Assembly (NCBI RefSeq): GCF_000661955.1
Contig: NZ_CP007597.1
Location: 1,853,605 to 1,917,604 of the forward strand
From: Stenotrophomonas rhizophila
GTDB taxonomy: Bacteria > Pseudomonadota > Gammaproteobacteria > Xanthomonadales > Xanthomonadaceae
Length of the DNA: 64,000 bases
Direction: 5' to 3'
Below are positions 1-64,000 of this stretch, piece by piece. Under the pieces are notes generated by a model. It was not told the DNA's origin. It was given only the letters and a program-made list of their open reading frames with translations, and searched no databases. How positions within the stretch are numbered: position 1 is the first letter of the stretch; each line of letters starts with the position of its first letter. The position numbers were made by a program, and so were the translations under genes.

Positions 1-1220
1 CTGTCCAGCACCCAGTCCGTCACCAGGTCCATCAATGCCGTTCGCTCGAATATCGGTATGAACTCGCGGGGGCTGATGGCGCCGAGAGTAGGGTGGGTCC
101 AACGAATCAGCACTTCCACCGAGACCGGCTTGAGCCCCTGGGCGCCGAACCGCGGCTGGTACTCGAGATGAAAGTCGCCATCGAGAAGTCCCTGCTTCGC
201 GTCCGACGCAAGCTGGTAGCCACGGTGAATCTGCGCGTCGCGACCTTCGGAGTACCAGAGAAATGACTGGCGGGCATCGAACGCGCCGTGGACGCTGACA
301 AGCAGCTTGCGCAGGAGGTCGTGGCTGCTTTGATCGTCATCGACAACAGCGCAGATGCCGGCGTGGAAGCTCGGTGACATGGGAACTGCAGCCGCCATGA
401 GCGGGCGCAGCATCTTGTCCCTCAGCTCCAGAATCAGGTATTCGAGGTGCTGGGCTGAGGGCACGTTGACCACAAACGCGAACTGGGTGACGCCCACGTG
501 GTAGATCGTGGCAATCCCCTCCAGGGCCGCGCGCAGCCGTACGCCGGCGCGCCGGATCAGGACCTCCATGGGCTGCAGCCCGAGTACTTGCCCTACCTCC
601 GTCGCACGCGGAAGGTCGAGGACATCTACCGCCACTGCGTAGCGTGTTCCGGATGGCGTGCGCGCGAGGATCCCGGGATAGTCGGCATGGAGCTGGTGGC
701 GGCTGGGCAGGCCGCTGACAGGATCCAGGCGGCCGGACATGTTGCGCAGCTCCAGCTGTGCCATCACAAGGTGCGCCAGCGCCGACAATTGCTCCTGGTC
801 GATGTACGGGAAGTCGCGGGGCTCCCTGTCCATGATGCAGAGCGCGCCAATGACCACCCCGTTCTTTGCGATCAAGGGGGCGCCTGCATAGAAGCGAAGA
901 TGCGGCGCGTCGGTGACCAGCGGATTGTTCTGGAAGCGCGGATCGGCCATCAGATCGGAGACCACAAGCACGCCATTGGCCGTCATCGCGTGCGCGCAGA
1001 TGGAGGCGCGGATGCTTGTTTCCTGCACCGGCAATCCAATCTGCGAGACGAAGTGCTGCTTCACATCCCCCAGGATGGAGACGAACGCGACAGGTACGTT
1101 GAAGGCATAGCTCGCAAGGCGCGTGATTCGGTCCAGCGACGGTACGGTGTCTACGTCAGCGACCTGCATCGCGCTGAGGGCTGCCCGTCGTTCGTCTTCT
1201 GGGGTAACTGGAGGGCACAT
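1..1220 (-). CDS. GAF-GGDEF-EAL cyclic-di-GMP signalling protein, 3' end cut by window edge
   Basis: The reading frame is open from an ATG at 1220 down to base 1 (406 codons visible). The first ~160 residues read as a GAF sensor domain (HFVSQIGLP, SICAHAM, LRFYAGAPLI, IGALCIMD). The middle matches a GGDEF domain, but the signature site reads GVTQFAF, so diguanylate cyclase activity is unlikely. The last visible part starts an EAL phosphodiesterase domain (VSVEVLIRW, then ISPREFIPIFE). The first acidic residue of the EAL motif is kept although the motif reads EVL. Most likely it senses a small ligand and degrades, or only binds, c-di-GMP. The catalytic residues later in the EAL domain lie outside the window, so activity cannot be judged. 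Confidence 0.9.
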   Translation of the reverse strand, partial: MCPPVTPEDERRAALSAMQVADVDTVPSLDRITRLASYAFNVPVAFVSILGDVKQHFVSQIGLPVQETSIRASICAHAMTANGVLVVSDLMADPRFQNNPLVTDAPHLRFYAGAPLIAKNGVVIGALCIMDREPRDFPYIDQEQLSALAHLVMAQLELRNMSGRLDPVSGLPSRHQLHADYPGILARTPSGTRYAVAVDVLDLPRATEVGQVLGLQPMEVLIRRAGVRLRAALEGIATIYHVGVTQFAFVVNVPSAQHLEYLILELRDKMLRPLMAAAVPMSPSFHAGICAVVDDDQSSHDLLRKLLVSVHGAFDARQSFLWYSEGRDAQIHRGYQLASDAKQGLLDGDFHLEYQPRFGAQGLKPVSVEVLIRWTHPTLGAISPREFIPIFERTALMDLVTDWVLD

Positions 1221-1347
1221 CGGAGCTCGGTCGCAGGAAGGGGGGATGGTCAAGGGCACCCACGGGGGTTCATTCCGTGTTTCGCTCAACAGCCACCGTT
1301 GTACGAACGCAGTGGGCGTTTGGATTCAGTGCCTTGCATCTGCGCTG

Positions 1348-1656
1348 TCAGATGTTCAGGACGGGCGTCGGTTTTACAGCAGCCATTGCGGCGCGCGCGA
1401 CGTATGGGTGACGCTGCGGGTCATGGTATTGACGCATCAGGTCAGGGGGGTGACGCAGAATGTCGCGCGGCGCGTCGGCCGGAATGGTCATCGGCGACAC
1501 GTCGGCAAGGTGCTCGTTGCTTGCCAGTGGTGTTTCGCACCACTGCGCGAATGGCGGCTGCGGTCCTTACGTCTGCGTTTTGTAGCGGCAGACTTCAAGG
1601 AGCCAGGCGAGTTCACCGTCATTCTCCAGGCGACCAGGGACCAACCCTGAGGTCAT
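1348..1656 (-). pseudogene. Interrupted small hypothetical ORF
   Basis: One minus-strand frame has GC-rich third positions across ~100 codons but contains a TAA at 1567-1569. The 5' part (ATG 1656, with GGGAAG just before it) would give 29 residues ending CRYKTQT. The 3' part could restart at ATG 1491 and give 47 residues ending PTPVLNI. Either this is a decayed gene with a nonsense codon or two tiny genes that happen to share a frame. I recognise no family. The rest of the 640-bp stretch from 1221 to 1860 shows no other convincing feature. Confidence 0.3.
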
Positions 1657-1860
1657 TCTTCCCTGGCCAGTTCTTGCTGCCGAACGTGTCGGATTTCTGG
1701 CTAGCCGTGATGGGATTGATTCGATGCGTTGCCGCCCCGTTCGGTTGACGGCCGTGGCAGGGCCTATGCCAGCGGGTCAGCGCACCGGCAACCGACGTGG
1801 ACCGAGGGCCGGCCGATGCGCGTGCTTATCCTGTCGAGCAATGGCGCTGTGTGAGCACCG

Positions 1861-1986
1861 CTACTTCATGGCCTCAAGCGGCACCAGCGACGCCCACACC
1901 AGCAGCAGGGCCAGCCACAGCCAGCGCCAGCGACCCATGCCGTGCCACGCCGTGCGCCAGGGGCCGGGTAGCTTTTCATGACTCAT
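1861..1986 (-). CDS. Small single-pass membrane protein coupled to the PepSY gene
   Basis: A 41-residue protein whose ATG (1984-1986) overlaps the TGA of the upstream PepSY gene as ATGA, a typical translational coupling. Residues ~18-35 are a hydrophobic, Trp-rich helix (RWRWLWLALLLVWASLV) behind a short basic, polar N terminus, so it should be a one-helix inner-membrane protein. Receptor/PepSY clusters often end in tiny membrane proteins of unknown function. It probably assists the PepSY protein. The family is not identified, and a CydX/DUF2474-like relationship is only a superficial resemblance. Confidence 0.6.
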   Translation of the reverse strand: MSHEKLPGPWRTAWHGMGRWRWLWLALLLVWASLVPLEAMK

Positions 1987-3113
1987 GTCTGCCGCCTTTT
2001 GGCTGCTGATCGCAGCGAATCCACTGTGCGAAGTCCGTAGAGATACACGCCGGTGAAGCACAGCCCGGTCAGCAGCGTGCCGGCCAGCAACCAGAGCAGT
2101 CGGATGGGCCAACCGCCGAAGCTGCCGAAGTGCAGGGGATCGGCCATTTCGGCGATGCGCTGATGGACCCCCAGCGCACGGCCGTCATGCATGCCGATCA
2201 CCTGCCCAGTGTGCAGGTCTACGGCGATATTGTTCGCCCGTTCCCGCACCAGCCAGGCGTCGGCCTCCCCCAGGAAGAGGATGCTGCCGCCATCGCGTGC
2301 GGGGATGGCGCCGAGGATGTCGAGGCGCGGCCATTGCTGGCGAACGCTCTGCACCGCAGCGTCCACGGCGGCCGGATCTACGGCGGCAGCGCGGTCATCG
2401 CCCTTGGCCAGTCGCATGGTCGGCGCGGCCGGGGCATCGCCGCCGAGCGATTCGATCAGGTACCACGCCCCGGTCACCCCGATCAGCAGCAGAAACCAGA
2501 GTGACCACACCCCGGCCAAGCGATGGACATCGCCCCACAAGCGGCGCGGTCGTGAGGGGTCGGGCCGTTTGAAGAAACCGCGCCACCACTTCTTGTAGAT
2601 GTACAGGCTGCTCAACAGCGACAGCAGCAACGGGATGGACAGCGCCGCTACCAGCGGCACGCCCCAGGCCACCGGCAGCATCAGGTGGCGATGGGTGTTG
2701 CGCAGCAGACGCTGCGTATTGAACCAGCCCGTGTCGCCGGTCACCTGCGCGGTGTAGGGGTTGATCCAGACAAAGCGCCGCTTGCCATCGGGCAGGCGCA
2801 TCTGCGCACGCGCCGCGAACAGGCGCGTGTGGCCGGCGGAGATCCCTTCCAGTTCCCAGTCCGGATGTGCCGCCTGCGCGGCATGGATGACCGGCCCCCA
2901 GCCGGCGTGCTCACCACCATCGGCCACGCGCATGGGGGCGTGCAGCAGCCAGTCGATCTCCTGCGAGAACACCGCCAGCGTGCCGGTAAGGCAGACAAAG
3001 CCCATGAACAGGCAGAGCTTCAGACCCAGCCAACTGTGCAGGTCGAACCACAGCCGGCGCCCACTCCCGCTGCGCGCAGGGCGGTTGGGGTGCGCTGGCG
3101 TAGGCTGGCGCAT
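1983..3113 (-). CDS. PepSY-associated transmembrane protein (siderophore reductase type)
   Basis: This 376-residue inner-membrane protein has the PepSY_TM architecture: a first helix near residues 25-50 (LHSWLGLKLCLFMGFV), a long periplasmic part, two central helices with HRHLMLPVAWG and DVHRLAGVWSLWFLL, and a C-terminal helix. Histidines next to the helices are typical of heme-binding, FoxB/PiuB-like iron reductases that release iron from siderophores. It starts 8 bp after the stop of the TonB-dependent receptor gene and ends in an ATGA overlap with a tiny membrane protein. The three genes therefore form one iron-uptake operon. The reductase role is inferred from the family and the context. 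Confidence 0.88.
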   Translation of the reverse strand: MRQPTPAHPNRPARSGSGRRLWFDLHSWLGLKLCLFMGFVCLTGTLAVFSQEIDWLLHAPMRVADGGEHAGWGPVIHAAQAAHPDWELEGISAGHTRLFAARAQMRLPDGKRRFVWINPYTAQVTGDTGWFNTQRLLRNTHRHLMLPVAWGVPLVAALSIPLLLSLLSSLYIYKKWWRGFFKRPDPSRPRRLWGDVHRLAGVWSLWFLLLIGVTGAWYLIESLGGDAPAAPTMRLAKGDDRAAAVDPAAVDAAVQSVRQQWPRLDILGAIPARDGGSILFLGEADAWLVRERANNIAVDLHTGQVIGMHDGRALGVHQRIAEMADPLHFGSFGGWPIRLLWLLAGTLLTGLCFTGVYLYGLRTVDSLRSAAKRRQT

Positions 3114-3121
3114 GGGCGGGC

Positions 3122-5260
3122 TCAGAAGGCGTACGCCACTTGCACGTACACGCGGCGTGGCTCACCCGGGAAGTGGCCGGTGCGCTCGGTGAAGCCACTG
3201 GCCGCATAGACCTTGTCGAACAGGTTTTTGACGTTGGCCTGGAACTGCCACTGCTGCCACTGCGTCTTCCAGCTCATGTCGAACACGGTGTACGGCTTGA
3301 CCCGTTGGCCATCCAGGCTGACGCGCTCATCCACGTAGTCGGCGCCGAAGCCGATGGCGGAGTTGATCGCCGGCAGGTCGTAGCGTGTCCACAGGCCGAG
3401 CTTGTTCTGCGGCGCATTGGCGAAGCGGTCGCCGGAGGCATTGGTGATGCCGTTGCTGCCAGCATCCTTCACCCGCGCATCGTTGTAGGCGTAGGTCAGG
3501 TTGAGCACCCAGCGGTCGGTGACATCGGCCAGCAGATCCAGCTCCATGCCCGTACTGCGCACCAGGCCCAGGGCGGCCAGTTGGTTGACGCCGTCCACGA
3601 TCTCGCCGGTGGCCTGCACGATATTGCTGCGGTCGATCCGGTACGCGGCCAGGTTCAGGGTCACACGCTCGGCCAGCAGGGATTTCAACCCGACTTCCCA
3701 TTGTTTGCTGCGCTCGGCATCGAACGGGCCGCCCGCCTCGGCGCTCTGGTTGGCCGCGCTCTGGGGCATGAAGCCGCTGGCGATGTTGGCGTAGACATTG
3801 ACGCCTTCCCGCACGGTAAATGTGCTGCCCAGCCGCCAACTGATGTCGTTGCCGTCCACGCTGGTGCCGGCAAGGCGGTCATCGTCCTTGAACCCGTCCC
3901 AGCGCAGTCCGGCCAGCACATGCCAGCGCGGGGTCAGCGTCAGTTCGTCCTGCAGGTAGCCGCCATAGCGCTTGCTGCGCGTGCTCGTGCTACGCCAAGG
4001 CAGGGCGGCCAGGTTGTAGTCGCGCCACGAACTTGCGCCATACGCCGGGTTGAACAGGTCGATGCCCGGCACCGGGCCAGCACCCCGCGCCAGATCCGCG
4101 CTGTTGGCGGTCTGCGCGGTGAAGTCGGCATCCTGCTGGAACACATCGGCGCCGAACAGCACCTTGTGCTCGATGCTGCCGGTGCTGACGCGCCACACCG
4201 CGTTGCCGTTGGCGGTGAATGCATCGTTGTCACGGATCTGGTTGCGCAGCTGGCGGGTCATCCACTCGGGCACGCCGTCGCGGTTGCGGTCGATCAGCCC
4301 CATCGGCTCGTGGTAGATCTGGTGTTCGTTGTTCTCGAACCAGCGTGCACCCACATCCACGTCCAGGTTGGTGCTCGGCGAGAAGCGGTACTGCGCCAGC
4401 GCAACCTTGGCCCGCATGTCGAGAAAGTCGGTGGCTTCGTTGTGGTTCCAGCGACGGTCGGTGAGAAAACTGCCGTTGTCGTCCACCGGCACGCCACGCA
4501 GGCGGTTGCCGCCCAGGTTCTGGGTGATGTCGGTGAACTGCAGGGTCAACTCGCCGGTGTCGCCCACGTCGAAGGCCAGCGATGCATCGCCAATCACGCT
4601 TTCGCTGTCCGCGTTCCAGCGCACGCCCTGTTCGGTGTCGCCATACAGCCCGGCGCGGTAACGCACGCTGCCCGCGGTGTTCAGCGGCCCGGTGGCCTCG
4701 ATCGACGCCGCCCGGAAATCGTTGTTGCCGGCCTGCAGTTCGATACGGCGCTCGGACGTGGCCTTGGGCTTGCGCGTCACGTAGTTGATGACGCCCCCGG
4801 CATCACCGCCGCCGTACAGAGCGCCGGCCGGTCCCTTCAGGACTTCCACGCGCTCGATGTTGAACAGCTGCGGCACCGAAAAGCCGGCATAGGGGTCGCC
4901 GCGCAAGCCGTCATACAGCACGTTTTCCTGGCGGAAGCCGCGCAGGGTGACGCCGGCATAGCTGAAGAAGCTGATGCCGCTGATGCTGCGGTACAAATCG
5001 GTGATCTGGCGGGCCGCCTGGTCTTCAATCAGCTCACGCGGTACCACCTGGATGGACTGCGGCACCAGCGCCAGCGGCGTGTCCGTCCGCGTGCCCACCG
5101 TGGCGTCGTCCACCCGGTAGAGGGTTTGGGCGCGTCCGAGCACCTGCACTGCGTCGAGCTGCTGCACATCGGGGGAGGAGGGGGGAGCGGCGTGGGCCGA
5201 AAGGCAGGCGAGGGTCAGGGACAGGCCCAGGGCAGAGGGGCGAAGCGACGGGCGGGTCAT
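3122..5260 (-). CDS. TonB-dependent siderophore receptor
   Basis: With the ATG at 5260 the product is 712 residues, starting with a signal peptide (LGLSLTLACLSAHA). A plug domain follows (TPLALVPQSIQVVPRELI, RGFRQENVLYDGLRGD, VEVLKGPAGALYGGG, GGVINYVTRKP) and then a long beta-barrel ending in Phe (VQVAYAF). The plug signature and the PepSY partner downstream point to ferric-siderophore uptake across the outer membrane. A longer frame reaches 5431, but the Fur-like site at 5282-5300 and the signal peptide position favour 5260. No good Shine-Dalgarno sequence is visible before it. The exact siderophore cannot be read from sequence. Confidence 0.93.
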   Translation of the reverse strand: MTRPSLRPSALGLSLTLACLSAHAAPPSSPDVQQLDAVQVLGRAQTLYRVDDATVGTRTDTPLALVPQSIQVVPRELIEDQAARQITDLYRSISGISFFSYAGVTLRGFRQENVLYDGLRGDPYAGFSVPQLFNIERVEVLKGPAGALYGGGDAGGVINYVTRKPKATSERRIELQAGNNDFRAASIEATGPLNTAGSVRYRAGLYGDTEQGVRWNADSESVIGDASLAFDVGDTGELTLQFTDITQNLGGNRLRGVPVDDNGSFLTDRRWNHNEATDFLDMRAKVALAQYRFSPSTNLDVDVGARWFENNEHQIYHEPMGLIDRNRDGVPEWMTRQLRNQIRDNDAFTANGNAVWRVSTGSIEHKVLFGADVFQQDADFTAQTANSADLARGAGPVPGIDLFNPAYGASSWRDYNLAALPWRSTSTRSKRYGGYLQDELTLTPRWHVLAGLRWDGFKDDDRLAGTSVDGNDISWRLGSTFTVREGVNVYANIASGFMPQSAANQSAEAGGPFDAERSKQWEVGLKSLLAERVTLNLAAYRIDRSNIVQATGEIVDGVNQLAALGLVRSTGMELDLLADVTDRWVLNLTYAYNDARVKDAGSNGITNASGDRFANAPQNKLGLWTRYDLPAINSAIGFGADYVDERVSLDGQRVKPYTVFDMSWKTQWQQWQFQANVKNLFDKVYAASGFTERTGHFPGEPRRVYVQVAYAF

Positions 5261-5281
5261 CGGGGGCGGGGAGGGGTAGGT

Positions 5282-5300
5282 GCGAATGAGAAAGATTAAC
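5282..5300. promoter_or_regulatory. Candidate Fur box upstream of the siderophore receptor
   Basis: GCGAATGAGAAAGATTAAC matches the 19-bp Fur consensus (GATAATGATAATCATTATC) at 13 of 19 positions. It stands out as an AT-rich island in GC-rich DNA. It lies 22 bp before the ATG at 5260, where it would block the promoter of the receptor/PepSY operon when iron is plentiful. Confidence 0.55.
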
Positions 5301-5417
5301 ATGTGGGCGGGGGGTGTTGGCGGATGGGCCTGAGATCCGGCCTGCTTCGCACCAACCGTCCTGCCGCCTCTTGGCTGAGCTGGCGGCATAACCCGCCTTG
5401 CGCAGTGGTCGATCGTC

Positions 5418-5446
5418 TTGACAAGTCCCAAAATGGGACTATTATT
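5418..5446 (+). promoter_or_regulatory. higBA promoter with operator palindrome filling the spacer
   Basis: A perfect -35 (TTGACA, 5418-5423) is followed by a perfect 7-3-7 inverted repeat, AGTCCCAAAATGGGACT, exactly filling 5424-5440. A -10-like ATTATT follows (or TATTAT at 5440-5445). The palindrome is the likely HigA operator, placed to exclude RNA polymerase. Transcription should start at about the A of the higB ATG (5452), so the message would be leaderless; no Shine-Dalgarno sequence is present. Confidence 0.75.
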
Positions 5447-5451
5447 GCGAC

Positions 5452-5754
5452 ATGAGGGTCATCGCCGTTGCCACGCTCAGGGACTATTGGGAGGCGAACC
5501 CGCCGGCCGAGCAGCCCTTGAAGGCGTGGCATGACGAGGCGAAGGCGGCCACGTGGAAGTCGCCGCAGGACATCAAGAACGCCTACCGGAATGCAAGCTT
5601 CGTTGCCAATAACCGAGTGGTGTTCAACATCAAGGGCAACGACCACCGCCTGATCGTGGCGGTCGCTTACCAAATAGGCATTGTCTACGTGAAGTTTATC
5701 GGCACGCACGCCGAATACGATCAGATAGATGCCGCAACCATAGAGGTTGACTGA
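5452..5754 (+). CDS. higB: HigB-type mRNA interferase toxin
   Basis: A 100-residue protein matching the HigB_toxin branch of the RelE/ParE-like fold, with WKSPQDIKNAYRNASFV, NRVVFNIKGNDHRLIVAV and VYVKFIGTHAEYDQID. The YVKFIGTHAEYD segment near the C terminus is the family hallmark. It would cleave mRNA at the ribosome when free of antitoxin. The toxin comes first, as in other hig operons, and higA starts 1 bp after its stop codon. The ATG sits only 5-6 nt beyond the -10 element, implying a leaderless transcript. Confidence 0.93.
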   Translation: MRVIAVATLRDYWEANPPAEQPLKAWHDEAKAATWKSPQDIKNAYRNASFVANNRVVFNIKGNDHRLIVAVAYQIGIVYVKFIGTHAEYDQIDAATIEVD

Positions 5755-5755
5755 G

Positions 5756-6115
5756 ATGAACATCTCCCCCATTCGCACCCCTGCTGATTACAAGGCTGCA
5801 CTGAAGTCGATCTCCAAGCTTGTGGAGGCTGACCCCGCGCCTGATAGCCCGGAAGGGGAATACCTGGACGTGATGGCCACGCTCATCCAGGCGTATGAAG
5901 CCAAGCAGTTCCCTATAGACGCGCCGGATCCGATCCAGGCCATCAAGTTCAGGATGGAGCAAGCCGGGCTTGAGCCGAAAGATCTTGCAGCATCGATTGG
6001 CAAGCCAAACCGCGTGTATGAAGTGCTCAACGGAAAGCGCGGCCTGTCCATAGAGATGATTCGCAACCTGCACAAGAACCTTGGGATCCCGGCAGAGAGT
6101 TTGATTGGTGCCTGA
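5756..6115 (+). CDS. higA: HigA-type antitoxin with XRE helix-turn-helix
   Basis: 119 residues from the ATG at 5756, one base after the higB stop, with GAGG upstream. The N-terminal ~65 residues are a toxin-binding helical region (TPADYKAALKSISKLVE, DVMATLIQAYE). The C-terminal half is an HTH (FRMEQAGLEPKDLAASIG, PNRVYEVLNGKRGLSIEMI), as in HigA proteins paired with HigB_toxin. It should neutralise HigB and repress the operon by binding the palindrome at 5424-5440. A TTG at 5747 is in frame but overlaps higB and is a weaker start. Confidence 0.93.
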   Translation: MNISPIRTPADYKAALKSISKLVEADPAPDSPEGEYLDVMATLIQAYEAKQFPIDAPDPIQAIKFRMEQAGLEPKDLAASIGKPNRVYEVLNGKRGLSIEMIRNLHKNLGIPAESLIGA

Positions 6116-6121
6116 TGCGCT

Positions 6122-6146
6122 AAACCCCACTTCGGCGGGGTTTTCT
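6122..6146 (+). terminator. Rho-independent terminator of higBA
   Basis: Directly after the higA stop, AACCCC and GGGGTT form a stem around a loop containing CTTCG, followed by TTTTCTTC. This is a textbook intrinsic terminator and closes the higBA unit. Confidence 0.85.
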
Positions 6147-6370
6147 TCAGGTTCATCGCGGATTGGCATGGGGGCTTGTTGGACCAACGGTGCCTTCTGG
6201 ACTGCCTTTGCGCCGGAGCGTGTGCATGCTCATTCTCCAGTCGGCGTAGAGGCAATGAACCAAATTTCGCGGTTCAAAAGAAACAAGCAATTTCCTATCC
6301 TCCGCATCAACGCGCATGGTGTGCATCGGAGTCTAGAAGCTCCTTGAAGAGTGTAAGTTGGACGTCCTGA

Positions 6371-6489
6371 GTCGGGAGGGTGGCTAATACAACACCCTTG
6401 CGGAAATACGCCCACCGAGCTTCGATCGGCTTCTAGCCTCCCGACACCCTCGCCATCCCGGCGAGGGCGATCCCTACAGGAGGTCCAAC
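6371..6489 (+). promoter_or_regulatory. Structured leader of symE
   Basis: Two nested inverted repeats lie between the higBA terminator and symE. A 9-bp pair is GTCGGGAGG (6371-6379) with CCTCCCGAC (6437-6445). An 8-bp stem is CCCTCGCC (6447-6454) with GGCGAGGG (6460-6467). A strong Shine-Dalgarno AGGAGG follows at 6478-6483. In E. coli, symE is silenced by the cis-antisense RNA SymR over this same region. An antisense RNA here is an inference, since no promoter was proven. From 6147 to 6370 I see nothing convincing. Confidence 0.5.
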
Positions 6490-6789
6490 ATGCACAGGTC
6501 CTGGGTGACCCGGCCCGAATTCGTCCCGCCCAAGCGCAAGCCGTACGCTCGCCCGGCCCCCACCTGCAAAGTGGGCGCGCAGCACTATCCCGCCCGCGAG
6601 GAATACGGCAGCGAGGAGGTCATTCCCTACGTGCGCCTTCGCGGCCGCTGGCTGGACAAGCTCGGCTTCGACGTAGGCGCACGCCTGAAAATTGAAACCC
6701 GCCCCGGCTGCATCACCCTTACGGTGGTGGAGCGCCCGGTGGTGGTGCCCAAGAAGATCCCCAGGAAGCTGCAGCGCACCGCCGGCTGA
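6490..6789 (+). CDS. symE: SymE-family toxin-like protein
   Basis: This 99-residue basic protein carries the SymE_toxin core IPYVRLRGRWLDKLGFDVG, followed by a KIETRPGCITLTVVE strand. It is an AbrB-like fold that has become an SOS-linked RNA- or nucleic acid-targeting toxin in E. coli. The N-terminal ~45 residues and the basic C terminus (VVVPKKIPRKLQR) are typical of the longer Xanthomonad versions. It has an excellent ribosome binding site, so control probably lies at transcription or through antisense RNA. No LexA box was recognised. Confidence 0.85.
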   Translation: MHRSWVTRPEFVPPKRKPYARPAPTCKVGAQHYPAREEYGSEEVIPYVRLRGRWLDKLGFDVGARLKIETRPGCITLTVVERPVVVPKKIPRKLQRTAG

Positions 6790-6876
6790 TCGGGACGTGC
6801 TGCCAGCAGGCGGGCACAGCACGGCACTGCCGTGCGGATTGCATCCTATTTCACTATCCAGCAGTAGGAGGAACTC

Positions 6877-7116
6877 ATGAACGAGAGTGTCTTCATGCAG
6901 GTAACGATGGACGCCGGCTTACGCGCCAGCTTCCAGCAAGCGGCCGCACGCGAGCGTCGCCCGGCGACACAGGTGCTGCAAGCGTTGATGCGGGAGTATG
7001 TGGCGCGTCATGCGGGGGCAGGGGAGGCGCTGGACGCTGCAGGCGCAGACCGGGATCTGGAAGAGATGGCGCACCGGCAGCAGGGGTGGCACTGCTGTCC
7101 GTTTGGCACGGGGTGA
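6877..7116 (+). CDS. Orphan ribbon-helix-helix antitoxin-like protein
   Basis: 79 residues with AGGAGG just upstream of the ATG. The first ~45 residues (MQVTMDAGLRASFQQAAA, RPATQVLQALMREYVARH) have the strand-helix-helix pattern of RHH antitoxins of the RelB/ParD type. The C-terminal tail (LEEMAHRQQGWHCC) is unusual. A toxin gene normally overlaps or follows, but no RelE/ParE-like frame is present downstream. It may therefore be a solitary antitoxin or a remnant whose toxin has been lost. It lies 87 bp after symE. Confidence 0.65.
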   Translation: MNESVFMQVTMDAGLRASFQQAAARERRPATQVLQALMREYVARHAGAGEALDAAGADRDLEEMAHRQQGWHCCPFGTG

Positions 7117-7213
7117 GCGCGGCACCGCTCTGTGTTTGCCCGGAAACGGACCAGCTTGCCGAGCTCATTGATGCGTTCGGCAAGCTGTCCGGCAAGGCGC
7201 AGGACGCAACCGA

Positions 7214-7897
7214 TCAGCCCATAGCCGTTGATCGGAGCTGGGCGGTCAGCAGGCGCGTCAGGCTGCGGCGCGCGAAGTACCCTTGCAGTTGCCTGGCCTT
7301 GATGGTTGTTGCCCGCAGTCGAGGGCGGCCATCGGTACGGTGGTCGATCCGGTAGCAGCGCGACGCCCCGCACAGCTCTGCCTGGCTCGCGGTGACCGTC
7401 ACCACGGTCACTTCCAGACTGGTGAAAACTCCTTCAGACGCTATCTCCGGATTCTCCTTGCTGGCGCGCTCGATAAGCGTACGGAACCGGCCCAGGTCTC
7501 GTTCGCCGCCGCTGGTGAGCGAGCCGACGTTGGTCGCACGGCGGACATCGTCGTCGTCGCCCGGAACATCCTGGCTCCAGCGCTCAGTGCGCTCGGGTAT
7601 GACCGCGCGAACGACCCTGCCATCCGGCTCAATCAGGTCGATGACCACGTCAAGCAGATACACCGGTTCCAATCCCAGATTGGTCACGAAGCAGTGCGCG
7701 TCCAGATCCTTGCCGGCGCCTGATGTGATCAGAATGGACGGTCGCTGCTGACGTCGGTAGCTGCGCAGGAAGAAACTCAGGTAAACCACCCAGATCAGCG
7801 CCGTCACGCAGGTCATGGCGGCGGTTATCAGCGGGGCGAAATGAAGCAGGTTCTGAAGCACGATGGGCTGGATTCCGTAGGGCCGACGCAGGGGCAC
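7214..7897 (-). CDS. Hypothetical membrane-anchored protein
   Basis: Up to 227 residues from the ATG at 7897. One strong transmembrane helix lies near residues 20-48 (LITAAMTCVTALIWVVYLSFFL), followed by a basic stop-transfer RSYRRQQRP. The rest is a soluble, beta-rich domain (SILITSGAGKDLDAHCFVTNLG, PVYLLDVVIDLI) and a basic C-terminal tail. The pattern suggests an inner-membrane protein with one anchored globular domain. I do not recognise the family and no neighbour suggests a pathway. Several in-frame starts exist, so the true N terminus may be nearer the helix. Confidence 0.6.
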   Translation of the reverse strand: MPLRRPYGIQPIVLQNLLHFAPLITAAMTCVTALIWVVYLSFFLRSYRRQQRPSILITSGAGKDLDAHCFVTNLGLEPVYLLDVVIDLIEPDGRVVRAVIPERTERWSQDVPGDDDDVRRATNVGSLTSGGERDLGRFRTLIERASKENPEIASEGVFTSLEVTVVTVTASQAELCGASRCYRIDHRTDGRPRLRATTIKARQLQGYFARRSLTRLLTAQLRSTAMG

Positions 7898-8113
7898 GCG
7901 CTAGCTGCATGATCGCCATTGACACGCTTGGATCCTGTGAAACGCCCAGCGTCGATCGCGCAGGAGAACAGCGCGTGGCTCCAGGATGGAGATCGTCCGC
8001 AACGCAGGCGGCCTATGGACAGTGGCAGGCCAATGGCCAAGCGGCAGTCAAGGAGCCGCGAGAGAGGTGCCTTGATTCAACGTCCCGAACACGTGTCAGC
8101 CGCTGCGGCTGAA

Positions 8114-8398
8114 TCACTGCGGCGGTGCATCCGGGGACGCAGGGCCGCCAGCGGACCGTTGCGAAAACTCCACGAAACGCGCAGCCGAGATCGCCTGACG
8201 GCTTCCGCACGCTGGGCACTCCAGCACCGCGCCTCCGCCCGGTATGTTCACGAGGCTCGGCGGGGCAGCGGCAGTGGTGACGTGATGGCAGGAAAGACAT
8301 TCGGCCTGGACACTGAGCACCCTGGGCTCCTCGTCAGAGTCCGGCCGACCTGGTTGCACGTTCACTTCAAACAGATAGAACCGCCCTGTATTTGGCAT
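8114..8398 (-). CDS. Small zinc-ribbon protein, paralogue 1
   Basis: 94 residues from the ATG at 8398 (an upstream in-frame start is possible but lies outside the similarity). It has two CxxC pairs, C34/C37 (CLSC) and C61/C64 (CPAC), spaced like a zinc ribbon. It resembles two other genes in this window (21619-21948 and 45460-45705). All three share M-P-x(4)-F at the start, a short hydrophobic stretch before the first CxxC, ~20-25 residues between pairs and a small tail after the second pair. Function unknown. Zinc binding is inferred from the cysteines. A GTAG repeat lies 162 bp upstream. Confidence 0.7.
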   Translation of the reverse strand: MPNTGRFYLFEVNVQPGRPDSDEEPRVLSVQAECLSCHHVTTAAAPPSLVNIPGGGAVLECPACGSRQAISAARFVEFSQRSAGGPASPDAPPQ

Positions 8399-8559
8399 GC
8401 TCACGCGTTCGCATTGAGGGCCCATGGGGTGACGGCGCGGGCCTGGGTCTGGATTTCATCATAGGCCGCCGCGACGGCCGGAGCCAGAGCGCCCGTGTGC
8501 CCGCCTGGCTTTGCCGGGGCCGGAGGGGCAGGGAGGGGCGTGAGAAGAGAGCCGCGATC

Positions 8560-8584
8560 GCCGGTCCCCCTGACCGGCATCTAC
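8560..8584 (-). repeat. Single SMAG-type GTAG REP element
   Basis: Read on the minus strand the element begins GTAGATGCCGGTC and closes a hairpin between GCCGGTC and GACCGGC. The GTAG head plus an imperfect palindrome is the SMAG signature of Stenotrophomonas. It lies between the zinc-ribbon gene and the oxidoreductase operon. Confidence 0.7.
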
Positions 8585-8618
8585 GGGCTGGATGGCACGT
8601 ACAGCGGGGGCGATCCAA

Positions 8619-9620
8619 CTACGGCAGCTCCACCACCACTTTCCCCTTCGCCCGCCCACTCTCCACATACGCCAGCGCGCCCTGCGTGTCCTCGAACGGG
8701 AACACCCGATCAATGACCGCTGCGATCGCACCAAACTCAACAAGCGATGTGATGGTGCCCAACTGCGCCCCATCGGCCCGCATGAAGACGAAGGAATACG
8801 TCACCCCCTTCCTCTTGGCCTTGCTGCGGATGCCTCGGCTGAGCAGGCGCATGACCTGCTTGAGCGGCCAGGCCAACCCGCGCGCGGTCGCAAAGGTGGG
8901 CGTGGGCGGGCCCGAGATGGAGATGAGATGGCCACCCGGCTTGAGGATCTGCAGCGAGCGCTCCAGTTCATCCTTGCCCAAGCTGTTGAGCACCACATCG
9001 TAGTCGCGTAGTGCCGTGGCGAAATCCTGCTGCCTGTAATCGATGACCACGTCCGCGCCCAGCGCCTTCACCCACGCCACGTTGGGCGTGCTGGTAGTGG
9101 TGGCAACGAACGCGCCAAGGTGTTTGGCCAGCTGGATCGCCACGGTGCCGACGCCGCCAGAGCCCGCCTGGATGAAGACTTTTTGACCCGGTTTCAGCTG
9201 GGCGGTTTCGACCAGCGCCTGCCACGCGGTCAGCGCGACCAGCGGCAGCGAGGCGGCCTCCACCATGGTGAGGTTGTGGGGTTTGAGTGCCACGGATGTG
9301 GCGCTGACCGCGATGAACTCGGCGAACGTCCCGATGCGATCATCGTCGGGACGTGCATATACCTCATCGCCCGGCTTGAACTGGGAAACCGCAGCACCGA
9401 CACGCTCCACCGTACCGGCCAGATCGTTGCCCAGAATCAGCGGCAGGCGATACGGCAGGATCACCTTGAATTCGCCACGCCGGATCTTGGGGTCCAGCGC
9501 GTTGACGCTGGCCGCGTGCACGCGGATCAGCACATCGCCATCGCGCAGCACTGGCGTTGGCACGTCATCGATGTGCCCCGTTTCGTTCTTGCCATACCGG
9601 TCGATGAGGAAGGCTTTCAT
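8619..9620 (-). CDS. NADP-dependent medium-chain oxidoreductase, quinone reductase type
   Basis: This 333-residue zinc-free MDR protein has a GroES-like N-terminal domain (VRVHAASVNALDPKIRRG is its hallmark, here LIRVHAASVNALDPK; then LILGNDLAGTVERVG). It also has a Rossmann domain with the nucleotide motif IQAGSGGVGTVAIQLAK and a final KVVVELP. Quinone reductases of this type reduce enones and quinones with NADPH. Its ATG overlaps the stop of the SDR gene as ATGA, so both are translated together downstream of the ene-reductase. The set looks like a detoxification operon for reactive carbonyls. Confidence 0.9.
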   Translation of the reverse strand: MKAFLIDRYGKNETGHIDDVPTPVLRDGDVLIRVHAASVNALDPKIRRGEFKVILPYRLPLILGNDLAGTVERVGAAVSQFKPGDEVYARPDDDRIGTFAEFIAVSATSVALKPHNLTMVEAASLPLVALTAWQALVETAQLKPGQKVFIQAGSGGVGTVAIQLAKHLGAFVATTTSTPNVAWVKALGADVVIDYRQQDFATALRDYDVVLNSLGKDELERSLQILKPGGHLISISGPPTPTFATARGLAWPLKQVMRLLSRGIRSKAKRKGVTYSFVFMRADGAQLGTITSLVEFGAIAAVIDRVFPFEDTQGALAYVESGRAKGKVVVELP

Positions 9621-10399
9621 GCGCGATACCGCTCCGCAGCCTGCGCCTGCCGGACGTCCGAGAGCAGGCCCTGGCGCGATGCCTCCAGCGTGTCCCAGCG
9701 TGCGGCCACATGCAGCGGCGGAATGGTCACGGTTTCGCGACGATCGAAGCCGACCAGGGCGGCATCCACCAGCTCGCCAACATCCATCACTTCCGGCAAC
9801 GTGTTGATGTCGATGCCGGCGCGCTCCCAGATCTCGGTGCGCGTGGCGGCAGGCAGCACGGCCTGCACGTAGACGCCCTTGGGCGACAGCTCCAAGCTGA
9901 GCCCCTGCGACAGGAACAGCACGAAGGCTTTGGTCGCACCGTAGACGGACATGCCGAGCTCGGGCGCCAGACCCACCACCGAGCCGATGTTGACGATGGC
10001 GCCTTCGCCGGCGTTGGCAAGGCGCGGTGCAACGGCCGCGGCCAGGCGCGTCAGGGCGAGGGTGTTCAGCGTCACCAGCTGATCGATGCTGTCGGCCGAT
10101 TGCGCGGTGAAGCCGCCGGACTGGGCGATGCCCGCGTTGTTGATCAGGATGCCGATGCGCGCATCGTCGCGCAGGCGGGTTTCCACGCTGGCCAGATCGG
10201 TGGGCTGGGTGAGGTCGGCCGGCAGGACGTCTACGGCGACCCCGGTGTCCTGGCGCAGGCGGGCGGCCAGCGTGTCCAGGCGCGTCTTGTCGCGCGCGAC
10301 CAGTACCAGGTCGTGGCCGCGGCGTGCGAAGCGTTCGGCGTAAACGGTGCCGATGCCGCTGGAGGCGCCGGTGATGAGGACGGTGGGAAGCAGGCTCAT
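9617..10399 (-). CDS. Short-chain dehydrogenase/reductase
   Basis: 260 residues with a complete classical SDR set: TGASSGIGTVYAERFA for NAD(P) binding, INNAGIA, a Ser in IVNIGSVVG and the catalytic YGATK. DLVLVARDK after beta-2 suggests NADP(H). The substrate is not evident. It lies 61 bp after the ene-reductase gene and overlaps the MDR gene by 4 bp, so the three enzymes are probably co-transcribed and co-regulated by the divergent TetR. Confidence 0.9.
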   Translation of the reverse strand: MSLLPTVLITGASSGIGTVYAERFARRGHDLVLVARDKTRLDTLAARLRQDTGVAVDVLPADLTQPTDLASVETRLRDDARIGILINNAGIAQSGGFTAQSADSIDQLVTLNTLALTRLAAAVAPRLANAGEGAIVNIGSVVGLAPELGMSVYGATKAFVLFLSQGLSLELSPKGVYVQAVLPAATRTEIWERAGIDINTLPEVMDVGELVDAALVGFDRRETVTIPPLHVAARWDTLEASRQGLLSDVRQAQAAERYRA

Positions 10400-10460
10400 G
10401 GTGTGTCTCTTGAAATTGGGTGGGCGGAGAAGGGGGGGCAGCGCGACGCTGTCGAACGGC

Positions 10461-11558
10461 TTACTGCGGCGTCGTATCGGTCAATGCGGGGTAGTCGGTG
10501 TAGCCCTCCGCGCCGCCGCCGTACAACGTGGCGGGGTTCAATGCGTTCAAGGGCGCACCGGTCTTCAGGCGTTCCACCAGATCGGGATTGCTGATGAAGG
10601 CACGGCCAAACGCAACCAGGTCCGCCTTGCCTTCGGCGAGGTGTGCGCTGGCCAGGTCCAGGTCGTAGCCGTTGTTGGCCAGATAGGTGCCCTTGAAGCG
10701 GGCGCGCAGCCCATCGAAGTCGAAGGGCGCAACGTCGCGCGGGCCGCCGGTTGCGCCTTCAACCACGTGCAGGTAGACGATGCCCAGCGCGCTGAGCTGG
10801 TCGACGATGTAGTCGTACTGCGGCTGCGGGTCGCTGACCGTGGCGATGGCATTGGCCGGCGAGACCGGGGAAATGCGCACGCCGGTGCGGTCCGCGCCGA
10901 TCTCTTCGGCGACGGCGGCGGTGACCTCCAGCAGCAGGCGCGCGCGGTTCTCGATGGAGCCGCCGTAGGCGTCGGTGCGCTGGTTGGCGCCGTCCTTGAT
11001 GAACTGTTCGAGCAGGTAGCCGTTGGCACCGTGGATTTCCACGCCGTCAAAACCGGCGGCGATGGCATTGGCAGCGGCCTGGCGGAAGTCGTTGACGATG
11101 GCCGGCAGCTCGTCGATCGCCAATGCGCGCGGCTCGGACACATCAACAAAGCCGTTGTGCACGAAGGTCTTGGTCTGCGCACGAATGGCCGAGGCGGAGA
11201 CGGGTGCGGCATTGCCGGGCTGCAGAGCCACGTGCGAGATGCGGCCCACGTGCCACAGCTGCACGAAGATGCGCCCGCCGCGGGCATGCACGGCATCGGT
11301 GACCGCGCGCCAGCCGTCGATCTGGACCTGGGTGTAGAGCCCCGGCGTGTCCTGGTAGCCCTGGGCCTGGGCCGAGATCTGGGTGGCCTCGGTGATGATC
11401 AGGCCGGCCGAGGCGCGCTGGGCGTAGTAGGTGGCGGCGAGCGGGCTGGGCACCAGACCGGTGCCGGCGCGGTTGCGCGTCAGCGGGGCCATCACGATGC
11501 GGTTGGCCAGCGTTATCGGGCCTAGGGGGTAGGGCTGGAAGAGCGTCGGGGTCGTCAT
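10461..11558 (-). CDS. Alkene reductase of the Old Yellow Enzyme family (NemA-like)
   Basis: 365 residues from the ATG at 11558. FMN-barrel motifs include IVMAPLTRNRA, GRIFVQLWHVGRISH, the active-site HGAN (EIHGANGYLLEQFI), NQRTDAYGGSIENR and VAFGRAFISNPDLV. Members reduce activated C=C bonds and nitro groups with NADPH. A TetR gene lies divergently 175 bp away, as nemR does for nemA, and a repeated CGTAATCT motif in the gap is the likely operator. A longer frame to 11630 exists, but homologues begin close to TLFQPYPLGP. Confidence 0.95.
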   Translation of the reverse strand: MTTPTLFQPYPLGPITLANRIVMAPLTRNRAGTGLVPSPLAATYYAQRASAGLIITEATQISAQAQGYQDTPGLYTQVQIDGWRAVTDAVHARGGRIFVQLWHVGRISHVALQPGNAAPVSASAIRAQTKTFVHNGFVDVSEPRALAIDELPAIVNDFRQAAANAIAAGFDGVEIHGANGYLLEQFIKDGANQRTDAYGGSIENRARLLLEVTAAVAEEIGADRTGVRISPVSPANAIATVSDPQPQYDYIVDQLSALGIVYLHVVEGATGGPRDVAPFDFDGLRARFKGTYLANNGYDLDLASAHLAEGKADLVAFGRAFISNPDLVERLKTGAPLNALNPATLYGGGAEGYTDYPALTDTTPQ

Positions 11559-11640
11559 GGGGTGTGGGGTCGTGATCGTTGAGGGGGCGTTGCGGAGGGC
11601 GAAGCCCGCTCCGGGGTAGGGGTGACGCAATGATGATGAC

Positions 11641-11684
11641 CGTAATCTTAGATGTCAATGGTTTGATGATGTACGTAATCTAAG
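11641..11684. promoter_or_regulatory. Candidate TetR operator in the divergent promoter region
   Basis: CGTAATCTTAG (11641-11651) and CGTAATCTAAG (11674-11684) are near-identical direct repeats. CTTAGAT (11647-11653) and ATCTAAG (11678-11684) also form an inverted pair. This AT-rich block sits between the ene-reductase operon and the tetR gene, 50-93 bp before the tetR start. That fits autorepression plus control of the operon. Confidence 0.5.
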
Positions 11685-11733
11685 TGTGGTAAAGTGCCGT
11701 ACTTCCGCAGCACAGCGTTGCAGGGCATCGTTC

Positions 11734-12315
11734 ATGAAGGTCACCAAGGCACAGGCGCAGGCCAACCGGGCGCACATCGTCGAAACCGCCTCCACCCTGT
11801 TCCGGGAGCGGGGATACGACGGCGTGGGCGTGGCAGACCTGATGGGGGCCGCGGGCTTTACGCACGGTGGCTTCTATAAGCACTTCGGGTCGAAGGCCGA
11901 CCTGATGGCGGAAGCGGCCGCCTGTGGCTTTGCGACATCCGCCGAGGCATTGGCCGGGACCGATCTGCGCGCCTTCCTGACCTACTACCTGTCCCGCGAA
12001 CACCGGGATGCACCGGGGCAAGGCTGCACGATGGCGGCACTGTGCACGGATGCCGCGCGTCAGCCGGCGTCGGTCAAGGCTGCGTTTGCAACTGGTATCG
12101 ACGCGCAGCTGGAAGACGGCTCAGGTCGCGATGGCCAGATTGATGCGGCCGCCGCCGAGCGCAGCCGTGCGCGGCGGATCGCGCTGATTGCGCAGGCGGT
12201 GGGCGCGGTGGTGTTGTCGCGGTCCTGCCCGGACGATGCGGCACTGGCCGACGAGATTCTGGACGCCTGTCGGAACGACATACTGGCGCGGCTGCCGGAC
12301 GCACCTGCGGCTTGA
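11734..12315 (+). CDS. TetR-family repressor of the ene-reductase operon
   Basis: 193 residues. The HTH spans ~10-55 (IVETASTLFRERGYDGVGV, LMGAAGFTHGGFYKHFGSK) and the C-terminal ligand domain carries GQGCTMAALCTDAARQP, a segment typical of this TetR subgroup. Two cysteines in it could sense electrophiles, as NemR does; this is an inference. The ATG at 11734 is preferred because the HTH begins right after it. It is divergent from the alkene reductase operon with a repeat-bearing gap, the classical arrangement for a local repressor. Confidence 0.88.
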   Translation: MKVTKAQAQANRAHIVETASTLFRERGYDGVGVADLMGAAGFTHGGFYKHFGSKADLMAEAAACGFATSAEALAGTDLRAFLTYYLSREHRDAPGQGCTMAALCTDAARQPASVKAAFATGIDAQLEDGSGRDGQIDAAAAERSRARRIALIAQAVGAVVLSRSCPDDAALADEILDACRNDILARLPDAPAA

Positions 12316-12427
12316 GGCCGTGCTTCAGGGATGAGCTGCGCAGGTAAGCGCGCGGCCCCTGTGGGGATGGCGACTTGAGAAGCCGCACGGGAATCAACAA
12401 CGGCCGTGGGTAAACCCATACCCGATT

Positions 12428-12435
12428 GGTCACTA
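12428..12435. promoter_or_regulatory. Candidate operator half-site (GGTCACTA) before the second tetR gene
   Basis: GGTCACTA occurs here, 36 bp before the tetR start, and again at 13116-13123 before the RND pump genes. The shared 8-mer in both promoter regions suggests one regulator binds both. Confidence 0.35.
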
Positions 12436-12471
12436 TTTGCCCGCGTCACCGCGCAGCGCTACGCTTCACCG

Positions 12472-13101
12472 ATGTCTACTTCATCCTCCGCAGCGCTCGA
12501 TGCCGGGCGTGGCCCCGCTGAGCACGACGTGCGCACGCAGATCATCGAGGCCGCCACCGCGCACTTCAGTCACTACGGCTACGACAAGACCACCGTGTCT
12601 GACCTGGCCAAGGCCATCGGCTTCTCCAAGGCCTACATCTACAAGTTTTTTGCCTCCAAGCAGGCCATCGGGGAGGTCATCTGCACCAATTGCCTGGCGC
12701 AGATCGAAGGCGAGGTGCATGCGGCCCTGGAGGGGGTTCAAGCGCCGCCTGACAGGCTGCGGGTGCTGTTTACCGTGATCGTGGAGGCCAGTCTTCGCCT
12801 GTTCCTCCAGGATCGTCGCCTCTATGAAATCGCGGTGGCGGCCGCGACGGATCAATGGCCCTCGACCCAGGCCTACAAAGACCGCATCCGGCAGCTTGTG
12901 GAAGAGATCCTGAAAGAGGGACGCGCGTCCGGCGTCTTTGAGCGCGCGACGCCGCTCGAAGCGACCAGCCATGCGGTCTACCAGGTCCTGGTTCCCTATC
13001 TGAATCCAGTGACGCTTCCACACCTGGCGGCTCTGCACGCGGAAGCGCCTACGGCCTTGCAGGAGCTGGTGCTCAGGAGTATTGTCCCGCAACGAAAGTG
13101 A
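12472..13101 (+). CDS. TetR-family regulator of the RND efflux operon
   Basis: 209 residues from the ATG at 12472. The N-terminal HTH is clear (IIEAATAHFSHYGYDKTTV, LAKAIGFSKAYIYKFFASK), and the C-terminal helical domain with LRVLFTVIVEASLRLF and a Tyr-containing linker resembles AcrR/RamR-type repressors. It is followed 62 bp later by the periplasmic adaptor and pump genes in the same direction. The shared GGTCACTA motif before both transcription units suggests autoregulation and control of the pump. A longer in-frame start at 12406 would include the putative operator and is unlikely. Confidence 0.88.
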   Translation: MSTSSSAALDAGRGPAEHDVRTQIIEAATAHFSHYGYDKTTVSDLAKAIGFSKAYIYKFFASKQAIGEVICTNCLAQIEGEVHAALEGVQAPPDRLRVLFTVIVEASLRLFLQDRRLYEIAVAAATDQWPSTQAYKDRIRQLVEEILKEGRASGVFERATPLEATSHAVYQVLVPYLNPVTLPHLAALHAEAPTALQELVLRSIVPQRK

Positions 13102-13133
13102 CTATTGACGAAAACGGTCACTAGGAACAGAAT
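13097..13133 (+). promoter_or_regulatory. RND operon promoter with overlapping inverted repeat
   Basis: TTGACG (13105-13110), a 17-bp spacer and CAGAAT (13128-13133) make a plausible sigma-70 promoter. AGTGAC (13097-13102) and GTCACT (13117-13122) are a perfect 6-bp inverted repeat straddling the -35. The right arm belongs to GGTCACTA, which is also found before the tetR gene. Confidence 0.5.
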
Positions 13134-13163
13134 GCCTCCGGATACCCCACTCCGGAAGACCGT

Positions 13164-14276
13164 ATGCGGCGCCGTTTTGTACTCACAGCCATCCCCTGTG
13201 TCGTTCCGTTGTTCCTTGCGGCCTGCGGAACGTCGGATGACATCGACCCCCGGACCGCGCCGCCCATCGTCCGCGTTGCCCATGTGCAACCGGGCGCGGG
13301 AAACGCGCGCACGTTTACGGGCACCATCGCCGCAAAGGTGCAGAGCGATCTGGCCTTCCGGGTGGGCGGCAAGGTCACTGAGCGCTTGGTCGAAACCGGG
13401 CAGACGGTCAAACGCGGGGATGTGCTCTACCGGATCGATCCCAACGACCTGAACCTGGCCGCGGCGTCCCAGCAGCAGGCCGTCATCGCCGCCCGTGCGC
13501 AAAGCGTGCAGGCCACGGCGGATGAAGCGCGGTATCGCGATCTGGCGGCCAAGGGCGTGGTGTCACGGTCGTCTTACGACCAGATCAAAGCGGCGGCCGA
13601 CGCGGCGGCTGCGACACTCAAAGCGGCCGAATCCCAGGCCCGGGTTGCGCGCAATGCCAGCCACTACACCGCGCTCGTCGCCGATGCCGACGGGGTGGTC
13701 ATGACCATCTCTGCTGAGCCCGGTCAGGTTGTGGCGGCGGGGCAGGTGGTTGCCCGGCTTGCCCGTGCGGGCAGCCGAGAGGCGGTCGTCCAGCTGCCCG
13801 AGACACTTCGTCCGCAGATTGGTTCGGTGGCCCTCGCGTCGTCGTTCGGCGGAAGCGGCACGATCCCCGCGCGGTTGCGCGTGCTCTCTGAATCGGCCGA
13901 CCCCGCAACCCGTACGTTTGAAGCCCGCTACACCCTGGAAGAGGGCAGCACGGCGCTGCCGCTGGGTTCAACGGTGACGGTTGAACTTGGCGGTGCAGCA
14001 GCTGCCGGCGCGTCGGCAGGTGTGGAGGTTCCGTTGGGCGCCCTGTTCGATCCTGGCACCGGACCCGGTGTCTGGGTGATCGGGGGTGAACCGCTCAAGG
14101 CCAAGTGGACGCCGGTAGCCATCAAGCAACTGGGCGATGACAAGGCGTTGGTTGAGGGGGCTTTTAAGGCATCGGATCGCGTGGCGGCTCTAGGCGCTCA
14201 CCTGCTCCGCGAAGGGCAGGTGGTTCGCCAGGCCGGCACGGCCAAGCGCGCAGTGGCAACCGGAGCCCAGCGGTGA
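13164..14276 (+). CDS. RND efflux periplasmic adaptor lipoprotein
   Basis: 370 residues with a lipoprotein signal (FLAAC, Cys21). The membrane fusion protein pattern follows: a lipoyl half (DLAFRVGGKVTERLVETGQ, GDVLYRIDPNDLNLA), a helical hairpin around residues 90-160 and the second half-motif DADGVVMTISAEPGQVV. A beta-barrel and membrane-proximal domain (LGSTVTVEL, VPLGALFD) come last. It bridges the inner-membrane pump to an outer-membrane channel; no such channel gene is in this operon, so a shared TolC/OprM-like protein must serve. Its stop overlaps the pump start as GTGA. Confidence 0.93.
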   Translation: MRRRFVLTAIPCVVPLFLAACGTSDDIDPRTAPPIVRVAHVQPGAGNARTFTGTIAAKVQSDLAFRVGGKVTERLVETGQTVKRGDVLYRIDPNDLNLAAASQQQAVIAARAQSVQATADEARYRDLAAKGVVSRSSYDQIKAAADAAAATLKAAESQARVARNASHYTALVADADGVVMTISAEPGQVVAAGQVVARLARAGSREAVVQLPETLRPQIGSVALASSFGGSGTIPARLRVLSESADPATRTFEARYTLEEGSTALPLGSTVTVELGGAAAAGASAGVEVPLGALFDPGTGPGVWVIGGEPLKAKWTPVAIKQLGDDKALVEGAFKASDRVAALGAHLLREGQVVRQAGTAKRAVATGAQR

Positions 14277-17200
14277 GTGGGTTCAATCTGTCGGCGCTTG
14301 CGGTGCGCGAGCGCGCCATCACCGTCTTTCTGATCTTCCTGATCTCGGTTGCCGGCATCGTGTCGTTCTTCCAGCTTGGCCGGGCAGAGGACCCCGCGTT
14401 CACCGTCAAAGTCATGACCATCGTGACGGCCTGGCCGGGCGCTACGCCAACGGAAATGCAGGACCAGGTCGCCGAGAAGCTGGAAAAGCGCCTGCAGGAG
14501 CTGCGCTGGTATGACCGCAGCGAAACCCACACCCGGCCTGGCTTGTCCTTCACCACACTGACGTTGCAGGACGGCACGCCACCGTCGCAGGTGCAGGAAG
14601 AGTTCTACCAGGCGCGCAAGAAGATGGCGGACGAGGCCGCAAACCTGCCCGCAGGCGTGATCGGCCCGATGGTCAACGACGAGTACGCGGATGTCACGTT
14701 TGCGCTGTTTGCGTTGAAAGCGAAGGGCGAACCCTTCCGCGCATTGGCGCGCGATGCCGAAACCCTGCGCCAGCGCCTGCTGCACGTGCCTGGGGTAAAG
14801 AAGGTCAACATCATCGGTGAGCAGTCCGAGCGCATCTACGTGGAGCTGTCACACGAACGGCTGTCGAACTTGGGCATAACACCGCAGGACGTGTTCGGGG
14901 CGCTGAACGGACAGAACGCCCTGACCCCTGCAGGCTCGGTCGAGGCCAAGGGCCCGCAGATTTTCATTCGGCTGGATGGCGCGCTGGATCAGCTGGAAAA
15001 GATCCGCGATACGCCCATCGTCGCGCAGGGCAAGACCCTGAAACTGCAGGACATCGCCACCGTGAAGCGTGGCTATGAAGATCCCTCGACCTTCATGATC
15101 CGCAACGGTGGCGAGCCTGCCATGTTGCTGGGCATCGTCATGCGGGACGGCTGGAACGGCCTGGATCTTGGCGCCTCACTCGACGCGGAGGTCAAGAAGA
15201 TCAATCAGGGGCTGCCGGTCGGGATGGCACTGGACAAGGTGACCGATCAGGCGGTGAACATCAGCGCGTCGGTTGACGAGTTCATGATGAAGTTCTTCGC
15301 CGCGCTGCTGGTGGTGATGCTGGTGTGCTTTGTCAGCATGGGCTGGCGCGTGGGTGTGGTGGTGGCGGCCGCCGTGCCGCTGACGCTGGCCGCTGTGTTC
15401 ATGGTGATGGCCGCAACCGGCAAGAACTTTGACCGCATCACACTCGGCTCGCTGATCCTGGCGCTCGGCCTGTTGGTGGACGATGCGATCATCGCCATCG
15501 AAATGATGGTGGTGAAGATGGAAGAGGGCTATAGCCGGGTCAAGGCATCGGCCTACGCGTGGAGCCATACGGCGGCGCCCATGCTGGCCGGCACCCTGGT
15601 GACTGCGGTGGGCTTCATGCCCAATGGCTTTGCCCGGTCCACCGCCGGCGAATACACCAGCAACATGTTCTGGATCGTGGGCATCGCGCTGATCGTGTCG
15701 TGGGTGGTCGCGGTGTTCTTTACGCCGTACCTGGGGGTGAAGCTTCTCCCTGAACTCAAGACTGTGGAAGGCGGTCACAGCAGTCTTTACGACACCCCGC
15801 GCTACAACCGCTTCCGGTCGATCCTGGCGCGCGTGATTGCTCGCAAGTGGCTTGCCGCAGGTTCGGTGATCGGCCTGTTCGTGCTTGCCGTGGTGGGCAT
15901 GGGGCTGGTGAAAAAGCAGTTCTTCCCCATTTCCGATCGCCCGGAGGTGTTGGTCGAAGTGCAGATGCCCTACGGCACGGCCATCGAACAGACCAACCTG
16001 GCCACCAGGAAGGTGGAGCAGTGGCTCGCTGTGCAGGAAGAAGCGAAGATCGTCACGGCCTACATCGGTCAGGGCGCGCCCCGGTTCTATCTCGCCATTT
16101 CCCCGGAACTGCCCGATCCGGCGTTTGCCAAGATCGTGGTGCGTACCGACAGCCAGGCACAGCGCGATGCCTTGAAAGCACGCCTGCGTCAGGCGGTGGC
16201 GGAGGGCTTGGCGCCCGAGGCGCGTGTGCGCGTGACCCAGCTGGTGTTCGGGCCTTACTCGCCTTACCCGGTGGCGTATCGGGTCAGTGGTCCGGATCCG
16301 GACGTCATCCGTGGCATTGCGGCCAAGGTCGAGCAGACCCTGCACGCCAGTCCGATGATGCGTACGGTCAACACCGATTGGGGCGTGCGCACGCCGACGC
16401 TGCATTTCACGCTGGATCAGGACCGCCTGCAAGCCATGGGAATGACGTCTGCCTCTGTCTCGCAGCAACTGCAGTTCTTCCTGAGCGGGGTGCCGGTCAC
16501 TGCCGTGCGCGAGGACATCCGCACCGTCGAGGTTGTCGCTCGGTCCGGCGGGGACACGCGCCTGGACCCTGCGCGGATTGCGGACTTCACGTTGGTCGGT
16601 GCTGCGGGCCAGCGCGTGCCGCTGTCCCAGATCGGCTCGGTCGAGGTGCGGATGGAAGAGCCGGTGCTGCGACGTCGCGATCGGGTACCCACCATCACCG
16701 TGCGCGGTGATATTGACGACGCATTGCAGCCACCGGACGTATCCGCTGCGATCAGCAAGCAGCTTGAGCCCCTCATTGCCTCGCTGCCCGAGGGCTACGC
16801 CATTGCCCAGGCCGGGTCCATCGAGGAATCGGGCAAGGCAATGAGTGCGATGTTGCCGCTGTTCCCGATCATGCTGGCGGTGACCCTGCTGATCATCATC
16901 CTACAGGTGCGGTCCATCTCCGCGATGATCATGGTCTTCATGACCAGTCCCTTGGGGCTGATTGGCGTAGTGCCAACCCTGCTGCTGTTCCAGCAGCCGT
17001 TCGGCATCAACGCGCTGGTGGGGTTGATTGCGTTGTCGGGCATCCTGATGCGCAACACGCTCATCCTCATCGGTCAGATCCACGAGAACGAAGAAGCAGG
17101 CATGGAGACCTTCCACGCCATCATCGAGGCCACGGTTCACCGTGCGCGGCCGGTGATCCTGACCTCGCTGGCGGCGGTGCTGGCCTTCATTCCACTGACC

Positions 17201-17338
17201 CATTCGGTGTTCTGGGGAACGCTGGCCTACACGCTGATCGGCGGCACCATCGCCGGCACCGTGATGACGCTGGTGTTCCTGCCGGCGATGTACGCCATCT
17301 GGTTCAAGGTCCGAGCGGAAACGACCCCCGTAGCCTGA
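14273..17338 (+). CDS. RND multidrug efflux transporter
   Basis: 1021 residues starting with GTG inside the adaptor stop. Twelve predicted helices and two large periplasmic loops match the HAE1/AcrB-like superfamily. Early motifs include LGRAEDPAFTVKVMTI, AWPGATPTEMQDQVAEKLE and GVKKVNIIGEQSERIYVE. The proton-relay aspartates lie in LGLLVDDAIIAIEMMVVK. The last helices include IALSGILMRNTLILIGQI and RARPVILTSLAAVLAFIPL. It is a proton-driven exporter; substrates cannot be read from sequence. The ketosynthase gene 36 bp downstream is unusual and may hint at a lipid-like substrate. Confidence 0.95.
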   Translation: MSGFNLSALAVRERAITVFLIFLISVAGIVSFFQLGRAEDPAFTVKVMTIVTAWPGATPTEMQDQVAEKLEKRLQELRWYDRSETHTRPGLSFTTLTLQDGTPPSQVQEEFYQARKKMADEAANLPAGVIGPMVNDEYADVTFALFALKAKGEPFRALARDAETLRQRLLHVPGVKKVNIIGEQSERIYVELSHERLSNLGITPQDVFGALNGQNALTPAGSVEAKGPQIFIRLDGALDQLEKIRDTPIVAQGKTLKLQDIATVKRGYEDPSTFMIRNGGEPAMLLGIVMRDGWNGLDLGASLDAEVKKINQGLPVGMALDKVTDQAVNISASVDEFMMKFFAALLVVMLVCFVSMGWRVGVVVAAAVPLTLAAVFMVMAATGKNFDRITLGSLILALGLLVDDAIIAIEMMVVKMEEGYSRVKASAYAWSHTAAPMLAGTLVTAVGFMPNGFARSTAGEYTSNMFWIVGIALIVSWVVAVFFTPYLGVKLLPELKTVEGGHSSLYDTPRYNRFRSILARVIARKWLAAGSVIGLFVLAVVGMGLVKKQFFPISDRPEVLVEVQMPYGTAIEQTNLATRKVEQWLAVQEEAKIVTAYIGQGAPRFYLAISPELPDPAFAKIVVRTDSQAQRDALKARLRQAVAEGLAPEARVRVTQLVFGPYSPYPVAYRVSGPDPDVIRGIAAKVEQTLHASPMMRTVNTDWGVRTPTLHFTLDQDRLQAMGMTSASVSQQLQFFLSGVPVTAVREDIRTVEVVARSGGDTRLDPARIADFTLVGAAGQRVPLSQIGSVEVRMEEPVLRRRDRVPTITVRGDIDDALQPPDVSAAISKQLEPLIASLPEGYAIAQAGSIEESGKAMSAMLPLFPIMLAVTLLIIILQVRSISAMIMVFMTSPLGLIGVVPTLLLFQQPFGINALVGLIALSGILMRNTLILIGQIHENEEAGMETFHAIIEATVHRARPVILTSLAAVLAFIPLTHSVFWGTLAYTLIGGTIAGTVMTLVFLPAMYAIWFKVRAETTPVA

Positions 17339-17374
17339 CTCTGGCCCGGACCTCTTTTATATGGGAAGTGATGT

Positions 17375-18652
17375 ATGAGCAGTGCCGACAAAGATCGCAT
17401 CGTAGTGACCGGAATGGGCGTGGTCAGTCCACTTGGCTGCGGGGTTGAGACCGTCTGGTCGCGCCTCCTGGCCGGGCGCTCCGGGATCGGGTCGCTGGGC
17501 GCCGAGCTTGCGGCGGGCACCGGCTGTGAAGTGGGTGGCCGCGTGCCTGATCGCATTCAAGATCCCGACGGAGGCTTCGATTCGACCGGCATCATCGCGC
17601 CGAAAGATCTCAAGAAGATGGACCGGTTCGTGGAGTTCGCGTTGGTCGCCGCCCACGAAGCGCTTGAGCAGGCGGGGTGGCAGGACGCCGATGCCCGCGG
17701 GCTGCTGCGAACGGCGACCGTGATTGCCACCGGGATCGGCGGGTTTGGATCCATCGTCAATGCCGTCCACACCACCGACAGCCGCGGGCCTGGCCGGCTG
17801 TCGCCCTTCACCGCACCGACCTTCCTGGCCAACATGGCGGCGGGGCAGGCGTCGATCCGTTACGGGTTCAAGGGCCCGCAGGGCGCGCCCGTCACGGCCT
17901 GCGCGGCGGGCGTCCAGGCCATTGGTGATGCGGCGCGTCTCATCCGGTCCGGTGAGGCGGACATCGCGCTGTGCGGTGGGGCGGAGGCGGCGATGCACCG
18001 GGTCAGCCTGGGTGGATTCGCAGCCGCCAAGGCGCTCAGCACGTCGTTCAATGACACACCGCAGGCAGCCTCTCGCCCCTTCGATGAGCAGCGGGACGGG
18101 TTTGTCATGTCCGAAGGGGCGGGGTTGCTGGTGATCGAGCGCCTGGACCATGCGTTGGCGCGTGGCGCCACGCCGCTGGCCGAGCTGGTTGGCTACGGCA
18201 CGACCTCCGATGCCTACCACCTGACGGCTGGGCCCGAGGACGGCAGCGGGGCGCGGCGGGCGATGGAGATCGCGCTGGCGCAGGCCGGCATTGCGCCGGC
18301 GCAGGTTGATCACATCAACGCGCATGCCACCTCCACCCAGGTGGGCGACCGGGCAGAGCTTGCGGCGATGCGCGCGCTGTTTGGTACCCGACCTGATCTT
18401 CTGATCTCTGCCACCAAATCCAGCACCGGGCATCTGCTCGGGGCGGCGGGCGGCATCGAGGCCATCTTCACCGTGCTTGCTCTGCGTGATCAGACCGCGC
18501 CGGCGACGCTCAATCTGATACGTCCGGATCCGCTGGCCGAAGGACTGTCGATCGTAGGCGGCGTGCCGCGGAAGGCGGACATGGCGTTCGCCCTGACCAA
18601 CGGGTTCGGTTTTGGCGGCGTGAATGCCAGCGCGCTGTTCCGGCGCCTGTGA
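17375..18652 (+). CDS. FabF-like beta-ketoacyl-ACP synthase II in the efflux operon
   Basis: 425 residues with the thiolase fold and an intact Cys-His-His triad: C176 (VTACAAGVQ), H317 (HINAHATSTQVGD) and H353 (KSSTGHLLGAAGG, with K348). VVSPLGCGVETVW near the start and FGFGGVNASALF at the end are typical of FabF. It should catalyse Claisen condensation of malonyl-ACP with an acyl primer. Housekeeping fabF normally sits with acpP and fabG, so this copy between an RND pump and a TetR gene is probably a second, conditional enzyme for special acyl chains. It is followed by a GTGA overlap. Confidence 0.92.
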   Translation: MSSADKDRIVVTGMGVVSPLGCGVETVWSRLLAGRSGIGSLGAELAAGTGCEVGGRVPDRIQDPDGGFDSTGIIAPKDLKKMDRFVEFALVAAHEALEQAGWQDADARGLLRTATVIATGIGGFGSIVNAVHTTDSRGPGRLSPFTAPTFLANMAAGQASIRYGFKGPQGAPVTACAAGVQAIGDAARLIRSGEADIALCGGAEAAMHRVSLGGFAAAKALSTSFNDTPQAASRPFDEQRDGFVMSEGAGLLVIERLDHALARGATPLAELVGYGTTSDAYHLTAGPEDGSGARRAMEIALAQAGIAPAQVDHINAHATSTQVGDRAELAAMRALFGTRPDLLISATKSSTGHLLGAAGGIEAIFTVLALRDQTAPATLNLIRPDPLAEGLSIVGGVPRKADMAFALTNGFGFGGVNASALFRRL

Positions 18653-19275
18653 ACACCGCGGCCTCCACCCGTTGCGCAAGCAAAACCAGCCTGCGCTGGG
18701 AGAGGGCGAGGGAGAGCGCCAGGCGGTGCATCCGTGAAAGAGCCGCCACGGTATTTGCGGAGGAGGGCTTTGAGCGGGCAACGATGAGGCGCATCGCGAC
18801 GGTCTGTGGTGTCACGAAGGTCACCCTCTACGCGCACTATCGTGACAAGGAGCGGCTTTACAGGTCGGTCATGGACGGCCACCTGGCATCGATGCCGTCA
18901 GGCGCGCTGGACATGCACGGGGTTGCCGATCTCGGCGACGCGCTGATGCGTATCACTGACGGCATCGGGCGATTGGCGGCAGATGGGTCGTGCCAGGCGT
19001 TCTGCCGGTCGTTGTCGCACTCTGGTCCGGCCAGCGATGTCTACAGGGAACACTGGAACGCGATGCTTGCACCGTATTTCAGACTTGCAGAAGACGCATT
19101 CACGAAGGCGTCCAGCCGCCCGACCCACGCTGCAGACAGCGAGAAGTTCCTGAGGCTGCTCCTCACAGAACACGGCTTACCCCAAGGGGCCAGGCCGGTG
19201 TCCGGGCCCGACGCAACCGTCGCGCTTTTCCTGCGGGCCTACGCGGCGCCACTGCCAGGCGCGCGCGCATTTTGA
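18649..19275 (+). CDS. TetR-family regulator at the end of the RND/FabF operon
   Basis: 208 residues, GTG start overlapping the fabF stop as GTGA. The HTH lies around residues 30-70 (AATVFAEEGFERATMRRIA, CGVTKVTLYAHYRDKERLY). The C-terminal part (AFCRSLSHSGPASDVYREHW, and a predicted all-helical tail) is typical of AcrR-like regulators. The coupling means it is made together with the pump and the ketosynthase. It may act on the operon as feedback or sense an acyl product. Two TetR genes therefore bracket the pump. Confidence 0.85.
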   Translation: MNTAASTRCASKTSLRWERARESARRCIRERAATVFAEEGFERATMRRIATVCGVTKVTLYAHYRDKERLYRSVMDGHLASMPSGALDMHGVADLGDALMRITDGIGRLAADGSCQAFCRSLSHSGPASDVYREHWNAMLAPYFRLAEDAFTKASSRPTHAADSEKFLRLLLTEHGLPQGARPVSGPDATVALFLRAYAAPLPGARAF

Positions 19276-19333
19276 CGCGGTCTTGGCGCGTGCTGCGGAT
19301 ACTTCTCCGTCATTGTTCCAGAGGAGAAGGGCA

Positions 19334-19723
19334 ATGGCCGCCAGACAAAAGACCCCGTCAAGCCCCAAGGTGCTGAGGATCGAAGCGATGCCGCTGGACT
19401 TCGGCGAAGCCGCCGTCGTGATCGAACTGGACGCCGAACCGCCCAAGCGCTGGTTCAAGGCGCTCAAACGCGAGATGACGTATTCAGAGGGCTTGGAGAC
19501 CGCGTCGGCGAAGTTCGACGGCTGCTTCGTTTACCTCGTGGGGCTGGATCCGGCCCTGGGGAGCGCTGTCCGCCGTGCCAGCCGGCTGCTTGCAGCGGTG
19601 CAGGAGGGTTTTGAACAGAAAGGCACTGGTTTTCCCGACAGCGACCCGGCCGCTGACGATGCTCTGCATCCGGCTGCTTCCCGGCAAGTGCCGCTCTCAG
19701 CGAGAGGCGAAATGAGGCGCTGA
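19334..19723 (+). CDS. Hypothetical protein
   Basis: 129 residues from the ATG at 19334, preceded by GAGGAGAAGG. It contains an alpha/beta stretch (VLRIEAMPLDFGEAAVVIEL, RWFKALKREMTYSEGLET, GCFVYLVGLDPALGSAVRR) and a disordered, polar C terminus. No signal peptide or membrane helix. I do not recognise a family. It stands alone between the efflux operon and the convergent YciF-like gene. Confidence 0.6.
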   Translation: MAARQKTPSSPKVLRIEAMPLDFGEAAVVIELDAEPPKRWFKALKREMTYSEGLETASAKFDGCFVYLVGLDPALGSAVRRASRLLAAVQEGFEQKGTGFPDSDPAADDALHPAASRQVPLSARGEMRR

Positions 19724-19828
19724 TGGAGATGAGCGGCAGTCCATGCCGCTCCACGGTTCAGCCTCTACAGCTCGCCGAAAAAGGGGACTCCGGCAGAACG
19801 TCTCCGTACCTGTTGTTCGCCATGGGCC

Positions 19829-20326
19829 TCAAGCGGCCTTCGCGGCCTTGGCGTTGCCGCCGGACTTGGCCAGGATCGTCAGCTTCTCATCGGTAGCCTT
19901 TTCTTCTTCCAGAGTTTCCAGCAGGAGCGGAAGCGCGTCCTTGTAACCCAGCTGCTTGGCGAGGGCAGCGATGGTGCCGTAGGACGCGATCTCGTAGTGC
20001 TCAACCTTCTGGGCACCGCCGATAAGCGCGGCATCGCGCACGGGACCTTCCTCGATGCTGTCGATGGCTTCTTTTCCCTCCTCAACCAGCCCTTCCATGG
20101 CGGCGCACTTGATGCGCTTGAGACGAATGCCCAACAGTTCGACCACCTGGTCGATGCGCTCGATCTGGCCTTGGGTTTCTTCCAGGTGGGTTTCGAAGGC
20201 GGCGGCCAGGTCCGGGTCGGTGGCGGCGCGCGCAAGGCGGGGCAGCGCCTTGGCCATCTGCTTCTCCGCGCTGTAAATATCCGACAGTTCGTGGATGAAC
20301 AGGTCTTCAGCGGTCTTGATCGCCAT
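19829..20326 (-). CDS. YciF/YciE-like ferritin-fold stress protein (DUF892)
   Basis: 165 residues from the ATG at 20326 with GGAG upstream. It is all-helical, with the DUF892 pattern: EDLFIHELSDIYSAEKQMAKALP, THLEETQGQIERIDQVVELL, EGLVEEGKEAIDSI, GAQKVEHYEIASYGTIAALA and LLLETLEEEKATDEKL. The conserved Glu/His residues of the four-helix bundle are present. These proteins are di-iron, ferritin-like and induced by osmotic or general stress. The C-terminal Ala/Lys tail is common in the family. Convergent with the upstream hypothetical gene. Confidence 0.92.
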   Translation of the reverse strand: MAIKTAEDLFIHELSDIYSAEKQMAKALPRLARAATDPDLAAAFETHLEETQGQIERIDQVVELLGIRLKRIKCAAMEGLVEEGKEAIDSIEEGPVRDAALIGGAQKVEHYEIASYGTIAALAKQLGYKDALPLLLETLEEEKATDEKLTILAKSGGNAKAAKAA

Positions 20327-20768
20327 GAGGATTCTCCGGGTTGGTGGTGGGTGGAGCGCTGAAGCTAGGCGCACTCTCGTTAGGCGCGTGCGCAGATCCG
20401 TGAAGGTCTGCTACACGCGTGGCATGTCGCCCGTGGCGCACGGCATGCGCACCCCTTTCCTGGCGTCGTTCAGGCGTTGGTGACCGGCTCGCACGAGTCG
20501 TTGAACCCGCTCCCGCGCTTGGCCCAGATGCCGCAATTCAGGATGGAAGGTGTGAAGGGGCATGCAATGCATGTTCACCGGCGCCCCACCGTTGGGGGGC
20601 TAGAAAGAGGTCCAGTAGTGGACCAAGGCCGTAGGGCCGACCTCGGTAGCGGTTCGCAAGCATCTGGGCAAGTGACGGTCGGTGGGAATGTTCCGCACTG
20701 AACACCGCCGCACGCCCTGCGTCTGGAAGGCCACGTCGGATCGCTTGGGACGTTCAGGAGAAGCCGCA
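20327..20768. other. Intergenic region without a recognisable gene
   Basis: These 442 bases separate the divergent YciF-like gene and the DUF1264 lipoprotein gene. A GC-rich hairpin (GCCCC with GGGGC) lies near 20583-20601, and in-frame extensions of the lipoprotein reach 20682 without similarity. It presumably holds both promoters. No box was identified with confidence. Confidence 0.4.
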
Positions 20769-21581
20769 ATGCATCGAGCCGCCGTATGTGCCGCTGTCAT
20801 CTTCGCCTTGTCCGGGTGCGGAGGCGGCAACACAGCGTCCAGCGTCCAAGCGCCCGGGGCCGAAGAAACCGCGAAGACCAAAGCGCTCGAGACCGGGGCA
20901 GCCGTGCTGCAGGACCGACCGCCGGTCGATGCCATCAACGCCTATCTGGACGGATTCCATTTCTACAACGGTCAGATGAAGGTCCAGATGGAAGCCCATC
21001 ACTACTGCGCCATCCTCAACGAGGATGTCATCCAGTGCACGATCTACGACGGCAACGTGAAAGACGCCAAGTTGATGGGGGTGGAATACATCATCAGTGA
21101 GACGCTCTTTGCAGGCCTTCCCGAGCAGGAAAAGGCGCTATGGCACAGCCACGTTCAAGAGGTGACATCCGGGCAGCTCATCGCGCCAGGGATTCCCGAG
21201 GTGGCCGAGCATGCGCTGATGGAGAAGCTCATCCATACGTATGGCAAGACCTGGCACACCTGGCACACAGACCTGGACAAGGACCTGCCCCGAGGCATGC
21301 CGCAGCTGATGATGGGATTCACCGCAGATGGCCAGGCGGACCCGGCCATGGTTGCTGCCCGTGACGCCCGACTCGGCGTCAGTAGTGAGGACAAGCGAAA
21401 GCGCCGTGCCGACATCACCGCGCCCTCAATCGATGCAGGCGCCGATGCCTGGCAGAAGGGGAAGGTCATCCAGATCGAAGACCCGACGGGTGGACATGCT
21501 CACGCCGGGAAGGAAGATGCCGACGCGCCATCCGACGGGGCCAAGAATGCGACGTCCAAGGGCAGCTCATCAGGACGCTGA
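20769..21581 (+). CDS. DUF1264 (oil-body-associated-like) lipoprotein
   Basis: 270 residues with lipobox LSGC at Cys17. The core matches DUF1264: INAYLDGFHFYNGQMKVQME, HHYCAILNEDVIQCTIYDGN, KLMGVEYIISETLFAGLPE, EKALWHSHVQEVTSGQL and TYGKTWHTWHTD. The conserved His residues (AHHYC, LWHSH, TWHTWH) are all present and suggest metal binding. The family is named for plant oil-body proteins, but the bacterial role is unknown. The last ~60 residues are polar and low complexity, probably a flexible extension. It stands divergent from the DUF892 gene, both stress-type families. Confidence 0.9.
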   Translation: MHRAAVCAAVIFALSGCGGGNTASSVQAPGAEETAKTKALETGAAVLQDRPPVDAINAYLDGFHFYNGQMKVQMEAHHYCAILNEDVIQCTIYDGNVKDAKLMGVEYIISETLFAGLPEQEKALWHSHVQEVTSGQLIAPGIPEVAEHALMEKLIHTYGKTWHTWHTDLDKDLPRGMPQLMMGFTADGQADPAMVAARDARLGVSSEDKRKRRADITAPSIDAGADAWQKGKVIQIEDPTGGHAHAGKEDADAPSDGAKNATSKGSSSGR

Positions 21582-21618
21582 GCGTGGACGTCGAGGCCAA
21601 GGCCAGGACGTCCGCCGG

Positions 21619-21948
21619 CTACTCTCTCGTTTCGATGGCCAGAGCCCGATGGGCCACTGGCAGCATTGGGTTGAGCTGTATTTCCCGTGCCAACGCGTAC
21701 TCTGCAGAACGCCTGGAAGGCTCGCCAATAGCCGAGAGCCGCGCGTTGCTGACGGCGTGATGCGAGCCGCACTGCCCACAGCGAAAAAGCGCTCCACCTG
21801 GAAGCTCCATCAGGGAACCAAGGGTTGAGGCAGTGGTTGTGCTGCAATGGCCGCATTCGACAGTGAGCGCCAGAATGCGCTCGACTTCGCCGGAAGAGGC
21901 ATAGCTCGCTTCAAAGGAGCGAATGACAAAAGATGCTGAGGTGGGCAT
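21619..21948 (-). CDS. Small zinc-ribbon protein, paralogue 2
   Basis: 109 residues. Two CxxC pairs at C32/C35 (CGHC) and C57/C60 (CGQC) are arranged as in the genes at 8114-8398 and 45460-45705. It starts MPTSASF, matching their M-P-x(4)-F start. The C-terminal 35 residues are an extra helical tail (RRSAEYALAREIQLN) absent from the shortest paralogue. Function unknown. It is probably a soluble zinc-binding protein. A pair of GTAG repeats begins 198 bp upstream, and the DUF1264 gene ends 37 bp away convergently. Confidence 0.7.
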   Translation of the reverse strand: MPTSASFVIRSFEASYASSGEVERILALTVECGHCSTTTASTLGSLMELPGGALFRCGQCGSHHAVSNARLSAIGEPSRRSAEYALAREIQLNPMLPVAHRALAIETRE

Positions 21949-22145
21949 CGTTGCTCCTGAACAGGGGGAATGAGCAGAGCATCTCCGGAAACCCGTGACG
22001 GGATTGTCGTGATGGGCCGCAGTGTTGTTCCGTCATCACTGCCGCGCAGATTGATACCCACGCAGGTGGCCGGCGGGGATCGGCCAGGCCGCGTGTTGCG
22101 TCGTCCTCTCATGGGTGGCTTCCACATCAACGCCCAACCGTCCGG

Positions 22146-22219
22146 GTAGAGCCACCCCATGGGTGGCTGACGCCCCAATGATCCCGGTCGCACGGCAGCC
22201 ACCCATGGGGTGGCTCTAC
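22146..22219. repeat. Pair of inverted SMAG GTAG elements (BIME)
   Basis: A 24-bp unit beginning GTAGAGCCACCCC (22146-22169) is repeated as its exact reverse complement at 22196-22219, separated by 26 bp. Each unit can also fold by itself (AGCCACC with GGTGGCT). A degenerate third copy lies at ~22110-22125. Head-to-head GTAG elements of this kind are the usual paired form of SMAG repeats. Confidence 0.85.
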
Positions 22220-22252
22220 CGCCCGATGCCGGTCGCACGGTGTAGCTGGCGT

Positions 22253-22620
22253 CTACCTGTCCATGTCCATGGCGCAGGTGATCGCCCGGTTCGCCTCCAG
22301 CTCTGCCAGCCATTCGCGCAACGCCGCATGCACCCGCGTGTACGCACTGCTTCGAGCAACAGCCGCCGCGGCGCCACTGCGGCGTCGGCGCACGCGATGA
22401 TCGCGGCCACCATCTTCTCCACGTCCCCATCGATCAAGAACGTGCCCGTGTTCTCGCCAAACAACGCGCTGCGGATGGCACCGCTGGGGGTATCGGCGTA
22501 GGCGGGCAGGGCGTCGCCCCGGTCCAGCGCACCGCCAAAGCCCGTGGCCGTCGGGCCCGGCTCGATCAGCGTTATCTGGATGCCAAAGGGGACCACTTCC
22601 TACGCCACTGCTTCCACGAA
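22253..22620 (-). pseudogene. Remnant of a short-chain dehydrogenase
   Basis: Minus-strand codons from ~22620 read FVEAVA, then TAG (22600-22602), then EVVPFGIQITLIEPGPTATG and the rest of an SDR C-terminal half (GEN TGTFLIDGDVEKMVAAI). The frame then shifts near 22340 and continues as SSAYTRVHAALREWLAELE to a TAG at 22253-22255. The N-terminal two thirds, with the cofactor and Tyr-x-x-x-Lys motifs, is missing. So this is a truncated, nonsense-mutated and frameshifted SDR gene. It ends against the GTAG pair and begins at an inverted repeat. Confidence 0.8.
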
Positions 22621-22647
22621 CACTCTGCTGGCACTGATTCGTGGAAG
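22611..22647. repeat. Perfect 10-bp inverted repeat at the pseudogene border
   Basis: CTTCCACGAA (22611-22620) and TTCGTGGAAG (22638-22647) are exact reverse complements around a 17-bp loop. The match extends outward to ACTGC/GCAGT with one inserted base. It lies 19 bp past the end of the araC-type gene and may end its transcript. It also marks the break point of the SDR remnant. Confidence 0.6.
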
Positions 22648-22665
22648 GCAGTAAGCCCGTGCCGC

Positions 22666-23562
22666 TTACCCACGTCGGCTTGCGATCATGCGCGCCGCAT
22701 CCTGCGAGGGTGGCAAACCGAAGGCACGCGCGTATTCGCGGGTGAACTGGGTGGGACTCTCATAGCCGACATCGAGCGCGGCCGCAGTAACGCTTGTTCC
22801 CCGCGTCGACAGAATTTGGCGGGCCTGCAGCAGGCGCAGCTGCTTCTGGTACTGAAGCGGGCTCAGTGCGGTGGCGGACTTGAAGTGGCGGTGGAAGGCC
22901 GACTCGCTCATTGCCACCTGTTCGGCCAAGGCGGCGATTCGAAGCGGTTTGGCGTAGTCGCTACGGATGCGCTGGATCGCGCTGCTGATACGCGCCAGCG
23001 CCGAATCCGGTGTGGCCAACTGCCGCAGCATGCACCCATGTGGTCCCTGCAGCACGCGGTATAGGATCTCGCGCTCGTACGCCGGCGCCAGCGCGGGTAT
23101 CTCGCCGGGGCGCTCCATCAGGCGCAACATGCGCACCCACGCATCCATCAGCTCCGGGGTGACGGCAGCGACGTTGAAGGCCTCGGTCTGGGTGGAGGGC
23201 TCGCCGCGCCCGGTGGCGGCATCGGTGGTGTCGCACAAAAGCGCTGCGATGATGCCAAGGTCCAGCGTGAGGCTCACCGCCAGGTACGGCTCGCCGGTGC
23301 TGGCCGGGTGCACCGCACCTACCGCCGGCAGGTCCACGGACATGATGAAGTACGTGGCCGGGTCGTATTCGAGGGTCTTCTCACCCACCGTCATGGATTT
23401 GCTTCCCTGCAGGATCAGGTTGATCATCGGCTCGTATACGGCCGCCAGGGCATGCTCCGGGATCTCGCCTTGCACCATGGCAACGCGGGGAATGCCCGTA
23501 TCGGTACGGCGATTTTCGGCATGCGCCGCGAGGCGGCGCAGTTCTTCCAGTGCGTTATCCAT
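22666..23562 (-). CDS. AraC-family transcriptional regulator
   Basis: 298 residues from the ATG at 23562. The N-terminal half is the AraC_N ligand-type domain (IPRVAMVQGEIPEHALAAVY, MINLILQGSKSMTVGE, YFIMSVDLPAVGAV). The C-terminal ~100 residues hold two HTHs (PLRIAALAEQVAMSESAFHRHF, then VTAAALDVGYESPTQFTREYAR). It is divergent from the SDR-VOC-fusion-SnoaL operon, 139 bp away, and most likely controls it, as in many YqhC-like AraC/SDR pairs. Confidence 0.92.
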   Translation of the reverse strand: MDNALEELRRLAAHAENRRTDTGIPRVAMVQGEIPEHALAAVYEPMINLILQGSKSMTVGEKTLEYDPATYFIMSVDLPAVGAVHPASTGEPYLAVSLTLDLGIIAALLCDTTDAATGRGEPSTQTEAFNVAAVTPELMDAWVRMLRLMERPGEIPALAPAYEREILYRVLQGPHGCMLRQLATPDSALARISSAIQRIRSDYAKPLRIAALAEQVAMSESAFHRHFKSATALSPLQYQKQLRLLQARQILSTRGTSVTAAALDVGYESPTQFTREYARAFGLPPSQDAARMIASRRG

Positions 23563-23664
23563 GACAACATTGGACACCCGCCGCAGGGGCCTGGCAAGGC
23601 GGAAAGCAGGAATAGGCAGGAATTGGCGAGGATCAGGTCGGCGCGCCGCAGTCGGCGACCCTAG

Positions 23665-23692
23665 CCTGTGCATCTCCCCCCAACTGCACAGG
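23665..23692 (+). promoter_or_regulatory. Inverted repeat overlapping the SDR ribosome binding site
   Basis: CCTGTGCA (23665-23672) and TGCACAGG (23685-23692) form a perfect 8-bp stem with a 12-nt loop, 9 bp before the ATG at 23702. The right arm contains the AGG of the Shine-Dalgarno sequence AGGA. It may be a protein operator, or an RNA hairpin that masks the ribosome site. Confidence 0.5.
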
Positions 23693-23701
23693 ACCACCTG
23701 C

Positions 23702-24445
23702 ATGAAACACGTAATGATCACCGGCGGCAGCCGCGGCATTGGTGCCAGCGCCGCGTTGCACTGCGCGCAGCGCGGCATGGGCGTCATCCTCACCTACAAC
23801 GCCCAGCCCCATGCTGCCCAGCTGGTGGTGGAGCGCATCCAGGCAGAAGGCGGCACGGCAGTGGCCCTGCAGCTGGATGTGGGCAACACCGGCAGCTTTG
23901 CGGCATTTGCAGCGAAGGTGAAGGACACCTTGCAGGGTACCTGGGGCGCCTCCGCGCTGGGTGGGCTGGTGAACAACGCCGGCTTCGGGCTGTTCAATCC
24001 GATCGAGACCGTGACCGAGGAACAGTTCGACGGTCTGTTCAACGTGCACCTGAAGGGGCCGTTCTTCCTCACACAGGCACTGCTGCCGCTGCTGGGTACT
24101 GGCGCAAGCATCGTCAATATCACCAGTGCCACCACGCGTGTGGCCACCGCCGGGGTGGCGCCATACGCTGCCTTCAAGGGTGGGCTGGAGGTGCTTACCC
24201 GCTACATGGCCAAGGAGTTCGGCGAGCGCCGCATCCGCGTCAATGCCGTCGCACCTGGGGCGATCCGTACCGAACTGGGCGGCGGCCTCAACGATGAATT
24301 CGAAGCCCTGCTGGCCGCGCAGACGGCACTGGGTCGGGTAGGTGAGCCGGACGACGTGGGCCGCGTCATTGCCGGGCTGCTCGGTGATGAGCAGGCGTGG
24401 GTCAATGCGCAGACCATTGAAGTTGCAGGCGGCTACAACATCTAG
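23702..24445 (+). CDS. Short-chain dehydrogenase/reductase, first gene of an AraC-linked operon
   Basis: 247 residues, classical SDR: ITGGSRGIGASAALHCA (cofactor loop), VNNAGFGLFNP, a Ser in IVNITSATT, catalytic YAAFK, then RIRVNAVAPGAIRTEL and a QTIEVAGGYNI end typical of FabG-like enzymes. It probably reduces a small ketone or oxidises an alcohol with NADP(H). It is followed within 19 bp by a VOC gene. The divergent AraC gene is the likely regulator. Confidence 0.92.
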   Translation: MKHVMITGGSRGIGASAALHCAQRGMGVILTYNAQPHAAQLVVERIQAEGGTAVALQLDVGNTGSFAAFAAKVKDTLQGTWGASALGGLVNNAGFGLFNPIETVTEEQFDGLFNVHLKGPFFLTQALLPLLGTGASIVNITSATTRVATAGVAPYAAFKGGLEVLTRYMAKEFGERRIRVNAVAPGAIRTELGGGLNDEFEALLAAQTALGRVGEPDDVGRVIAGLLGDEQAWVNAQTIEVAGGYNI

Positions 24446-24464
24446 TTCGCAACGGGAGTACGAC

Positions 24465-24869
24465 ATGCTCGACCACATTTTCCTCACTGTCACCGACACT
24501 ACCCGCTCGGTCGCGTTCTACACGGCCGCGCTGGCCCCGCTGGGCATCGTCAACCGGCTCGACTACGACGGTCGGCAGGGGCCCCCCGGCCACCCGGACC
24601 TGAAAGGCTTCGGCGCAGGCGGCCGGGTCTTCTTCTGGCTGCGGCAGGGCGTGGCGGCGGCGCAGGCGGCACACGTTGGCTTCGTGGCAGATTCCAGCGC
24701 GATGGTCGATGCAGCGCATGCCGCCGCGCTGGCCGCCGGCGCCAGCGAGATCCACCCGCCTGGCCCTCAGTTGCACTACGACCCGCGCTACTACGCCGCG
24801 CAGGTGCGCGACCCGGATGGCTACAGGCTGGAGTTCGTCTACAAAAGCTGGCAGCACGGCCATGAATGA
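24465..24869 (+). CDS. VOC-superfamily (glyoxalase-like) protein
   Basis: 134 residues with the paired beta-alpha-beta-beta-beta fold of the VOC family: MLDHIFLTVTDTTRSVAFY at the start, HVGFVADSSAMVDAAHAAAL in the second module, and RDPDGYRLEFVYKSW at the end. Metal-ligand positions (His4, His in HVGF, Glu in LEFV) are kept, so an enzymatic or metal-binding role is possible. Its stop overlaps the next start by 8 bp (ATGAATGA), so translation is coupled. Confidence 0.9.
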   Translation: MLDHIFLTVTDTTRSVAFYTAALAPLGIVNRLDYDGRQGPPGHPDLKGFGAGGRVFFWLRQGVAAAQAAHVGFVADSSAMVDAAHAAALAAGASEIHPPGPQLHYDPRYYAAQVRDPDGYRLEFVYKSWQHGHE

Positions 24870-26241
24870 CGCCGCCGCATCGCACCCCGTGCAGGCCACG
24901 GTGGTTGACTTCATCAACGCCACGAACGCCTTCGATATCGAACGGGCCTTGGCCTTGTTCAGCACGACGGCAGTGATCGATGACCCGTCCACCGGATGCA
25001 CCTTCAACGAGCACGCCGGTGTGCGTGACTATCTGGAAAAGTACTTCCTGGGTTACCACACGGTTACCCGGCTGCTGTCGCTGGAAGGTCTTGGCGATGT
25101 ACGTGCAAGAGCCCGGGTCGATTTCACTGGCGATTTCGGTCACGAGATCGGATTGCTTCTAGTGGCCTTGGATCCCGCAGGCCTTATTTCCCGCATTGAC
25201 GCCGCACTCGAGTGGGGTGGCGAGGAACACATCATGAAGACATTAATGATCTACGGTGCATCCGGCTACACCGGGCGCATGGCTGCAGCGCACGCGGAAG
25301 AAGCTGGGCTGAAGCTGGTACTTGCGGGACGCGACGAAGCTCCGCTGCAGGCGCTGGCCAAGCGCCTTGGCGTGGAGTACCGCGTGTTCGCGCTGGATAA
25401 CGCTGGCGATGTGGACTACGGGCTGCAGGACATCACGGTGCTGCTCAACTGCGCTGGGCCGTTCGCGCATACCGCGGGTGCGCTGATGGAGGCTTGCCTG
25501 CGTGGCGGCGTCCACTACCTGGATATTGCCGCCGAGCTGGACAGCTACCAGCTGGCCGAGCGCCATGACCTGAGCGCCACTGAGGCGGGGGTGATGTTGA
25601 TGCCGGGTAGCGGGGGTAGCGTGGCGATGCTTGGCAGCTTGGCCGCGCGTGCCGTGGAGCGTGTGCCGTCACCGGTGTCCATCCGTATCGCGTTGCACGT
25701 AGCGGGGTCGATGTCGCGCGGATCGGCGATCAGTGCCAGCCAGCACGTAACTGTACAGTGTCTGATGCGCAGGGATGATGTGCTCACGGCGCATGCGCCG
25801 GACGTGCTGCAGGACCTCGATTTCGGCAATGGGCTGGTGAGTTGTTTCCCGGTGACGCTGCCTGACCTGATCACCATCGCCAGGCAGACCGGGGTTGGCG
25901 ATATCGAAACCTACGTGCATGTGTCTGGCAGCGCGTTCCCCGAAGGCGGCATCGATGCACTGCCGGATGGACCCACCGCGCAGGAGCGCGCCGACAATCG
26001 GTACCAGGCAGCGGTAGAGGTGGTAGGCGCCGACGGTGCCATCACCCGCGCGGTGCTGGATACCGTGAACGGCTACAGCTTCACGCCCCTGGCCGCGGTC
26101 GTGGCTGCGCGCCGTGTGCTGGCAGGGGAAGCGCGTCCAGGCTTCCACACGCCTGTAGGTGTATTCGGCAGCGACTTCGCAGAGACCATCGCCGACACCC
26201 GTATCACCTTCATTGACCCAGCCACTCCCACGCCTCGCTAA
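24862..26241 (+). CDS. Fusion of an NTF2/SnoaL-like domain with a saccharopine-dehydrogenase-like reductase
   Basis: 459 residues in one frame. Residues 1-120 are an NTF2-like fold (VVDFINATNAFDIERALALF, TAVIDDPSTG, VRDYLEKYFLGYHTVTRLL). From Met125 a separate NAD(P)-binding domain begins (MKTLMIYGASGYTGRMAAAH, KLVLAGRDEAPL, VLLNCAGPFAHTAGALMEA, HYLDIAAELDSYQ), as in trans-acting enoyl reductases. A perfect Shine-Dalgarno GAGGA lies 7 nt before Met125 (ATG 25234). The second domain could thus also be made alone. The fusion may have arisen by loss of a stop codon between two operon genes. Confidence 0.85.
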   Translation: MNDAAASHPVQATVVDFINATNAFDIERALALFSTTAVIDDPSTGCTFNEHAGVRDYLEKYFLGYHTVTRLLSLEGLGDVRARARVDFTGDFGHEIGLLLVALDPAGLISRIDAALEWGGEEHIMKTLMIYGASGYTGRMAAAHAEEAGLKLVLAGRDEAPLQALAKRLGVEYRVFALDNAGDVDYGLQDITVLLNCAGPFAHTAGALMEACLRGGVHYLDIAAELDSYQLAERHDLSATEAGVMLMPGSGGSVAMLGSLAARAVERVPSPVSIRIALHVAGSMSRGSAISASQHVTVQCLMRRDDVLTAHAPDVLQDLDFGNGLVSCFPVTLPDLITIARQTGVGDIETYVHVSGSAFPEGGIDALPDGPTAQERADNRYQAAVEVVGADGAITRAVLDTVNGYSFTPLAAVVAARRVLAGEARPGFHTPVGVFGSDFAETIADTRITFIDPATPTPR

Positions 26242-26253
26242 GGAATCCACCCC

Positions 26254-26724
26254 ATGTCACTGCACGTCAACTCCGCCGATACCCTTCATGACACACATGC
26301 CGTGGTCGAAACGCTGTACCGCTTCGCCGCGGGTATCGACCTGCGCGACCACGCGCTACTCTCTTCGGCCTTTACAGAGGATGCCATCTCCGATTTCCGT
26401 CCCGCCGGTGCAAAAGCGGGCTTCGAGTACCCGGTGCTGCAGGGGCGGGATGCCATCGTCGAGGTCCTGTCCACGTCGCTCAGCGGGCTCGATACCTCCC
26501 ACTCGTTCAGCAACCCGAGGGTGGTGGTGGACGGTGATACGGCGCGGGTGGATGTGCTGGTCGAAGCGCAGCACGTATCGAGCGTCGACGGTGCACGCCA
26601 GTATCTGATGAAGAACCGCTATGACGTTGTGTTGTCACGCCGTGACGCGGGGTGGGAGATCAAGCGCGTGGTAGTGGACAACGTCTGGAGGACGGGTGAT
26701 CCGAGCGTGCTCGCCGGAATCTGA
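26254..26724 (+). CDS. SnoaL/NTF2-like protein
   Basis: 156 residues with a SnoaL-like alpha+beta cone: VVETLYRFAAGIDLRDHALL, FTEDAISDFRPAGAK, LQGRDAIVEVLSTSLSGLD, TSHSFSNPRVVVDGDTARV and YDVVLSRRDAGWEIKRVVVD. Such domains act as isomerases, dehydratases or ligand binders. It starts 12 bp after the fusion gene and closes the four-gene operon. The N-terminal domain of the previous gene has the same fold, so the operon carries two such domains. Confidence 0.88.
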   Translation: MSLHVNSADTLHDTHAVVETLYRFAAGIDLRDHALLSSAFTEDAISDFRPAGAKAGFEYPVLQGRDAIVEVLSTSLSGLDTSHSFSNPRVVVDGDTARVDVLVEAQHVSSVDGARQYLMKNRYDVVLSRRDAGWEIKRVVVDNVWRTGDPSVLAGI

Positions 26725-26996
26725 GCAGATTGGGCGGTCAATGGCCCGCTTGTGGCCGGAAGCGGACCTTGGGACCGCCATGGCAGCGCTCAAGCCAAGG
26801 CAGATGCCTGAAGACGATGGCGACCCCGGAAAGCAGAAGCGCGAGTCCCCTGGCTGACGCGCCCTGGCTAGACTTGGGTGGGTGCATGGCAGAGTTGGGG
26901 GGGCGTTGAGATCGAGATCGCGTCGGCGCCCCAGGCGCAGTGATTTGCTATGTTGACCTCGCCCAATCCAGGGAAAACAAGAGGTGTGGCGTTTCA

Positions 26997-27902
26997 GTGA
27001 TCGAGACCCGCCTGCTCCAACAGTTCGTTGCCGTTGCCGAAGAGCTGCATTTCAATCGTGCCGCTGAGCGGCTGCACATGGCCCAGCCCCCGCTGAGCCA
27101 GGCGATCCGCAAGCTTGAGAGCGCCGTCGGTGCGCCGCTGTTCGTCCGCACCAACCGCAGTGTGGCGCTGACCCCGGCCGGGGTGGCATTCCTTGTCACT
27201 GCGCGCAGCACCTTGCGCGCGTTGGAGGAGGGCATGGCGCAGACGCGGCGGGTGGCGGAAGGTATTGAGGGCCACCTCACGCTGACCTTCATCAACATCG
27301 CGCCCTACGCCGCTCTGCTACGCGCGCTTCGCGGTTTCCGACATGCTTCCCCCGGCATTTCGTTCACCATGGTGGAAGCCACTACCCAGGAGCAGGTGAT
27401 CGCGCTGGAGGAGGGCAGGGCGGATATTGGGTTCATGCGGACACCCGGAACGTCTGTCCCGCACCTGCGCCTGGCCACCGTATCCAGCGAACCGATTGTC
27501 GTCGCGCTGCCTGCCGGCCATCGGCTGGAAGCGGCCCCGACCATCGCGCTGGAGCTGCTCAAGGACGACGCGTTCGTCGCCTCACCGCGGACGCTCGGCA
27601 AGGGGTTCCATGACCAGCTCCTCAGCCTGTGCCACGCAGCGGGGTTTGTTCCCGACATCGTGCAGCACGGCCGACAGATGCAGACGCTGATCGCCCTGGT
27701 GGCCGCTGGGTTCGGCGTAGCGCTGCTGCCTGCGTCCCTGGCGACGAATGCGCGGACGGACGTGGTGTTCCGCCCGCTCCAGGCGGACGCTTCCGATGCG
27801 CTGTCCCGCCTGGACCTGTTCATGGCGTGGAACGAGACCCGGGCATCGGCGATCCGCGACCGGTTGATACAGGCGGTCCTGGAGACATTGCCATCGCCCT
27901 GA
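26997..27902 (+). CDS. LysR-family transcriptional regulator
   Basis: 301 residues from a GTG at 26997, chosen because the HTH begins at once (LLQQFVAVAEELHFNRAAER, MAQPPLSQAIRKLESAVG, LFVRTNRSVALTPAG). The remainder is a LysR_substrate domain (LTLTFINIAPYAALLRALRGF, GRADIGFMRTPG, VALLPASLATNA). In-frame GTG at 26940 is an alternative. It precedes an MFS transporter gene in the same direction by 101 bp and may regulate it. The 270 bp before it show no other gene. Confidence 0.9.
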   Translation: MIETRLLQQFVAVAEELHFNRAAERLHMAQPPLSQAIRKLESAVGAPLFVRTNRSVALTPAGVAFLVTARSTLRALEEGMAQTRRVAEGIEGHLTLTFINIAPYAALLRALRGFRHASPGISFTMVEATTQEQVIALEEGRADIGFMRTPGTSVPHLRLATVSSEPIVVALPAGHRLEAAPTIALELLKDDAFVASPRTLGKGFHDQLLSLCHAAGFVPDIVQHGRQMQTLIALVAAGFGVALLPASLATNARTDVVFRPLQADASDALSRLDLFMAWNETRASAIRDRLIQAVLETLPSP

Positions 27903-28003
27903 TCGGATGAGACGCGCCGCGTCTTGGTGCGGTATGCAGACAGTCCTTCACCCGCATCAGGCGAGCCACTAGTCTTCGGCAGCCCCGCTGTTGAGGATCC
28001 GCA

Positions 28004-29185
28004 ATGCCCGCCGCCATCTATGTATTTTCGCTGTGCGCATTCGCGTTCGGTCTCTCCGAGTTCGTCGTCGCGGGGCTGTTGACCGCCATTGCCGACGATC
28101 TGGATGCGCCGATTTCCCTGGTCGGTACGGCCATTGCCGCTTACGCACTGGGTGCCGCCATCGGGGCGCCGTTCATCACCGCGCTGGTCGCCCACTGGCG
28201 GGACAGGCATATCCTGTTGCTGGCTACGGCCTTGCTTGGGGTGGGCAGCCTGCTGATGAGTGCATCGCCCAATCTGGTGGTTCTGCTGGCTGTCCGCTTC
28301 GTGGTCGGCCTGGGCCACGGCGTGTTCATGGCGGTGGCCTCCGACGCGGCCACCCGGCTGGTGGATCCACAGCGATCCGGTCGGGCGCTGTCGGTGGTGT
28401 GGATCGGGCTGACGCTCGCACTGGCCATCGGCGTTCCGCTCGGCACCTATCTGGGAAGCCTGTGGTCCTGGCGCGTGGTGTTCATGGCTATCGGCGTGCT
28501 CAGTGTGGGGGGCATGCTTGGGCTGGTGCTGTGCATGCCGCGCGGCGTGGCCGAGGTGGCGTCAACCGGCGCTGGCGCATGGAAGGGCATCAAGGCCATC
28601 ACCCACCCCCAGCTGCTGATCACCGCCGGTATCGGCGCGCTTGTCAGCATTGCCACGTTCTCGTTCTTTACGTTCGTCTCGCCCTACCTGCAGCAGGTTA
28701 CTGCGGTGGGCGTGCAGTGGCTGAGTATGGGGATGCTGCTGTTCGGCATCTGTGCGATCGCCGGCAATCTCCTGGGAGGCTTCCTTGCCGACGCGATGGA
28801 CGTGGATCGCAGCATTCGGCTGGCGTTGGTCGCCCTGGCGCTGAATCTGCTCGGTCTGTACGGCGTGGCAAGCATGCCGGTGCTGATGATGGTCCTGATC
28901 GGCACGCTGGGCATCTGCTTCTTCGCCATCGTGACCCTGCTGACGCTGCGACTGCTCAGGCAGGCCCAGCGCTTCATTCCCGCCTACAGTTCGGTGGCGG
29001 CGGGGTTGAACATTGCCTCTTTCAATCTGGGGACTGCGCTGGGCGGTGCATTGGGCGGCCTCACGATCAGTTATGCGTCATTGGCGTCCATCCCGCTGAC
29101 GGGCGCGTCGGCCGCGGTGCTGGCGGTGATGGTGTTGTCCCTGCATAGGCGGCGCATGAAGGAGCTGGAATCGTCGCTCTCCTGA
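28004..29185 (+). CDS. MFS transporter, DHA1-like drug/metabolite exporter
   Basis: 393 residues with 12 predicted helices. Motifs: FALCAFAF-type start (LCAFAFGLSEFVVAGLL), the loop 2-3 region with HWRDRHILL in place of the usual G-x3-DR, VVGLGHGVFMAVASDAATRL in helix 4 and GVPLGTYLGSLWSWRVVF (motif C) in helix 5. These fit AraJ/NepI-type proton antiporters for sugars, nucleosides or drugs. The substrate is unknown. RBS GAGGA lies before the ATG. It follows a LysR gene. Confidence 0.9.
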   Translation: MPAAIYVFSLCAFAFGLSEFVVAGLLTAIADDLDAPISLVGTAIAAYALGAAIGAPFITALVAHWRDRHILLLATALLGVGSLLMSASPNLVVLLAVRFVVGLGHGVFMAVASDAATRLVDPQRSGRALSVVWIGLTLALAIGVPLGTYLGSLWSWRVVFMAIGVLSVGGMLGLVLCMPRGVAEVASTGAGAWKGIKAITHPQLLITAGIGALVSIATFSFFTFVSPYLQQVTAVGVQWLSMGMLLFGICAIAGNLLGGFLADAMDVDRSIRLALVALALNLLGLYGVASMPVLMMVLIGTLGICFFAIVTLLTLRLLRQAQRFIPAYSSVAAGLNIASFNLGTALGGALGGLTISYASLASIPLTGASAAVLAVMVLSLHRRRMKELESSLS

Positions 29186-29219
29186 TCGGTAGCGACTCGC
29201 TGGATGGCACCTGCTCTGA

Positions 29220-29396
29220 TTGACTGACGCGCGGCGGGGGCGCCGCCCGGATGAACGGGACATCGACGCCCGCACCCTGCTGCTGCGGGTGCTGGTGGAG
29301 GGCCTGGCGATGCGCGCCGTGCGCGACCCCGGGCTGGCGAAGGAAACCTTGGGGAGACTGCTGACGGCTGCGATCGCGCGCGTGCTGGGGGAGTGA
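29220..29396 (+). pseudogene. C-terminal remnant of a TetR regulator
   Basis: After an upstream stop at 29217-29219, this frame reads about 58 codons (PDERDIDARTLLLRVLVEGL, RDPGLAKETLGRLL, IARVLGE) to the TGA at 29394-29396. Length, helix pattern and the final AIARVLGE match the end of TetR ligand domains, but no HTH or start precedes it. It is a decayed regulator, perhaps once linked to the MFS gene next to it. Confidence 0.6.
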
Positions 29397-29488
29397 GTCA
29401 TCTGACGCCTTCCGCAGTGATCGGCGATATCGAGACCGCGGGGGAGTAAAATGCCCCTTCCGCCGATGCGTGGCCGAGGCTCATCGCA

Positions 29489-29845
29489 ATGCCCTATACC
29501 AACAGCGACACACTCCTGCGGCTGCGCGATCAGATCCCTTCCTTCCGGTGCATCGTCGGGTGCCACGACTGCTGTGGCCCGGTCACGGTGTCGAGCGAGG
29601 AGATGGCGCGTCTGCCTGTGAAAAGCGAGGCCGAGCACGATGCTGCCCTGGCCGAGCTCAGTTGCCCCTACCTGGGGGAGCAGGGGTGCGAGATCTACGC
29701 GGAGCGCCCGCTGATCTGCCGGTTGTTCGGGACCACCCCGCGCCTGCGCTGTCCGAATGGCCAGCGGCCGGTCTATATGATCGATGAGGCAGTGGAAGAG
29801 GAGATCCATCGCTATCTTGGGAGCACGCGGCAGGTGCTGCTCTAG
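29489..29845 (+). CDS. YkgJ-family cysteine cluster protein
   Basis: 118 residues with the CxBxxCC-type cluster: FRCIVGCHDCCGPV near the N terminus, then CPYLGEQGCEIYAERPLICR and LRCPNG. The nine cysteines suggest a bound zinc or Fe-S cluster. Family members are small cytosolic proteins of unclear function. It stands alone, so no pathway can be inferred. Confidence 0.9.
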   Translation: MPYTNSDTLLRLRDQIPSFRCIVGCHDCCGPVTVSSEEMARLPVKSEAEHDAALAELSCPYLGEQGCEIYAERPLICRLFGTTPRLRCPNGQRPVYMIDEAVEEEIHRYLGSTRQVLL

Positions 29846-29948
29846 CCCAACAGGAGTGCAACCAAGGGCACCCACAGGACGCCCTTCTTCAGTACACCGG
29901 TGTCCTGCTCCGTGACCCGAGCGGGCATGCTGCAGGAACCGTGGCGGC

Positions 29949-31151
29949 TTACGGCGCTTCGGTTGGCACGATGTAGCGTTCCCAGTAACCGGCAAGCTGG
30001 GCCTGCTTTCGCTGGCCGAGTTCGCTGCCGAGGGTCTTTTGCAGTCCGGCCGCCTCCTCGCCGCGCCCGGCACGGTGCAGCTCACGCGCCGTTTCAAGCA
30101 AGGCGCGCTGCCGCACGGTGAGATTGCCGAAGGGATCGAAATACGAATCCAGGCGCGCGCCGTCGGTGACGCCGGTCCAGGTAAACCGGGCATCGCCGGC
30201 GTCTGTGGCGATGCTGCGATAGCGGTCCAGCGCAACGGCGGGCGTGATGCGTTCTTCGAGCAGATCCAGGCGTGTTTCCAGCAGCCGGACTTCGGGCGAG
30301 TTCTGTTCGGCCTTCAGTGATTGCACCGTCTCGCGGACGAATGCGCGATCGATGTTGCCGGTGGTGGATTGGACGCCCAGAAGGTTGAAACTGGCCGCAG
30401 CCACGCGATAGTCACGGCGCTCCTGTTGGCGCACCTGTTGCTCGGTTGGCTTGCCGATACTGGACGGCTGAACGATCCGAAGGTCGGCGGCATCGCCCAG
30501 AATCGCTTCGATATCCCGCTTGTGGAACTCGCCGACCACCACGACCAGCGTGCCGCCAGGATGTGCTTTCGCCGCGGCGGCCACCCGCTGGGCCTGCAGG
30601 TAGGTGCGATAGAGATACAGCCTGCGCGGCAGATCGTCCTTTGCGCGCTTGGCCGGGGTGGCGGCCCACTGCGCGATGCGCTCCACGTTCGTTGCGTCGT
30701 CGGCGTGGAAGAGATCGCGGGTGAGGTGGCTTGGCGACGGGAACGAAAGGAACTGCTGGAATCCGCTGGCGGGACGCAGTTCCGGCGCCGTGCCCAGGTC
30801 CAGGCCGAACCCGAGCCGGGCGTCCTCCACGGGCGGCTCCCAGTCGATGGGGCACAGGTCGATGCCGTTGCGCCGGGCGAAGGGAACCACGACGTCCTGA
30901 ACTTCGTAGGTGAATTCGTAGTAGTTGTTGCGTGCGAAGGCCTCGGGCGACCGCTCGATGCAGATGGCATCGGGCTTGGCATGCGCCAGGAAAGCGGCAA
31001 GCAGCGCAGGTCGATCATTGCGGGCCACCAGCTGCGCCGCGTGATCCACGCCCAGCACGATGACGGTGGTCTTCCCATCCACTGCCTTCGACGCTGCTCC
31101 GGCCATTCCAGACATGAGCATCAACGCCACCGAGAAAAATAGACGCTTCAC
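29949..31151 (-). CDS. Secreted TraB/TIKI-superfamily-like protein
   Basis: 400 residues from a GTG at 31151, with AAGGAG six bases upstream and a signal peptide (LFFSVALMLMSGMAGAAS). Three short motifs recall the TraB/EreA/ChaN-like hydrolase superfamily: a first G-x-x-H (VIVLGVDHAAQLV), a central Glu (AICIERSPEAFA) and a second Gly-His motif in VVVVGEFHKRDI. The C-terminal third is helical. It should be periplasmic and could be a metal-dependent hydrolase or protease. The assignment is by motif only. An in-frame ATG five codons upstream is possible. Downstream of the convergent YkgJ gene. Confidence 0.6.
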   Translation of the reverse strand: MKRLFFSVALMLMSGMAGAASKAVDGKTTVIVLGVDHAAQLVARNDRPALLAAFLAHAKPDAICIERSPEAFARNNYYEFTYEVQDVVVPFARRNGIDLCPIDWEPPVEDARLGFGLDLGTAPELRPASGFQQFLSFPSPSHLTRDLFHADDATNVERIAQWAATPAKRAKDDLPRRLYLYRTYLQAQRVAAAAKAHPGGTLVVVVGEFHKRDIEAILGDAADLRIVQPSSIGKPTEQQVRQQERRDYRVAAASFNLLGVQSTTGNIDRAFVRETVQSLKAEQNSPEVRLLETRLDLLEERITPAVALDRYRSIATDAGDARFTWTGVTDGARLDSYFDPFGNLTVRQRALLETARELHRAGRGEEAAGLQKTLGSELGQRKQAQLAGYWERYIVPTEAP

Positions 31152-31258
31152 CTGCGCTCCTTCCATTCCATTTGGGTCCAACGTAGCGCGCGCAAGACCC
31201 GGGTTTCCTGTGCCATTGGTTGTAGTCACGCAAACCAGTGCGCCAGGGCACCAGGCGA

Positions 31259-32506
31259 CTACAGCAGCCAGAGCGCGGCAAGCAAGGCCGGCGGCATCAC
31301 CAGAATGCCCAGGCGCAGGAAGGCAAGCGCGCTGACGTGCTCGCCTTCGCGGCGCAGCGCCACCAGCCAGAGCATGGTCGCCAGCGAGCCGGTTACCGAC
31401 AGGTTGGGGCCGAGATCCACGCCGATGAGCAGCGCGGCGCGGGTCTGTGTGGGCAGGTCGGCCATCTGGCCCATCGAGCCGGCTACCAGGCCGATCGGCA
31501 GGTTGTTGGCCAGGTTGCTCAGCACGGCAGCCGCGCCACCGGCCAGCCAGCTGGCTTCGCCGGGCGATGTGCGTGCAAAGGCCTCCAGTGCATCGGCGGC
31601 GATGCGAATCACCCCGGTGTGTGCCACGGCCTCGACCAGTACAAACAGCCCGGCAACCAACGGCAGCACGCCCCAGGACACATGCCGCAGGATCGGCAGC
31701 GGGCTGCGGCGTTGGCGTAGACGGATGGCGGCAAGCGTGACTGCACCGGCGCAGAAGGTGGTCAGACCCAGCGGCCCGTTCATGGCCGAGGTGACCAGCA
31801 GCACGCTGCCGGTGACGCCGACGCCGATCGCGCACAAGCGGCCGCCCTCGGACAGTGGCTGCTGTTCGGCCAGCGCCACCAGCGGCTGTGCGATCTGGCG
31901 GCGATGCGCCAGTCGCAATACCAGGTAGGTCATGCCGATGGCGGCCAGCGAAGGCAGGGTGAACTGCCGCAGCCATTCGGGCAGCGAGGGCATGTGATCG
32001 CCGAAGACCACCAGGTTGGCCGGATTGGAAATGGGCAGGACGAAGCTGGCGGCGTTGGCCACGAACGCACAGACGAACAGATACGGCAGCGGGTTGGCCC
32101 GGGCGGCCTTGCAGGCCGCGTAGACCGCCGGCGTGAGCACGACGGCCGTGGCGTCGTTGGACAGGAAGATCGTGACCAGCGTGCCCACCAGGAACACCAG
32201 GTCAAACAGGCGTTTCCCCGAGCCCTTGGCGTGCTGCACCGCGTACGCGGCCAGCCAGTCGAACAGCCCTTCCTGCCGTGCCAGTTCGGCCAGCACCATC
32301 ATGCCGATCAGGAACAGGTAGACATCGCCCCCTTCGGCCACGGCGGCCATGGCCGTGTTCAACGGCAGCAGCCCGGTGACGGTCAGCAGCGCGGCCGCGC
32401 CCAGTGCCCAGGCGTACTCGGGAATGCGCCAGGGGCGAAAGATGACACCGCAGGTGGCGACGGCGGTTACCGTCCAGATGATCAGGGACGTGGTGGGGAT
32501 CTGCAT
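31259..32506 (-). CDS. ArsB/NhaD-type anion permease
   Basis: 415 residues, 10-12 predicted helices, of the ArsB/SLC13 superfamily: LFLIGMMVLAELARQEGLFDW, IFLSNDATAVVLTPAVYAAC, FVLPISNPANLVVF and a second half with NLANNLPIGLVAG and DLGPNLSVTGSLATMLW. These paired re-entrant motifs are those of ArsB arsenite exporters. No arsR or arsC gene is nearby, so arsenite transport is not certain. The start follows the MFS gene's stop by 17 bp, hence probable co-transcription. Confidence 0.85.
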   Translation of the reverse strand: MQIPTTSLIIWTVTAVATCGVIFRPWRIPEYAWALGAAALLTVTGLLPLNTAMAAVAEGGDVYLFLIGMMVLAELARQEGLFDWLAAYAVQHAKGSGKRLFDLVFLVGTLVTIFLSNDATAVVLTPAVYAACKAARANPLPYLFVCAFVANAASFVLPISNPANLVVFGDHMPSLPEWLRQFTLPSLAAIGMTYLVLRLAHRRQIAQPLVALAEQQPLSEGGRLCAIGVGVTGSVLLVTSAMNGPLGLTTFCAGAVTLAAIRLRQRRSPLPILRHVSWGVLPLVAGLFVLVEAVAHTGVIRIAADALEAFARTSPGEASWLAGGAAAVLSNLANNLPIGLVAGSMGQMADLPTQTRAALLIGVDLGPNLSVTGSLATMLWLVALRREGEHVSALAFLRLGILVMPPALLAALWLL

Positions 32507-32523
32507 CGATTGCTCGGGGAAAC

Positions 32524-33795
32524 TCAAAGGCGGGTGTCGGACGGCGGTGTCGCGGATTCGGTGGCATTGCTGGCCTGGGGCCGGGTCTCCGGCATGGCCA
32601 TGGCCAGCACGAAGGCGAGGGCAGCAATCGCTGCCAGGGTCAGGAACGCGACATCATACCCAGCGAACTGGACGATCATCCCGGCCAGCCCCGGACTGAA
32701 GGCGGCGCCCAGCCCGAATGCGGTGGACACCGCGCCCAGCGTGACATTGAAGCGACCGGTTCCCTGGGTGAGGTCACTGACGATGACCGGGAGCAGGGCG
32801 CCGAAGATGCCGGCCCCAATACCATCGAGCAGCTGTACGCCGAGCAGCCACCCGGGCGCGTCGGACAGCGGATACAGCACGCCACGGATCGGCAGGATGA
32901 GAAACGCCGCCAGCAGCAGCGGCCTGCGCCCCCACGCGTCGGCCCGGGAACCCACCAGCAGCGCGGCCGGCACCATCACCAGCTGGGCCGCGACAATGCA
33001 TGCAGCGGTGAGCGTGGTGGCCAGGGCGGGGCTGGTCTGGGACAGCTTCTGGCCCACCAGTGGAAGCATCGCCGCGTTGGCCAGGTGGAACAGTGCGCAG
33101 CAGGCGGCCAGGATCACCAACGTTCTGTTCTGTAGCAGCAGGCGGACCGAGGCGGGCGCGGGCGCGTCCTGCCCGGGCGACGGCAACCCGCGTGCACGCT
33201 CGTGGTCGATGGCCGCGGAGGGAATCATCAGCACGGCGGCGATGCTGGCCACGGTCATGGCCGCCATCAGGTAGAACACCACCACGGGCCCGCCCACATA
33301 GGCCAGCCCGCCGGCCAGCACCGCCGCGACGGCATTGCCCGCATGATTGAACGTTTCGTTACGGCCCATGCGCCGCGCGAACACCCGCGGCCCGCCGATA
33401 CCGAGCGATATGGCCGCGATGGCCGGGGCGAAGACCGTACCGGCGATGGCGCCCAGCGCCTGCGTGAGCGCCACGAGCGTGAACGAGGCGGTCCAGGGCA
33501 GCACCAGACAGCTCACGGTGACCAGAATCGCGGCGATCACGATCGTCGCCCGCTTGCCGTTGACCCGATCGATCAAGGCGCCCGCCGGCGTCTGCGCGAC
33601 CAGCGCGGCGAGCCCGGCCACGGTCATCACCGCGCCGATGCTGGCCGGTTCCCACTTGTGGACGGCCAGCAGGTAGATGGCGAGGTAGGGCCCCAGTCCG
33701 TCCCGCACATCGGCCAGGAAGAAGTTGACCGCGTCGAGCGCGCGATCGGGCGAGCGGGACGGCTGCAGGACGGGGGGCGATGGATTCACGTGCAC
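32524..33795 (-). CDS. MFS transporter
   Basis: 423 residues starting with GTG. Twelve helices, beginning NFFLADVRDGLGPYLAIYLL, with the loop 2-3 motif GALIDRVNGKRATIVIAA. Later come FARRMGRNETFNHAGNAV and SRADAWGRRPLLLAAFL (the second loop motif). The family is a broad proteobacterial MFS group near ArsB-like or metal-linked genes. The substrate is unknown. It lies 50 bp after the acyltransferase gene and 17 bp before the ArsB-like gene on the same strand. Confidence 0.85.
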   Translation of the reverse strand: MHVNPSPPVLQPSRSPDRALDAVNFFLADVRDGLGPYLAIYLLAVHKWEPASIGAVMTVAGLAALVAQTPAGALIDRVNGKRATIVIAAILVTVSCLVLPWTASFTLVALTQALGAIAGTVFAPAIAAISLGIGGPRVFARRMGRNETFNHAGNAVAAVLAGGLAYVGGPVVVFYLMAAMTVASIAAVLMIPSAAIDHERARGLPSPGQDAPAPASVRLLLQNRTLVILAACCALFHLANAAMLPLVGQKLSQTSPALATTLTAACIVAAQLVMVPAALLVGSRADAWGRRPLLLAAFLILPIRGVLYPLSDAPGWLLGVQLLDGIGAGIFGALLPVIVSDLTQGTGRFNVTLGAVSTAFGLGAAFSPGLAGMIVQFAGYDVAFLTLAAIAALAFVLAMAMPETRPQASNATESATPPSDTRL

Positions 33796-33845
33796 AGGCT
33801 CGAAGGTCGGGACGATCTACCCCGACGCTCGCGGGGGTTGGCACG

Positions 33846-35060
33846 TTATGCGCGTGCGTTCGTGACGGCGGTGTGGCGCCGGGAAATGTCGCCGTTGGCC
33901 GCCTTCAGCCCGAACAGGGGGCGGATCCAGCGCACACGACGAATCAGGTATTCGTGCAGCAACAGGCAGCCGGCCACCGTGGCGATCAATACCAGTAGCG
34001 GTTCGAGCACGGGGCCAAGGTGCAGCGGCTTCAGCCAGAACAGGGCGGCGATGAGAACGCTCTGGTGCAGGATGTACCACGGGTACACGGCCTCGGTGCA
34101 GTACGGCAGCCAGGCGAAGGGCCGGTCGAGATGGCGCTTGGCCCAACCCAGCAGGGTCAGCATCACGCCCCACACGTAGAGCATCTCGCAGAACCGGGAT
34201 TGCAGGCTCCAGAACCCCTCGGGCCAGGTGCGCAATACCGAGTCTGCCGGCAGCCACTGGCCCAGCGCTTCCAGCAGGAAGTACCAGAAGACCGCCAGGC
34301 ACACGGCAACAAGGCTGGCCCAACGCAGGGCGACAGCGCGCTGCCAGAACGCGGCCTCCCGCCCGAGTGCATAGCCGATCAGGAACACCGTGGAGTACTT
34401 GGCGTGCTGGTAGGTGTCGTTCACCAGGGTATTGGTTGCCGGATGGGCCGGGGCGAGCCAGACCAGCCACAGCAGCAACACCGCGGCCGGCCCGAGAAGG
34501 AGGAACAGGCCATGGGACCGTGCCATGCGTCCAGTAAGCCGACGAACCGGGGCCGAATCCAGCAGCGGCTTGAGCAGGACCAGCACCATGCTGTAGCACC
34601 ACAGGTAGGCCAGATACCACAGGTGGTTCCAGGTGATGCCGAACGGGGCGCCCGCGAAACTGCCCTCCGGCCAGGGGCGGACCTGCCAGTAGCGCAGGAG
34701 GAACGCACCGAACCCGGGCGACGCATGGCCGTTGCTGACGGCTTCGCAGTAGGGCTGGATCGGGACAACCACGAACATGCCAAATACCAGCGGCAGCAGC
34801 AGTCGCCACGTGCGCAGCAGGGCAAAGCGCCCGGCCGCCAGGCGCGGCCCGAGCAGCGCAATGGCCACCCCGGAAATCAGAAACAGCAGGGACATGCGCC
34901 AGCCGTTGACCAGGCGCATCGGCCACTGCAGGTCCGGCGTGGTGTGGGTGCTCTTGAGGTGGAAGCCCCAGCCATCCACGTAGGCCATGCCCAGGTGGTA
35001 GAGGATGAGCAGCGCGAAGGCCAGTACGCGCAGGGCGTCGATATCGTGTCGTCGGGTCAT
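33846..35060 (-). CDS. Acyltransferase-3 family membrane protein
   Basis: 404 residues from the ATG at 35060 (a longer frame to 35135 is unlikely). The start RRHDIDALRVLAFALLILYH holds the conserved Asp-Arg and His of acyltransferase_3. About ten helices follow, including WRMSLLFLISGVAIALLG and ITWNHLWYLAYLWCYSMVLV. OpgC-like and OafA-like members transfer succinyl or acetyl groups to glucans or O-antigen. The target is unknown. The neighbour on the same strand is the phosphoethanolamine transferase eptA, so an envelope role is likely. Confidence 0.9.
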   Translation of the reverse strand: MTRRHDIDALRVLAFALLILYHLGMAYVDGWGFHLKSTHTTPDLQWPMRLVNGWRMSLLFLISGVAIALLGPRLAAGRFALLRTWRLLLPLVFGMFVVVPIQPYCEAVSNGHASPGFGAFLLRYWQVRPWPEGSFAGAPFGITWNHLWYLAYLWCYSMVLVLLKPLLDSAPVRRLTGRMARSHGLFLLLGPAAVLLLWLVWLAPAHPATNTLVNDTYQHAKYSTVFLIGYALGREAAFWQRAVALRWASLVAVCLAVFWYFLLEALGQWLPADSVLRTWPEGFWSLQSRFCEMLYVWGVMLTLLGWAKRHLDRPFAWLPYCTEAVYPWYILHQSVLIAALFWLKPLHLGPVLEPLLVLIATVAGCLLLHEYLIRRVRWIRPLFGLKAANGDISRRHTAVTNARA

Positions 35061-35243
35061 ACGAAGAGGCGGGATGAGGGAGCCGCAGCATGCGGGGCAG
35101 GCGGATCGGTTACAGGCCGGAAGGGACCGCCGCACAAGGGAAGGGACCAGTGGCGGGGCCTGAGGGGCGAGTGGGACGGGCCGTGGAGGTGCACCGGACC
35201 CGGCACCGTGCGGGTGGGTTGGATGGAAAGCCCGGTGACCGCG

Positions 35244-36929
35244 TCAGTGGGTCATCCCCGGCCCCATAGCGGCCGCAGCGGGACGACAGCCCGCGAACAG
35301 GTCCAGCTCCTTCCGATAAACGCGGGACTGCACATCGAACAGCCCCAGCAGGGAGTGGTAGAGGTTGTCGTGGCTGTAGCGCCCGAGCTCGGCGCTGTCG
35401 CGCAGGCATGCAAGGCTGAGGTTGGCCTGTTCCGCAAAGTGCGGCGAGAACCACATGAGCAGGGGCACGTGCGTCTGCTCCGGGGGCGCAATGAGGTACG
35501 GCGTGCCGTGCAGGTACATGCCGCGCTCGCCCAACGACTCGCCATGGTCGGACACATAGATCATCGCCACGTCGCGCTGGTCCGCGTAGCCCTCCAGCAG
35601 GGTGATGGCCTTGCCCAGCATCCGGTCGGTGTAGACCAGGGTGTTGTCGTAGGTGTTGGTCAGCGCCTCGTTGGTACAGGTCTGGATCTGGTTGCTGTCA
35701 CAGGTGGGGCTGAATACCCTGCCGTCTGGCGGGTAGCGCTCGAAGTAGGTGGGGCCATGGCTGCCGAGCTGGTGAAGCACGATCAGCGCGTCGCCCTGCA
35801 GGGCATCGATGCGGGCCCCGAGCTGGTGCAGCAGGACCTCGTCGTAGCAGGTGCCGTCCTTGTTGACGCACTGCCCTGCCACCTTGAGCGCCGGCATGTG
35901 CTCGGTAGGCACGCGCGCGCACACCCCCTTGCAGCCGCCGTTGTTGTTGTTGCGCCAGAGGATGCCCACGCCCGTGCGCTGCAGGATGTCCAGCAGGTTC
36001 TCCTCGGTGGCTGCGCGGACCTCGTCGTACTGCGTTCGTGCCATGCGGGAGAACAGGCAGGGCACGGAAATGGCGGTGGCGGTGCCGCACGAGGCGACAT
36101 GCTTGAAGGCGATGACGTCCCCGCGCTTGGACAGCACCGGATTGGTGGCGCGGGGGTAGCCGTTGAGCTGCATGTTCTGGGTCCGCGCGGTTTCACCCAC
36201 GACGGCAATGACGAGCCGGGGCCGCCGGCCTTCCACCGGCGTCGGCCGCCGGGCATCTTCGGCGACGGTCTGCAAGGGCCTCGAGACGGCGATGTACTTG
36301 CGCTTGAGATAGCCATTGGCGTTGCGCACGACGGTGACGGGCAGCAGCTGGTCCTTGAGCTGGCGGTTGTTGCGAAGCAGGGAAGCGTAGTCCTTGTAGA
36401 ACGCCAGGGACACGACGGTGAGGATCACCAGTGCCGCCACCAGGTTGATGATCCACCAGGACACGGTCTGCAGGGCGCCGCCGAAACGCCGGGTGGGTAA
36501 GGACACCATGGCAGCAGCCGGCAGAACGCCCAGCGCCAGCACGGTGAGCAGCAGGGGGGCGGAGAAGTAGGAGGCAAGCTCTGCCTGGTTGGTCTCCAGT
36601 GCGTTCTGCACCATGCTGCGATCGATCAGCACGCCGTAATGCAGCATGAAGTACGTACAGGCCGCGCTGACCAGCACCAGAAGCGCCAGCAGCGGTTTTC
36701 GCAGATAAGGCAGCGCAAGTACCGGCGTAAGCAGCACGTTGAACGCGCAGAACAGGAACATGGGCAGGCTGATGAAGAACAGCGCGCTGCGCAGGCTGTT
36801 GATCTCCACGTGGGTCCAGAGCGTTTGCCACAGTGCCATGTTGCCCACAGTGGCAAAGAACAGTGCGGCTATCCAGGTGAGGTGCACCGGGTTGAGCCGC
36901 ACAGAAACAAGACGTTGAATCACGCGCAT
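35244..36929 (-). CDS. eptA: Lipid A phosphoethanolamine transferase (EptA/MCR family)
   Basis: 561 residues: five N-terminal helices (to ~175) then an alkaline-phosphatase-like periplasmic domain. Zinc and nucleophile residues fall at the same numbers as in MCR-1: E246 (VVGETART) and T285 (SCGTATAISVPC). HQLGSHGPTYF and YVSDHGESLGERGMYLHG are also intact, and paired cysteines are present. It moves phosphoethanolamine from phosphatidylethanolamine to lipid A, which lowers binding of polymyxins. The genes for diacylglycerol kinase and a two-component system lie directly upstream, and a direct-repeat box lies 43 bp before its ATG. Confidence 0.96.
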   Translation of the reverse strand: MRVIQRLVSVRLNPVHLTWIAALFFATVGNMALWQTLWTHVEINSLRSALFFISLPMFLFCAFNVLLTPVLALPYLRKPLLALLVLVSAACTYFMLHYGVLIDRSMVQNALETNQAELASYFSAPLLLTVLALGVLPAAAMVSLPTRRFGGALQTVSWWIINLVAALVILTVVSLAFYKDYASLLRNNRQLKDQLLPVTVVRNANGYLKRKYIAVSRPLQTVAEDARRPTPVEGRRPRLVIAVVGETARTQNMQLNGYPRATNPVLSKRGDVIAFKHVASCGTATAISVPCLFSRMARTQYDEVRAATEENLLDILQRTGVGILWRNNNNGGCKGVCARVPTEHMPALKVAGQCVNKDGTCYDEVLLHQLGARIDALQGDALIVLHQLGSHGPTYFERYPPDGRVFSPTCDSNQIQTCTNEALTNTYDNTLVYTDRMLGKAITLLEGYADQRDVAMIYVSDHGESLGERGMYLHGTPYLIAPPEQTHVPLLMWFSPHFAEQANLSLACLRDSAELGRYSHDNLYHSLLGLFDVQSRVYRKELDLFAGCRPAAAAMGPGMTH

Positions 36930-36957
36930 ACTTCCGGGGAGCGAAAAGTGCGCGAAG

Positions 36958-36988
36958 TATCAGAAGGCGAGTATCAGGAAGTTGTCAG
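36958..36988 (-). promoter_or_regulatory. Candidate response-regulator box before eptA
   Basis: On the minus strand CTGACA-N5-CTGATA (36972-36988) is followed by another CTGATA (36958-36963). Hexamers repeated every 11 bp are the usual binding site of OmpR-family regulators. The same CTGACA-N5-CTGAYR box lies before dgkA. Confidence 0.6.
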
Positions 36989-37026
36989 GTTTCTTTGTAA
37001 CCAGGCGCGCGTCCGGGCGTGGTGAC

Positions 37027-37419
37027 CTACGCCAGCAGCACCACGGCCCATACCGCGCCGACCATGAGCAGTGCCACGGTCTGGGCGGCACTGCCCATGT
37101 CCTTGGCGTTCTTGGAGAGCGGGTGGCGGTCCAGCGAAATGCGGTCGACCACCGCCTCGATGGCGGAATTGAGCAGTTCCACCAACAGGCTGATGAAGCT
37201 CACGGCCAGCATCACGGCACGTTCTACGGGGCTGAGGTTCAGTACGAAGGTCACGGCCATCAGCACGCCATGCAGGACCAGCAGTTGCCTGAAGGCGACC
37301 TCGCCGCGGACGGTGGCCATGAAGCCATCGCGGGAGTAAATCAGGGTGTGCAGGATCCGGTTCAGCCCGGTTTTGCCATGGCGAAATTTGCCGGTTCCAG
37401 TGGGATATTGGGGGTGCAT
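37027..37419 (-). CDS. dgkA: Diacylglycerol kinase
   Basis: 130 residues, three transmembrane helices, with an amphipathic N-terminal segment (GLNRILHTLIYSRDGF) and the signature LVELLNSAIEAVVDRIS, whose glutamates are catalytic. It phosphorylates diacylglycerol made when EptA uses phosphatidylethanolamine, so the lipid is recycled. The gene is 97 bp upstream of eptA. It has its own copy of the direct-repeat box, so both are probably induced together by the adjacent two-component system. Confidence 0.95.
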   Translation of the reverse strand: MHPQYPTGTGKFRHGKTGLNRILHTLIYSRDGFMATVRGEVAFRQLLVLHGVLMAVTFVLNLSPVERAVMLAVSFISLLVELLNSAIEAVVDRISLDRHPLSKNAKDMGSAAQTVALLMVGAVWAVVLLA

Positions 37420-37465
37420 GTGCAGCTCACAGGGAATGGATCGCTGCAGAGCATTGGGAAGGCGG

Positions 37466-37482
37466 CGTCAGAAAGCTGTCAG
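37466..37482 (-). promoter_or_regulatory. Candidate response-regulator box before dgkA
   Basis: Minus strand CTGACA-GCTTT-CTGACG, 47 bp before the dgkA ATG. It has the same hexamer, the same 5-bp spacer and nearly the same distance as the box before eptA. Confidence 0.6.
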
Positions 37483-37520
37483 GATTCGCCCCTGTTGCAG
37501 GTTGTGACCGCGCCCGGTCA

Positions 37521-38750
37521 CTACGCTGCCGACATGTCCAAGGTGAAGCGGCAGCCATGCTCCGAACTCTCGACGGCCATGTGCCACCCCAGGTGTTCCA
37601 CGATCCGCTGCACGATGGACAGGCCAAGTCCTTCGCCACTCTGGCGCGCGCTGGGGGTGAAGCGCTGAAACTGCTGGGGATCGATGCTGGAGGGCAGCCC
37701 TGGGCCGGTGTCGGCGATGACCAGGGTGGTGTCCTGCACGCTGATGTGTATCTGACCTTCGTCGGTGTACTGGCATGCATTGCGCAGCAGGTTCCAGACC
37801 ACGCTGCGCGCCAGTTCGGCGTTGGTGGGGACGCGCGGATCCTGCGGCGCGTCCAGCACCACCACCACCGGCTTGTTGGCCAGCCAGGGCGGGCAACGGG
37901 AAATGCATTCTTCGATCAAGGGGCGCAGCGCGACGTCTTCCTTCTCAAGCCGCTGCGGGTCACGCGACAGCAACAGCAGGCAGGTCAGCTGGCGCTGCAT
38001 CTCCTGGGTGGTGCGCATGATGCGCTCGGCGCTGGCGTGCAGGTGACTGTCGTCGGGCAGCTGGTGCACGATGGTTTCGGCCGCGCCGGCGATGATGGCC
38101 AGGGGCGTGCGCAGTTCATGGCTGGCATCGCCGACGAAGCACCGTTCGCGTTGCAGGAACTGCTGTGCCTCATCGCTGTGCTGCGCGAAAGCGCGTGCCA
38201 GCACGCCTATTTCATCCCGGGCGTCCTGGAACGGAAACGGCGTTTCCTTGCGCTCCACCGCATCGGCCAGGCGCGTGATGGGCGCGATGACGCGCGCCGC
38301 TGTCAGCCGGCCTATCCAGAACGCGCACAGAATGCACGACAGGATGACCACCAACGCGTACGCGTCGATGACGTGCTCGAGGTACTGGTAGCGTTTGGCG
38401 TCCTGGCGCAGGTAGTAGCGCTGTCCGTCGCGGTCGAATACCAGCATGTGCCAGACGTCGGGATGTTTGGCGCTGTAGTAGCCGGGCGTATAGCTTCGTA
38501 GCGCTGCGGGCACGGTGTTGGCGTCATAGAGCTGGCTCCCATCGGGCAGGGTGGGGAGGGTGCCGTTGGCCATCTCCGCTTCCAGCCGATGCATCTCGTT
38601 GTGCAGGCTCTTTGAGATGACGTAGGCCCGCAGCTCGTCATAGTCGAGCTGCTCTGCGGCCACGATGAAGCCCATCACGGCCACCATCAGCAGCACGAAG
38701 GAAATGATGATGCGCGTGCGCAGGGTAAGTTGGCGGTAGATCGACCTCAT
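37521..38750 (-). CDS. Sensor histidine kinase of the eptA/dgkA system
   Basis: 409 residues. An N-terminal helix (IIISFVLLMVAVMGFIVAA), a ~110-residue periplasmic sensor and a second helix (ALVVILSCILCAFWIGRL) precede a HAMP domain. The kinase core has H-box DASHELRTPLAII, N-box NLLRNACQYTDEG, G1 DTGPGLP and G2 GEGLGLSIVQ. It resembles PmrB/ColS-like sensors. Encoded 21 bp after the response regulator. By context it senses cationic peptides, metals or envelope stress and drives lipid A modification. Confidence 0.93.
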   Translation of the reverse strand: MRSIYRQLTLRTRIIISFVLLMVAVMGFIVAAEQLDYDELRAYVISKSLHNEMHRLEAEMANGTLPTLPDGSQLYDANTVPAALRSYTPGYYSAKHPDVWHMLVFDRDGQRYYLRQDAKRYQYLEHVIDAYALVVILSCILCAFWIGRLTAARVIAPITRLADAVERKETPFPFQDARDEIGVLARAFAQHSDEAQQFLQRERCFVGDASHELRTPLAIIAGAAETIVHQLPDDSHLHASAERIMRTTQEMQRQLTCLLLLSRDPQRLEKEDVALRPLIEECISRCPPWLANKPVVVVLDAPQDPRVPTNAELARSVVWNLLRNACQYTDEGQIHISVQDTTLVIADTGPGLPSSIDPQQFQRFTPSARQSGEGLGLSIVQRIVEHLGWHMAVESSEHGCRFTLDMSAA

Positions 38751-38771
38751 GGCCTCAGCGCTGCTCCCGTG

Positions 38772-39467
38772 TCATTGCGCGCTGACCTTCTGCGGCTTGC
38801 TCAAGCGCCAGCCGACGCCGTGAACCGTCTCGATCAGCGTGGACGGGAAGTTCCGGTCGGCGTGCTGGCGAAGTTCATGGATGTGCGTGCGCAGTGCGCC
38901 GCTGTCGGGCGGATCGTCGCCCCAGAGCAGGTATTCCATCTCCTGCTTCCTGACCACGGCAGGTGCGGCGCGCATCAGGCACAGCAGCAGCTTGTGGGTA
39001 CTGGGGGTCAGGCTGATGGCCTGGCCCTGCCGCCATGCCTGGGGAGCGCGCGTGTCCACCTGCAGGTCTTCCCATGCCAGGGTGCCTTGCACCTGCCGAC
39101 CCTGGGCGCGACGCACCAGCGCCTGGATGCGCGCATCCAGTTCCCGGAGCGAGAAAGGCTTGATCAGGTAGTCGTCGGCCCCCAGCGCCAACCCCTGCAC
39201 CCGGTCGTCGACCGGATCACGTGCGGTCAGCATGATGATCGGTACAGGATTCTGGAATTCCTGACGCAGCTTCTGGCACAGCGTCATGCCATCCAGCCGC
39301 GGCAGCATCAGGTCCAGCAGGATCGCGTCGTAATCATTCTGCGTGGCCAGGCGCAGCCCAGTGGCACCATCACGCGCGTCGTCGAGCACATAGCCGAGCG
39401 GCTCGAAGAAGCTGTACAGGTTGGCGACCAACTCCGGGTTGTCTTCAATGATGAGCAGGCGTGTCAT
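38772..39467 (-). CDS. OmpR/PhoB-family response regulator of the eptA/dgkA system
   Basis: 231 residues: receiver domain with acidic pair ED (LLIIEDN), phospho-acceptor D52 (ILLDLMLP), Thr in IMLTARD and Lys in DDYLIKPF. A winged helix (ISLTPSTHKLLLCLMRA, LRTHIHELRQHADR, IETVHGVGWRL) follows. It is the likely binder of the CTGACA-N5-CTGAYR boxes upstream of dgkA and eptA. No such box was found before its own gene. The 238 bp to the divergent lipoprotein gene contain no other gene. Confidence 0.95.
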   Translation of the reverse strand: MTRLLIIEDNPELVANLYSFFEPLGYVLDDARDGATGLRLATQNDYDAILLDLMLPRLDGMTLCQKLRQEFQNPVPIIMLTARDPVDDRVQGLALGADDYLIKPFSLRELDARIQALVRRAQGRQVQGTLAWEDLQVDTRAPQAWRQGQAISLTPSTHKLLLCLMRAAPAVVRKQEMEYLLWGDDPPDSGALRTHIHELRQHADRNFPSTLIETVHGVGWRLSKPQKVSAQ

Positions 39468-39705
39468 GACTCAAGGGCAGGTGGTGCGTGCCGGGAACTC
39501 TGCGCGATCTTGGCCGCGTTGCCAAGCGCCGTTGGTCCTGGGGCGGGGCCGTTGGCACGACCCAACGCACCATTGGCTGGCGCCGTCATCCTTACGGAGT
39601 TGAGGACGTCCGGTTACGATAGCGCGACCTCGGACCGGTCGCGTGTCGTTCTGGCAGAGAATGTTCGCGTCAATTCCTGCTGCTGAGCACTTATAGGGAC
39701 GCTGA

Positions 39706-40479
39706 ATGAAGACGAAGCTCGGTACCCCCGCGTTTTTCTGCATCGTTGTATTGCTCAGTGGGTGTACTCCGGGTGACGTGCCGGCACCGCACGCCAAGGA
39801 GCCCGCTAAGGAAGTGGATCCCGGGCGCCCTGCTCAAACAACCTTGCCTCCGTCGGCGCAGCACGCACTCGGTCGAGCCGACACGGACATCGCTGCCACT
39901 ACTTCATGGGACGCGGAAGTACGCCGCATGCCCAAGGAGGACGCGGCGTACTTGCAAGCCATCAAGGAACGCTACTTCGGTGCCGTTGCCTATGAGAATG
40001 AGCGGGAGCGGCGCTACCTGGAGGACGCCGGTTTCCCCAGCATGGAAGAGTGGCGGCAAACCCGCATGATGAGCGACAGCGAACTGCAGCGGGGGGCGGA
40101 GACCGGCGATGGAATGGCGATGGCCTTCTACGTGGACAGAATGATGGAGCGTGCTGCTCCCCATCTTCATCTACGAGGTGCCGATGACGCCGCCTTCAAC
40201 GCAGGCCCCGGCGCAGGTTACGTACTGAAGGCCTATGCGTATTCCACCCAAGTCCAGTTTGCCCACAGGAGCCCGTTCACAGGCTATCTCCTCGGCGCGG
40301 TGTTTTCGACGTTGGCGTACCCGCAATCGCCCGAATCCGCCGCTGCAGGCATGATGGCTGCGCGCGACGCGGGCGACCCCCGAGCGGAAGCGCTACTGGC
40401 TGCCTATGGCGCAAGGCATCCAGACATGAACCAGGAGACAGTACTTGCCGCCCATCGCGCAATGAAGATTCCCGAGTGA
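39706..40479 (+). CDS. Hypothetical lipoprotein
   Basis: 257 residues with a lipoprotein signal (IVVLLSGC, Cys20). The mature part is mainly helical: EDAAYLQAIKERYFGAVAYE, MSDSELQRGAETGDGMAMAF, AGMMAARDAGDPRAEALLAA. The spacing of short Ala-rich helices recalls Sel1-like or TPR-like repeats, but no repeat consensus is clear. It should be anchored to the outer or inner membrane facing the periplasm. The function is unknown. Divergent from the eptA regulatory system. Confidence 0.75.
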   Translation: MKTKLGTPAFFCIVVLLSGCTPGDVPAPHAKEPAKEVDPGRPAQTTLPPSAQHALGRADTDIAATTSWDAEVRRMPKEDAAYLQAIKERYFGAVAYENERERRYLEDAGFPSMEEWRQTRMMSDSELQRGAETGDGMAMAFYVDRMMERAAPHLHLRGADDAAFNAGPGAGYVLKAYAYSTQVQFAHRSPFTGYLLGAVFSTLAYPQSPESAAAGMMAARDAGDPRAEALLAAYGARHPDMNQETVLAAHRAMKIPE

Positions 40480-40515
40480 TCTGAAGCGACGCTGCTTGCC
40501 GGGCGCACTTCGGTG

Positions 40516-40647
40516 TAGAGGGGAGCGCGTGACTACCTGCTGGAGGACACCCTTGGCACGCGCGATGGTTTTCCTGTTGCGTTCGATTCGCTGGACAAGC
40601 AGGTCATGGGCGAGGTGGAAGGCGTGCGCTGCGCCCCGCAGGGATAG
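40516..40647 (+). pseudogene. Possible 3' remnant of an unknown gene
   Basis: After a TAG at 40513-40515, one frame reads RDYLLEDTLGTRDGFPVAFD, SLDKQVMGEVEGVRCAPQG to a TAG at 40645-40647. Codon usage is like real genes here, but there is no start or RBS. It may be the tail of a lost gene. The rest of the 234-bp gap is featureless. Confidence 0.3.
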
Positions 40648-40713
40648 TCTGCGTGAAGGAATGGGCAGCGCCTGTAGCACTGCGGGGACTGCGGTCGTGG
40701 TTTGAGCGGTGCT

Positions 40714-42144
40714 TCAGTTCCGTGATGGGCCCGGTGTACGCCATCCACCACTGGCAACAAAATCCAACACGCCCACCACCAGCAGCGACACCCCCACCAA
40801 CGGGAACAGCACCCCGCCCACGCACAGCAGTGCGAACACGATGGCGACCGTGCGCCGTTCCTTGGGCAGTGGCGGCACCCCGATGCCGCCCAGCGGCCGG
40901 CGCTTCCACCACATCACTGCGCCGCTGACGCACAACATCACGATGGCAGCGCAGGCCACCAGCAGGAACAGCCGATTGAACGTGCCGTATTCCTGGCCCA
41001 GGTGCACGTTGATGCCCCATTCCAGCCCGCGCCCCAGCGCGCCGTAATCGGCGTAGCCCATGTCCAGCAGCACCCGGCCGCTGTACTGGTCCAGGTGCAC
41101 CACGCGTTGGCCTGCCACGTCTTCCGGGTATACCGAGGCGGTGTACACGCCCATCGGCCCACGCGGCAGGGCCACGCTGTAGCCGGGCGTCAGCCCAAGG
41201 CGGTGGAACCGCTGCACGGCCGCGTCGATTCCGATGGCGCCCGGCTGCGGTGACAGGTCGCCCAGCGTGCCACCGCCGTGGCCCTCGTGCCCGTCGTGCT
41301 TTTCGGCAGCGGCGTGGTGCGCATGGGGCAGGGCCGACGCCGGCAGCCGCGCCTGTTCCATCGACCAGGTGGGCGAGGTGGCATCGGCGAGCCGTTGCTG
41401 CGACATCGGCACCTGTACACGCACACCGGCGGGGTAGCCGTAGTCCTGGCCGTTGGCCCACGCGTTCACCTGCTTGCCCCACACCACTGACCACGGCATG
41501 CCGGTGACGGCCAGGAACAGCAGCACCAGCCCCACCCAGACGCCGGTGACAGCATGCAGGTCGCGCCAGAACAGGCGCTGGCGCGGCTGCCCGCGCACGG
41601 TCGTGATGCCGCCTTTCTGCCCGCGTGGCCACCACAGGTAGAGGCCCGTGAGTACCAGCAGGATCGCCCAGCCGGCGGCAATCTCGATCAGTGCGCTGGC
41701 GTAGTCGCCCAGCAGGTCCAGGCTGTGCAGGCGGCGCACGACGCCGGAGAACGTGCCTTTGTCGGGCAGGTGCCCGCGCACTTGCGCGGTGGTCGGGTCA
41801 ACGTAGTAGACCTCGCGCTGCCCGTTGGGCTGCAGCACGCCGATTTCCATGCTGCCATCGGCGCGTTCGGGCGTGGTGTAGCGGAACACGTCGCCGGGCG
41901 AGAGGGCGGTGACTGCGGCGATCTGGGCGCTGGGCGGCGTCGGCGCCTGCGGCGAGGTTGCCACCACCTTCAGGTCATGGTGCACCCAGCGGTCGATCGG
42001 CTTCTGGTAGAGGTAGGCGGCACCGGTCAGCGCCAGCCAGGCGATGAAGGGCAGCACGAACAGGCCGGCGTAGAAATGCCACCGCCACACCGCGCGGTAG
42101 AAGCGCAAGCGGCCTGGGGTGCACGGGGTGGGGGTGGTGTCCAT
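40714..42144 (-). CDS. PepSY-associated membrane protein with His-rich loop
   Basis: 476 residues with the PepSY_TM layout: a first helix (FYAGLFVLPFIAWLALTGAAYL), DVFRYTTPERADGSMEIGVL in the PepSY part, RRLHSLDLLGDYASALIEIA and RDLHAVTGVWVGLVLLFLAV around the central helices, and two more helices at the end. A metal-binding-like stretch, PHAHHAAAEKHDGHEGHGGG, sits in the periplasmic loop. Its ATG is 1 bp after the receptor stop. By context it is the inner-membrane partner of a probable copper receptor, perhaps a reductase. Confidence 0.88.
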   Translation of the reverse strand: MDTTPTPCTPGRLRFYRAVWRWHFYAGLFVLPFIAWLALTGAAYLYQKPIDRWVHHDLKVVATSPQAPTPPSAQIAAVTALSPGDVFRYTTPERADGSMEIGVLQPNGQREVYYVDPTTAQVRGHLPDKGTFSGVVRRLHSLDLLGDYASALIEIAAGWAILLVLTGLYLWWPRGQKGGITTVRGQPRQRLFWRDLHAVTGVWVGLVLLFLAVTGMPWSVVWGKQVNAWANGQDYGYPAGVRVQVPMSQQRLADATSPTWSMEQARLPASALPHAHHAAAEKHDGHEGHGGGTLGDLSPQPGAIGIDAAVQRFHRLGLTPGYSVALPRGPMGVYTASVYPEDVAGQRVVHLDQYSGRVLLDMGYADYGALGRGLEWGINVHLGQEYGTFNRLFLLVACAAIVMLCVSGAVMWWKRRPLGGIGVPPLPKERRTVAIVFALLCVGGVLFPLVGVSLLVVGVLDFVASGGWRTPGPSRN

Positions 42145-42145
42145 C

Positions 42146-44185
42146 TCAGAGCTCCCGGGTCCAGCTCAGGTAGAGCGCGCGGCCATCGCCCGGCGAGTAG
42201 CCCGACGACCCAGTGTCATACCAGGCATACACGTAAAAACGGTCCGTTGCGTTCTTCAGCTGCAGGGCCAGCTGGTTGCGCGCATCCAGCCGGTAGCTGG
42301 CGCTGAGGTTCAGCAGCGCGTAGCCACCGTAACGGCCGAGTGTGTTGGTGCGCTCCACGAAGTAATCGCCCTGGCCATTGCCCCAGGCACTGAAGGTCCA
42401 GTCCGTGGTGGGGGCGTAATCGACGCCGGCGCTGGCCAGCCAGTTCGGTACGTTCTCGATCTGCCGCCCACGGGTGCTCGGCGCAGTGGGGTCGGGTACC
42501 TGGATCACGGCTTTCTGCCGCGAGTACGCGGCCCACGCGCGCCAGTGCGGGTTGGCCTGCCAGGTCAGTTGCGCGTCCCAGCCACGGCGCAGGGTCTTGC
42601 CCACGTTGCCCACTTCGTTGCTGCCCACGCTGCCGTTGACGCCAAGGATGGTGGCCACTTCATCGGACGCGCGTTGTTCCCAGTAGGCCACCCGGGTCTG
42701 CAGGCCGTGGGTGGGCGCCCACTTGAGGCCGGTCTCCCAGCCCTCGTTGATGGAGGGCAGGAGGTTGCCGGCCTGGGTGCGGTAGGCACCGTTGCCGCTG
42801 CCGATCTGGAAGGTGCGGCCCCAGTTGGCGTAGGCCACCGTGGTGCTGGCCAGGTCGTAGGACACGCTGAGCTTGGGCTGCTTGATCAGGCCGTAGTCGT
42901 ACATCGGCGCGCGGGTGGTGGCGGCCACGTTATGGAAGTCACCCCCGATGTGGTCCACACGGTAGGCGGGCACGATCTTCAGCGACGGGGTGGGGCGGAT
43001 CACGGCCTGCACGTAGGCGCCGCGGGTGTCCAGGTCGAAATCCCAGTCGCGCAGGGTGGCCTGGCGCTCGCGCGCCACGGTGCGGAAGCGGCGCGCGGTG
43101 TTGTCCTGCCATTGGCCGTCCACGCCGGCATCCAGCACGAACTCGGTCAGCGCCGTGGTGGGGCGCCACGTGGTGTTGAAGATCAGCCCGCGGTGGGTTT
43201 CGTCGTTGAAGCGCTCCTGCTGCGCGCCGCCGGCGGTGAACGTTACCCAGCGCTGGTTGCGGTAGTCATTCTGGTAAGCCTTGGCGTTCCAGCTCCAGTC
43301 GGTGCCCAGCGCGCCATCGAGGTGCAGGGCGGTCTGAAGGGTTTCGCGCTCGCTGCGGTCATCGCGGGCGTAGTCGGGTGACTGGTTGGGGTTGGCCTGC
43401 ACCTCGGCGTAGCTCAGGTAGCCAGCTTCCAGTGCGGCGTTCTTGTAGTAACGGCTGGTCAGGCCCGCCCGCCAGCGGCCATCGGGATCGGTATAGAACC
43501 ATTTGCCGGCAAAGCTGCGCTGCGTGCCATCGGCATGGTCGCGCTCGCCATCGGCGCCGCGCCAGCCGATGAAATAGTTCTGCGACCACGCGCCGTTCTC
43601 GAACCCCTTGGCCAACTGGATGTCCCGGGTGCCGAAGCTGCCCACGGTGACGCTGAGCTGGCCGTCGTTGCCGCCCTGACGGGTGAGCACGTTCACATCG
43701 CCGGCGATGGCGTGCAGGCCGTAGCGCGCATCGTTGGTGCCGCGCACGATCTCGATCGCGCTGATGTCGAGCGGGAACACGGCGTCGAGATAGGGCATGC
43801 CGCCGGCGTTGTCGTTGCTGGGGATGCCGTCGATCAGCAGCTTGACCGCATTGATGCGGCCTTCGCCGTTGAAGCCGCGGAAAGAGAAGCGGCCGGCATC
43901 GGTGCCCATCTTGAACTGGGTGACCTGCACGCCGGGGGCGTTCATCAGCAGCTCCCAGCTGTGGTCCACCTTCTGCTGCTGCAGCAGGTCGCCACCGATG
44001 ATGTCCACCGAGCTGAAGACCGAGCGCGCCGGGAGCGTGCGTTCGGCGGTGGCGCGGGCCTGCACTGTACCCAGGGTGAGCACGGTGCCGTCCTGTGCGG
44101 CGGCGACAGATGGAACGGTGGCCGCGCAGGCGAGGGCGGCCAGGAGGGCGTGGGAAAGCCGGTGTGGAGCGGGAGGTCTGTTCAT
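42146..44185 (-). CDS. TonB-dependent receptor, probable copper-type (OprC-like) cluster
   Basis: 679 residues from the ATG at 44185 (44197 is an alternative). Signal peptide (ALLAALACAATVPSVAAA), a plug with VDIIGGDLLQQQKVDHSWELL, FRGFNGEGRINAVKLLIDGI and IEIVRGTNDARYGLHAIAGD, then a barrel ending ALYLSWTREL. Its neighbours are a His-rich DUF2946 protein and a PepSY protein, a trio also found with OprC-like copper receptors. Copper as the substrate is an inference from context. No cobalamin riboswitch or Fur box was seen upstream. Confidence 0.85.
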   Translation of the reverse strand: MNRPPAPHRLSHALLAALACAATVPSVAAAQDGTVLTLGTVQARATAERTLPARSVFSSVDIIGGDLLQQQKVDHSWELLMNAPGVQVTQFKMGTDAGRFSFRGFNGEGRINAVKLLIDGIPSNDNAGGMPYLDAVFPLDISAIEIVRGTNDARYGLHAIAGDVNVLTRQGGNDGQLSVTVGSFGTRDIQLAKGFENGAWSQNYFIGWRGADGERDHADGTQRSFAGKWFYTDPDGRWRAGLTSRYYKNAALEAGYLSYAEVQANPNQSPDYARDDRSERETLQTALHLDGALGTDWSWNAKAYQNDYRNQRWVTFTAGGAQQERFNDETHRGLIFNTTWRPTTALTEFVLDAGVDGQWQDNTARRFRTVARERQATLRDWDFDLDTRGAYVQAVIRPTPSLKIVPAYRVDHIGGDFHNVAATTRAPMYDYGLIKQPKLSVSYDLASTTVAYANWGRTFQIGSGNGAYRTQAGNLLPSINEGWETGLKWAPTHGLQTRVAYWEQRASDEVATILGVNGSVGSNEVGNVGKTLRRGWDAQLTWQANPHWRAWAAYSRQKAVIQVPDPTAPSTRGRQIENVPNWLASAGVDYAPTTDWTFSAWGNGQGDYFVERTNTLGRYGGYALLNLSASYRLDARNQLALQLKNATDRFYVYAWYDTGSSGYSPGDGRALYLSWTREL

Positions 44186-44370
44186 TGTGCACAACATCGA
44201 AATGCCGCAACCCTCGTGGGGTCGAGACAGGCAAAGGCGCCGGCGTATAAGCCGGTGGTTGGAGGAGACGGGCTGGATCCAGCGGCGCGCACGCACCCGG
44301 GCAAGGGCCGGGCGTGTCTGGCGAAGCAGTGACGGCGTGGCGCGATGCGCGCCTTGAGGCCTACGCTGGA

Positions 44371-44853
44371 TCAGCAGGCGAGGGCGTGCGGTGGACCGCG
44401 TGCGCCGAGGGTTCCCGGTGAGGGAGATTGCCGCGTAGCCACGAGGCCAGCCAAGGCGCGGAAGTGCACCGGCCCGACGGTCATCAGCAGGAGCAGAGCG
44501 ACCAGCAGGCTGATCATCCGCGCGGCGATCACGCAGTAGTCGCAGTCCACGCCCATGTCGTGCCGTGCATGGGGATCGGCAGGCGTGGGTGCGGCAGCGG
44601 GTGCGGATTCGGCGTGTCCCGGCGGATGCATCATGGCGTGATCCATGCCATGGGCCGAATCGTGATGCATGGGGTGCGCGTGCGGTGCGGCGGTTTCGAC
44701 CGGCTGCGAATGTGCGGCATGCGCATTCGCGGGCTGTACGACAGCGGCCGGCGGATGCGCCAGCGCCCGGCTTACCAGAGGTGCGAGCACCACAAGCAGC
44801 ATGGCCAGGCAGGCCCAGGCGTGAAGCCAGCGGTGGAGAACAGGGGAGCGCAC
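44371..44853 (-). CDS. His-rich DUF2946 protein
   Basis: 160 residues from a GTG at 44853, chosen because the N-terminal helix (WLHAWACLAMLLVVLAPLV) begins right after. The middle is extremely rich in His and Met (HAHPMHHDSAHGMDHAMMHP), the paired Cys of DUF2946 follow (GVDCDYCVIAARM), and there is a second helix (LLVALLLLMTVGPV). Such proteins sit in the inner membrane or periplasm and bind copper or similar soft metals. It precedes the receptor gene by 185 bp. A palindrome lies 63 bp before its start. Confidence 0.82.
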   Translation of the reverse strand: MRSPVLHRWLHAWACLAMLLVVLAPLVSRALAHPPAAVVQPANAHAAHSQPVETAAPHAHPMHHDSAHGMDHAMMHPPGHAESAPAAAPTPADPHARHDMGVDCDYCVIAARMISLLVALLLLMTVGPVHFRALAGLVATRQSPSPGTLGARGPPHALAC

Positions 44854-44915
44854 GGCCCGGATTCTAGGCCATATCGGGGAATCCCCGCGGCGAGGGTGCC
44901 CGGTTTCAGCGTGAT

Positions 44916-44932
44916 TGCGACGGTTTGTCGCA
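44916..44932. promoter_or_regulatory. Palindromic candidate operator before the DUF2946 gene
   Basis: TGCGACGGTTTGTCGCA is a perfect 6-5-6 inverted repeat 63 bp before the DUF2946 start, at the expected promoter position of the probable copper operon. The cognate regulator is unknown. Confidence 0.45.
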
Positions 44933-45023
44933 CCTGCGGCCAGCCCCCGACGGGGGCGGATGGCCATTCATCAGATGGGTCGCTACTGCTCCCTCGCCAC
45001 AGCTCAGGAGCAGCGCGCTCACG

Positions 45024-45194
45024 TCAGTGACGGGCGTTGTCTTTGGCCTTGCCCACTTCACTCTGCACCTTGCCAACGGTTTTCTGGGCCTTGCCTTCAA
45101 GCTCCTGAGCCTTGTCGCCGGTGACCTTGCCAGCTACTTCCTTCACGGTGCCCTTGACCTGGTTCTTTGCACCTTCGGTACGGTTCTTGTCCAT
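45024..45194 (-). CDS. CsbD-family small stress protein
   Basis: 56 residues from the ATG at 45194 with GCGAGG upstream. The sequence is nearly all charged or small residues in the CsbD pattern: NRTEGAKNQVKGTVKEVAGK, VTGDKAQELEGKAQKTVGKV. CsbD-like proteins are abundant general-stress proteins of unknown mechanism. It stands alone. Confidence 0.93.
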   Translation of the reverse strand: MDKNRTEGAKNQVKGTVKEVAGKVTGDKAQELEGKAQKTVGKVQSEVGKAKDNARH

Positions 45195-45459
45195 GTTCAA
45201 TGCCTCGCTGTAGTGCCCGGAGTGGGCTTGGCCATGCTGCTTGCGTGTGGGGTGTGGCGTGAGTGAAATCCTGGCGCGCGATACCAAACGGTTCAGGGTT
45301 GCAACGCTCGCGCGATGACGACAATGAAACAGCGCGGTCGCTGCATGACGTCTGCACTCGCGCTCCACATCCGGACGCTTACAGTTTTGCCCATCCCCTC
45401 CATGGCGCGCGCTCGTGAACCTGCAGACCTTCGTTTCCCATCCGCTTCCCCGGCGCGCG

Positions 45460-45705
45460 ATGCCCGATAGCTGCCAGTTCGATCTGCTGGATGTGCACGC
45501 GTTGCAAGACCCGAGCAGTGGACGCATCGTCCACCTGTATTCGATGGTGGCGCGTTGCCTGTCGTGCGAGGTGATCTTCAAGGCGCAGGAAGGGCAGGGT
45601 TTCGTCAGCACGTCAGCAGCGCGCGTCCTGCGTTGCCCCACCGGGTGCGGCGAGCAGGCGCTGAGAGGCGCGGCCCTGCGTCAGTGGCAGCTGCAATCGG
45701 CCTAG
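45460..45705 (+). CDS. Small zinc-ribbon protein, paralogue 3
   Basis: 81 residues from the ATG at 45460 (an in-frame GTG at 45415 would add 15). C33/C36 (CLSC) and C59/C63 (CPTGC, one residue longer than CxxC) align with the pairs in the genes at 8114-8398 and 21619-21948. The start MPDSCQF fits their M-P-x(4)-F pattern, and RIVHLYSMVARCLSC aligns with the RVLSVQAECLSC region of paralogue 1. Function unknown. The GTAG-ended tandem array begins 122 bp downstream. Confidence 0.7.
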   Translation: MPDSCQFDLLDVHALQDPSSGRIVHLYSMVARCLSCEVIFKAQEGQGFVSTSAARVLRCPTGCGEQALRGAALRQWQLQSA

Positions 45706-45760
45706 CAGCTGAAGCGCCCGGGAAGACTCCGGGGCGCTGTTGGTGCGTGGTGCGGGCAGG

Positions 45761-46685
45761 TCAGGCGGGCACGTTCCACTTTTCGTAGTCGGCCGCTTTC
45801 TGCTTGCGTGCTGCGCTGGACCTGGCTGGTAGGGTCGAACCTTGGTCGACTGCCGTGGAACGGCCAGCGTTCGGTGGCGACATGACGCTGGAACGGCGAG
45901 CTTGGTTGCGATCAACGGCGCGCCTCCGTTGAAGGTCATGCGTGCAATGGCGTGGACCGTGTATCGGCGGTCGTTTGGGAACCGACCCTACCGGGGCGGC
46001 GGCCCGGCTGTTTGCGGCAACGGAGGCCGTGACTGGGACGCCATGCGGGCGGGGCATTCCTGCTGCGCTCGTGGCTGGTAGGGTCGAACCTTGGTCGACT
46101 GCCGTGGAACGGCCAGCGTTCGGTGGCGACATGACGCTGGAACGGCGAGCTTGGTTGCGATCAACGGCGCGCCTCCGTTGAAGGTCATGCGTGCAATGGC
46201 GTGGACCGTGTATCGGCGGTCGTTTGGGAACCGACCCTACCGGGGCGGCGGCCCGGCTGTTTGCGGCAACGGAGGCCGTGACTGGGACGCCATGCGGGCG
46301 GGGCATTCCTGCTGCGCTCGTGGCTGGTAGGGTCGAACCTTGGTCGACTGCCGTGGAACGGCCAGTGTTCGGCGGCGACATGACGCTGGAACGGCGAGCT
46401 TGGTTGCGATCAACGGCGCGCCTCCGTTGAAGGTTATGCGTGCAATGGCGTGGACCGTGTATCGGCGGTCGTTTGGGAACCGACCCTACCGGGGCAAGCG
46501 GACCTGGCCGTTTGCGGTATGGGCAACCGCAGGACGTCGAAGTGCTTGGGCGTGCGTTCGGGCTTGCCCGTGACGGTCCAGCCTGCCTTTTTCACCGCCG
46601 CCAGGACGATGCCCGCGTCTGCTGGCGCGCATCCTGCAGCGTGGAGGGTGTTGCGAGACTGGGGTTCAATCCCCCTGCGTAGCAA
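45761..46685 (-). pseudogene. Hypothetical ORF interrupted by the GTAG array
   Basis: Two fragments flank the array on the minus strand. The 5' fragment (46685-46500) reads ADAGIVLAAVKKAGWTVTG, KPERTPKHFDVLRLPIPQT. The 3' fragment (45826-45761) reads RSSAARKQKAADYEKWNVPA and a stop. The two frames differ by one base. Removing the 682 bp between the two copies of GGACCTGGC joins them in phase, with the join at PQT-ARSS-AARKQ. No start codon is certain and the family is not recognised. The frame overlaps the end of the VOC gene upstream, so it may be a short downstream gene. Confidence 0.6.
45818..46508. repeat. 249-bp tandem array with GTAG ends and flanking 9-bp duplication
   Basis: Units start at 45828, 46077 and 46326 (period exactly 249 bp; two full copies and 170 bp of a third). 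The first two look identical, the third differs at a few bases. The array opens with GGTAGGGTCG (45828-45837) and closes with its reverse complement CGACCCTACC (46481-46490). GGACCTGGC occurs on both sides (45818-45826 and 46500-46508). Because 249 is divisible by three, several frames stay open through the array. These are not genes. The GTAG ends point to SMAG-type REP ancestry. Confidence 0.9.
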
Positions 46686-47022
46686 ACCGCAGCCGGTTGT
46701 GGTCCGGATCCACCACCATCATCTCGCGGCCGCCCCACGGCACATCGGCCGGCGCGCGGAACACGGCCGCTCCGGCGGCAACAAACGCGGCATGCAGTGC
46801 ATCCACGTCCGGCACATGGAAGTACACCGCACCGCCGGGTTCGCAGTCACCGGCATGTTCGGTCAGAAACAGCAGCTGGCCTTCGCGGCGGATCTGCACG
46901 AACAGCGGCATGTCGGGCGCGAAGCGGTGCTCCCAGTCGATGGTGAAGCCCAGCTGTTGGTAGAACGGCACGCTGACGGTTGCATCGGTCATGCGCAGCT
47001 GGGGGATGACGGTCTGTTGCAT
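46666..47022 (-). CDS. VOC-superfamily protein, bleomycin-resistance-like
   Basis: 118 residues: VIPQLRMTDATVSVPFYQQL for the first beta-alpha module, LFVQIRREGQLLFLTEH, VYFHVPDVDALHAAFVAAG for the second, and REMMVVDPDHNRLRFATQ at the end. This is the short cytosolic VOC fold of bleomycin-resistance-like and glyoxalase-like proteins. The second-module His (VYFH) and the final region fit, but the first metal ligand is not evident. It may bind rather than convert a small molecule. Confidence 0.88.
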   Translation of the reverse strand: MQQTVIPQLRMTDATVSVPFYQQLGFTIDWEHRFAPDMPLFVQIRREGQLLFLTEHAGDCEPGGAVYFHVPDVDALHAAFVAAGAAVFRAPADVPWGGREMMVVDPDHNRLRFATQGD

Positions 47023-47358
47023 CAGTTTCTCTCCGATGGCCGCGTTGCAGGGGACGACGGGCCGCTTGTGTGGGGACTGCGCGCGGTTCTTTCTCGTCGC
47101 CCCTGCATTCTAGAGTCCCGGGATGTGGCCGCGTTGCCACCGCAAGCACCGCATCGCGCACACCGCGATCGAATGGCTGCGCAACGATGGTGAAGCTTGA
47201 ATGGGCGTTATCTGAACCAGTCAGCTATGTGCTCAATTCCTTCACATCAGACGCTTCACCGTACGCTCCTCAGCTACCTGAATTGATTTAAGCTCCCGTC
47301 CCGGCGCCCATTCAGGTGCGCCGGTCTGGTTCTCTACCTTTCTTTGCAGGAATTCCGC
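47023..47358. other. Intergenic region before the stressosome operon
   Basis: 336 bases between divergent genes. A 25-codon frame (ATG 47123 to TGA 47200; RIAHTAIEWLRNDGEA) is present but has no clear RBS, and I cannot tell whether it is real. The AT-richer part from 47205 to 47300 probably holds the rsbR promoter. No operator was recognised. Confidence 0.4.
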
Positions 47359-48219
47359 ATGGCGGCTTTGCAGCAGCGCACGATCGACCTCATCCGCAGC
47401 CATCAGGAGCCCCTGCTGGCCCAGTGGACGGACAACCTGACATCCAGCACCCAGACCCAGGATGGGCGGTTGTCGGCCCGCGAACTGGATGCCCAGGCGC
47501 GCGAATTCTGGCGCCTGTTCCTGGAGGCGCTGTCGGTGGCCAACGTGGGCAGCCTGACCGGCGCCGACTGGCAGGAGATCCGCCGGTTCCTGGAAGACCT
47601 GTCGCGCGACCGCGTGCTCAAGGGCTTCGACTCGGCCGAAACCGCGCGCTTCCTGTTCTCGCTCAAGCGTCCGCTGTTCGACCTGATCCAGCAGGGCTAT
47701 GCCGACGACCCGGCGCTGCTGGGTGACCAGTTGTGGGCGATCTCCGAACTGCTGGACCTGCTCGGCCTGCACAGCGTCAAGGCGTTCCAGAAGACCCGCG
47801 AAGACGTGATCCAGCGCCAGCAGGAAGAAATGCTGGAGCTGTCCACCCCGGTGGTGAAGCTGTGGGAAGGCGTGCTGGCGCTGCCGATGATCGGCACGCT
47901 GGATTCGCAGCGCACCCAGGTGGTGATGGAGTCGCTGCTGCAGCGGATCGTCGATACCGGCTCGGAAATCGCCATCATCGACATCACCGGCGTGCCCACC
48001 GTGGACACCCTGGTGGCCCAGCATCTGCTCAAGACGGTCACCGCCATCCGCCTGATGGGCGCCGACGCCATCATCAGTGGCGTGCGGCCGCAGATTGCCC
48101 AGACCATCGTGCACCTCGGGCTGGACCTGCAGGGCATCGTGACCAAGGCCAACCTGGCCGACGCGCTGGCGTTGGCGCTCAAGCGCACCGGGCAGACGGT
48201 GGTTCGGGCAGAGCGCTGA
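47359..48219 (+). CDS. rsbR: RsbR-type stressosome scaffold/sensor
   Basis: 286 residues from the ATG at 47359. Residues 1-~150 are an RsbRD_N-type helical sensor domain (IDLIRSHQEPLLAQWTDNL, REFWRLFLEALSV, LLGLHSVKAFQKTREDVI). Residues ~160-280 are a STAS domain. Both phospho-threonines of B. subtilis RsbRA are kept: T217 in ITGVPTVDTLVAQHLL and T249 in RPQIAQTIVHLGLDL. It should form the stressosome shell with RsbS and receive signals through the N-terminal domain. First gene of a six-gene operon, with 1 bp to rsbS. Confidence 0.93.
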   Translation: MAALQQRTIDLIRSHQEPLLAQWTDNLTSSTQTQDGRLSARELDAQAREFWRLFLEALSVANVGSLTGADWQEIRRFLEDLSRDRVLKGFDSAETARFLFSLKRPLFDLIQQGYADDPALLGDQLWAISELLDLLGLHSVKAFQKTREDVIQRQQEEMLELSTPVVKLWEGVLALPMIGTLDSQRTQVVMESLLQRIVDTGSEIAIIDITGVPTVDTLVAQHLLKTVTAIRLMGADAIISGVRPQIAQTIVHLGLDLQGIVTKANLADALALALKRTGQTVVRAER

Positions 48220-48220
48220 C

Positions 48221-48586
48221 ATGGAACGCATTCCGATCCTGCAGATGGGCGATCTGCTGCTGGTGACCATCCAGGTGGACATGCATGACCAGCTGGCGCT
48301 GACCCTGCAGGACGACCTGAGCGAGAAGATCCGCCGCACCTCCGCGCGTGGTGTGCTGATCGACATCTCCGCACTGGACATCGTCGATTCCTTCATCGGG
48401 CGCATGATTTCCACCATTTCCTCCATCGCCCGGATCATGGATGCCACCACCGTGGTGGTGGGCATGCAGCCGGCAGTAGCGATCACGCTGGTGGAGCTGG
48501 GGCTCACCCTCAGCGGCGTGCGCACCGCGCTCAACGTCGAGCGCGGCATGAAGCTGCTGCAGCGTACCGACGAAGAGCTGCCATGA
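48221..48586 (+). CDS. rsbS: RsbS-type single-domain STAS protein
   Basis: 121 residues, one STAS domain: ERIPILQMGDLLLVTIQVDM, LIDISALDIVDSFIGRMI, TVVVGMQPAVAITLVELGL. S57 in VDSFIGR corresponds to the serine phosphorylated by RsbT. Length and lack of an N-terminal domain identify it as RsbS. It would hold RsbT in the stressosome core until phosphorylated. Its stop overlaps the rsbT start as ATGA. Confidence 0.95.
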   Translation: MERIPILQMGDLLLVTIQVDMHDQLALTLQDDLSEKIRRTSARGVLIDISALDIVDSFIGRMISTISSIARIMDATTVVVGMQPAVAITLVELGLTLSGVRTALNVERGMKLLQRTDEELP

Positions 48587-48984
48587 CCGCGCCGACCGGG
48601 GTGTTGCCGATCCGCGTCGAACAGGATGTGGTGCTGGCACGCCAGGCCGCGCGCCAGGCGGCGGTGGCGTGCAAGCTGCGGCTGATCGACCAGACCAAAC
48701 TGGTGACCGCTGCCAGCGAGCTGGCCCGCAACGCGGTGATCTACGGCGGTGGCGGCACCATGGCGTGGGAAATACTGGAAAGCGGCCTGCGCAAGGGCGT
48801 GCGCCTGGTGTTCACCGACCAGGGCCCCGGCATTCCCGATCTGGCCCAGGCACTTACCGATGGCTGGTCGTCCGGCTCGGGCATGGGCCTGGGCCTGTCC
48901 GGTTCGCGCCGGCTGGTGGATGACTTCGAGCTGGACAGCGCACCGGGCGAGGGCACGCGCATTGCCATCACCAAATGGACCTGA
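48583..48984 (+). CDS. rsbT: RsbT-type serine kinase
   Basis: 133 residues of the GHKL HATPase fold: N-box AASELARNAVIYGGGG, G1 DQGPGIPDLAQ, G2 GSGMGLGLSGSRRLVDDF and end GTRIAITKW. It should phosphorylate RsbS and RsbR, leave the stressosome and activate a downstream partner. In Bacillus that partner is the phosphatase RsbU; no RsbU gene is here, so the next genes are candidates. It overlaps the next start by 10 bp. Confidence 0.95.
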   Translation: MTAPTGVLPIRVEQDVVLARQAARQAAVACKLRLIDQTKLVTAASELARNAVIYGGGGTMAWEILESGLRKGVRLVFTDQGPGIPDLAQALTDGWSSGSGMGLGLSGSRRLVDDFELDSAPGEGTRIAITKWT

Positions 48985-49991
48985 ACTTCACCGGCCAGGT
49001 GACCCGGGTGGTGGTGGTCGAAGAAGTCTCGCAGGTCGGGCAGGCACGGCGCGAAGCGTTGGCCTTGGCCGACCATGCCGGCTTTGACGAGATGGACGCC
49101 GGGCGCGTGGCCCTGGCCGCCACCGAACTGGCCACCAACGTGATCAAGCACGGTCGCGGCGGGCGCATGTACCTGTCGCTGGTCTGCGGCCGCAGTGGTC
49201 GTGGCGTGGAACTGTGCACGTTGGATGCCGGCCCCGGTTTCTCGCTGTCCGAGTGCCTTCCCGATGGCGTCTCCACCGGCGGAACCCAGGGGCTGGGGCT
49301 GGGCGCCATCCGTCGCCAGGCAACGGTGCTGGATGCCTGGTCCGATGCACGCGGCGCGGTGATCGTGGCGCGCATCTACCCGAGCCGATGCGCGCCGGAC
49401 ATCGACCTTGCCTACGGCGCGTTGCGCATTCCCATGCGCCATGAAGTGGCCTGCGGCGACGGCTGGCACCTGCGCGCCGACGGGCACACCACCGCACTGA
49501 GCCTGATCGATGGACTGGGCCATGGCCTGCCCGCAGCCGATGCCGCCCAGGCCGGCACGGCGGCCATGGCCACCGCCTCGGCCTTCGATGCGGCCACGCT
49601 GATCGGCACGATGCATGCGGGCATGTCCGGCAGCCGCGGGGGCGCCGCCGCCGTGGCCTGTGTCGGGCAGGACGGCCAGAACGTGCAGTTCGCCGGCATC
49701 GGCAACATTTCCGCCTCGCTGTGCGAGCCCACCGGCTCGCGCGGGATGGCCTCGCACCCGGGCATCGTCGGGGTGCAGTTCCGCAAGGCACAACCCTTCC
49801 ACTTTCACACTCACGCAGGCACGCTGCTGGTCATGCACAGTGACGGGCTGCAGGCGCGCTGGAGCCTGCGCGACTACCCCGGCCTGGTCCACCGCCACCC
49901 GGCGTTGATCGTGGCGGTGCTGCAGCGTGATTTCGACCGCGGTCGGGACGATGTCGGCATCGTTGCCCTGCGACTTGGAGAGTTACATTGA
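48975..49991 (+). CDS. RsbX-like phosphatase fused to an N-terminal HATPase domain
   Basis: 338 residues. Residues ~10-135 form a second GHKL ATPase of anti-sigma/RsbW type (ALAATELATNVIKHGRGG, DAGPGFSLSE, GLGLGAIRRQATVLDAW). Residues ~150-338 are a SpoIIE/RsbX-type PP2C domain (ALSLIDGLGHGLPAADA, LLVMHSDGLQARW, DDVGIVALRLGE). RsbX resets the stressosome by dephosphorylating RsbS and RsbR. The fused ATPase domain could bind STAS proteins as a target module or act as a kinase. It ends 1 bp into the next gene (TGATG). Confidence 0.92.
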   Translation: MDLNFTGQVTRVVVVEEVSQVGQARREALALADHAGFDEMDAGRVALAATELATNVIKHGRGGRMYLSLVCGRSGRGVELCTLDAGPGFSLSECLPDGVSTGGTQGLGLGAIRRQATVLDAWSDARGAVIVARIYPSRCAPDIDLAYGALRIPMRHEVACGDGWHLRADGHTTALSLIDGLGHGLPAADAAQAGTAAMATASAFDAATLIGTMHAGMSGSRGGAAAVACVGQDGQNVQFAGIGNISASLCEPTGSRGMASHPGIVGVQFRKAQPFHFHTHAGTLLVMHSDGLQARWSLRDYPGLVHRHPALIVAVLQRDFDRGRDDVGIVALRLGELH

Positions 49992-50848
49992 TGTCCACTG
50001 CCAACGATCAGCAGGTGCAGCAGCTGCGCATGGAAGCCGACGCACTGCGCGCCGAACTGGACGAAACCAACCAGGGCGTGCTGGCGCTGTATGCCGAGCT
50101 GGACCAGCAGGCCGAGCAGCTGCGCGAGGTCTCGGAGCTGAAAAGCCGGTTCCTGTCCTACATGAGCCACGAATTCCGCACGCCGCTGGGCTCGATCCTG
50201 AGCATGACGCGCCTGCTGGAGGACGGCATGGACGGTCCGCTCACCGACGAACAGCGCCGCCAGGTGCGCTTCATCAGCGCCTCCACCAGCGAGCTGCGCG
50301 AGATGGTGGACGACCTGCTGGACCTGGCCAAAATCGAGGCCGGCCGCATCACCATCTCGCCGGCCTGGTTCGACCTGATGGATCTGTTTTCGGCGCTGCG
50401 TGGCATGTTCCGCCCGCTGGTCGAAGGCGACCAGCTGGACCTCCTGTTCGAGGACCCGCCGGCGTTGCCCATGCTGTACACCGATGACAAGAAGCTGGCG
50501 CAGATCCTGCGCAATTTCATTTCCAACGCACTGAAGTTCACCCCCAACGGGCAGGTGGTCGTCTCGGCCCGCATGCAGGGCGATGATTCAGTGCGCTTCA
50601 GCGTGCGCGACACCGGCATCGGCATCCCGGCCGACCTGCAGTCCACCCTGTTCGAGGATTTCGTCCAGGTCGATACGCCGCTGCAGAAGCGCCTGCGCGG
50701 CACCGGCCTGGGGCTGTCGCTGTGCAAGCGCTTCGCCGAACTGCTGGGCGGCCATGTGGGCGTGGACAGCGTGGTCGGCGAAGGCTCGGATTTTTACGTG
50801 GTGCTGCCCTACAAGCTCGCCGAGGAGACGCCCCGTGCCGAACTCTGA
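49991..50848 (+). CDS. Soluble sensor histidine kinase in the stressosome operon
   Basis: 285 residues from the ATG at 49991. No membrane segment. An N-terminal coiled coil (~5-50) leads into HisKA (H60 in YMSHEFRTPLGSILSM) and HATPase (NFISNALKFTPNG, DTGIGIPADLQ, GTGLGLSLCKRF). The kinase core is complete. Without a sensor domain of its own, it may be controlled by RsbT or the stressosome through the coiled coil. Its 3' end overlaps the hybrid kinase gene by 14 bp. Confidence 0.92.
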   Translation: MSTANDQQVQQLRMEADALRAELDETNQGVLALYAELDQQAEQLREVSELKSRFLSYMSHEFRTPLGSILSMTRLLEDGMDGPLTDEQRRQVRFISASTSELREMVDDLLDLAKIEAGRITISPAWFDLMDLFSALRGMFRPLVEGDQLDLLFEDPPALPMLYTDDKKLAQILRNFISNALKFTPNGQVVVSARMQGDDSVRFSVRDTGIGIPADLQSTLFEDFVQVDTPLQKRLRGTGLGLSLCKRFAELLGGHVGVDSVVGEGSDFYVVLPYKLAEETPRAEL

Positions 50849-52775
50849 TCGTATCCTGGTGGTGGATGACAACGCCGCAACCCGCTATGCGGTGCGGCGC
50901 GTGCTGGAACATCACGGCTACAAGGTCGAAGAGGCCGGTACCGGTGGGGAGGGCCTGGCACAGCTGGCCCGGCAGGATTTCGGTGCGCTGGTGCTGGACG
51001 TCAACCTGCCGGACATGAGCGGGTTCGACGTGGTGCGGCAGTTGCGCGACGACCCGCGCATGCGGCTGTTGCCGGTGGTGCACGTGTCGGCGGCCTCGAT
51101 CGCCACCGGCGACCTCATCACCGGCTTGAACGCCGGTGCGGACGCCTACCTGATCCACCCGGTCGATCCGGACGTCCTGCTGGCCACGTTGCGCACGCTG
51201 TTGCGCGCGCGGCGTTCGGAAGAAGCCCTGCGTGAAGCCGAAGCACGTTTTGGCGAGATCTTCCGCCAGATCAACGCGCCGATCGCGGTACTGGATGCCG
51301 AGCTGCGCTATCACGATGCCAACGACGCCTTCGTGCGGCTGCTCGGTGAAGACGGCGCGCCGGGCAGGTTGGAGGCGCTGCTGGCGGACCAGGTGGTCCC
51401 GCTGAGCGCGCTGAAGGTTGCGCTGGCCGAGGGCGAGCGCTGGCAGGGCACGTTTACCCTGCGCGTGGGCGCGGCAACGCGCATCACCGAATGGCGCGTC
51501 ACGCCGTACCGTGCGCCCGGCCAGGGCCTGGTGCTGGTCCAGGACACCACCGAACGCCACGCGCGCGAGACCGAGCAGCGCCAGGAGCTGGAAAGCGCGA
51601 CCTCGGAACTGGCCTTTCAGATCGCAGAGCGCCAGCGCACCGAGGTCGAGCTGCTGCAGGCGCAGAAGATGGATTCGCTGGGCCAGCTCACCGGCGGTAT
51701 CGCGCACGACTTCAACAACCTGCTGACCACGATCATCTCCGGCCTGGACATGATCGAGATCGCCGTGGCCCGAGGCGCATGGGACAAGGCCTCGCGCTAT
51801 GTCGACATCGCCACCGCCTCGGCCCACCGCGCCGCCGCGCTGACCCAGCGCATGCTGGCCTTCGCACGCAAGCAGCCGCTCGATCCGCAGACCTTCGACG
51901 TGGTGGCCCGGATCCGCTCGCTGGAAGACATGCTGCGTCGGTCCATTGGCGAGAACATCGAGCTGGAACTGGAGCTGGGTGCGCAACCCATGGTGGCCGT
52001 GGCCGACCCGAACCAGTTCGAGAACGTGATCCTCAATCTGGTGATCAACGCGCGCGACGCGCTGGCCGGCCAGGGGCTGATCCGGATCCGGGCCGGCCGT
52101 ACCCATGTGGAACGCGACCATGAGCTGGCGCCGGGGCACTACATCAGCGTAAAGGTGCTCGACAACGGCAGCGGCATTCCGCTTGAGCTGCTGACCAAGG
52201 TCTTCGAGCCGTTCTTCACCACCAAGCCGCAGGGCGAGGGCACCGGCCTGGGCTTGTCGATGACCTACGGGTTTGCCCGGCAGTCCGGCGGCAGTGCGCG
52301 CATCGCCAGCGAGCGCGGGGAAGGGACCGAGATCGAACTTCTACTGCCCGAAGGCCAGCTGCTCAGCCCCGAGCAGGCGCCGCAGCCCACCCAGGTGCCG
52401 CGTGGACGTTCCGAGCGGATCCTGCTGGTGGACGACACCGACTCGGTACGCATGATGGTGCGCGAGATGCTGATGGAGTCGGGCTACCAGGTCGTGGAGG
52501 CAATCAACGCGCAGCAGGCGCTGCTGGAGCTGCATTCCGAGCGCGGCATCGACCTGCTGCTCTCCGACGTGGGCCTGCCCGGTATGAACGGCCGCGAGCT
52601 GGGCGACGCTGCCCGCGCGTTACGGCCGCAGCTGCCGGTGCTGTTCATCACCGGCTATACCGAGAGCGCGGTGGTACGTAACGACTTTCTCGGAACCGGG
52701 ATGGCCTTGTTGCCCAAGCCGTTCAGCGTCAACGAACTGCTGCGCAGCGTGCGCCAGATGCTTCCGCTGGCCTGA
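50835..52775 (+). CDS. Hybrid histidine kinase, REC-PAS-HisKA-HATPase-REC
   Basis: 646 residues from a GTG at 50835 with GAGGAG upstream. The first receiver (D55 in [11 protein letters not shown]) has His where the conserved Lys should be (AYLIHPVD). A PAS region (~135-240, [20 protein letters not shown]) and a coiled coil follow. Next come HisKA (H291 in [14 protein letters not shown]), HATPase ([39 protein letters not shown]) and a C-terminal receiver with intact motifs ([18 protein letters not shown]). It probably receives phosphate from the preceding kinase. No DNA-binding output is present, so an unlinked target must exist. Confidence 0.93.
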
Positions 52776-52787
52776 GCGGGCCGGTTG

Positions 52788-53747
52788 TTACGGTGACGGG
52801 CGGTGCTCGCCGAGCGCTGCCCGTCGCGCGCGGAACACCTCCGGCGTCTGCGGCTTCACGAACAACGCCACCAACTCGGGGTACTCGGCTTTCACCGCTT
52901 TCTCGATGCGGGTGATGCACGCCTCGATCTGCGGGGTGGTACGGTCGTCCTCGAATTCGGCGCTCAGCATTGCCACCACCTGGTCCGGCCCCATCTGCAT
53001 GGTGGTGACGCCGTTGGCATTGCGCAGGTCGGGGTCGGTGTTGGCCACCGCCAGAATCCGGTTGGCCACGCTGGGGTGGGCCGGCTCGCCCACCAGCAGT
53101 CCCTTGGTTTCGCGGGCGAGCAGGAAGGCAGTGACCGCCAGCACCGCGGCAATGCACAGCGACGCCACGCCATCGAGCACCGGCATGTCCAGCAGTTGTG
53201 CCGCCAACAGGCCCACCAGCGCGAATCCAAGACCCAGCAGCGCCGCACTGTCTTCCAGCAGCACGGTGAAGGTGGTGGGGTCCTTGCTGCGGCGGAAGGC
53301 CTCGAAGTAGCCCATCGTGCCCTTGGTGGCACGGAACTCGCGCAGCGCGATCCACCACGACGCGCCTTCAAACGCGATGGAGATGCCCAGCACCGAATAG
53401 CTGATCAGGTGGTTGGTGGCCGGCTCGGGGTGACGGATGTGCTGGATGCCTTCATACGCCGATACGCCCGCACCGGCGGCGAACACCAGCAGCGCCACGA
53501 TGAAGCTCCAGAAGTACAGCTCGCGCCCATAGCCGAACGGGTGCACGGTGTCGGGCTTCTTCTCCGAACGGCGCAGGCCGTACAGCAACAACACCTCGTT
53601 GATGGTGTCCACCAGCGAATGCACGCCCTCGCTGAGCATCGCCGAACTGCCCGACAGGCCGGCGGCCACGAACTTGGCGATGGCGATGCACAGATTGCCG
53701 ACCAGTGCGGCGTAGATGACCAGGCGGGAACCGGACGGCGCGGCCAT
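52788..53747 (-). CDS. Cation diffusion facilitator (CDF) efflux protein
   Basis: 319 residues, about six helices. Start RLVIYAALVGNLCIAIAKF; helix 2 carries the metal site MLSEGVHSLVDTINEVLLL. The HPFGYGRELYFWSFIVALLV loop is a CDF signature, and helix 5 contains LLEDSAALLGLGFAL. The cytosolic C-terminal domain is short. CDF proteins exchange Zn, Fe, Mn or Co for protons; the metal is not evident. It lies 11 bp after a receiver gene on the same strand and is convergent with the stressosome operon. Confidence 0.92.
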   Translation of the reverse strand: MAAPSGSRLVIYAALVGNLCIAIAKFVAAGLSGSSAMLSEGVHSLVDTINEVLLLYGLRRSEKKPDTVHPFGYGRELYFWSFIVALLVFAAGAGVSAYEGIQHIRHPEPATNHLISYSVLGISIAFEGASWWIALREFRATKGTMGYFEAFRRSKDPTTFTVLLEDSAALLGLGFALVGLLAAQLLDMPVLDGVASLCIAAVLAVTAFLLARETKGLLVGEPAHPSVANRILAVANTDPDLRNANGVTTMQMGPDQVVAMLSAEFEDDRTTPQIEACITRIEKAVKAEYPELVALFVKPQTPEVFRARRAALGEHRPSP

Positions 53748-53758
53748 AACGGGGGAAC

Positions 53759-54169
53759 TCAGTCTGCGGCGCGGTTGGAAGGTGGACCGTTGCGGCCGCG
53801 TTCGACGGCGTCCTCGACGCGTGCCACCAGTTCGTTGATGTTGAAGGGCTTGCCGATGAAGGGAACGCCCTGATGCTGCTTCGGGACCATCTGGATGTAG
53901 ACCGCCGAAGCGAACAGGAAAGGCGTGCCGGTGCGGGCGAGGCGGTCGGCTACCGGAAACACCGGCCCGTCGCCCAGCTCGATGTCCAGCACGGCGGCGT
54001 CAAAGCGCTGGTAAACCAAGGTGCCGAGCGCGTCAGTGACCGAGTACGCCGGCACCACGTCATAACCGGCCTGGCTGAGCACTTCGACGAACAACCGGGA
54101 CACGTCGATCTCGTCTTCCACGACCAGAACAACGCCACGCGAAGGGGGAATGCGCACACTACCGTTCAT
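53759..54169 (-). CDS. Single-domain response regulator
   Basis: 136 residues from the ATG at 54169. Receiver only: VVLVVEDEIDVSRLF, acceptor D62 in AAVLDIELGDGP, and Lys in PFIGKPFNINELV. The usual Thr/Ser position is followed by a variant ASAVYIQMVPKQ. No output domain, so it works by protein contact or as a phosphate sink. Its closeness to the hybrid-kinase operon (convergent, ~1 kb away) makes it a candidate partner. Confidence 0.88.
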   Translation of the reverse strand: MNGSVRIPPSRGVVLVVEDEIDVSRLFVEVLSQAGYDVVPAYSVTDALGTLVYQRFDAAVLDIELGDGPVFPVADRLARTGTPFLFASAVYIQMVPKQHQGVPFIGKPFNINELVARVEDAVERGRNGPPSNRAAD

Positions 54170-54273
54170 GGGGTTTTTACTGAGGGGGTATTTGATCCTG
54201 TGCCTGCCGATGTCAACGCAGCGCCAAGTTGTGTTACGTCGCCGTTGACAGGGGCACGCGGCCAACGCGTGCG

Positions 54274-55017
54274 CTAGTCCGCACCGTCTTCGTCGTCCAG
54301 GCCATCGCCATCCCACGCCGCGGGGCCGCTGTCGGGGCCTTCCTGCGCCGGGTCGACCGGTTCCAGCAGGGTGTAGTCGTCGCGCGCGGGATCACGGAAG
54401 GCGCGACTCACCGGATAGGCCTCCAGCGGTGGCGTAGCGGCCTGCGCCTGCAGTTCGGCGGGCGTATGCAGGGCACCGGACAACCACGCCATGGCCACCG
54501 ATGCATCGATGAACACCGGTCCATCGGACGTGAGCGGGGCAGGGATGCCGGGGTTCGGCGCGGTCAGCACGGTGAAGCTGTCGATCTCCTGGCCGTCCTC
54601 ACCGGCCCAGTGTTCCCACAGGCCGGCCGCCAGCAGCGCCAAGCCGTCGGTGCGTTGCACGAACAACGGCCACGGCGGGCGACGCTGCCGATCCCATTTG
54701 TAATAGCCGGTCAGGGCAACCACGCAGGGCCGCTGCTGCCAGGCCTGGGCGAAGATGCGGCTTTTGGCGGCGCGCTCCAGCCGCGCGGTTACGGTGGTGT
54801 AGGGCGTGGACGGTTGTTTGGACCAGCGCGGTACCAGGCCCCAGCGCATGTCCGCCGCTACCAGGCTGCCATCGCCGTCGCGGGCCAGCACGGTGGCGCT
54901 GCCGTTCTTGCCGATGTTGTAGCGGTCCGGGGCGGTGGCCAGTGCGTCGGCCAGCGAGGCCGGCAGTCCAACGGGCAGTGAGGAAGGGTCGGCGATGGCT
55001 TGGGCGAAGCGGCGCAT
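54274..55017 (-). CDS. HMCES/YedK-like (SRAP) protein lacking the catalytic residues
   Basis: 247 residues from the ATG at 55017. The fold pattern fits SRAP proteins: MRRFAQAI at the start, RYNIGKNG, DMRWGLVPRWSK, TARLERAAKSRIFAQAWQQRPCVV, LTGYYKWDRQ and FTVLTAPNPG. But active homologues start Met-Cys-Gly-Arg; here Cys2 is absent (Met-Arg-Arg). The usual Asn of NARAE is Thr, the Glu of GYYEW is Lys, and the conserved C-terminal His is not found. Covalent capture of abasic sites as in YedK seems impossible. It may still bind DNA. It is divergent from an exonuclease III homologue. Confidence 0.85.
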   Translation of the reverse strand: MRRFAQAIADPSSLPVGLPASLADALATAPDRYNIGKNGSATVLARDGDGSLVAADMRWGLVPRWSKQPSTPYTTVTARLERAAKSRIFAQAWQQRPCVVALTGYYKWDRQRRPPWPLFVQRTDGLALLAAGLWEHWAGEDGQEIDSFTVLTAPNPGIPAPLTSDGPVFIDASVAMAWLSGALHTPAELQAQAATPPLEAYPVSRAFRDPARDDYTLLEPVDPAQEGPDSGPAAWDGDGLDDEDGAD

Positions 55018-55185
55018 GCCCGCAGGGTACGGGGGCGGTTGTGAGCCGCCGGTCAGGGTGACGCGCCGATGACATGCACCGGCGTCTAATCGGCGCATGG
55101 TCAACGCTTCCTTGCCGAACTCACTGCACGCACGCGCACCCGCGCGCTGTCGTTGCACCTTCCCTTCGCTGGCGAGGCCAGGCCG

Positions 55186-55980
55186 ATGACGCGGCGCAAG
55201 ACCCTCACGCTGGCTACCTACAACGTCAACGGCATCGGCACGCGGTTGCCGCACCTGCTGGCGTGGCTGGCGGCCGAGAAGCCCGACGTGGTGGCGCTGC
55301 AGGAGATGAAGGCAACCGACGCGGCGTTTCCGGCGGCCGAACTGGAACAGGCCGGCTATGGCGCGCTATGGCTGGGTGAGGCGCGCTGGAACGGCGTGGC
55401 CTTGCTGGGGCGCGGTGTGACGCCGGTTGAAAGCCGCCGGCGCTTGCCGGGCGAACCGGCTGACACCCAGAGCCGCTACCTGGAAGCGGCCGTCCACGGC
55501 ATCGTGGTGGCGGGCCTCTACCTGCCCAACGGCAACCCGCAACCGGGCCCGAAGTTCGACTACAAGCTGCGCTGGATGGAGCGCCTGATCAAACACGCCC
55601 GCAGCCTGGTGGCGCTGCCGCACCCGGTGGTGATCATGGGCGACTTCAACGTCATTCCCACCGACGCGGACGTGTACGACCCCAAGGCCTGGCGCAAGGA
55701 TGCGCTGTTGCAGCCGGAAGTGCGCGATGCGTACGCGCGTCTGTTGGCGCAGGGCTGGACCGATGCGCTGCGTGCGCGCCACCCCGACGAGGTGATCTAC
55801 ACGTTCTGGGATTATTTCCGCCAGCATGCCGAGCGCGACCGTGGCCTGCGCATCGACCACCTGCTGCTCAATCCCGCGCTGGCCGACCGTCTCAAGGACG
55901 CCGGCGTGGACCGCTGGGTGCGTCTGCAGGACAAGGCCAGCGACCATGCGCCCACGTGGGTGGTGGTGAACGCGCCTTGA
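55186..55980 (+). CDS. xthA: Exonuclease III (AP endonuclease, XthA family)
   Basis: 264 residues from the ATG at 55186. Complete exonuclease III motifs: LATYNVNGIGTRLPHLLAWL, VALQEMKATDAAFP, YLPNGNPQPGPKFDYKLRWM, VIMGDFNVIPTDADVYDPKA, RIDHLLLNP and KASDHAPTWV. It cleaves DNA 5' to abasic sites and degrades 3' ends. It is divergent from the SRAP-like gene (168 bp gap) and upstream of the Lhr helicase gene by 20 bp, so the region is a small DNA-repair island. Confidence 0.94.
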   Translation: MTRRKTLTLATYNVNGIGTRLPHLLAWLAAEKPDVVALQEMKATDAAFPAAELEQAGYGALWLGEARWNGVALLGRGVTPVESRRRLPGEPADTQSRYLEAAVHGIVVAGLYLPNGNPQPGPKFDYKLRWMERLIKHARSLVALPHPVVIMGDFNVIPTDADVYDPKAWRKDALLQPEVRDAYARLLAQGWTDALRARHPDEVIYTFWDYFRQHAERDRGLRIDHLLLNPALADRLKDAGVDRWVRLQDKASDHAPTWVVVNAP

Positions 55981-56000
55981 GGCGATCATCTGTTCCGCCC

Positions 56001-59000
56001 ATGCCCACTTCCACGCCCCACACCACGCAATCACTGGCCGCCTTCGAGCCGGCCACCCGCGCCTGGTTCACGTCCGCGTTCGACGCTGCCACGCCGGTGC
56101 AGGTCGCCGCGTGGGCGGCCATTGGTGCTGGCGACCACACGCTGGTGATCGCGCCGACCGGATCGGGCAAGACCCTGGCCGCGTTCCTGCATGCCATCGA
56201 CCGGCTGTTCCGGGTGCGTGCGCAGCGGCCGCGCGTGCCCGGTGACGGCATCGGCGTGCTGTACATCTCGCCGATCAAGGCGCTGGGCGCGGACGTGCAC
56301 CGCAACCTGCAGGTGCCGTTGGAGGGCGTGAACGCGCAGCGCGCGCTGCGCGGGGACCCGGCGTTGGCGCTGTCGGTGGCGATCCGCAGTGGCGACACCA
56401 CCAGCGCCGAACGCGCCCGGCTGCTGCGGCGGCCGCCGGACATCCTGATCACCACGCCCGAATCGTTGTTCCTGATGCTCACCTCCAAGGCGCGCGACAG
56501 CCTGCGCGACGTGCATACGGTGATCATCGACGAGATCCACGCGGTGGCTGGCAGCAAACGCGGCACCCACCTGGCGTTGAGCCTGGAGCGCCTCGACGCG
56601 CTGGCGCAGCAACCGGTGCAGCGGATCGGCCTGTCGGCCACGGTGCGCCCGGTGGAGCAGGTGGCCGGCTTCCTGGGCGGCGACCGGCCCGTCACCGTGG
56701 TTAACCCGCCGTCGGACCGGCAGCTGGACGTGCGCATCGTGGTGCCGGTGGAGGACATGGCCGATATTCCCTCGCCGCTGGGCGAGGGCGGCACTGCGCT
56801 GGCGGGCCGGGTCGGGTCGATCTGGCCGCATGTGGAAGCCAGCATCCTGGACCAGGTGCTGGCGCGACGCGCCACCATCGTCTTCGCCAACTCACGCGGC
56901 GTGGCCGAAAAACTCACCGCGCGGCTCAACGAGCTGTATGCCGACCGCCTGGCGCGCGATCCCGGCCTGCACCCACCGCCAGCCGCCGCGCAGGACGCCG
57001 TGCCTGCCGACGGCCATTACGCGTCGTTCAACGGCGGCACCAGCGGGCGGGTGAGCGGGGCGGCGGCGCTGATTGCGCGTTCGCACCATGGGTCGGTGTC
57101 CAAGGAACAGCGCCGCGAGATCGAACAGGCGTTGAAATCCGGCGAACTGCGCTGCGTGGTGGCTACCTCGAGCCTGGAGCTGGGCATCGACATGGGGCGC
57201 GTCGATCTGGTGATCCAGGTCGCGGCGCCGCCGTCGGTGGCCAGCGCGCTGCAACGGGTGGGGCGGGCCAGCCATCAGGTCGGCGGCACATCCACGGGGC
57301 TGGTGTACCCGCGCACGCGGCGCGACCTCATCGATGCCACCGTGGCCATCGAGCGCATGCTGGCCGGACGCATCGAAGCGGTGGATCCGCCGCAAAACCC
57401 GCTGGACGTCCTGGCCCAGCAGACGGTGGCGGCCGCCGCCATGGACACACTGGATTTGGATGCCTGGTATGCCCGCGTGCGCCGCGCCGCGCCGTATCGC
57501 ACGCTGCCACGCAGTGCGTTCGATGCAACCCTGGACATGCTTACGGGGCGTTATCCGTCCGACGACTTCGCCGGGTTCCGTCCGCGCCTGGTCTGGAACC
57601 GGCAGACCGGCACGCTGGAAGCGCGGCCGGGTGCGAAACAGCTGGCCGTGACCAGCGGCGGCACCATCCCCGACCGCGGCATGTTCGGCGTGGTGCTGCC
57701 CGAAGGCGAGGAGCGCGCCGGGTCGCGGCGCGTGGGCGAGCTGGACGAAGAAATGGTGCACGAGTCGCGGGTCAACGATGTGATCACGCTGGGCGCCACG
57801 TCGTGGCGCATCGAACAGATTACCCATGACCAGGTAGTAGTGACGCCCGCGCCCGGGCGCTCGGCGCGGTTGCCGTTCTGGCGCGGCGAAGGCGTAGGAC
57901 GGCCGGCGGAACTGGGCGAAGCGGTCGGGGCCTTCATAGCGGCGCTGGAACGCGCTGCCGATGAAGGCGAGCGGCCCGCCGCGATGACCGAACGCCTGCA
58001 GGCCTGCGGGCTGGCCAGCAATGCCATCGAAAACATTTACGGGCTGCTGGACGAGCAGCGCCAGGCCACCGGCGTGCTGCCTACCGACCGCAGGCTGGTG
58101 GTGGAGCGTTGCCGTGACGAGAACGGCGATTGGCGGCTGATGCTGCATTCGCCTTACGGGCGGCGCGTGCACGACCCGTGGGCCCTGGCGATGGCCGCGC
58201 GCATCCGCGAACGCTGGGGCGTGGACCCGGCGGTGGTGGCCAGCGACGACGGCATCATCGCGCGGATTCCCGATACGGCCGGCCGCCTGCCCGGCGCGGA
58301 CCTGTTCCTGTTCGACCCGGAACAGGTGCGGCGCGAGGTGGCCCGTGCGGTGGGAACATCGGCGCTGTTCGCGGCCCGTTTCCGCGAATGCGCGGCGCGT
58401 GCCCTGTTGCTGCCGCGACGCAGCCCGGGGCGGCGTTCGCCGCTGTGGCAGCAACGCCTGCGGGCGGCCGAACTGCTGGCCATCGCACAGCGCTACCCCG
58501 ACTTCCCGATCCTGATCGAGGCCGCGCGCGAGTGCCTGCAGGACGTGTACGATCTGCAGGCGCTGGGCGCGCTGATGCAGCGCCTGGCCGAGGGCAGTGT
58601 GGCCATTGCCGAGGTCACCACCGAGGTGCCGTCGCCGTTCGCGGCAAACCTGTTGTTCGGCTACGTGGCCGAGTTCATGTATGGCACCGACGTGCCGTTG
58701 GCCGAGCGCCGCGCGTCGGTGCTGTCGCTGGATGACGGCCTGCTGGCCGACCTGCTCGGGCAGGTGGACATGGGCGAGCTGCTGGATGCGGCCGTGGTCG
58801 ACCAGGTCGGTGCGGAGCTGCAGCGTCTTGCGCCGGCGCGGCGCGCGAAGGGCAGGGAAGGCGTGGCTGACGTGCTGCGCGAGCTGGGCCCGCTGTCGCT
58901 GCCGGAGGTGGCGCGGCGGCTGGTGGACGAGGCGGCCATCGAGCACCTGCACGCCCTCGAACGCGACCACCGCGCCCTGCGCATCCCCTTGGCTGGCAGC

Positions 59001-60770
59001 GAACACTGGGCGGCGGTGGAAGATGCCACACGGCTGCGCGATGCGCTGGGCATCGCGTTGCCAGCGTTGCCACCGCATGCCGTATTGCCGCCATCCACCG
59101 ATCCGCTTGGGGAACTGCTGGCCCGGTACGCGCGTACCCACGCGCCCTTTACCACCGCGCAGGTGGCAACGGCATTCGGCGTGGGTGTGGTGGTGGCCGA
59201 CGCAGCGCTGGAACAGCTGCAGGCGCAGGGCAAGGTGCTGCGCGGCAGCTTCGGGGTAGTCCGCCAGGGACAGGATGCAGTCGATGGCATGCCCGCACCG
59301 CTGGCGCTGGCCCACCACGAATGGGTGGCCGACGACGTGCTGCGGCGGCTGCGCACGCGCTCGCTGCAGGCGGCGCGCGCGGCAACCCGGCCTGTCGCGC
59401 AGGATGCCTACGCGCTGTTGCTGTTGGAGCGGCAGGGCCTGGTGCCCGACGCGGCGCCGGCAGTGCGCGTGGCCCACGCGTCCACCGCCGCGTTGCACGG
59501 CATCGATGGCGTGGCGAGGGTGGTGGAACTGCTGGCCGGCGTGAGCGCGCCCGCGTCGGTCTGGGAGAGCCAGATTCTGCCCGCCCGCGTGGGCGACTAC
59601 GCACCGGGCATGCTGGATGAACTGCTTGCCACCGGCAGCGTGCTATGGGCCGGTCATGCGCGCGTCGGCGACGACGATGGGCTGGTGTCACTGCACCTGC
59701 AGGAGGTTGCGTTCGAGACCCTGCCGATACCCACCGTGACCGACCTTTCGCCGTTGCAGCAGGCCATCGTGGCGGTGCTGGGCGAGGGCGGTGCCTATTT
59801 TGCGCGCGCCTTGGCGATGGCCGTGCAGGGGCGGATGGCCAACACGGCGACGGATCCGGACACGGTGCCGGCGATCACTCCGGACACGCTGCATGCAGCC
59901 CTGTGGGACCTTGTCTGGGCCGGCCATGTCACCACCGACATCTGGTCGCCGCTGCGCGGGCTGGCCGGCACGCGCCCGCCGCGCCCGCGGGTGGTGCGGC
60001 CAACCCGGCGGCAGCGCGATCCGCGCTGGATCGACATGGCCGGGCCACGCGAACACACCGACACGTCGCCGACCGCGGCCGCGAGTTTTGCCGCACCCAG
60101 CCTGGCGGGGCGCTGGTCATTGCTGCCGCGCGAGACCACCAGCGACACCGTGCGTGCGGTGGCGCTCGCCGACGGTCTGCTCGACCGGCATGCCATCGTC
60201 ACCCGTGGCGCGGCGGTGGCCGAGGGCATCGTGGGCGGGTTCCCGGCGCTGCAGCAGGTGTATCGCGGCATGGAAGATGCCGGTCGCGTACTGCGCGGCC
60301 GCTTCGTGACGGGGCTGGGCGGGGCGCAGTTCGCCGAGCGCGCCACGGTGGACCGGCTGCGCGCCATCGCCGACACCCTGCAGGCAGCGCCGTCGCCGGT
60401 GGTGGTGGGGCTGTCCGCGCTGGACCCGGCCAACCCCTTCGGCAGCGTGCTGCCGTGGCCAGCGCATGCCGCCACGCTGCGCCCGGTGCGGCGCGCCGGC
60501 GCGCTGCTGGTGATCGGCGCCGGGCGCCCGCTGATGTACCTGGCACAAGGCGGGCGCCAGCTGCTCACGTGGTTCGATGCGGCGCAGGCCAGCGCGGATC
60601 TCACCCAGGCCGCGTGCCAGGCATTGGCGGCGGCGTTGCGGCGTGGCCGGCGGGGGCGCTTCACCCTGGAGCTGATCAACGATGCGCCGGTCGGTCGCGA
60701 TGCACTCACCGACGCGCTGCGCGCCGCCGGATTCCGCAGTGCGCCCCGTGGGCTGGACTGGGAAGGGTGA
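56001..60770 (+). CDS. lhr: Large helicase-related protein Lhr (bacterial full-length type)
   Basis: 1589 residues from the ATG at 56001. The N-terminal Lhr-core has Walker A APTGSGKT (51-58), DEIH (VIIDEIHAVAGSKRG), SATV and the motif VI-like region RVGRASHQVGG, followed by the winged helix and beta-barrel. The C-terminal ~700 residues are the Lhr-CTD, which in Mycobacterium and Pseudomonas carries extra winged-helix modules. It unwinds RNA:DNA hybrids and DNA with 3'-5' polarity and acts in repair. An in-frame start at 55956 would overlap xthA and is less likely. Very GC-rich; long antisense frames are shadows. Confidence 0.96.
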   Translation: MPTSTPHTTQSLAAFEPATRAWFTSAFDAATPVQVAAWAAIGAGDHTLVIAPTGSGKTLAAFLHAIDRLFRVRAQRPRVPGDGIGVLYISPIKALGADVHRNLQVPLEGVNAQRALRGDPALALSVAIRSGDTTSAERARLLRRPPDILITTPESLFLMLTSKARDSLRDVHTVIIDEIHAVAGSKRGTHLALSLERLDALAQQPVQRIGLSATVRPVEQVAGFLGGDRPVTVVNPPSDRQLDVRIVVPVEDMADIPSPLGEGGTALAGRVGSIWPHVEASILDQVLARRATIVFANSRGVAEKLTARLNELYADRLARDPGLHPPPAAAQDAVPADGHYASFNGGTSGRVSGAAALIARSHHGSVSKEQRREIEQALKSGELRCVVATSSLELGIDMGRVDLVIQVAAPPSVASALQRVGRASHQVGGTSTGLVYPRTRRDLIDATVAIERMLAGRIEAVDPPQNPLDVLAQQTVAAAAMDTLDLDAWYARVRRAAPYRTLPRSAFDATLDMLTGRYPSDDFAGFRPRLVWNRQTGTLEARPGAKQLAVTSGGTIPDRGMFGVVLPEGEERAGSRRVGELDEEMVHESRVNDVITLGATSWRIEQITHDQVVVTPAPGRSARLPFWRGEGVGRPAELGEAVGAFIAALERAADEGERPAAMTERLQACGLASNAIENIYGLLDEQRQATGVLPTDRRLVVERCRDENGDWRLMLHSPYGRRVHDPWALAMAARIRERWGVDPAVVASDDGIIARIPDTAGRLPGADLFLFDPEQVRREVARAVGTSALFAARFRECAARALLLPRRSPGRRSPLWQQRLRAAELLAIAQRYPDFPILIEAARECLQDVYDLQALGALMQRLAEGSVAIAEVTTEVPSPFAANLLFGYVAEFMYGTDVPLAERRASVLSLDDGLLADLLGQVDMGELLDAAVVDQVGAELQRLAPARRAKGREGVADVLRELGPLSLPEVARRLVDEAAIEHLHALERDHRALRIPLAGSEHWAAVEDATRLRDALGIALPALPPHAVLPPSTDPLGELLARYARTHAPFTTAQVATAFGVGVVVADAALEQLQAQGKVLRGSFGVVRQGQDAVDGMPAPLALAHHEWVADDVLRRLRTRSLQAARAATRPVAQDAYALLLLERQGLVPDAAPAVRVAHASTAALHGIDGVARVVELLAGVSAPASVWESQILPARVGDYAPGMLDELLATGSVLWAGHARVGDDDGLVSLHLQEVAFETLPIPTVTDLSPLQQAIVAVLGEGGAYFARALAMAVQGRMANTATDPDTVPAITPDTLHAALWDLVWAGHVTTDIWSPLRGLAGTRPPRPRVVRPTRRQRDPRWIDMAGPREHTDTSPTAAASFAAPSLAGRWSLLPRETTSDTVRAVALADGLLDRHAIVTRGAAVAEGIVGGFPALQQVYRGMEDAGRVLRGRFVTGLGGAQFAERATVDRLRAIADTLQAAPSPVVVGLSALDPANPFGSVLPWPAHAATLRPVRRAGALLVIGAGRPLMYLAQGGRQLLTWFDAAQASADLTQAACQALAAALRRGRRGRFTLELINDAPVGRDALTDALRAAGFRSAPRGLDWEG

Positions 60771-60782
60771 CCCAAACCCGGT

Positions 60783-61691
60783 TCAGCTGACCGCCACCAC
60801 TTGCTGCTTCGACACCGGGCGCAGCGCGAGTTTGTAGGTGACATTGGTGATGGTGCGGCGCGGATCGGTGGGGTGTGGGCGGGTCGCGGTGCTGGTCCTG
60901 CCCAGCCGCCACAGCCCCAGCATGACCACCTGCGCGCCCACCGGGAACGACCGCAGCCACGCTGCATCGTCATGGCCCACGCTGACCTCGACGAACACGC
61001 GCTCGTCCACGATGCCGGTGTGCTGGTACTTCGGTGCGCAGTTCAGGAACGTGGTGCTGAAATCCGCACCGGGTTGCGCGGGCCGGTGCGAGCGCACGGT
61101 GCCTGACAGGGCCAGCGGAATCTCATTGCTGGCCGCGTCCACGCGCTCCCATGCCGCATCGTAGCGGTCCAGTGCGTAGAAGAACGCATCCCACGCCACC
61201 CGCTTCTTGCCCAGCCGCATCACCACCCGGGCGTCCAGCAGCGCGTCGTCGTCGCACATCGCGCGCAGCACCAGCAGCGCGTTCACGGTACGCAGATGCG
61301 CGTCCAGCGCCGGCCCGCCGCCACGCTTCAGGTCCTGGTGCAGGGGCAGCAGGCGCAGCTCGTGGCGGCCGTCCTCCAGCCGATGCACCAGCGCCGGATC
61401 GAGGCTGCTGGCCAGCAGCGTATCCAGGCGACCGGGCACGTTGTAGCGGCAGGTGGGCGCGTGCTCGGCGCCCTTTTCGAGGTGGATGCCTGCGGGAATC
61501 GTGACGGGCACGCGATCAGCACCGGTACGGGTGTGCTCGGGCACGAAGCGGACCTGCGCGGTGCAGCCTTCGCCGTCGCAGAACAGCGCCGGCAGCGTCT
61601 GCGCAGCGTCCACACGCTGCTGAAGACCGGCGATGCCATGCGCGGTGCCATGCGACCCGACGGCGGTGTACATCGTGATTGCGCGACTCAT
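60783..61691 (-). CDS. Hypothetical protein with N-terminal Cys motif
   Basis: 302 residues, convergent with lhr (12 bp apart). The N-terminal ~90 residues contain ALFCDGEGCTAQVRFVPEH and later HAPTCRYNVPG, a C-x(4)-C...H-x(3)-C pattern that could bind zinc, like the N terminus of CoiA-type proteins. The middle is helical. The C-terminal ~120 residues are beta-rich (TVRSHRPAQPGADFSTTFLN, FVEVSVGHDDAAWLRSFPVG). No signal peptide. I do not know the family. A nucleic-acid-related role is only a guess from its neighbours. Confidence 0.65.
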   Translation of the reverse strand: MSRAITMYTAVGSHGTAHGIAGLQQRVDAAQTLPALFCDGEGCTAQVRFVPEHTRTGADRVPVTIPAGIHLEKGAEHAPTCRYNVPGRLDTLLASSLDPALVHRLEDGRHELRLLPLHQDLKRGGGPALDAHLRTVNALLVLRAMCDDDALLDARVVMRLGKKRVAWDAFFYALDRYDAAWERVDAASNEIPLALSGTVRSHRPAQPGADFSTTFLNCAPKYQHTGIVDERVFVEVSVGHDDAAWLRSFPVGAQVVMLGLWRLGRTSTATRPHPTDPRRTITNVTYKLALRPVSKQQVVAVS

Positions 61692-61789
61692 CTGGAACCA
61701 ACTGCACCGACCGGGGGCCTACATGGTAGCGGTATTGGTGGCGCAGGCCGCGTGCGCGCCAGTCCGGCGACCAGTGGCGGCACACCGGA

Positions 61790-61921
61790 AACGCCGGCCG
61801 CTGGCCCGCTCCCGATAACCCGGTAGTGCCGGCCGCTGGCCGGCTCCCGATAATCCGTGGAGCCGGCCAGCGGCCGGCACTACGCGGCAGGTCCGTGGAG
61901 CCGGCCAGCGGCCGGCACTAC
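61790..61921. repeat. SMAG GTAG repeat cluster
   Basis: Three 23-bp elements beginning GTAGTGCCGGCCGCTGG: plus strand at 61823-61845, minus strand at 61861-61883 and 61899-61921. The last two form a direct repeat with a 38-bp period. A degenerate copy precedes them at ~61790-61820. The array fills the gap before the DUF4124 gene. The rest of the 348-bp gap has no gene. Confidence 0.88.
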
Positions 61922-62039
61922 GCGGCAGGGCTGTCTGGCTGGCGTATGACCGCACAACAGGAATCGGGACGGCGGTACTGGTGCGCTCGCGTGCCAGCGG
62001 TCAAGAATGGCCCTTCAACGAACACGGCGGAGTGCATTC

Positions 62040-62624
62040 ATGGACGGAAGGCAATGGTGGGGCATGGCGCTGGTGTGCGCGGCAGGGGCGCTGGCCGTCG
62101 TGCACTCGGCCCAGGCGCAGGTTTATAAATGCACCGGCGGCAACGGTGAAACCGTGTACGCGCAGCAGCCGTGCGGCACCGGCGCCAAGGAGGTCACCAT
62201 ACGCGCAAACCGGGCCGCAACCCGTACCCCGGGCGAGGCGGCAACGCAATCCGCCGTGTTACGTTCCACCGATCTGTCCGATGCGTCCATTGCCGAGCGC
62301 AACTGCGTGAACGCAGCGCGGTCGAGCATCCAGGGGCCGGTTGACCGGCGCATCGACACCTATCAGCGCCAGGTGGCCGCACTGAACCAGCAGCTGGGCG
62401 ACGACGACAAGGATGCGCTCGCCGCTGCCACACGCGATGCCGGCGTGCGGGCGCAGATCGCCAGCCTGGAGCAGTCGATCAGCGCCGAGCGCCGCAGCGC
62501 GGACAGCAGCCTCGGCACGGCGCAGCAACGTTGTGCCGAGCAGCGCCGTGACCGTGAAGCCAACATCGAGCGCAAGTACGCACCGGCGCGCGCGGCAGGC
62601 GACACCGCAGCCCAAAGCCTGTGA
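62040..62624 (+). CDS. Secreted DUF4124 protein
   Basis: 194 residues from the ATG at 62040. Signal peptide (MALVCAAGALAVVHSAQAQ), then the DUF4124 domain with its paired cysteines (VYKCTGGNGETVYAQQPCGTG). A third and fourth Cys follow in ERNCVN and QRCAEQRRD. The rest is a long charged coiled coil (YQRQVAALNQQLGDDD, ASLEQSISAERRSADS). Periplasmic; function unknown. DUF4124 proteins are common in Xanthomonadaceae. Confidence 0.88.
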   Translation: MDGRQWWGMALVCAAGALAVVHSAQAQVYKCTGGNGETVYAQQPCGTGAKEVTIRANRAATRTPGEAATQSAVLRSTDLSDASIAERNCVNAARSSIQGPVDRRIDTYQRQVAALNQQLGDDDKDALAAATRDAGVRAQIASLEQSISAERRSADSSLGTAQQRCAEQRRDREANIERKYAPARAAGDTAAQSL

Positions 62625-62643
62625 GGGAGCAGGGTGCCGCGGC

Positions 62644-62662
62644 GTAGCCGGCCGGTGGCTAC
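62644..62662. terminator. Hairpin between convergent genes
   Basis: GTAGCC and GGCTAC pair around GGCCGGT, directly before the stop of the helicase gene. No T-run follows, so it may be a bidirectional processing signal or a mini GTAG repeat, not a true terminator. Confidence 0.35.
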
Positions 62663-64000
62663 TCAGCGCGTGGCGTGCACGGCTGGCTGGCGCGGCTTGT
62701 ACTGGCAACGCGGGTAGCCCGAGCACGACTGGAAGCTGCCGTAGGCACCACTCCGCTGCACGATCACCCCGCCATCGCAGGCCGGGCAGGGCTGTTCCTG
62801 GATGCTCCTGCCGTCGAGCGACGTCACCTGCACCGCGCCGTCCTGCACCAGTTCGGTGAGGAACGCCGAGCGCCTGCCACGCACGCTGAACATCGCCACG
62901 GTGCGCCGCGCACGGGTCAGCGCCACGTAGAACAGCCGGCGCTCTTCGCCCAGCGGCCAGGTGTCGGCGTGGGGCATGGCCAGCGCCAGCACCGGGTCGT
63001 CGGCGCGGGTGTTGGGGAAGCTGCGCTCCAGCATGGCCGGCAGGATCACCACGTCCGCCTCGGCACCCTTGGCACGGTGCGCGGTCAGGAAGCGCACCTC
63101 CAGCTGCTGGCCGAACCGTGCCTGCCAATCGGGTGGCACGAACGCGCGGTCGGCGTTGTACCGGCCCAGCACGAACACCGACAGCTTGCCGCTGCGGCCC
63201 GGCGCGCGCTCGCCACTGAGCAGCTGGCGCTGCAGCTGATGCAGGTACTGGCCCACGGCATCGCGCAGCTGGTCGCGGTTGGCCACCTGGAAGGCCAGCA
63301 GCGCCGGCCCCTGCGCGGCGGTCTGCGACCGCACCTGCTTGCTGATCTGCGCCGGGTTCCGGCTGATGAAGCGGCTGGACACATCGCACAGCGCCTGCGG
63401 GCAGCGGAAGGTCTGCTCCAGCTTCAGTACCTGGCCGTGCCCGAACCAGTCGACGAAACCGGTCATCACCGACACATCGGCGCCGGCGAAGCGGTTGATC
63501 GATTGCCAGTCGTCGCCCACCGCGAACAGGTGCCGGCCCGGCGCCTGCACCAGTGCGCGGCACAGGCGCGCACGGGCGCGCGAGGCGTCCTGGAATTCGT
63601 CGGCCATCACCAGCTGGTAGGGCGAAGCATAGCGGCCCTGCTCGAGCAGCTCGGCGGCCTGGTTGAGCATGTCCTCGAAGTCGATCGCGTGCTCGGCGGC
63701 CAGCGCGTCGTCCCAGCCCTGCAGGATCGGCGCGGCCAGCGCCAGGAACAGGCGATGGCGGTGCTTGAACTGGTCCTCGGGCAGGGCCCGCAGGCGCTGC
63801 GCCATGTCCTCCACCGTCAGCCCGTTGCTCTTGGCGTGGCTGATGAAGGTGCGCACCAGCGCGATCAGTTCGGCGTCGGGCATGGGCCGTGCGCCACTCT
63901 CGGGCAGTGCGCGGTCGGGGTTGGGGTCAAGCAGTACCCCTTGCCTGGCCAGCGCCTGGCCGAGCAGGTCGAACAGCGCGCCACTGCGCAATGCGGCCGA
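62663..64000 (-). CDS. helD: UvrD-like DNA helicase IV (HelD type) with topoisomerase zinc finger, 5' end cut by window edge
   Basis: 446 codons are visible, the N-terminal part lying outside the window. Superfamily 1 motifs: YQLVMADEFQDASRARARL (motif II), LFAVGDDWQSINRFAGAD (III), RFLTAHRAKGAEADVVILPA (V) and RRLFYVALTRARRTVAMF (VI). The C terminus carries a topoisomerase I-type C4 zinc finger (CPACDGGVIVQRSGAYGSF, SCSGYPRCQYK), as in some HelD-like proteins. It unwinds DNA 3'-5' in repair or recombination. Convergent with the DUF4124 gene. Confidence 0.9.
   Translation of the reverse strand, partial: SAALRSGALFDLLGQALARQGVLLDPNPDRALPESGARPMPDAELIALVRTFISHAKSNGLTVEDMAQRLRALPEDQFKHRHRLFLALAAPILQGWDDALAAEHAIDFEDMLNQAAELLEQGRYASPYQLVMADEFQDASRARARLCRALVQAPGRHLFAVGDDWQSINRFAGADVSVMTGFVDWFGHGQVLKLEQTFRCPQALCDVSSRFISRNPAQISKQVRSQTAAQGPALLAFQVANRDQLRDAVGQYLHQLQRQLLSGERAPGRSGKLSVFVLGRYNADRAFVPPDWQARFGQQLEVRFLTAHRAKGAEADVVILPAMLERSFPNTRADDPVLALAMPHADTWPLGEERRLFYVALTRARRTVAMFSVRGRRSAFLTELVQDGAVQVTSLDGRSIQEQPCPACDGGVIVQRSGAYGSFQSCSGYPRCQYKPRQPAVHATR

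Follow-up and report, generated by a model that had tools for sequence, protein, structure and literature searches.

How did a tandem array of GTAG-ended repeats come to lie inside a gene of Stenotrophomonas rhizophila? The preliminary description of this locus saw in it a recent insertion that had split the gene and left a 9-bp target duplication. Comparison with relatives leads us to another answer. We consider the array, with a probability of roughly 85%, to be a BIME made of a 165-bp non-autonomous REP-pair (REPIN-type) element, which most likely depends on the RAYT gene at G000:C1:4107167-4107652.

Within the window (the whole stretch of 64,000 nucleotides that was analysed), Tandem Repeats Finder placed the array at 45823-46517, with a period of 249, 2.8 copies and a 98% match, in good agreement with the 2.7 copies of 249 bp described earlier. 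The array is built of three 165-bp elements on the + strand (45828..45992, 46077..46241 and 46326..46490) and of two 84-bp linkers between them (45993..46076 and 46242..46325). Every unit is opened by GGTAGGGTCG and closed by CGACCCTACC, which bears out the earlier statement that the array is GTAG-ended and finishes with the reverse complement of its start. Each element consists of GTAG-tagged REP hairpins set as an inverted pair, with a core; the 5' hairpin of element 1 (45833..45851, + strand, columns 6-24 of the 16-element alignment described below) has a 7-pair stem with one bulged base. Because each element is an inverted REP pair, the array qualifies as a BIME: the orientation of its REPs alternates, there are two linkers, and the modules stand in tandem. 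Elements 1 and 2 are identical, as are the two linkers, and element 3 differs from element 1 at three of 165 positions; the copies are thus as nearly identical as had been reported, and the last expansion or homogenisation of the array was, from this likeness, probably recent.

The array sits inside a dead gene on the minus strand. The C-terminal codons and the stop remain at 45761..45806 and the middle of the same gene at 46533..46629 (by tblastn, residues 87-124 lie at 46530-46643). The gene product, which matched no Pfam or NCBIfam name, is 158 aa long in G031, the closest relative, which at this locus is about 91% identical to the window. While many of 91 genus genomes are without the gene, eight relatives among them clearly match the remnant (over query residues 41-140 or most of these), and in all eight, every one of which was compared, the gene is whole and free of the array. 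A further search returned 12 loci, 10 of which, from Stenotrophomonas and Pseudoxanthomonas, align along residues 1-156 or 1-158; five of these 10 probably belong to genomes already among the eight. That an array now interrupts a gene that is intact in relatives was therefore correctly seen, but the array is not the only damage: a second lesion at 46630..46658 has cost the gene about 373 bp that are present in G031.

Nor does the array site in the relatives look as the earlier reading implied. Homology with G031 ends at 45806 and resumes at about 46530-46533, and the interval holds 62 bp in G031 as against some 726 bp in the window. Two flank remnants there are absent from G031: the left one (45807..45827) bears a weak likeness to the end of the linker (53 of 2000 shuffles scored as high), and the right one (46491..46532) is homologous to its start (0 of 2000 shuffles). 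The 62 bp of G031 are unlike both remnants (1601 and 1966 of 2000 shuffles reached their scores), and at this site all eight relatives encode about 20 residues (ARHDAGEWTELHVDFAGVIY in G031), with some changes. Deletion of 682 bp does join the frames on either side in phase, as can be computed from the ORF coordinates and as would happen in one case in three; the joined frame is not, however, the protein of the relatives, since it lacks those residues. The search for an empty site thus yielded eight array-free relatives, but G031, the closest, is not the window minus 682 bp.

As an observation on the G031 assembly itself, the same stretch is found with equal scores near both ends of its single contig (C1:20605-21752 and 4833494-4834641), perhaps an untrimmed overlap of a circular assembly.

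The likeness of flank to linker recurs in other arrays. We compared the first and last linker of 11 arrays with the outer flanks and counted the six arrays in which both borders are clean. In five of these six, the present array included, at most 1 in 1000 shuffles scored as high as the match of the linker to the outer flank on one side or both, the miss being L087 (12 to 84 of 1000 shuffles). Such matches in five of six arrays fit a tandem duplication of the element together with its flank, of the kind described for SMAG loci. They have to be weighed against the alternative that the array and its flank remnants arrived as one block, by recombination from elsewhere or from another strain, and replaced the 62 bp. 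Both remnants are unrelated to the G031 gene and the right one is linker-like, as suits such a block, and in a comparison of three of the five single-element loci (L073, L075 and L088) with the eight relatives, the DNA around the element was non-homologous at two. We nonetheless regard this alternative as unlikely, though the least so of those considered here: the intergenic comparison loci may simply diverge fast, at L088 the element is in place in G031 with homologous flanks, and the best candidates for a 111-bp linker query (at most nine per genome) from the 91 genomes included a full-length match in this array alone; no source of the linker emerged from that set.

The element itself belongs to a dispersed family. 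A search of the genome with the array unit yielded 115 matches (E up to 10), a good many of which lay within further arrays; 20 genome stretches with such matches were examined, and inverted pairs in 16 of these, together with the window, make 17 loci. Many dispersed copies of the REP are also evident from GTAGGGTCG, which occurs 101 times (48+53) against 45 for a reversed control. Elements measure 145-216 bp over these loci. When the REPs were trimmed off and the cores compared in both orientations, with one element taken per locus, likeness exceeded that of all 100 shuffles in 116 of 136 locus pairs, while the linkers that separate the REP pairs, judged by eye, differ among loci. Likeness of the cores beyond that of shuffles suggests that the mobile unit is the whole REP pair with its core, and it would then span the same 145-216 bp; the REPINs of Bertels and Rainey are reportedly shorter.

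Sixteen of the 17 elements were aligned, L077 being left out with its long extra insert, and the stem statistics and consensus fold that follow rest on these 16. Across the 16 loci a GGTAG head is joined to a stem that forms an imperfect palindrome. In the REP stems 96% of cells are paired (87% in shuffles) and 26 cells are compensatory (9.3 in shuffles), but neither the stem pairs changed on both sides (four of 14, against 3.3) nor further stem pair types (six, against 9.1) rise above the shuffles in this alignment. REP subtypes may share inheritance, so the covariation supports, and does not prove, the keeping of the hairpins by compensatory changes. As expected of REPINs, the two ends pair with each other in the predicted DNA folds of ten elements, and the predicted consensus fold allows a single long hairpin across the element.

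Core motifs common to several loci could also mean that the core is kept as a functional non-coding RNA or a protein-binding site. We find this improbable: no Rfam family was matched at E up to 1 within 45000-47200, and at L088, whose element is common to G031 and the genome studied here, 80 of 94 core columns are alike as against 92% identity over 1501 bp including the element, which at this one locus does not suggest constraint. At the present site the array is probably without a function of its own.

Two further observations concern the comparison with G031. The one element shared in place (L088/L113) is more diverged than its surroundings and has altered REPs in G031, which gives it a relic-like appearance. 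An apparent inversion of an element in situ between G000 and G031 vanished once the strands were matched (a score of 130 forward against 20 in reverse, where the best of 1000 shuffles reached 24).

The 9-mer GGACCTGGC, on which the case for a target duplication was built, lies at 45818..45826 and again at 46500..46508. Of 272 control pairs, each made of a left and a right flank from different loci, 271 contain no direct repeat as long as this (the remaining pair has one of 10 bp), and for this reason we do not call it trivial. The repeat, then, is real; its interpretation as a 9-bp duplication of the target fared less well. The right flank remnant aligns with the array's own linker over a stretch that includes the 9-mer, and linker-like sequence continues beyond it. 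At 10 of the 16 other loci, those with true outer borders, not one flanking direct repeat longer than 6 bp was found, so nothing like the 9-mer marks their borders. The other six (L074, L077, L079, L082, L083 and L084) were left out because more array sequence lies to the right of the border, which makes the comparison inapplicable there; array sequence also continues on the left at L079 and, by a short match, at L083. L086 and L088 were kept among the 10 despite an element-like match of 27-30 bp on the right. Enzymes of the IS200/IS605 type, moreover, are not known to make a target duplication. Ordinary transposition of the array, or of a single element that later expanded, with duplication of 9 bp of target in an otherwise intact frame, can thus call on the length of the 9-mer, the in-phase frames and the array-free relatives, but we give it very little credence, since the one-copy empty site that it implies occurs in none of the eight relatives, the 10 other loci with true outer borders have no flanking repeat longer than 6 bp and linker-like sequence runs on past the right-hand copy. 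We think that the 9-mer is part of an older flank or a product of chance, although it could still be an old duplication.

What might have moved such an element? A search for RAYT genes, as had been proposed, found four Y1-transposase genes of this kind in the genome, each adjoined by GTAG-type REPs, and the REPs beside the four are of four different sequences. The array's own REP class stands on both sides of the gene at G000:C1:4107167-4107652 (in locus L089, where the gene occupies 1384-1872, REPs end or start at 1388 and 2058-2064), and an array lies alongside. NCBIfam identifies the product as a REP-associated tyrosine transposase (147.1 bits against a cut-off of 80). Published RAYT genes are bordered by inverted REPs, whereas the exact REPs that lie closest to this gene on either side point in the same direction; the array on one side of it contains REPs in both orientations. 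The RAYT gene and its array are adjoined by three tandem 5S rRNA genes, 246 bp apart (L087:2125-2731).

The RAYT and the element go together across the genus. Among the matches listed, RAYT occurs at an identity of at least 68% in 10 of the 91 genus genomes, the present one included, and in three of the 10 (G028, G057 and G029) the match contains a stop codon. A covariance model made from the elements of the genome studied here found at least 30 matches in 12 of the 91 genomes (palindromes are counted on both strands, and the count stops at 32 candidates per genome), namely in all 10 RAYT genomes and in G053 and G059. Only these two of the 81 genomes without a listed RAYT at 68% or more are therefore element-rich, and none of the rest exceeded 12 matches. 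The association has a Fisher p of about 1e-11 if the genomes are taken as independent, which they are not. G059 has a 57% RAYT fragment flanked by different REPs, and G053 a 54% RAYT with the array's REP class absent from the stretch around it, so that both are real exceptions. The association, drawn from genome sequences, is consistent with mobilisation of the element by this RAYT.

The place of the gene is conserved as well. RAYT adjoins the same neighbour gene in G004, G005 and G057. In six other genomes (G031, G074, G072, G027, G026 and G047) that neighbour was matched with no RAYT beside it and, among the matches listed, none of at least 68% elsewhere. In G031 and G027 the stretch from the neighbour gene to the 5S genes holds no RAYT match; in G072 and G074 the stretch examined ends a few hundred bases beyond the neighbour gene. 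A remnant of the element persists at the RAYT locus of G031, where RAYT itself is missing. We infer that RAYT was ancestral here and was then lost in close relatives.

If the array is indeed a BIME of a RAYT-dependent element, its history could have run as follows. RAYT would have cut single-stranded DNA near a REP and copied the element into the region, and the element would then have been amplified in tandem along with neighbouring DNA, from which the linker arose. Loss of the 62 bp from the gene may have accompanied these events or been a separate one, and the gene may already have been dying or may have died along with the array's arrival. Immediately before GGTAG, 30 of 63 distinct contexts carry CC and 16 carry CT, the latter against 2.8 expected, an enrichment whose test is generous since contexts within one array are related. 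Cleavage at C|T near the REP has been reported for a purified REP transposase (PMC8266576), and a rolling-circle model has been proposed for the growth of BIMEs (PMC2817692). Cutting at C|T and rolling-circle growth would both fit the array here, as judged from its sequence.

An array of this kind is not new to Stenotrophomonas, where the arrangement is already known. BIMEs have been published for the genus (Nunvar et al., 2010; PMC2817692), and their modules likewise hold a pair of inverted REPs with two inter-REP segments and follow one another head to tail, with one rayt beside a BIME; no homology was reported there between inter-REP segments, whereas in the present genome the core enclosed by each pair is largely alike among loci. 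SMAG repeats (Roscetto et al., 2008; PMC2613905) are also GTAG-tagged, occur in tandem with flanking DNA and vary in copy number. The preliminary description was therefore mistaken in holding that REP/SMAG elements are usually seen only as dispersed relics, given the tandem arrays in both papers, and its REP/SMAG label does not suit the array either: the published SMAG consensus is GTAGTGCCGGCCGCTGGCCGGCA, which the array sequences do not match, the array having GGTAGGGTCG as its REP, another stem and a 249-bp unit. Elsewhere in the window, at 61793-61929, there are two short tandem arrays with periods of 35 and 38, and the GC-rich palindrome within their units (GCCGGCCGCTGGCCGGC) does resemble that of SMAG.

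The 13 REP classes SM1-SM13 (Nunvar et al., 2013; PMC3686654) share with the present one the GTAG head, the palindrome and a cognate RAYT with the REP beside it. In the table of that paper, no class starts with GTAGGGTC, the nearest by eye being SM6 (GGTAGAGTCGACTGTTAGTCGACT), and the stems given have 8-9 perfect pairs, whereas the array's REP has a bulge in its stem. REPINs (Bertels and Rainey, 2011; PMC3116915) are comparable in that they are described as inverted REP doublets capable of forming a hairpin and treated as non-autonomous mobile elements. Neither PMC2817692 nor PMC3686654 has GTAGGGTC in its main text, and a literature search for it together with Stenotrophomonas, with most subscription journals outside its scope, returned no match. 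Given these absences, it may be that the REP class and the common core have yet to be described.

Two points follow. First, the reading of this locus as a target duplication was corrected by real relatives. Second, a broader picture is, in our judgement, about as likely as not: an undescribed Stenotrophomonas REP class that has a RAYT of its own, conserved in position next to 5S rRNA genes, and a mobile unit of 145-216 bp with a shared core, that would spread where its RAYT is present and decay after RAYT loss, and whose arrays would take up host DNA as linker. With RAYT kept in some genomes and missing from others at one syntenic locus, the genus offers a natural comparison for the question of whether RAYTs drive the number of REP pairs per genome.
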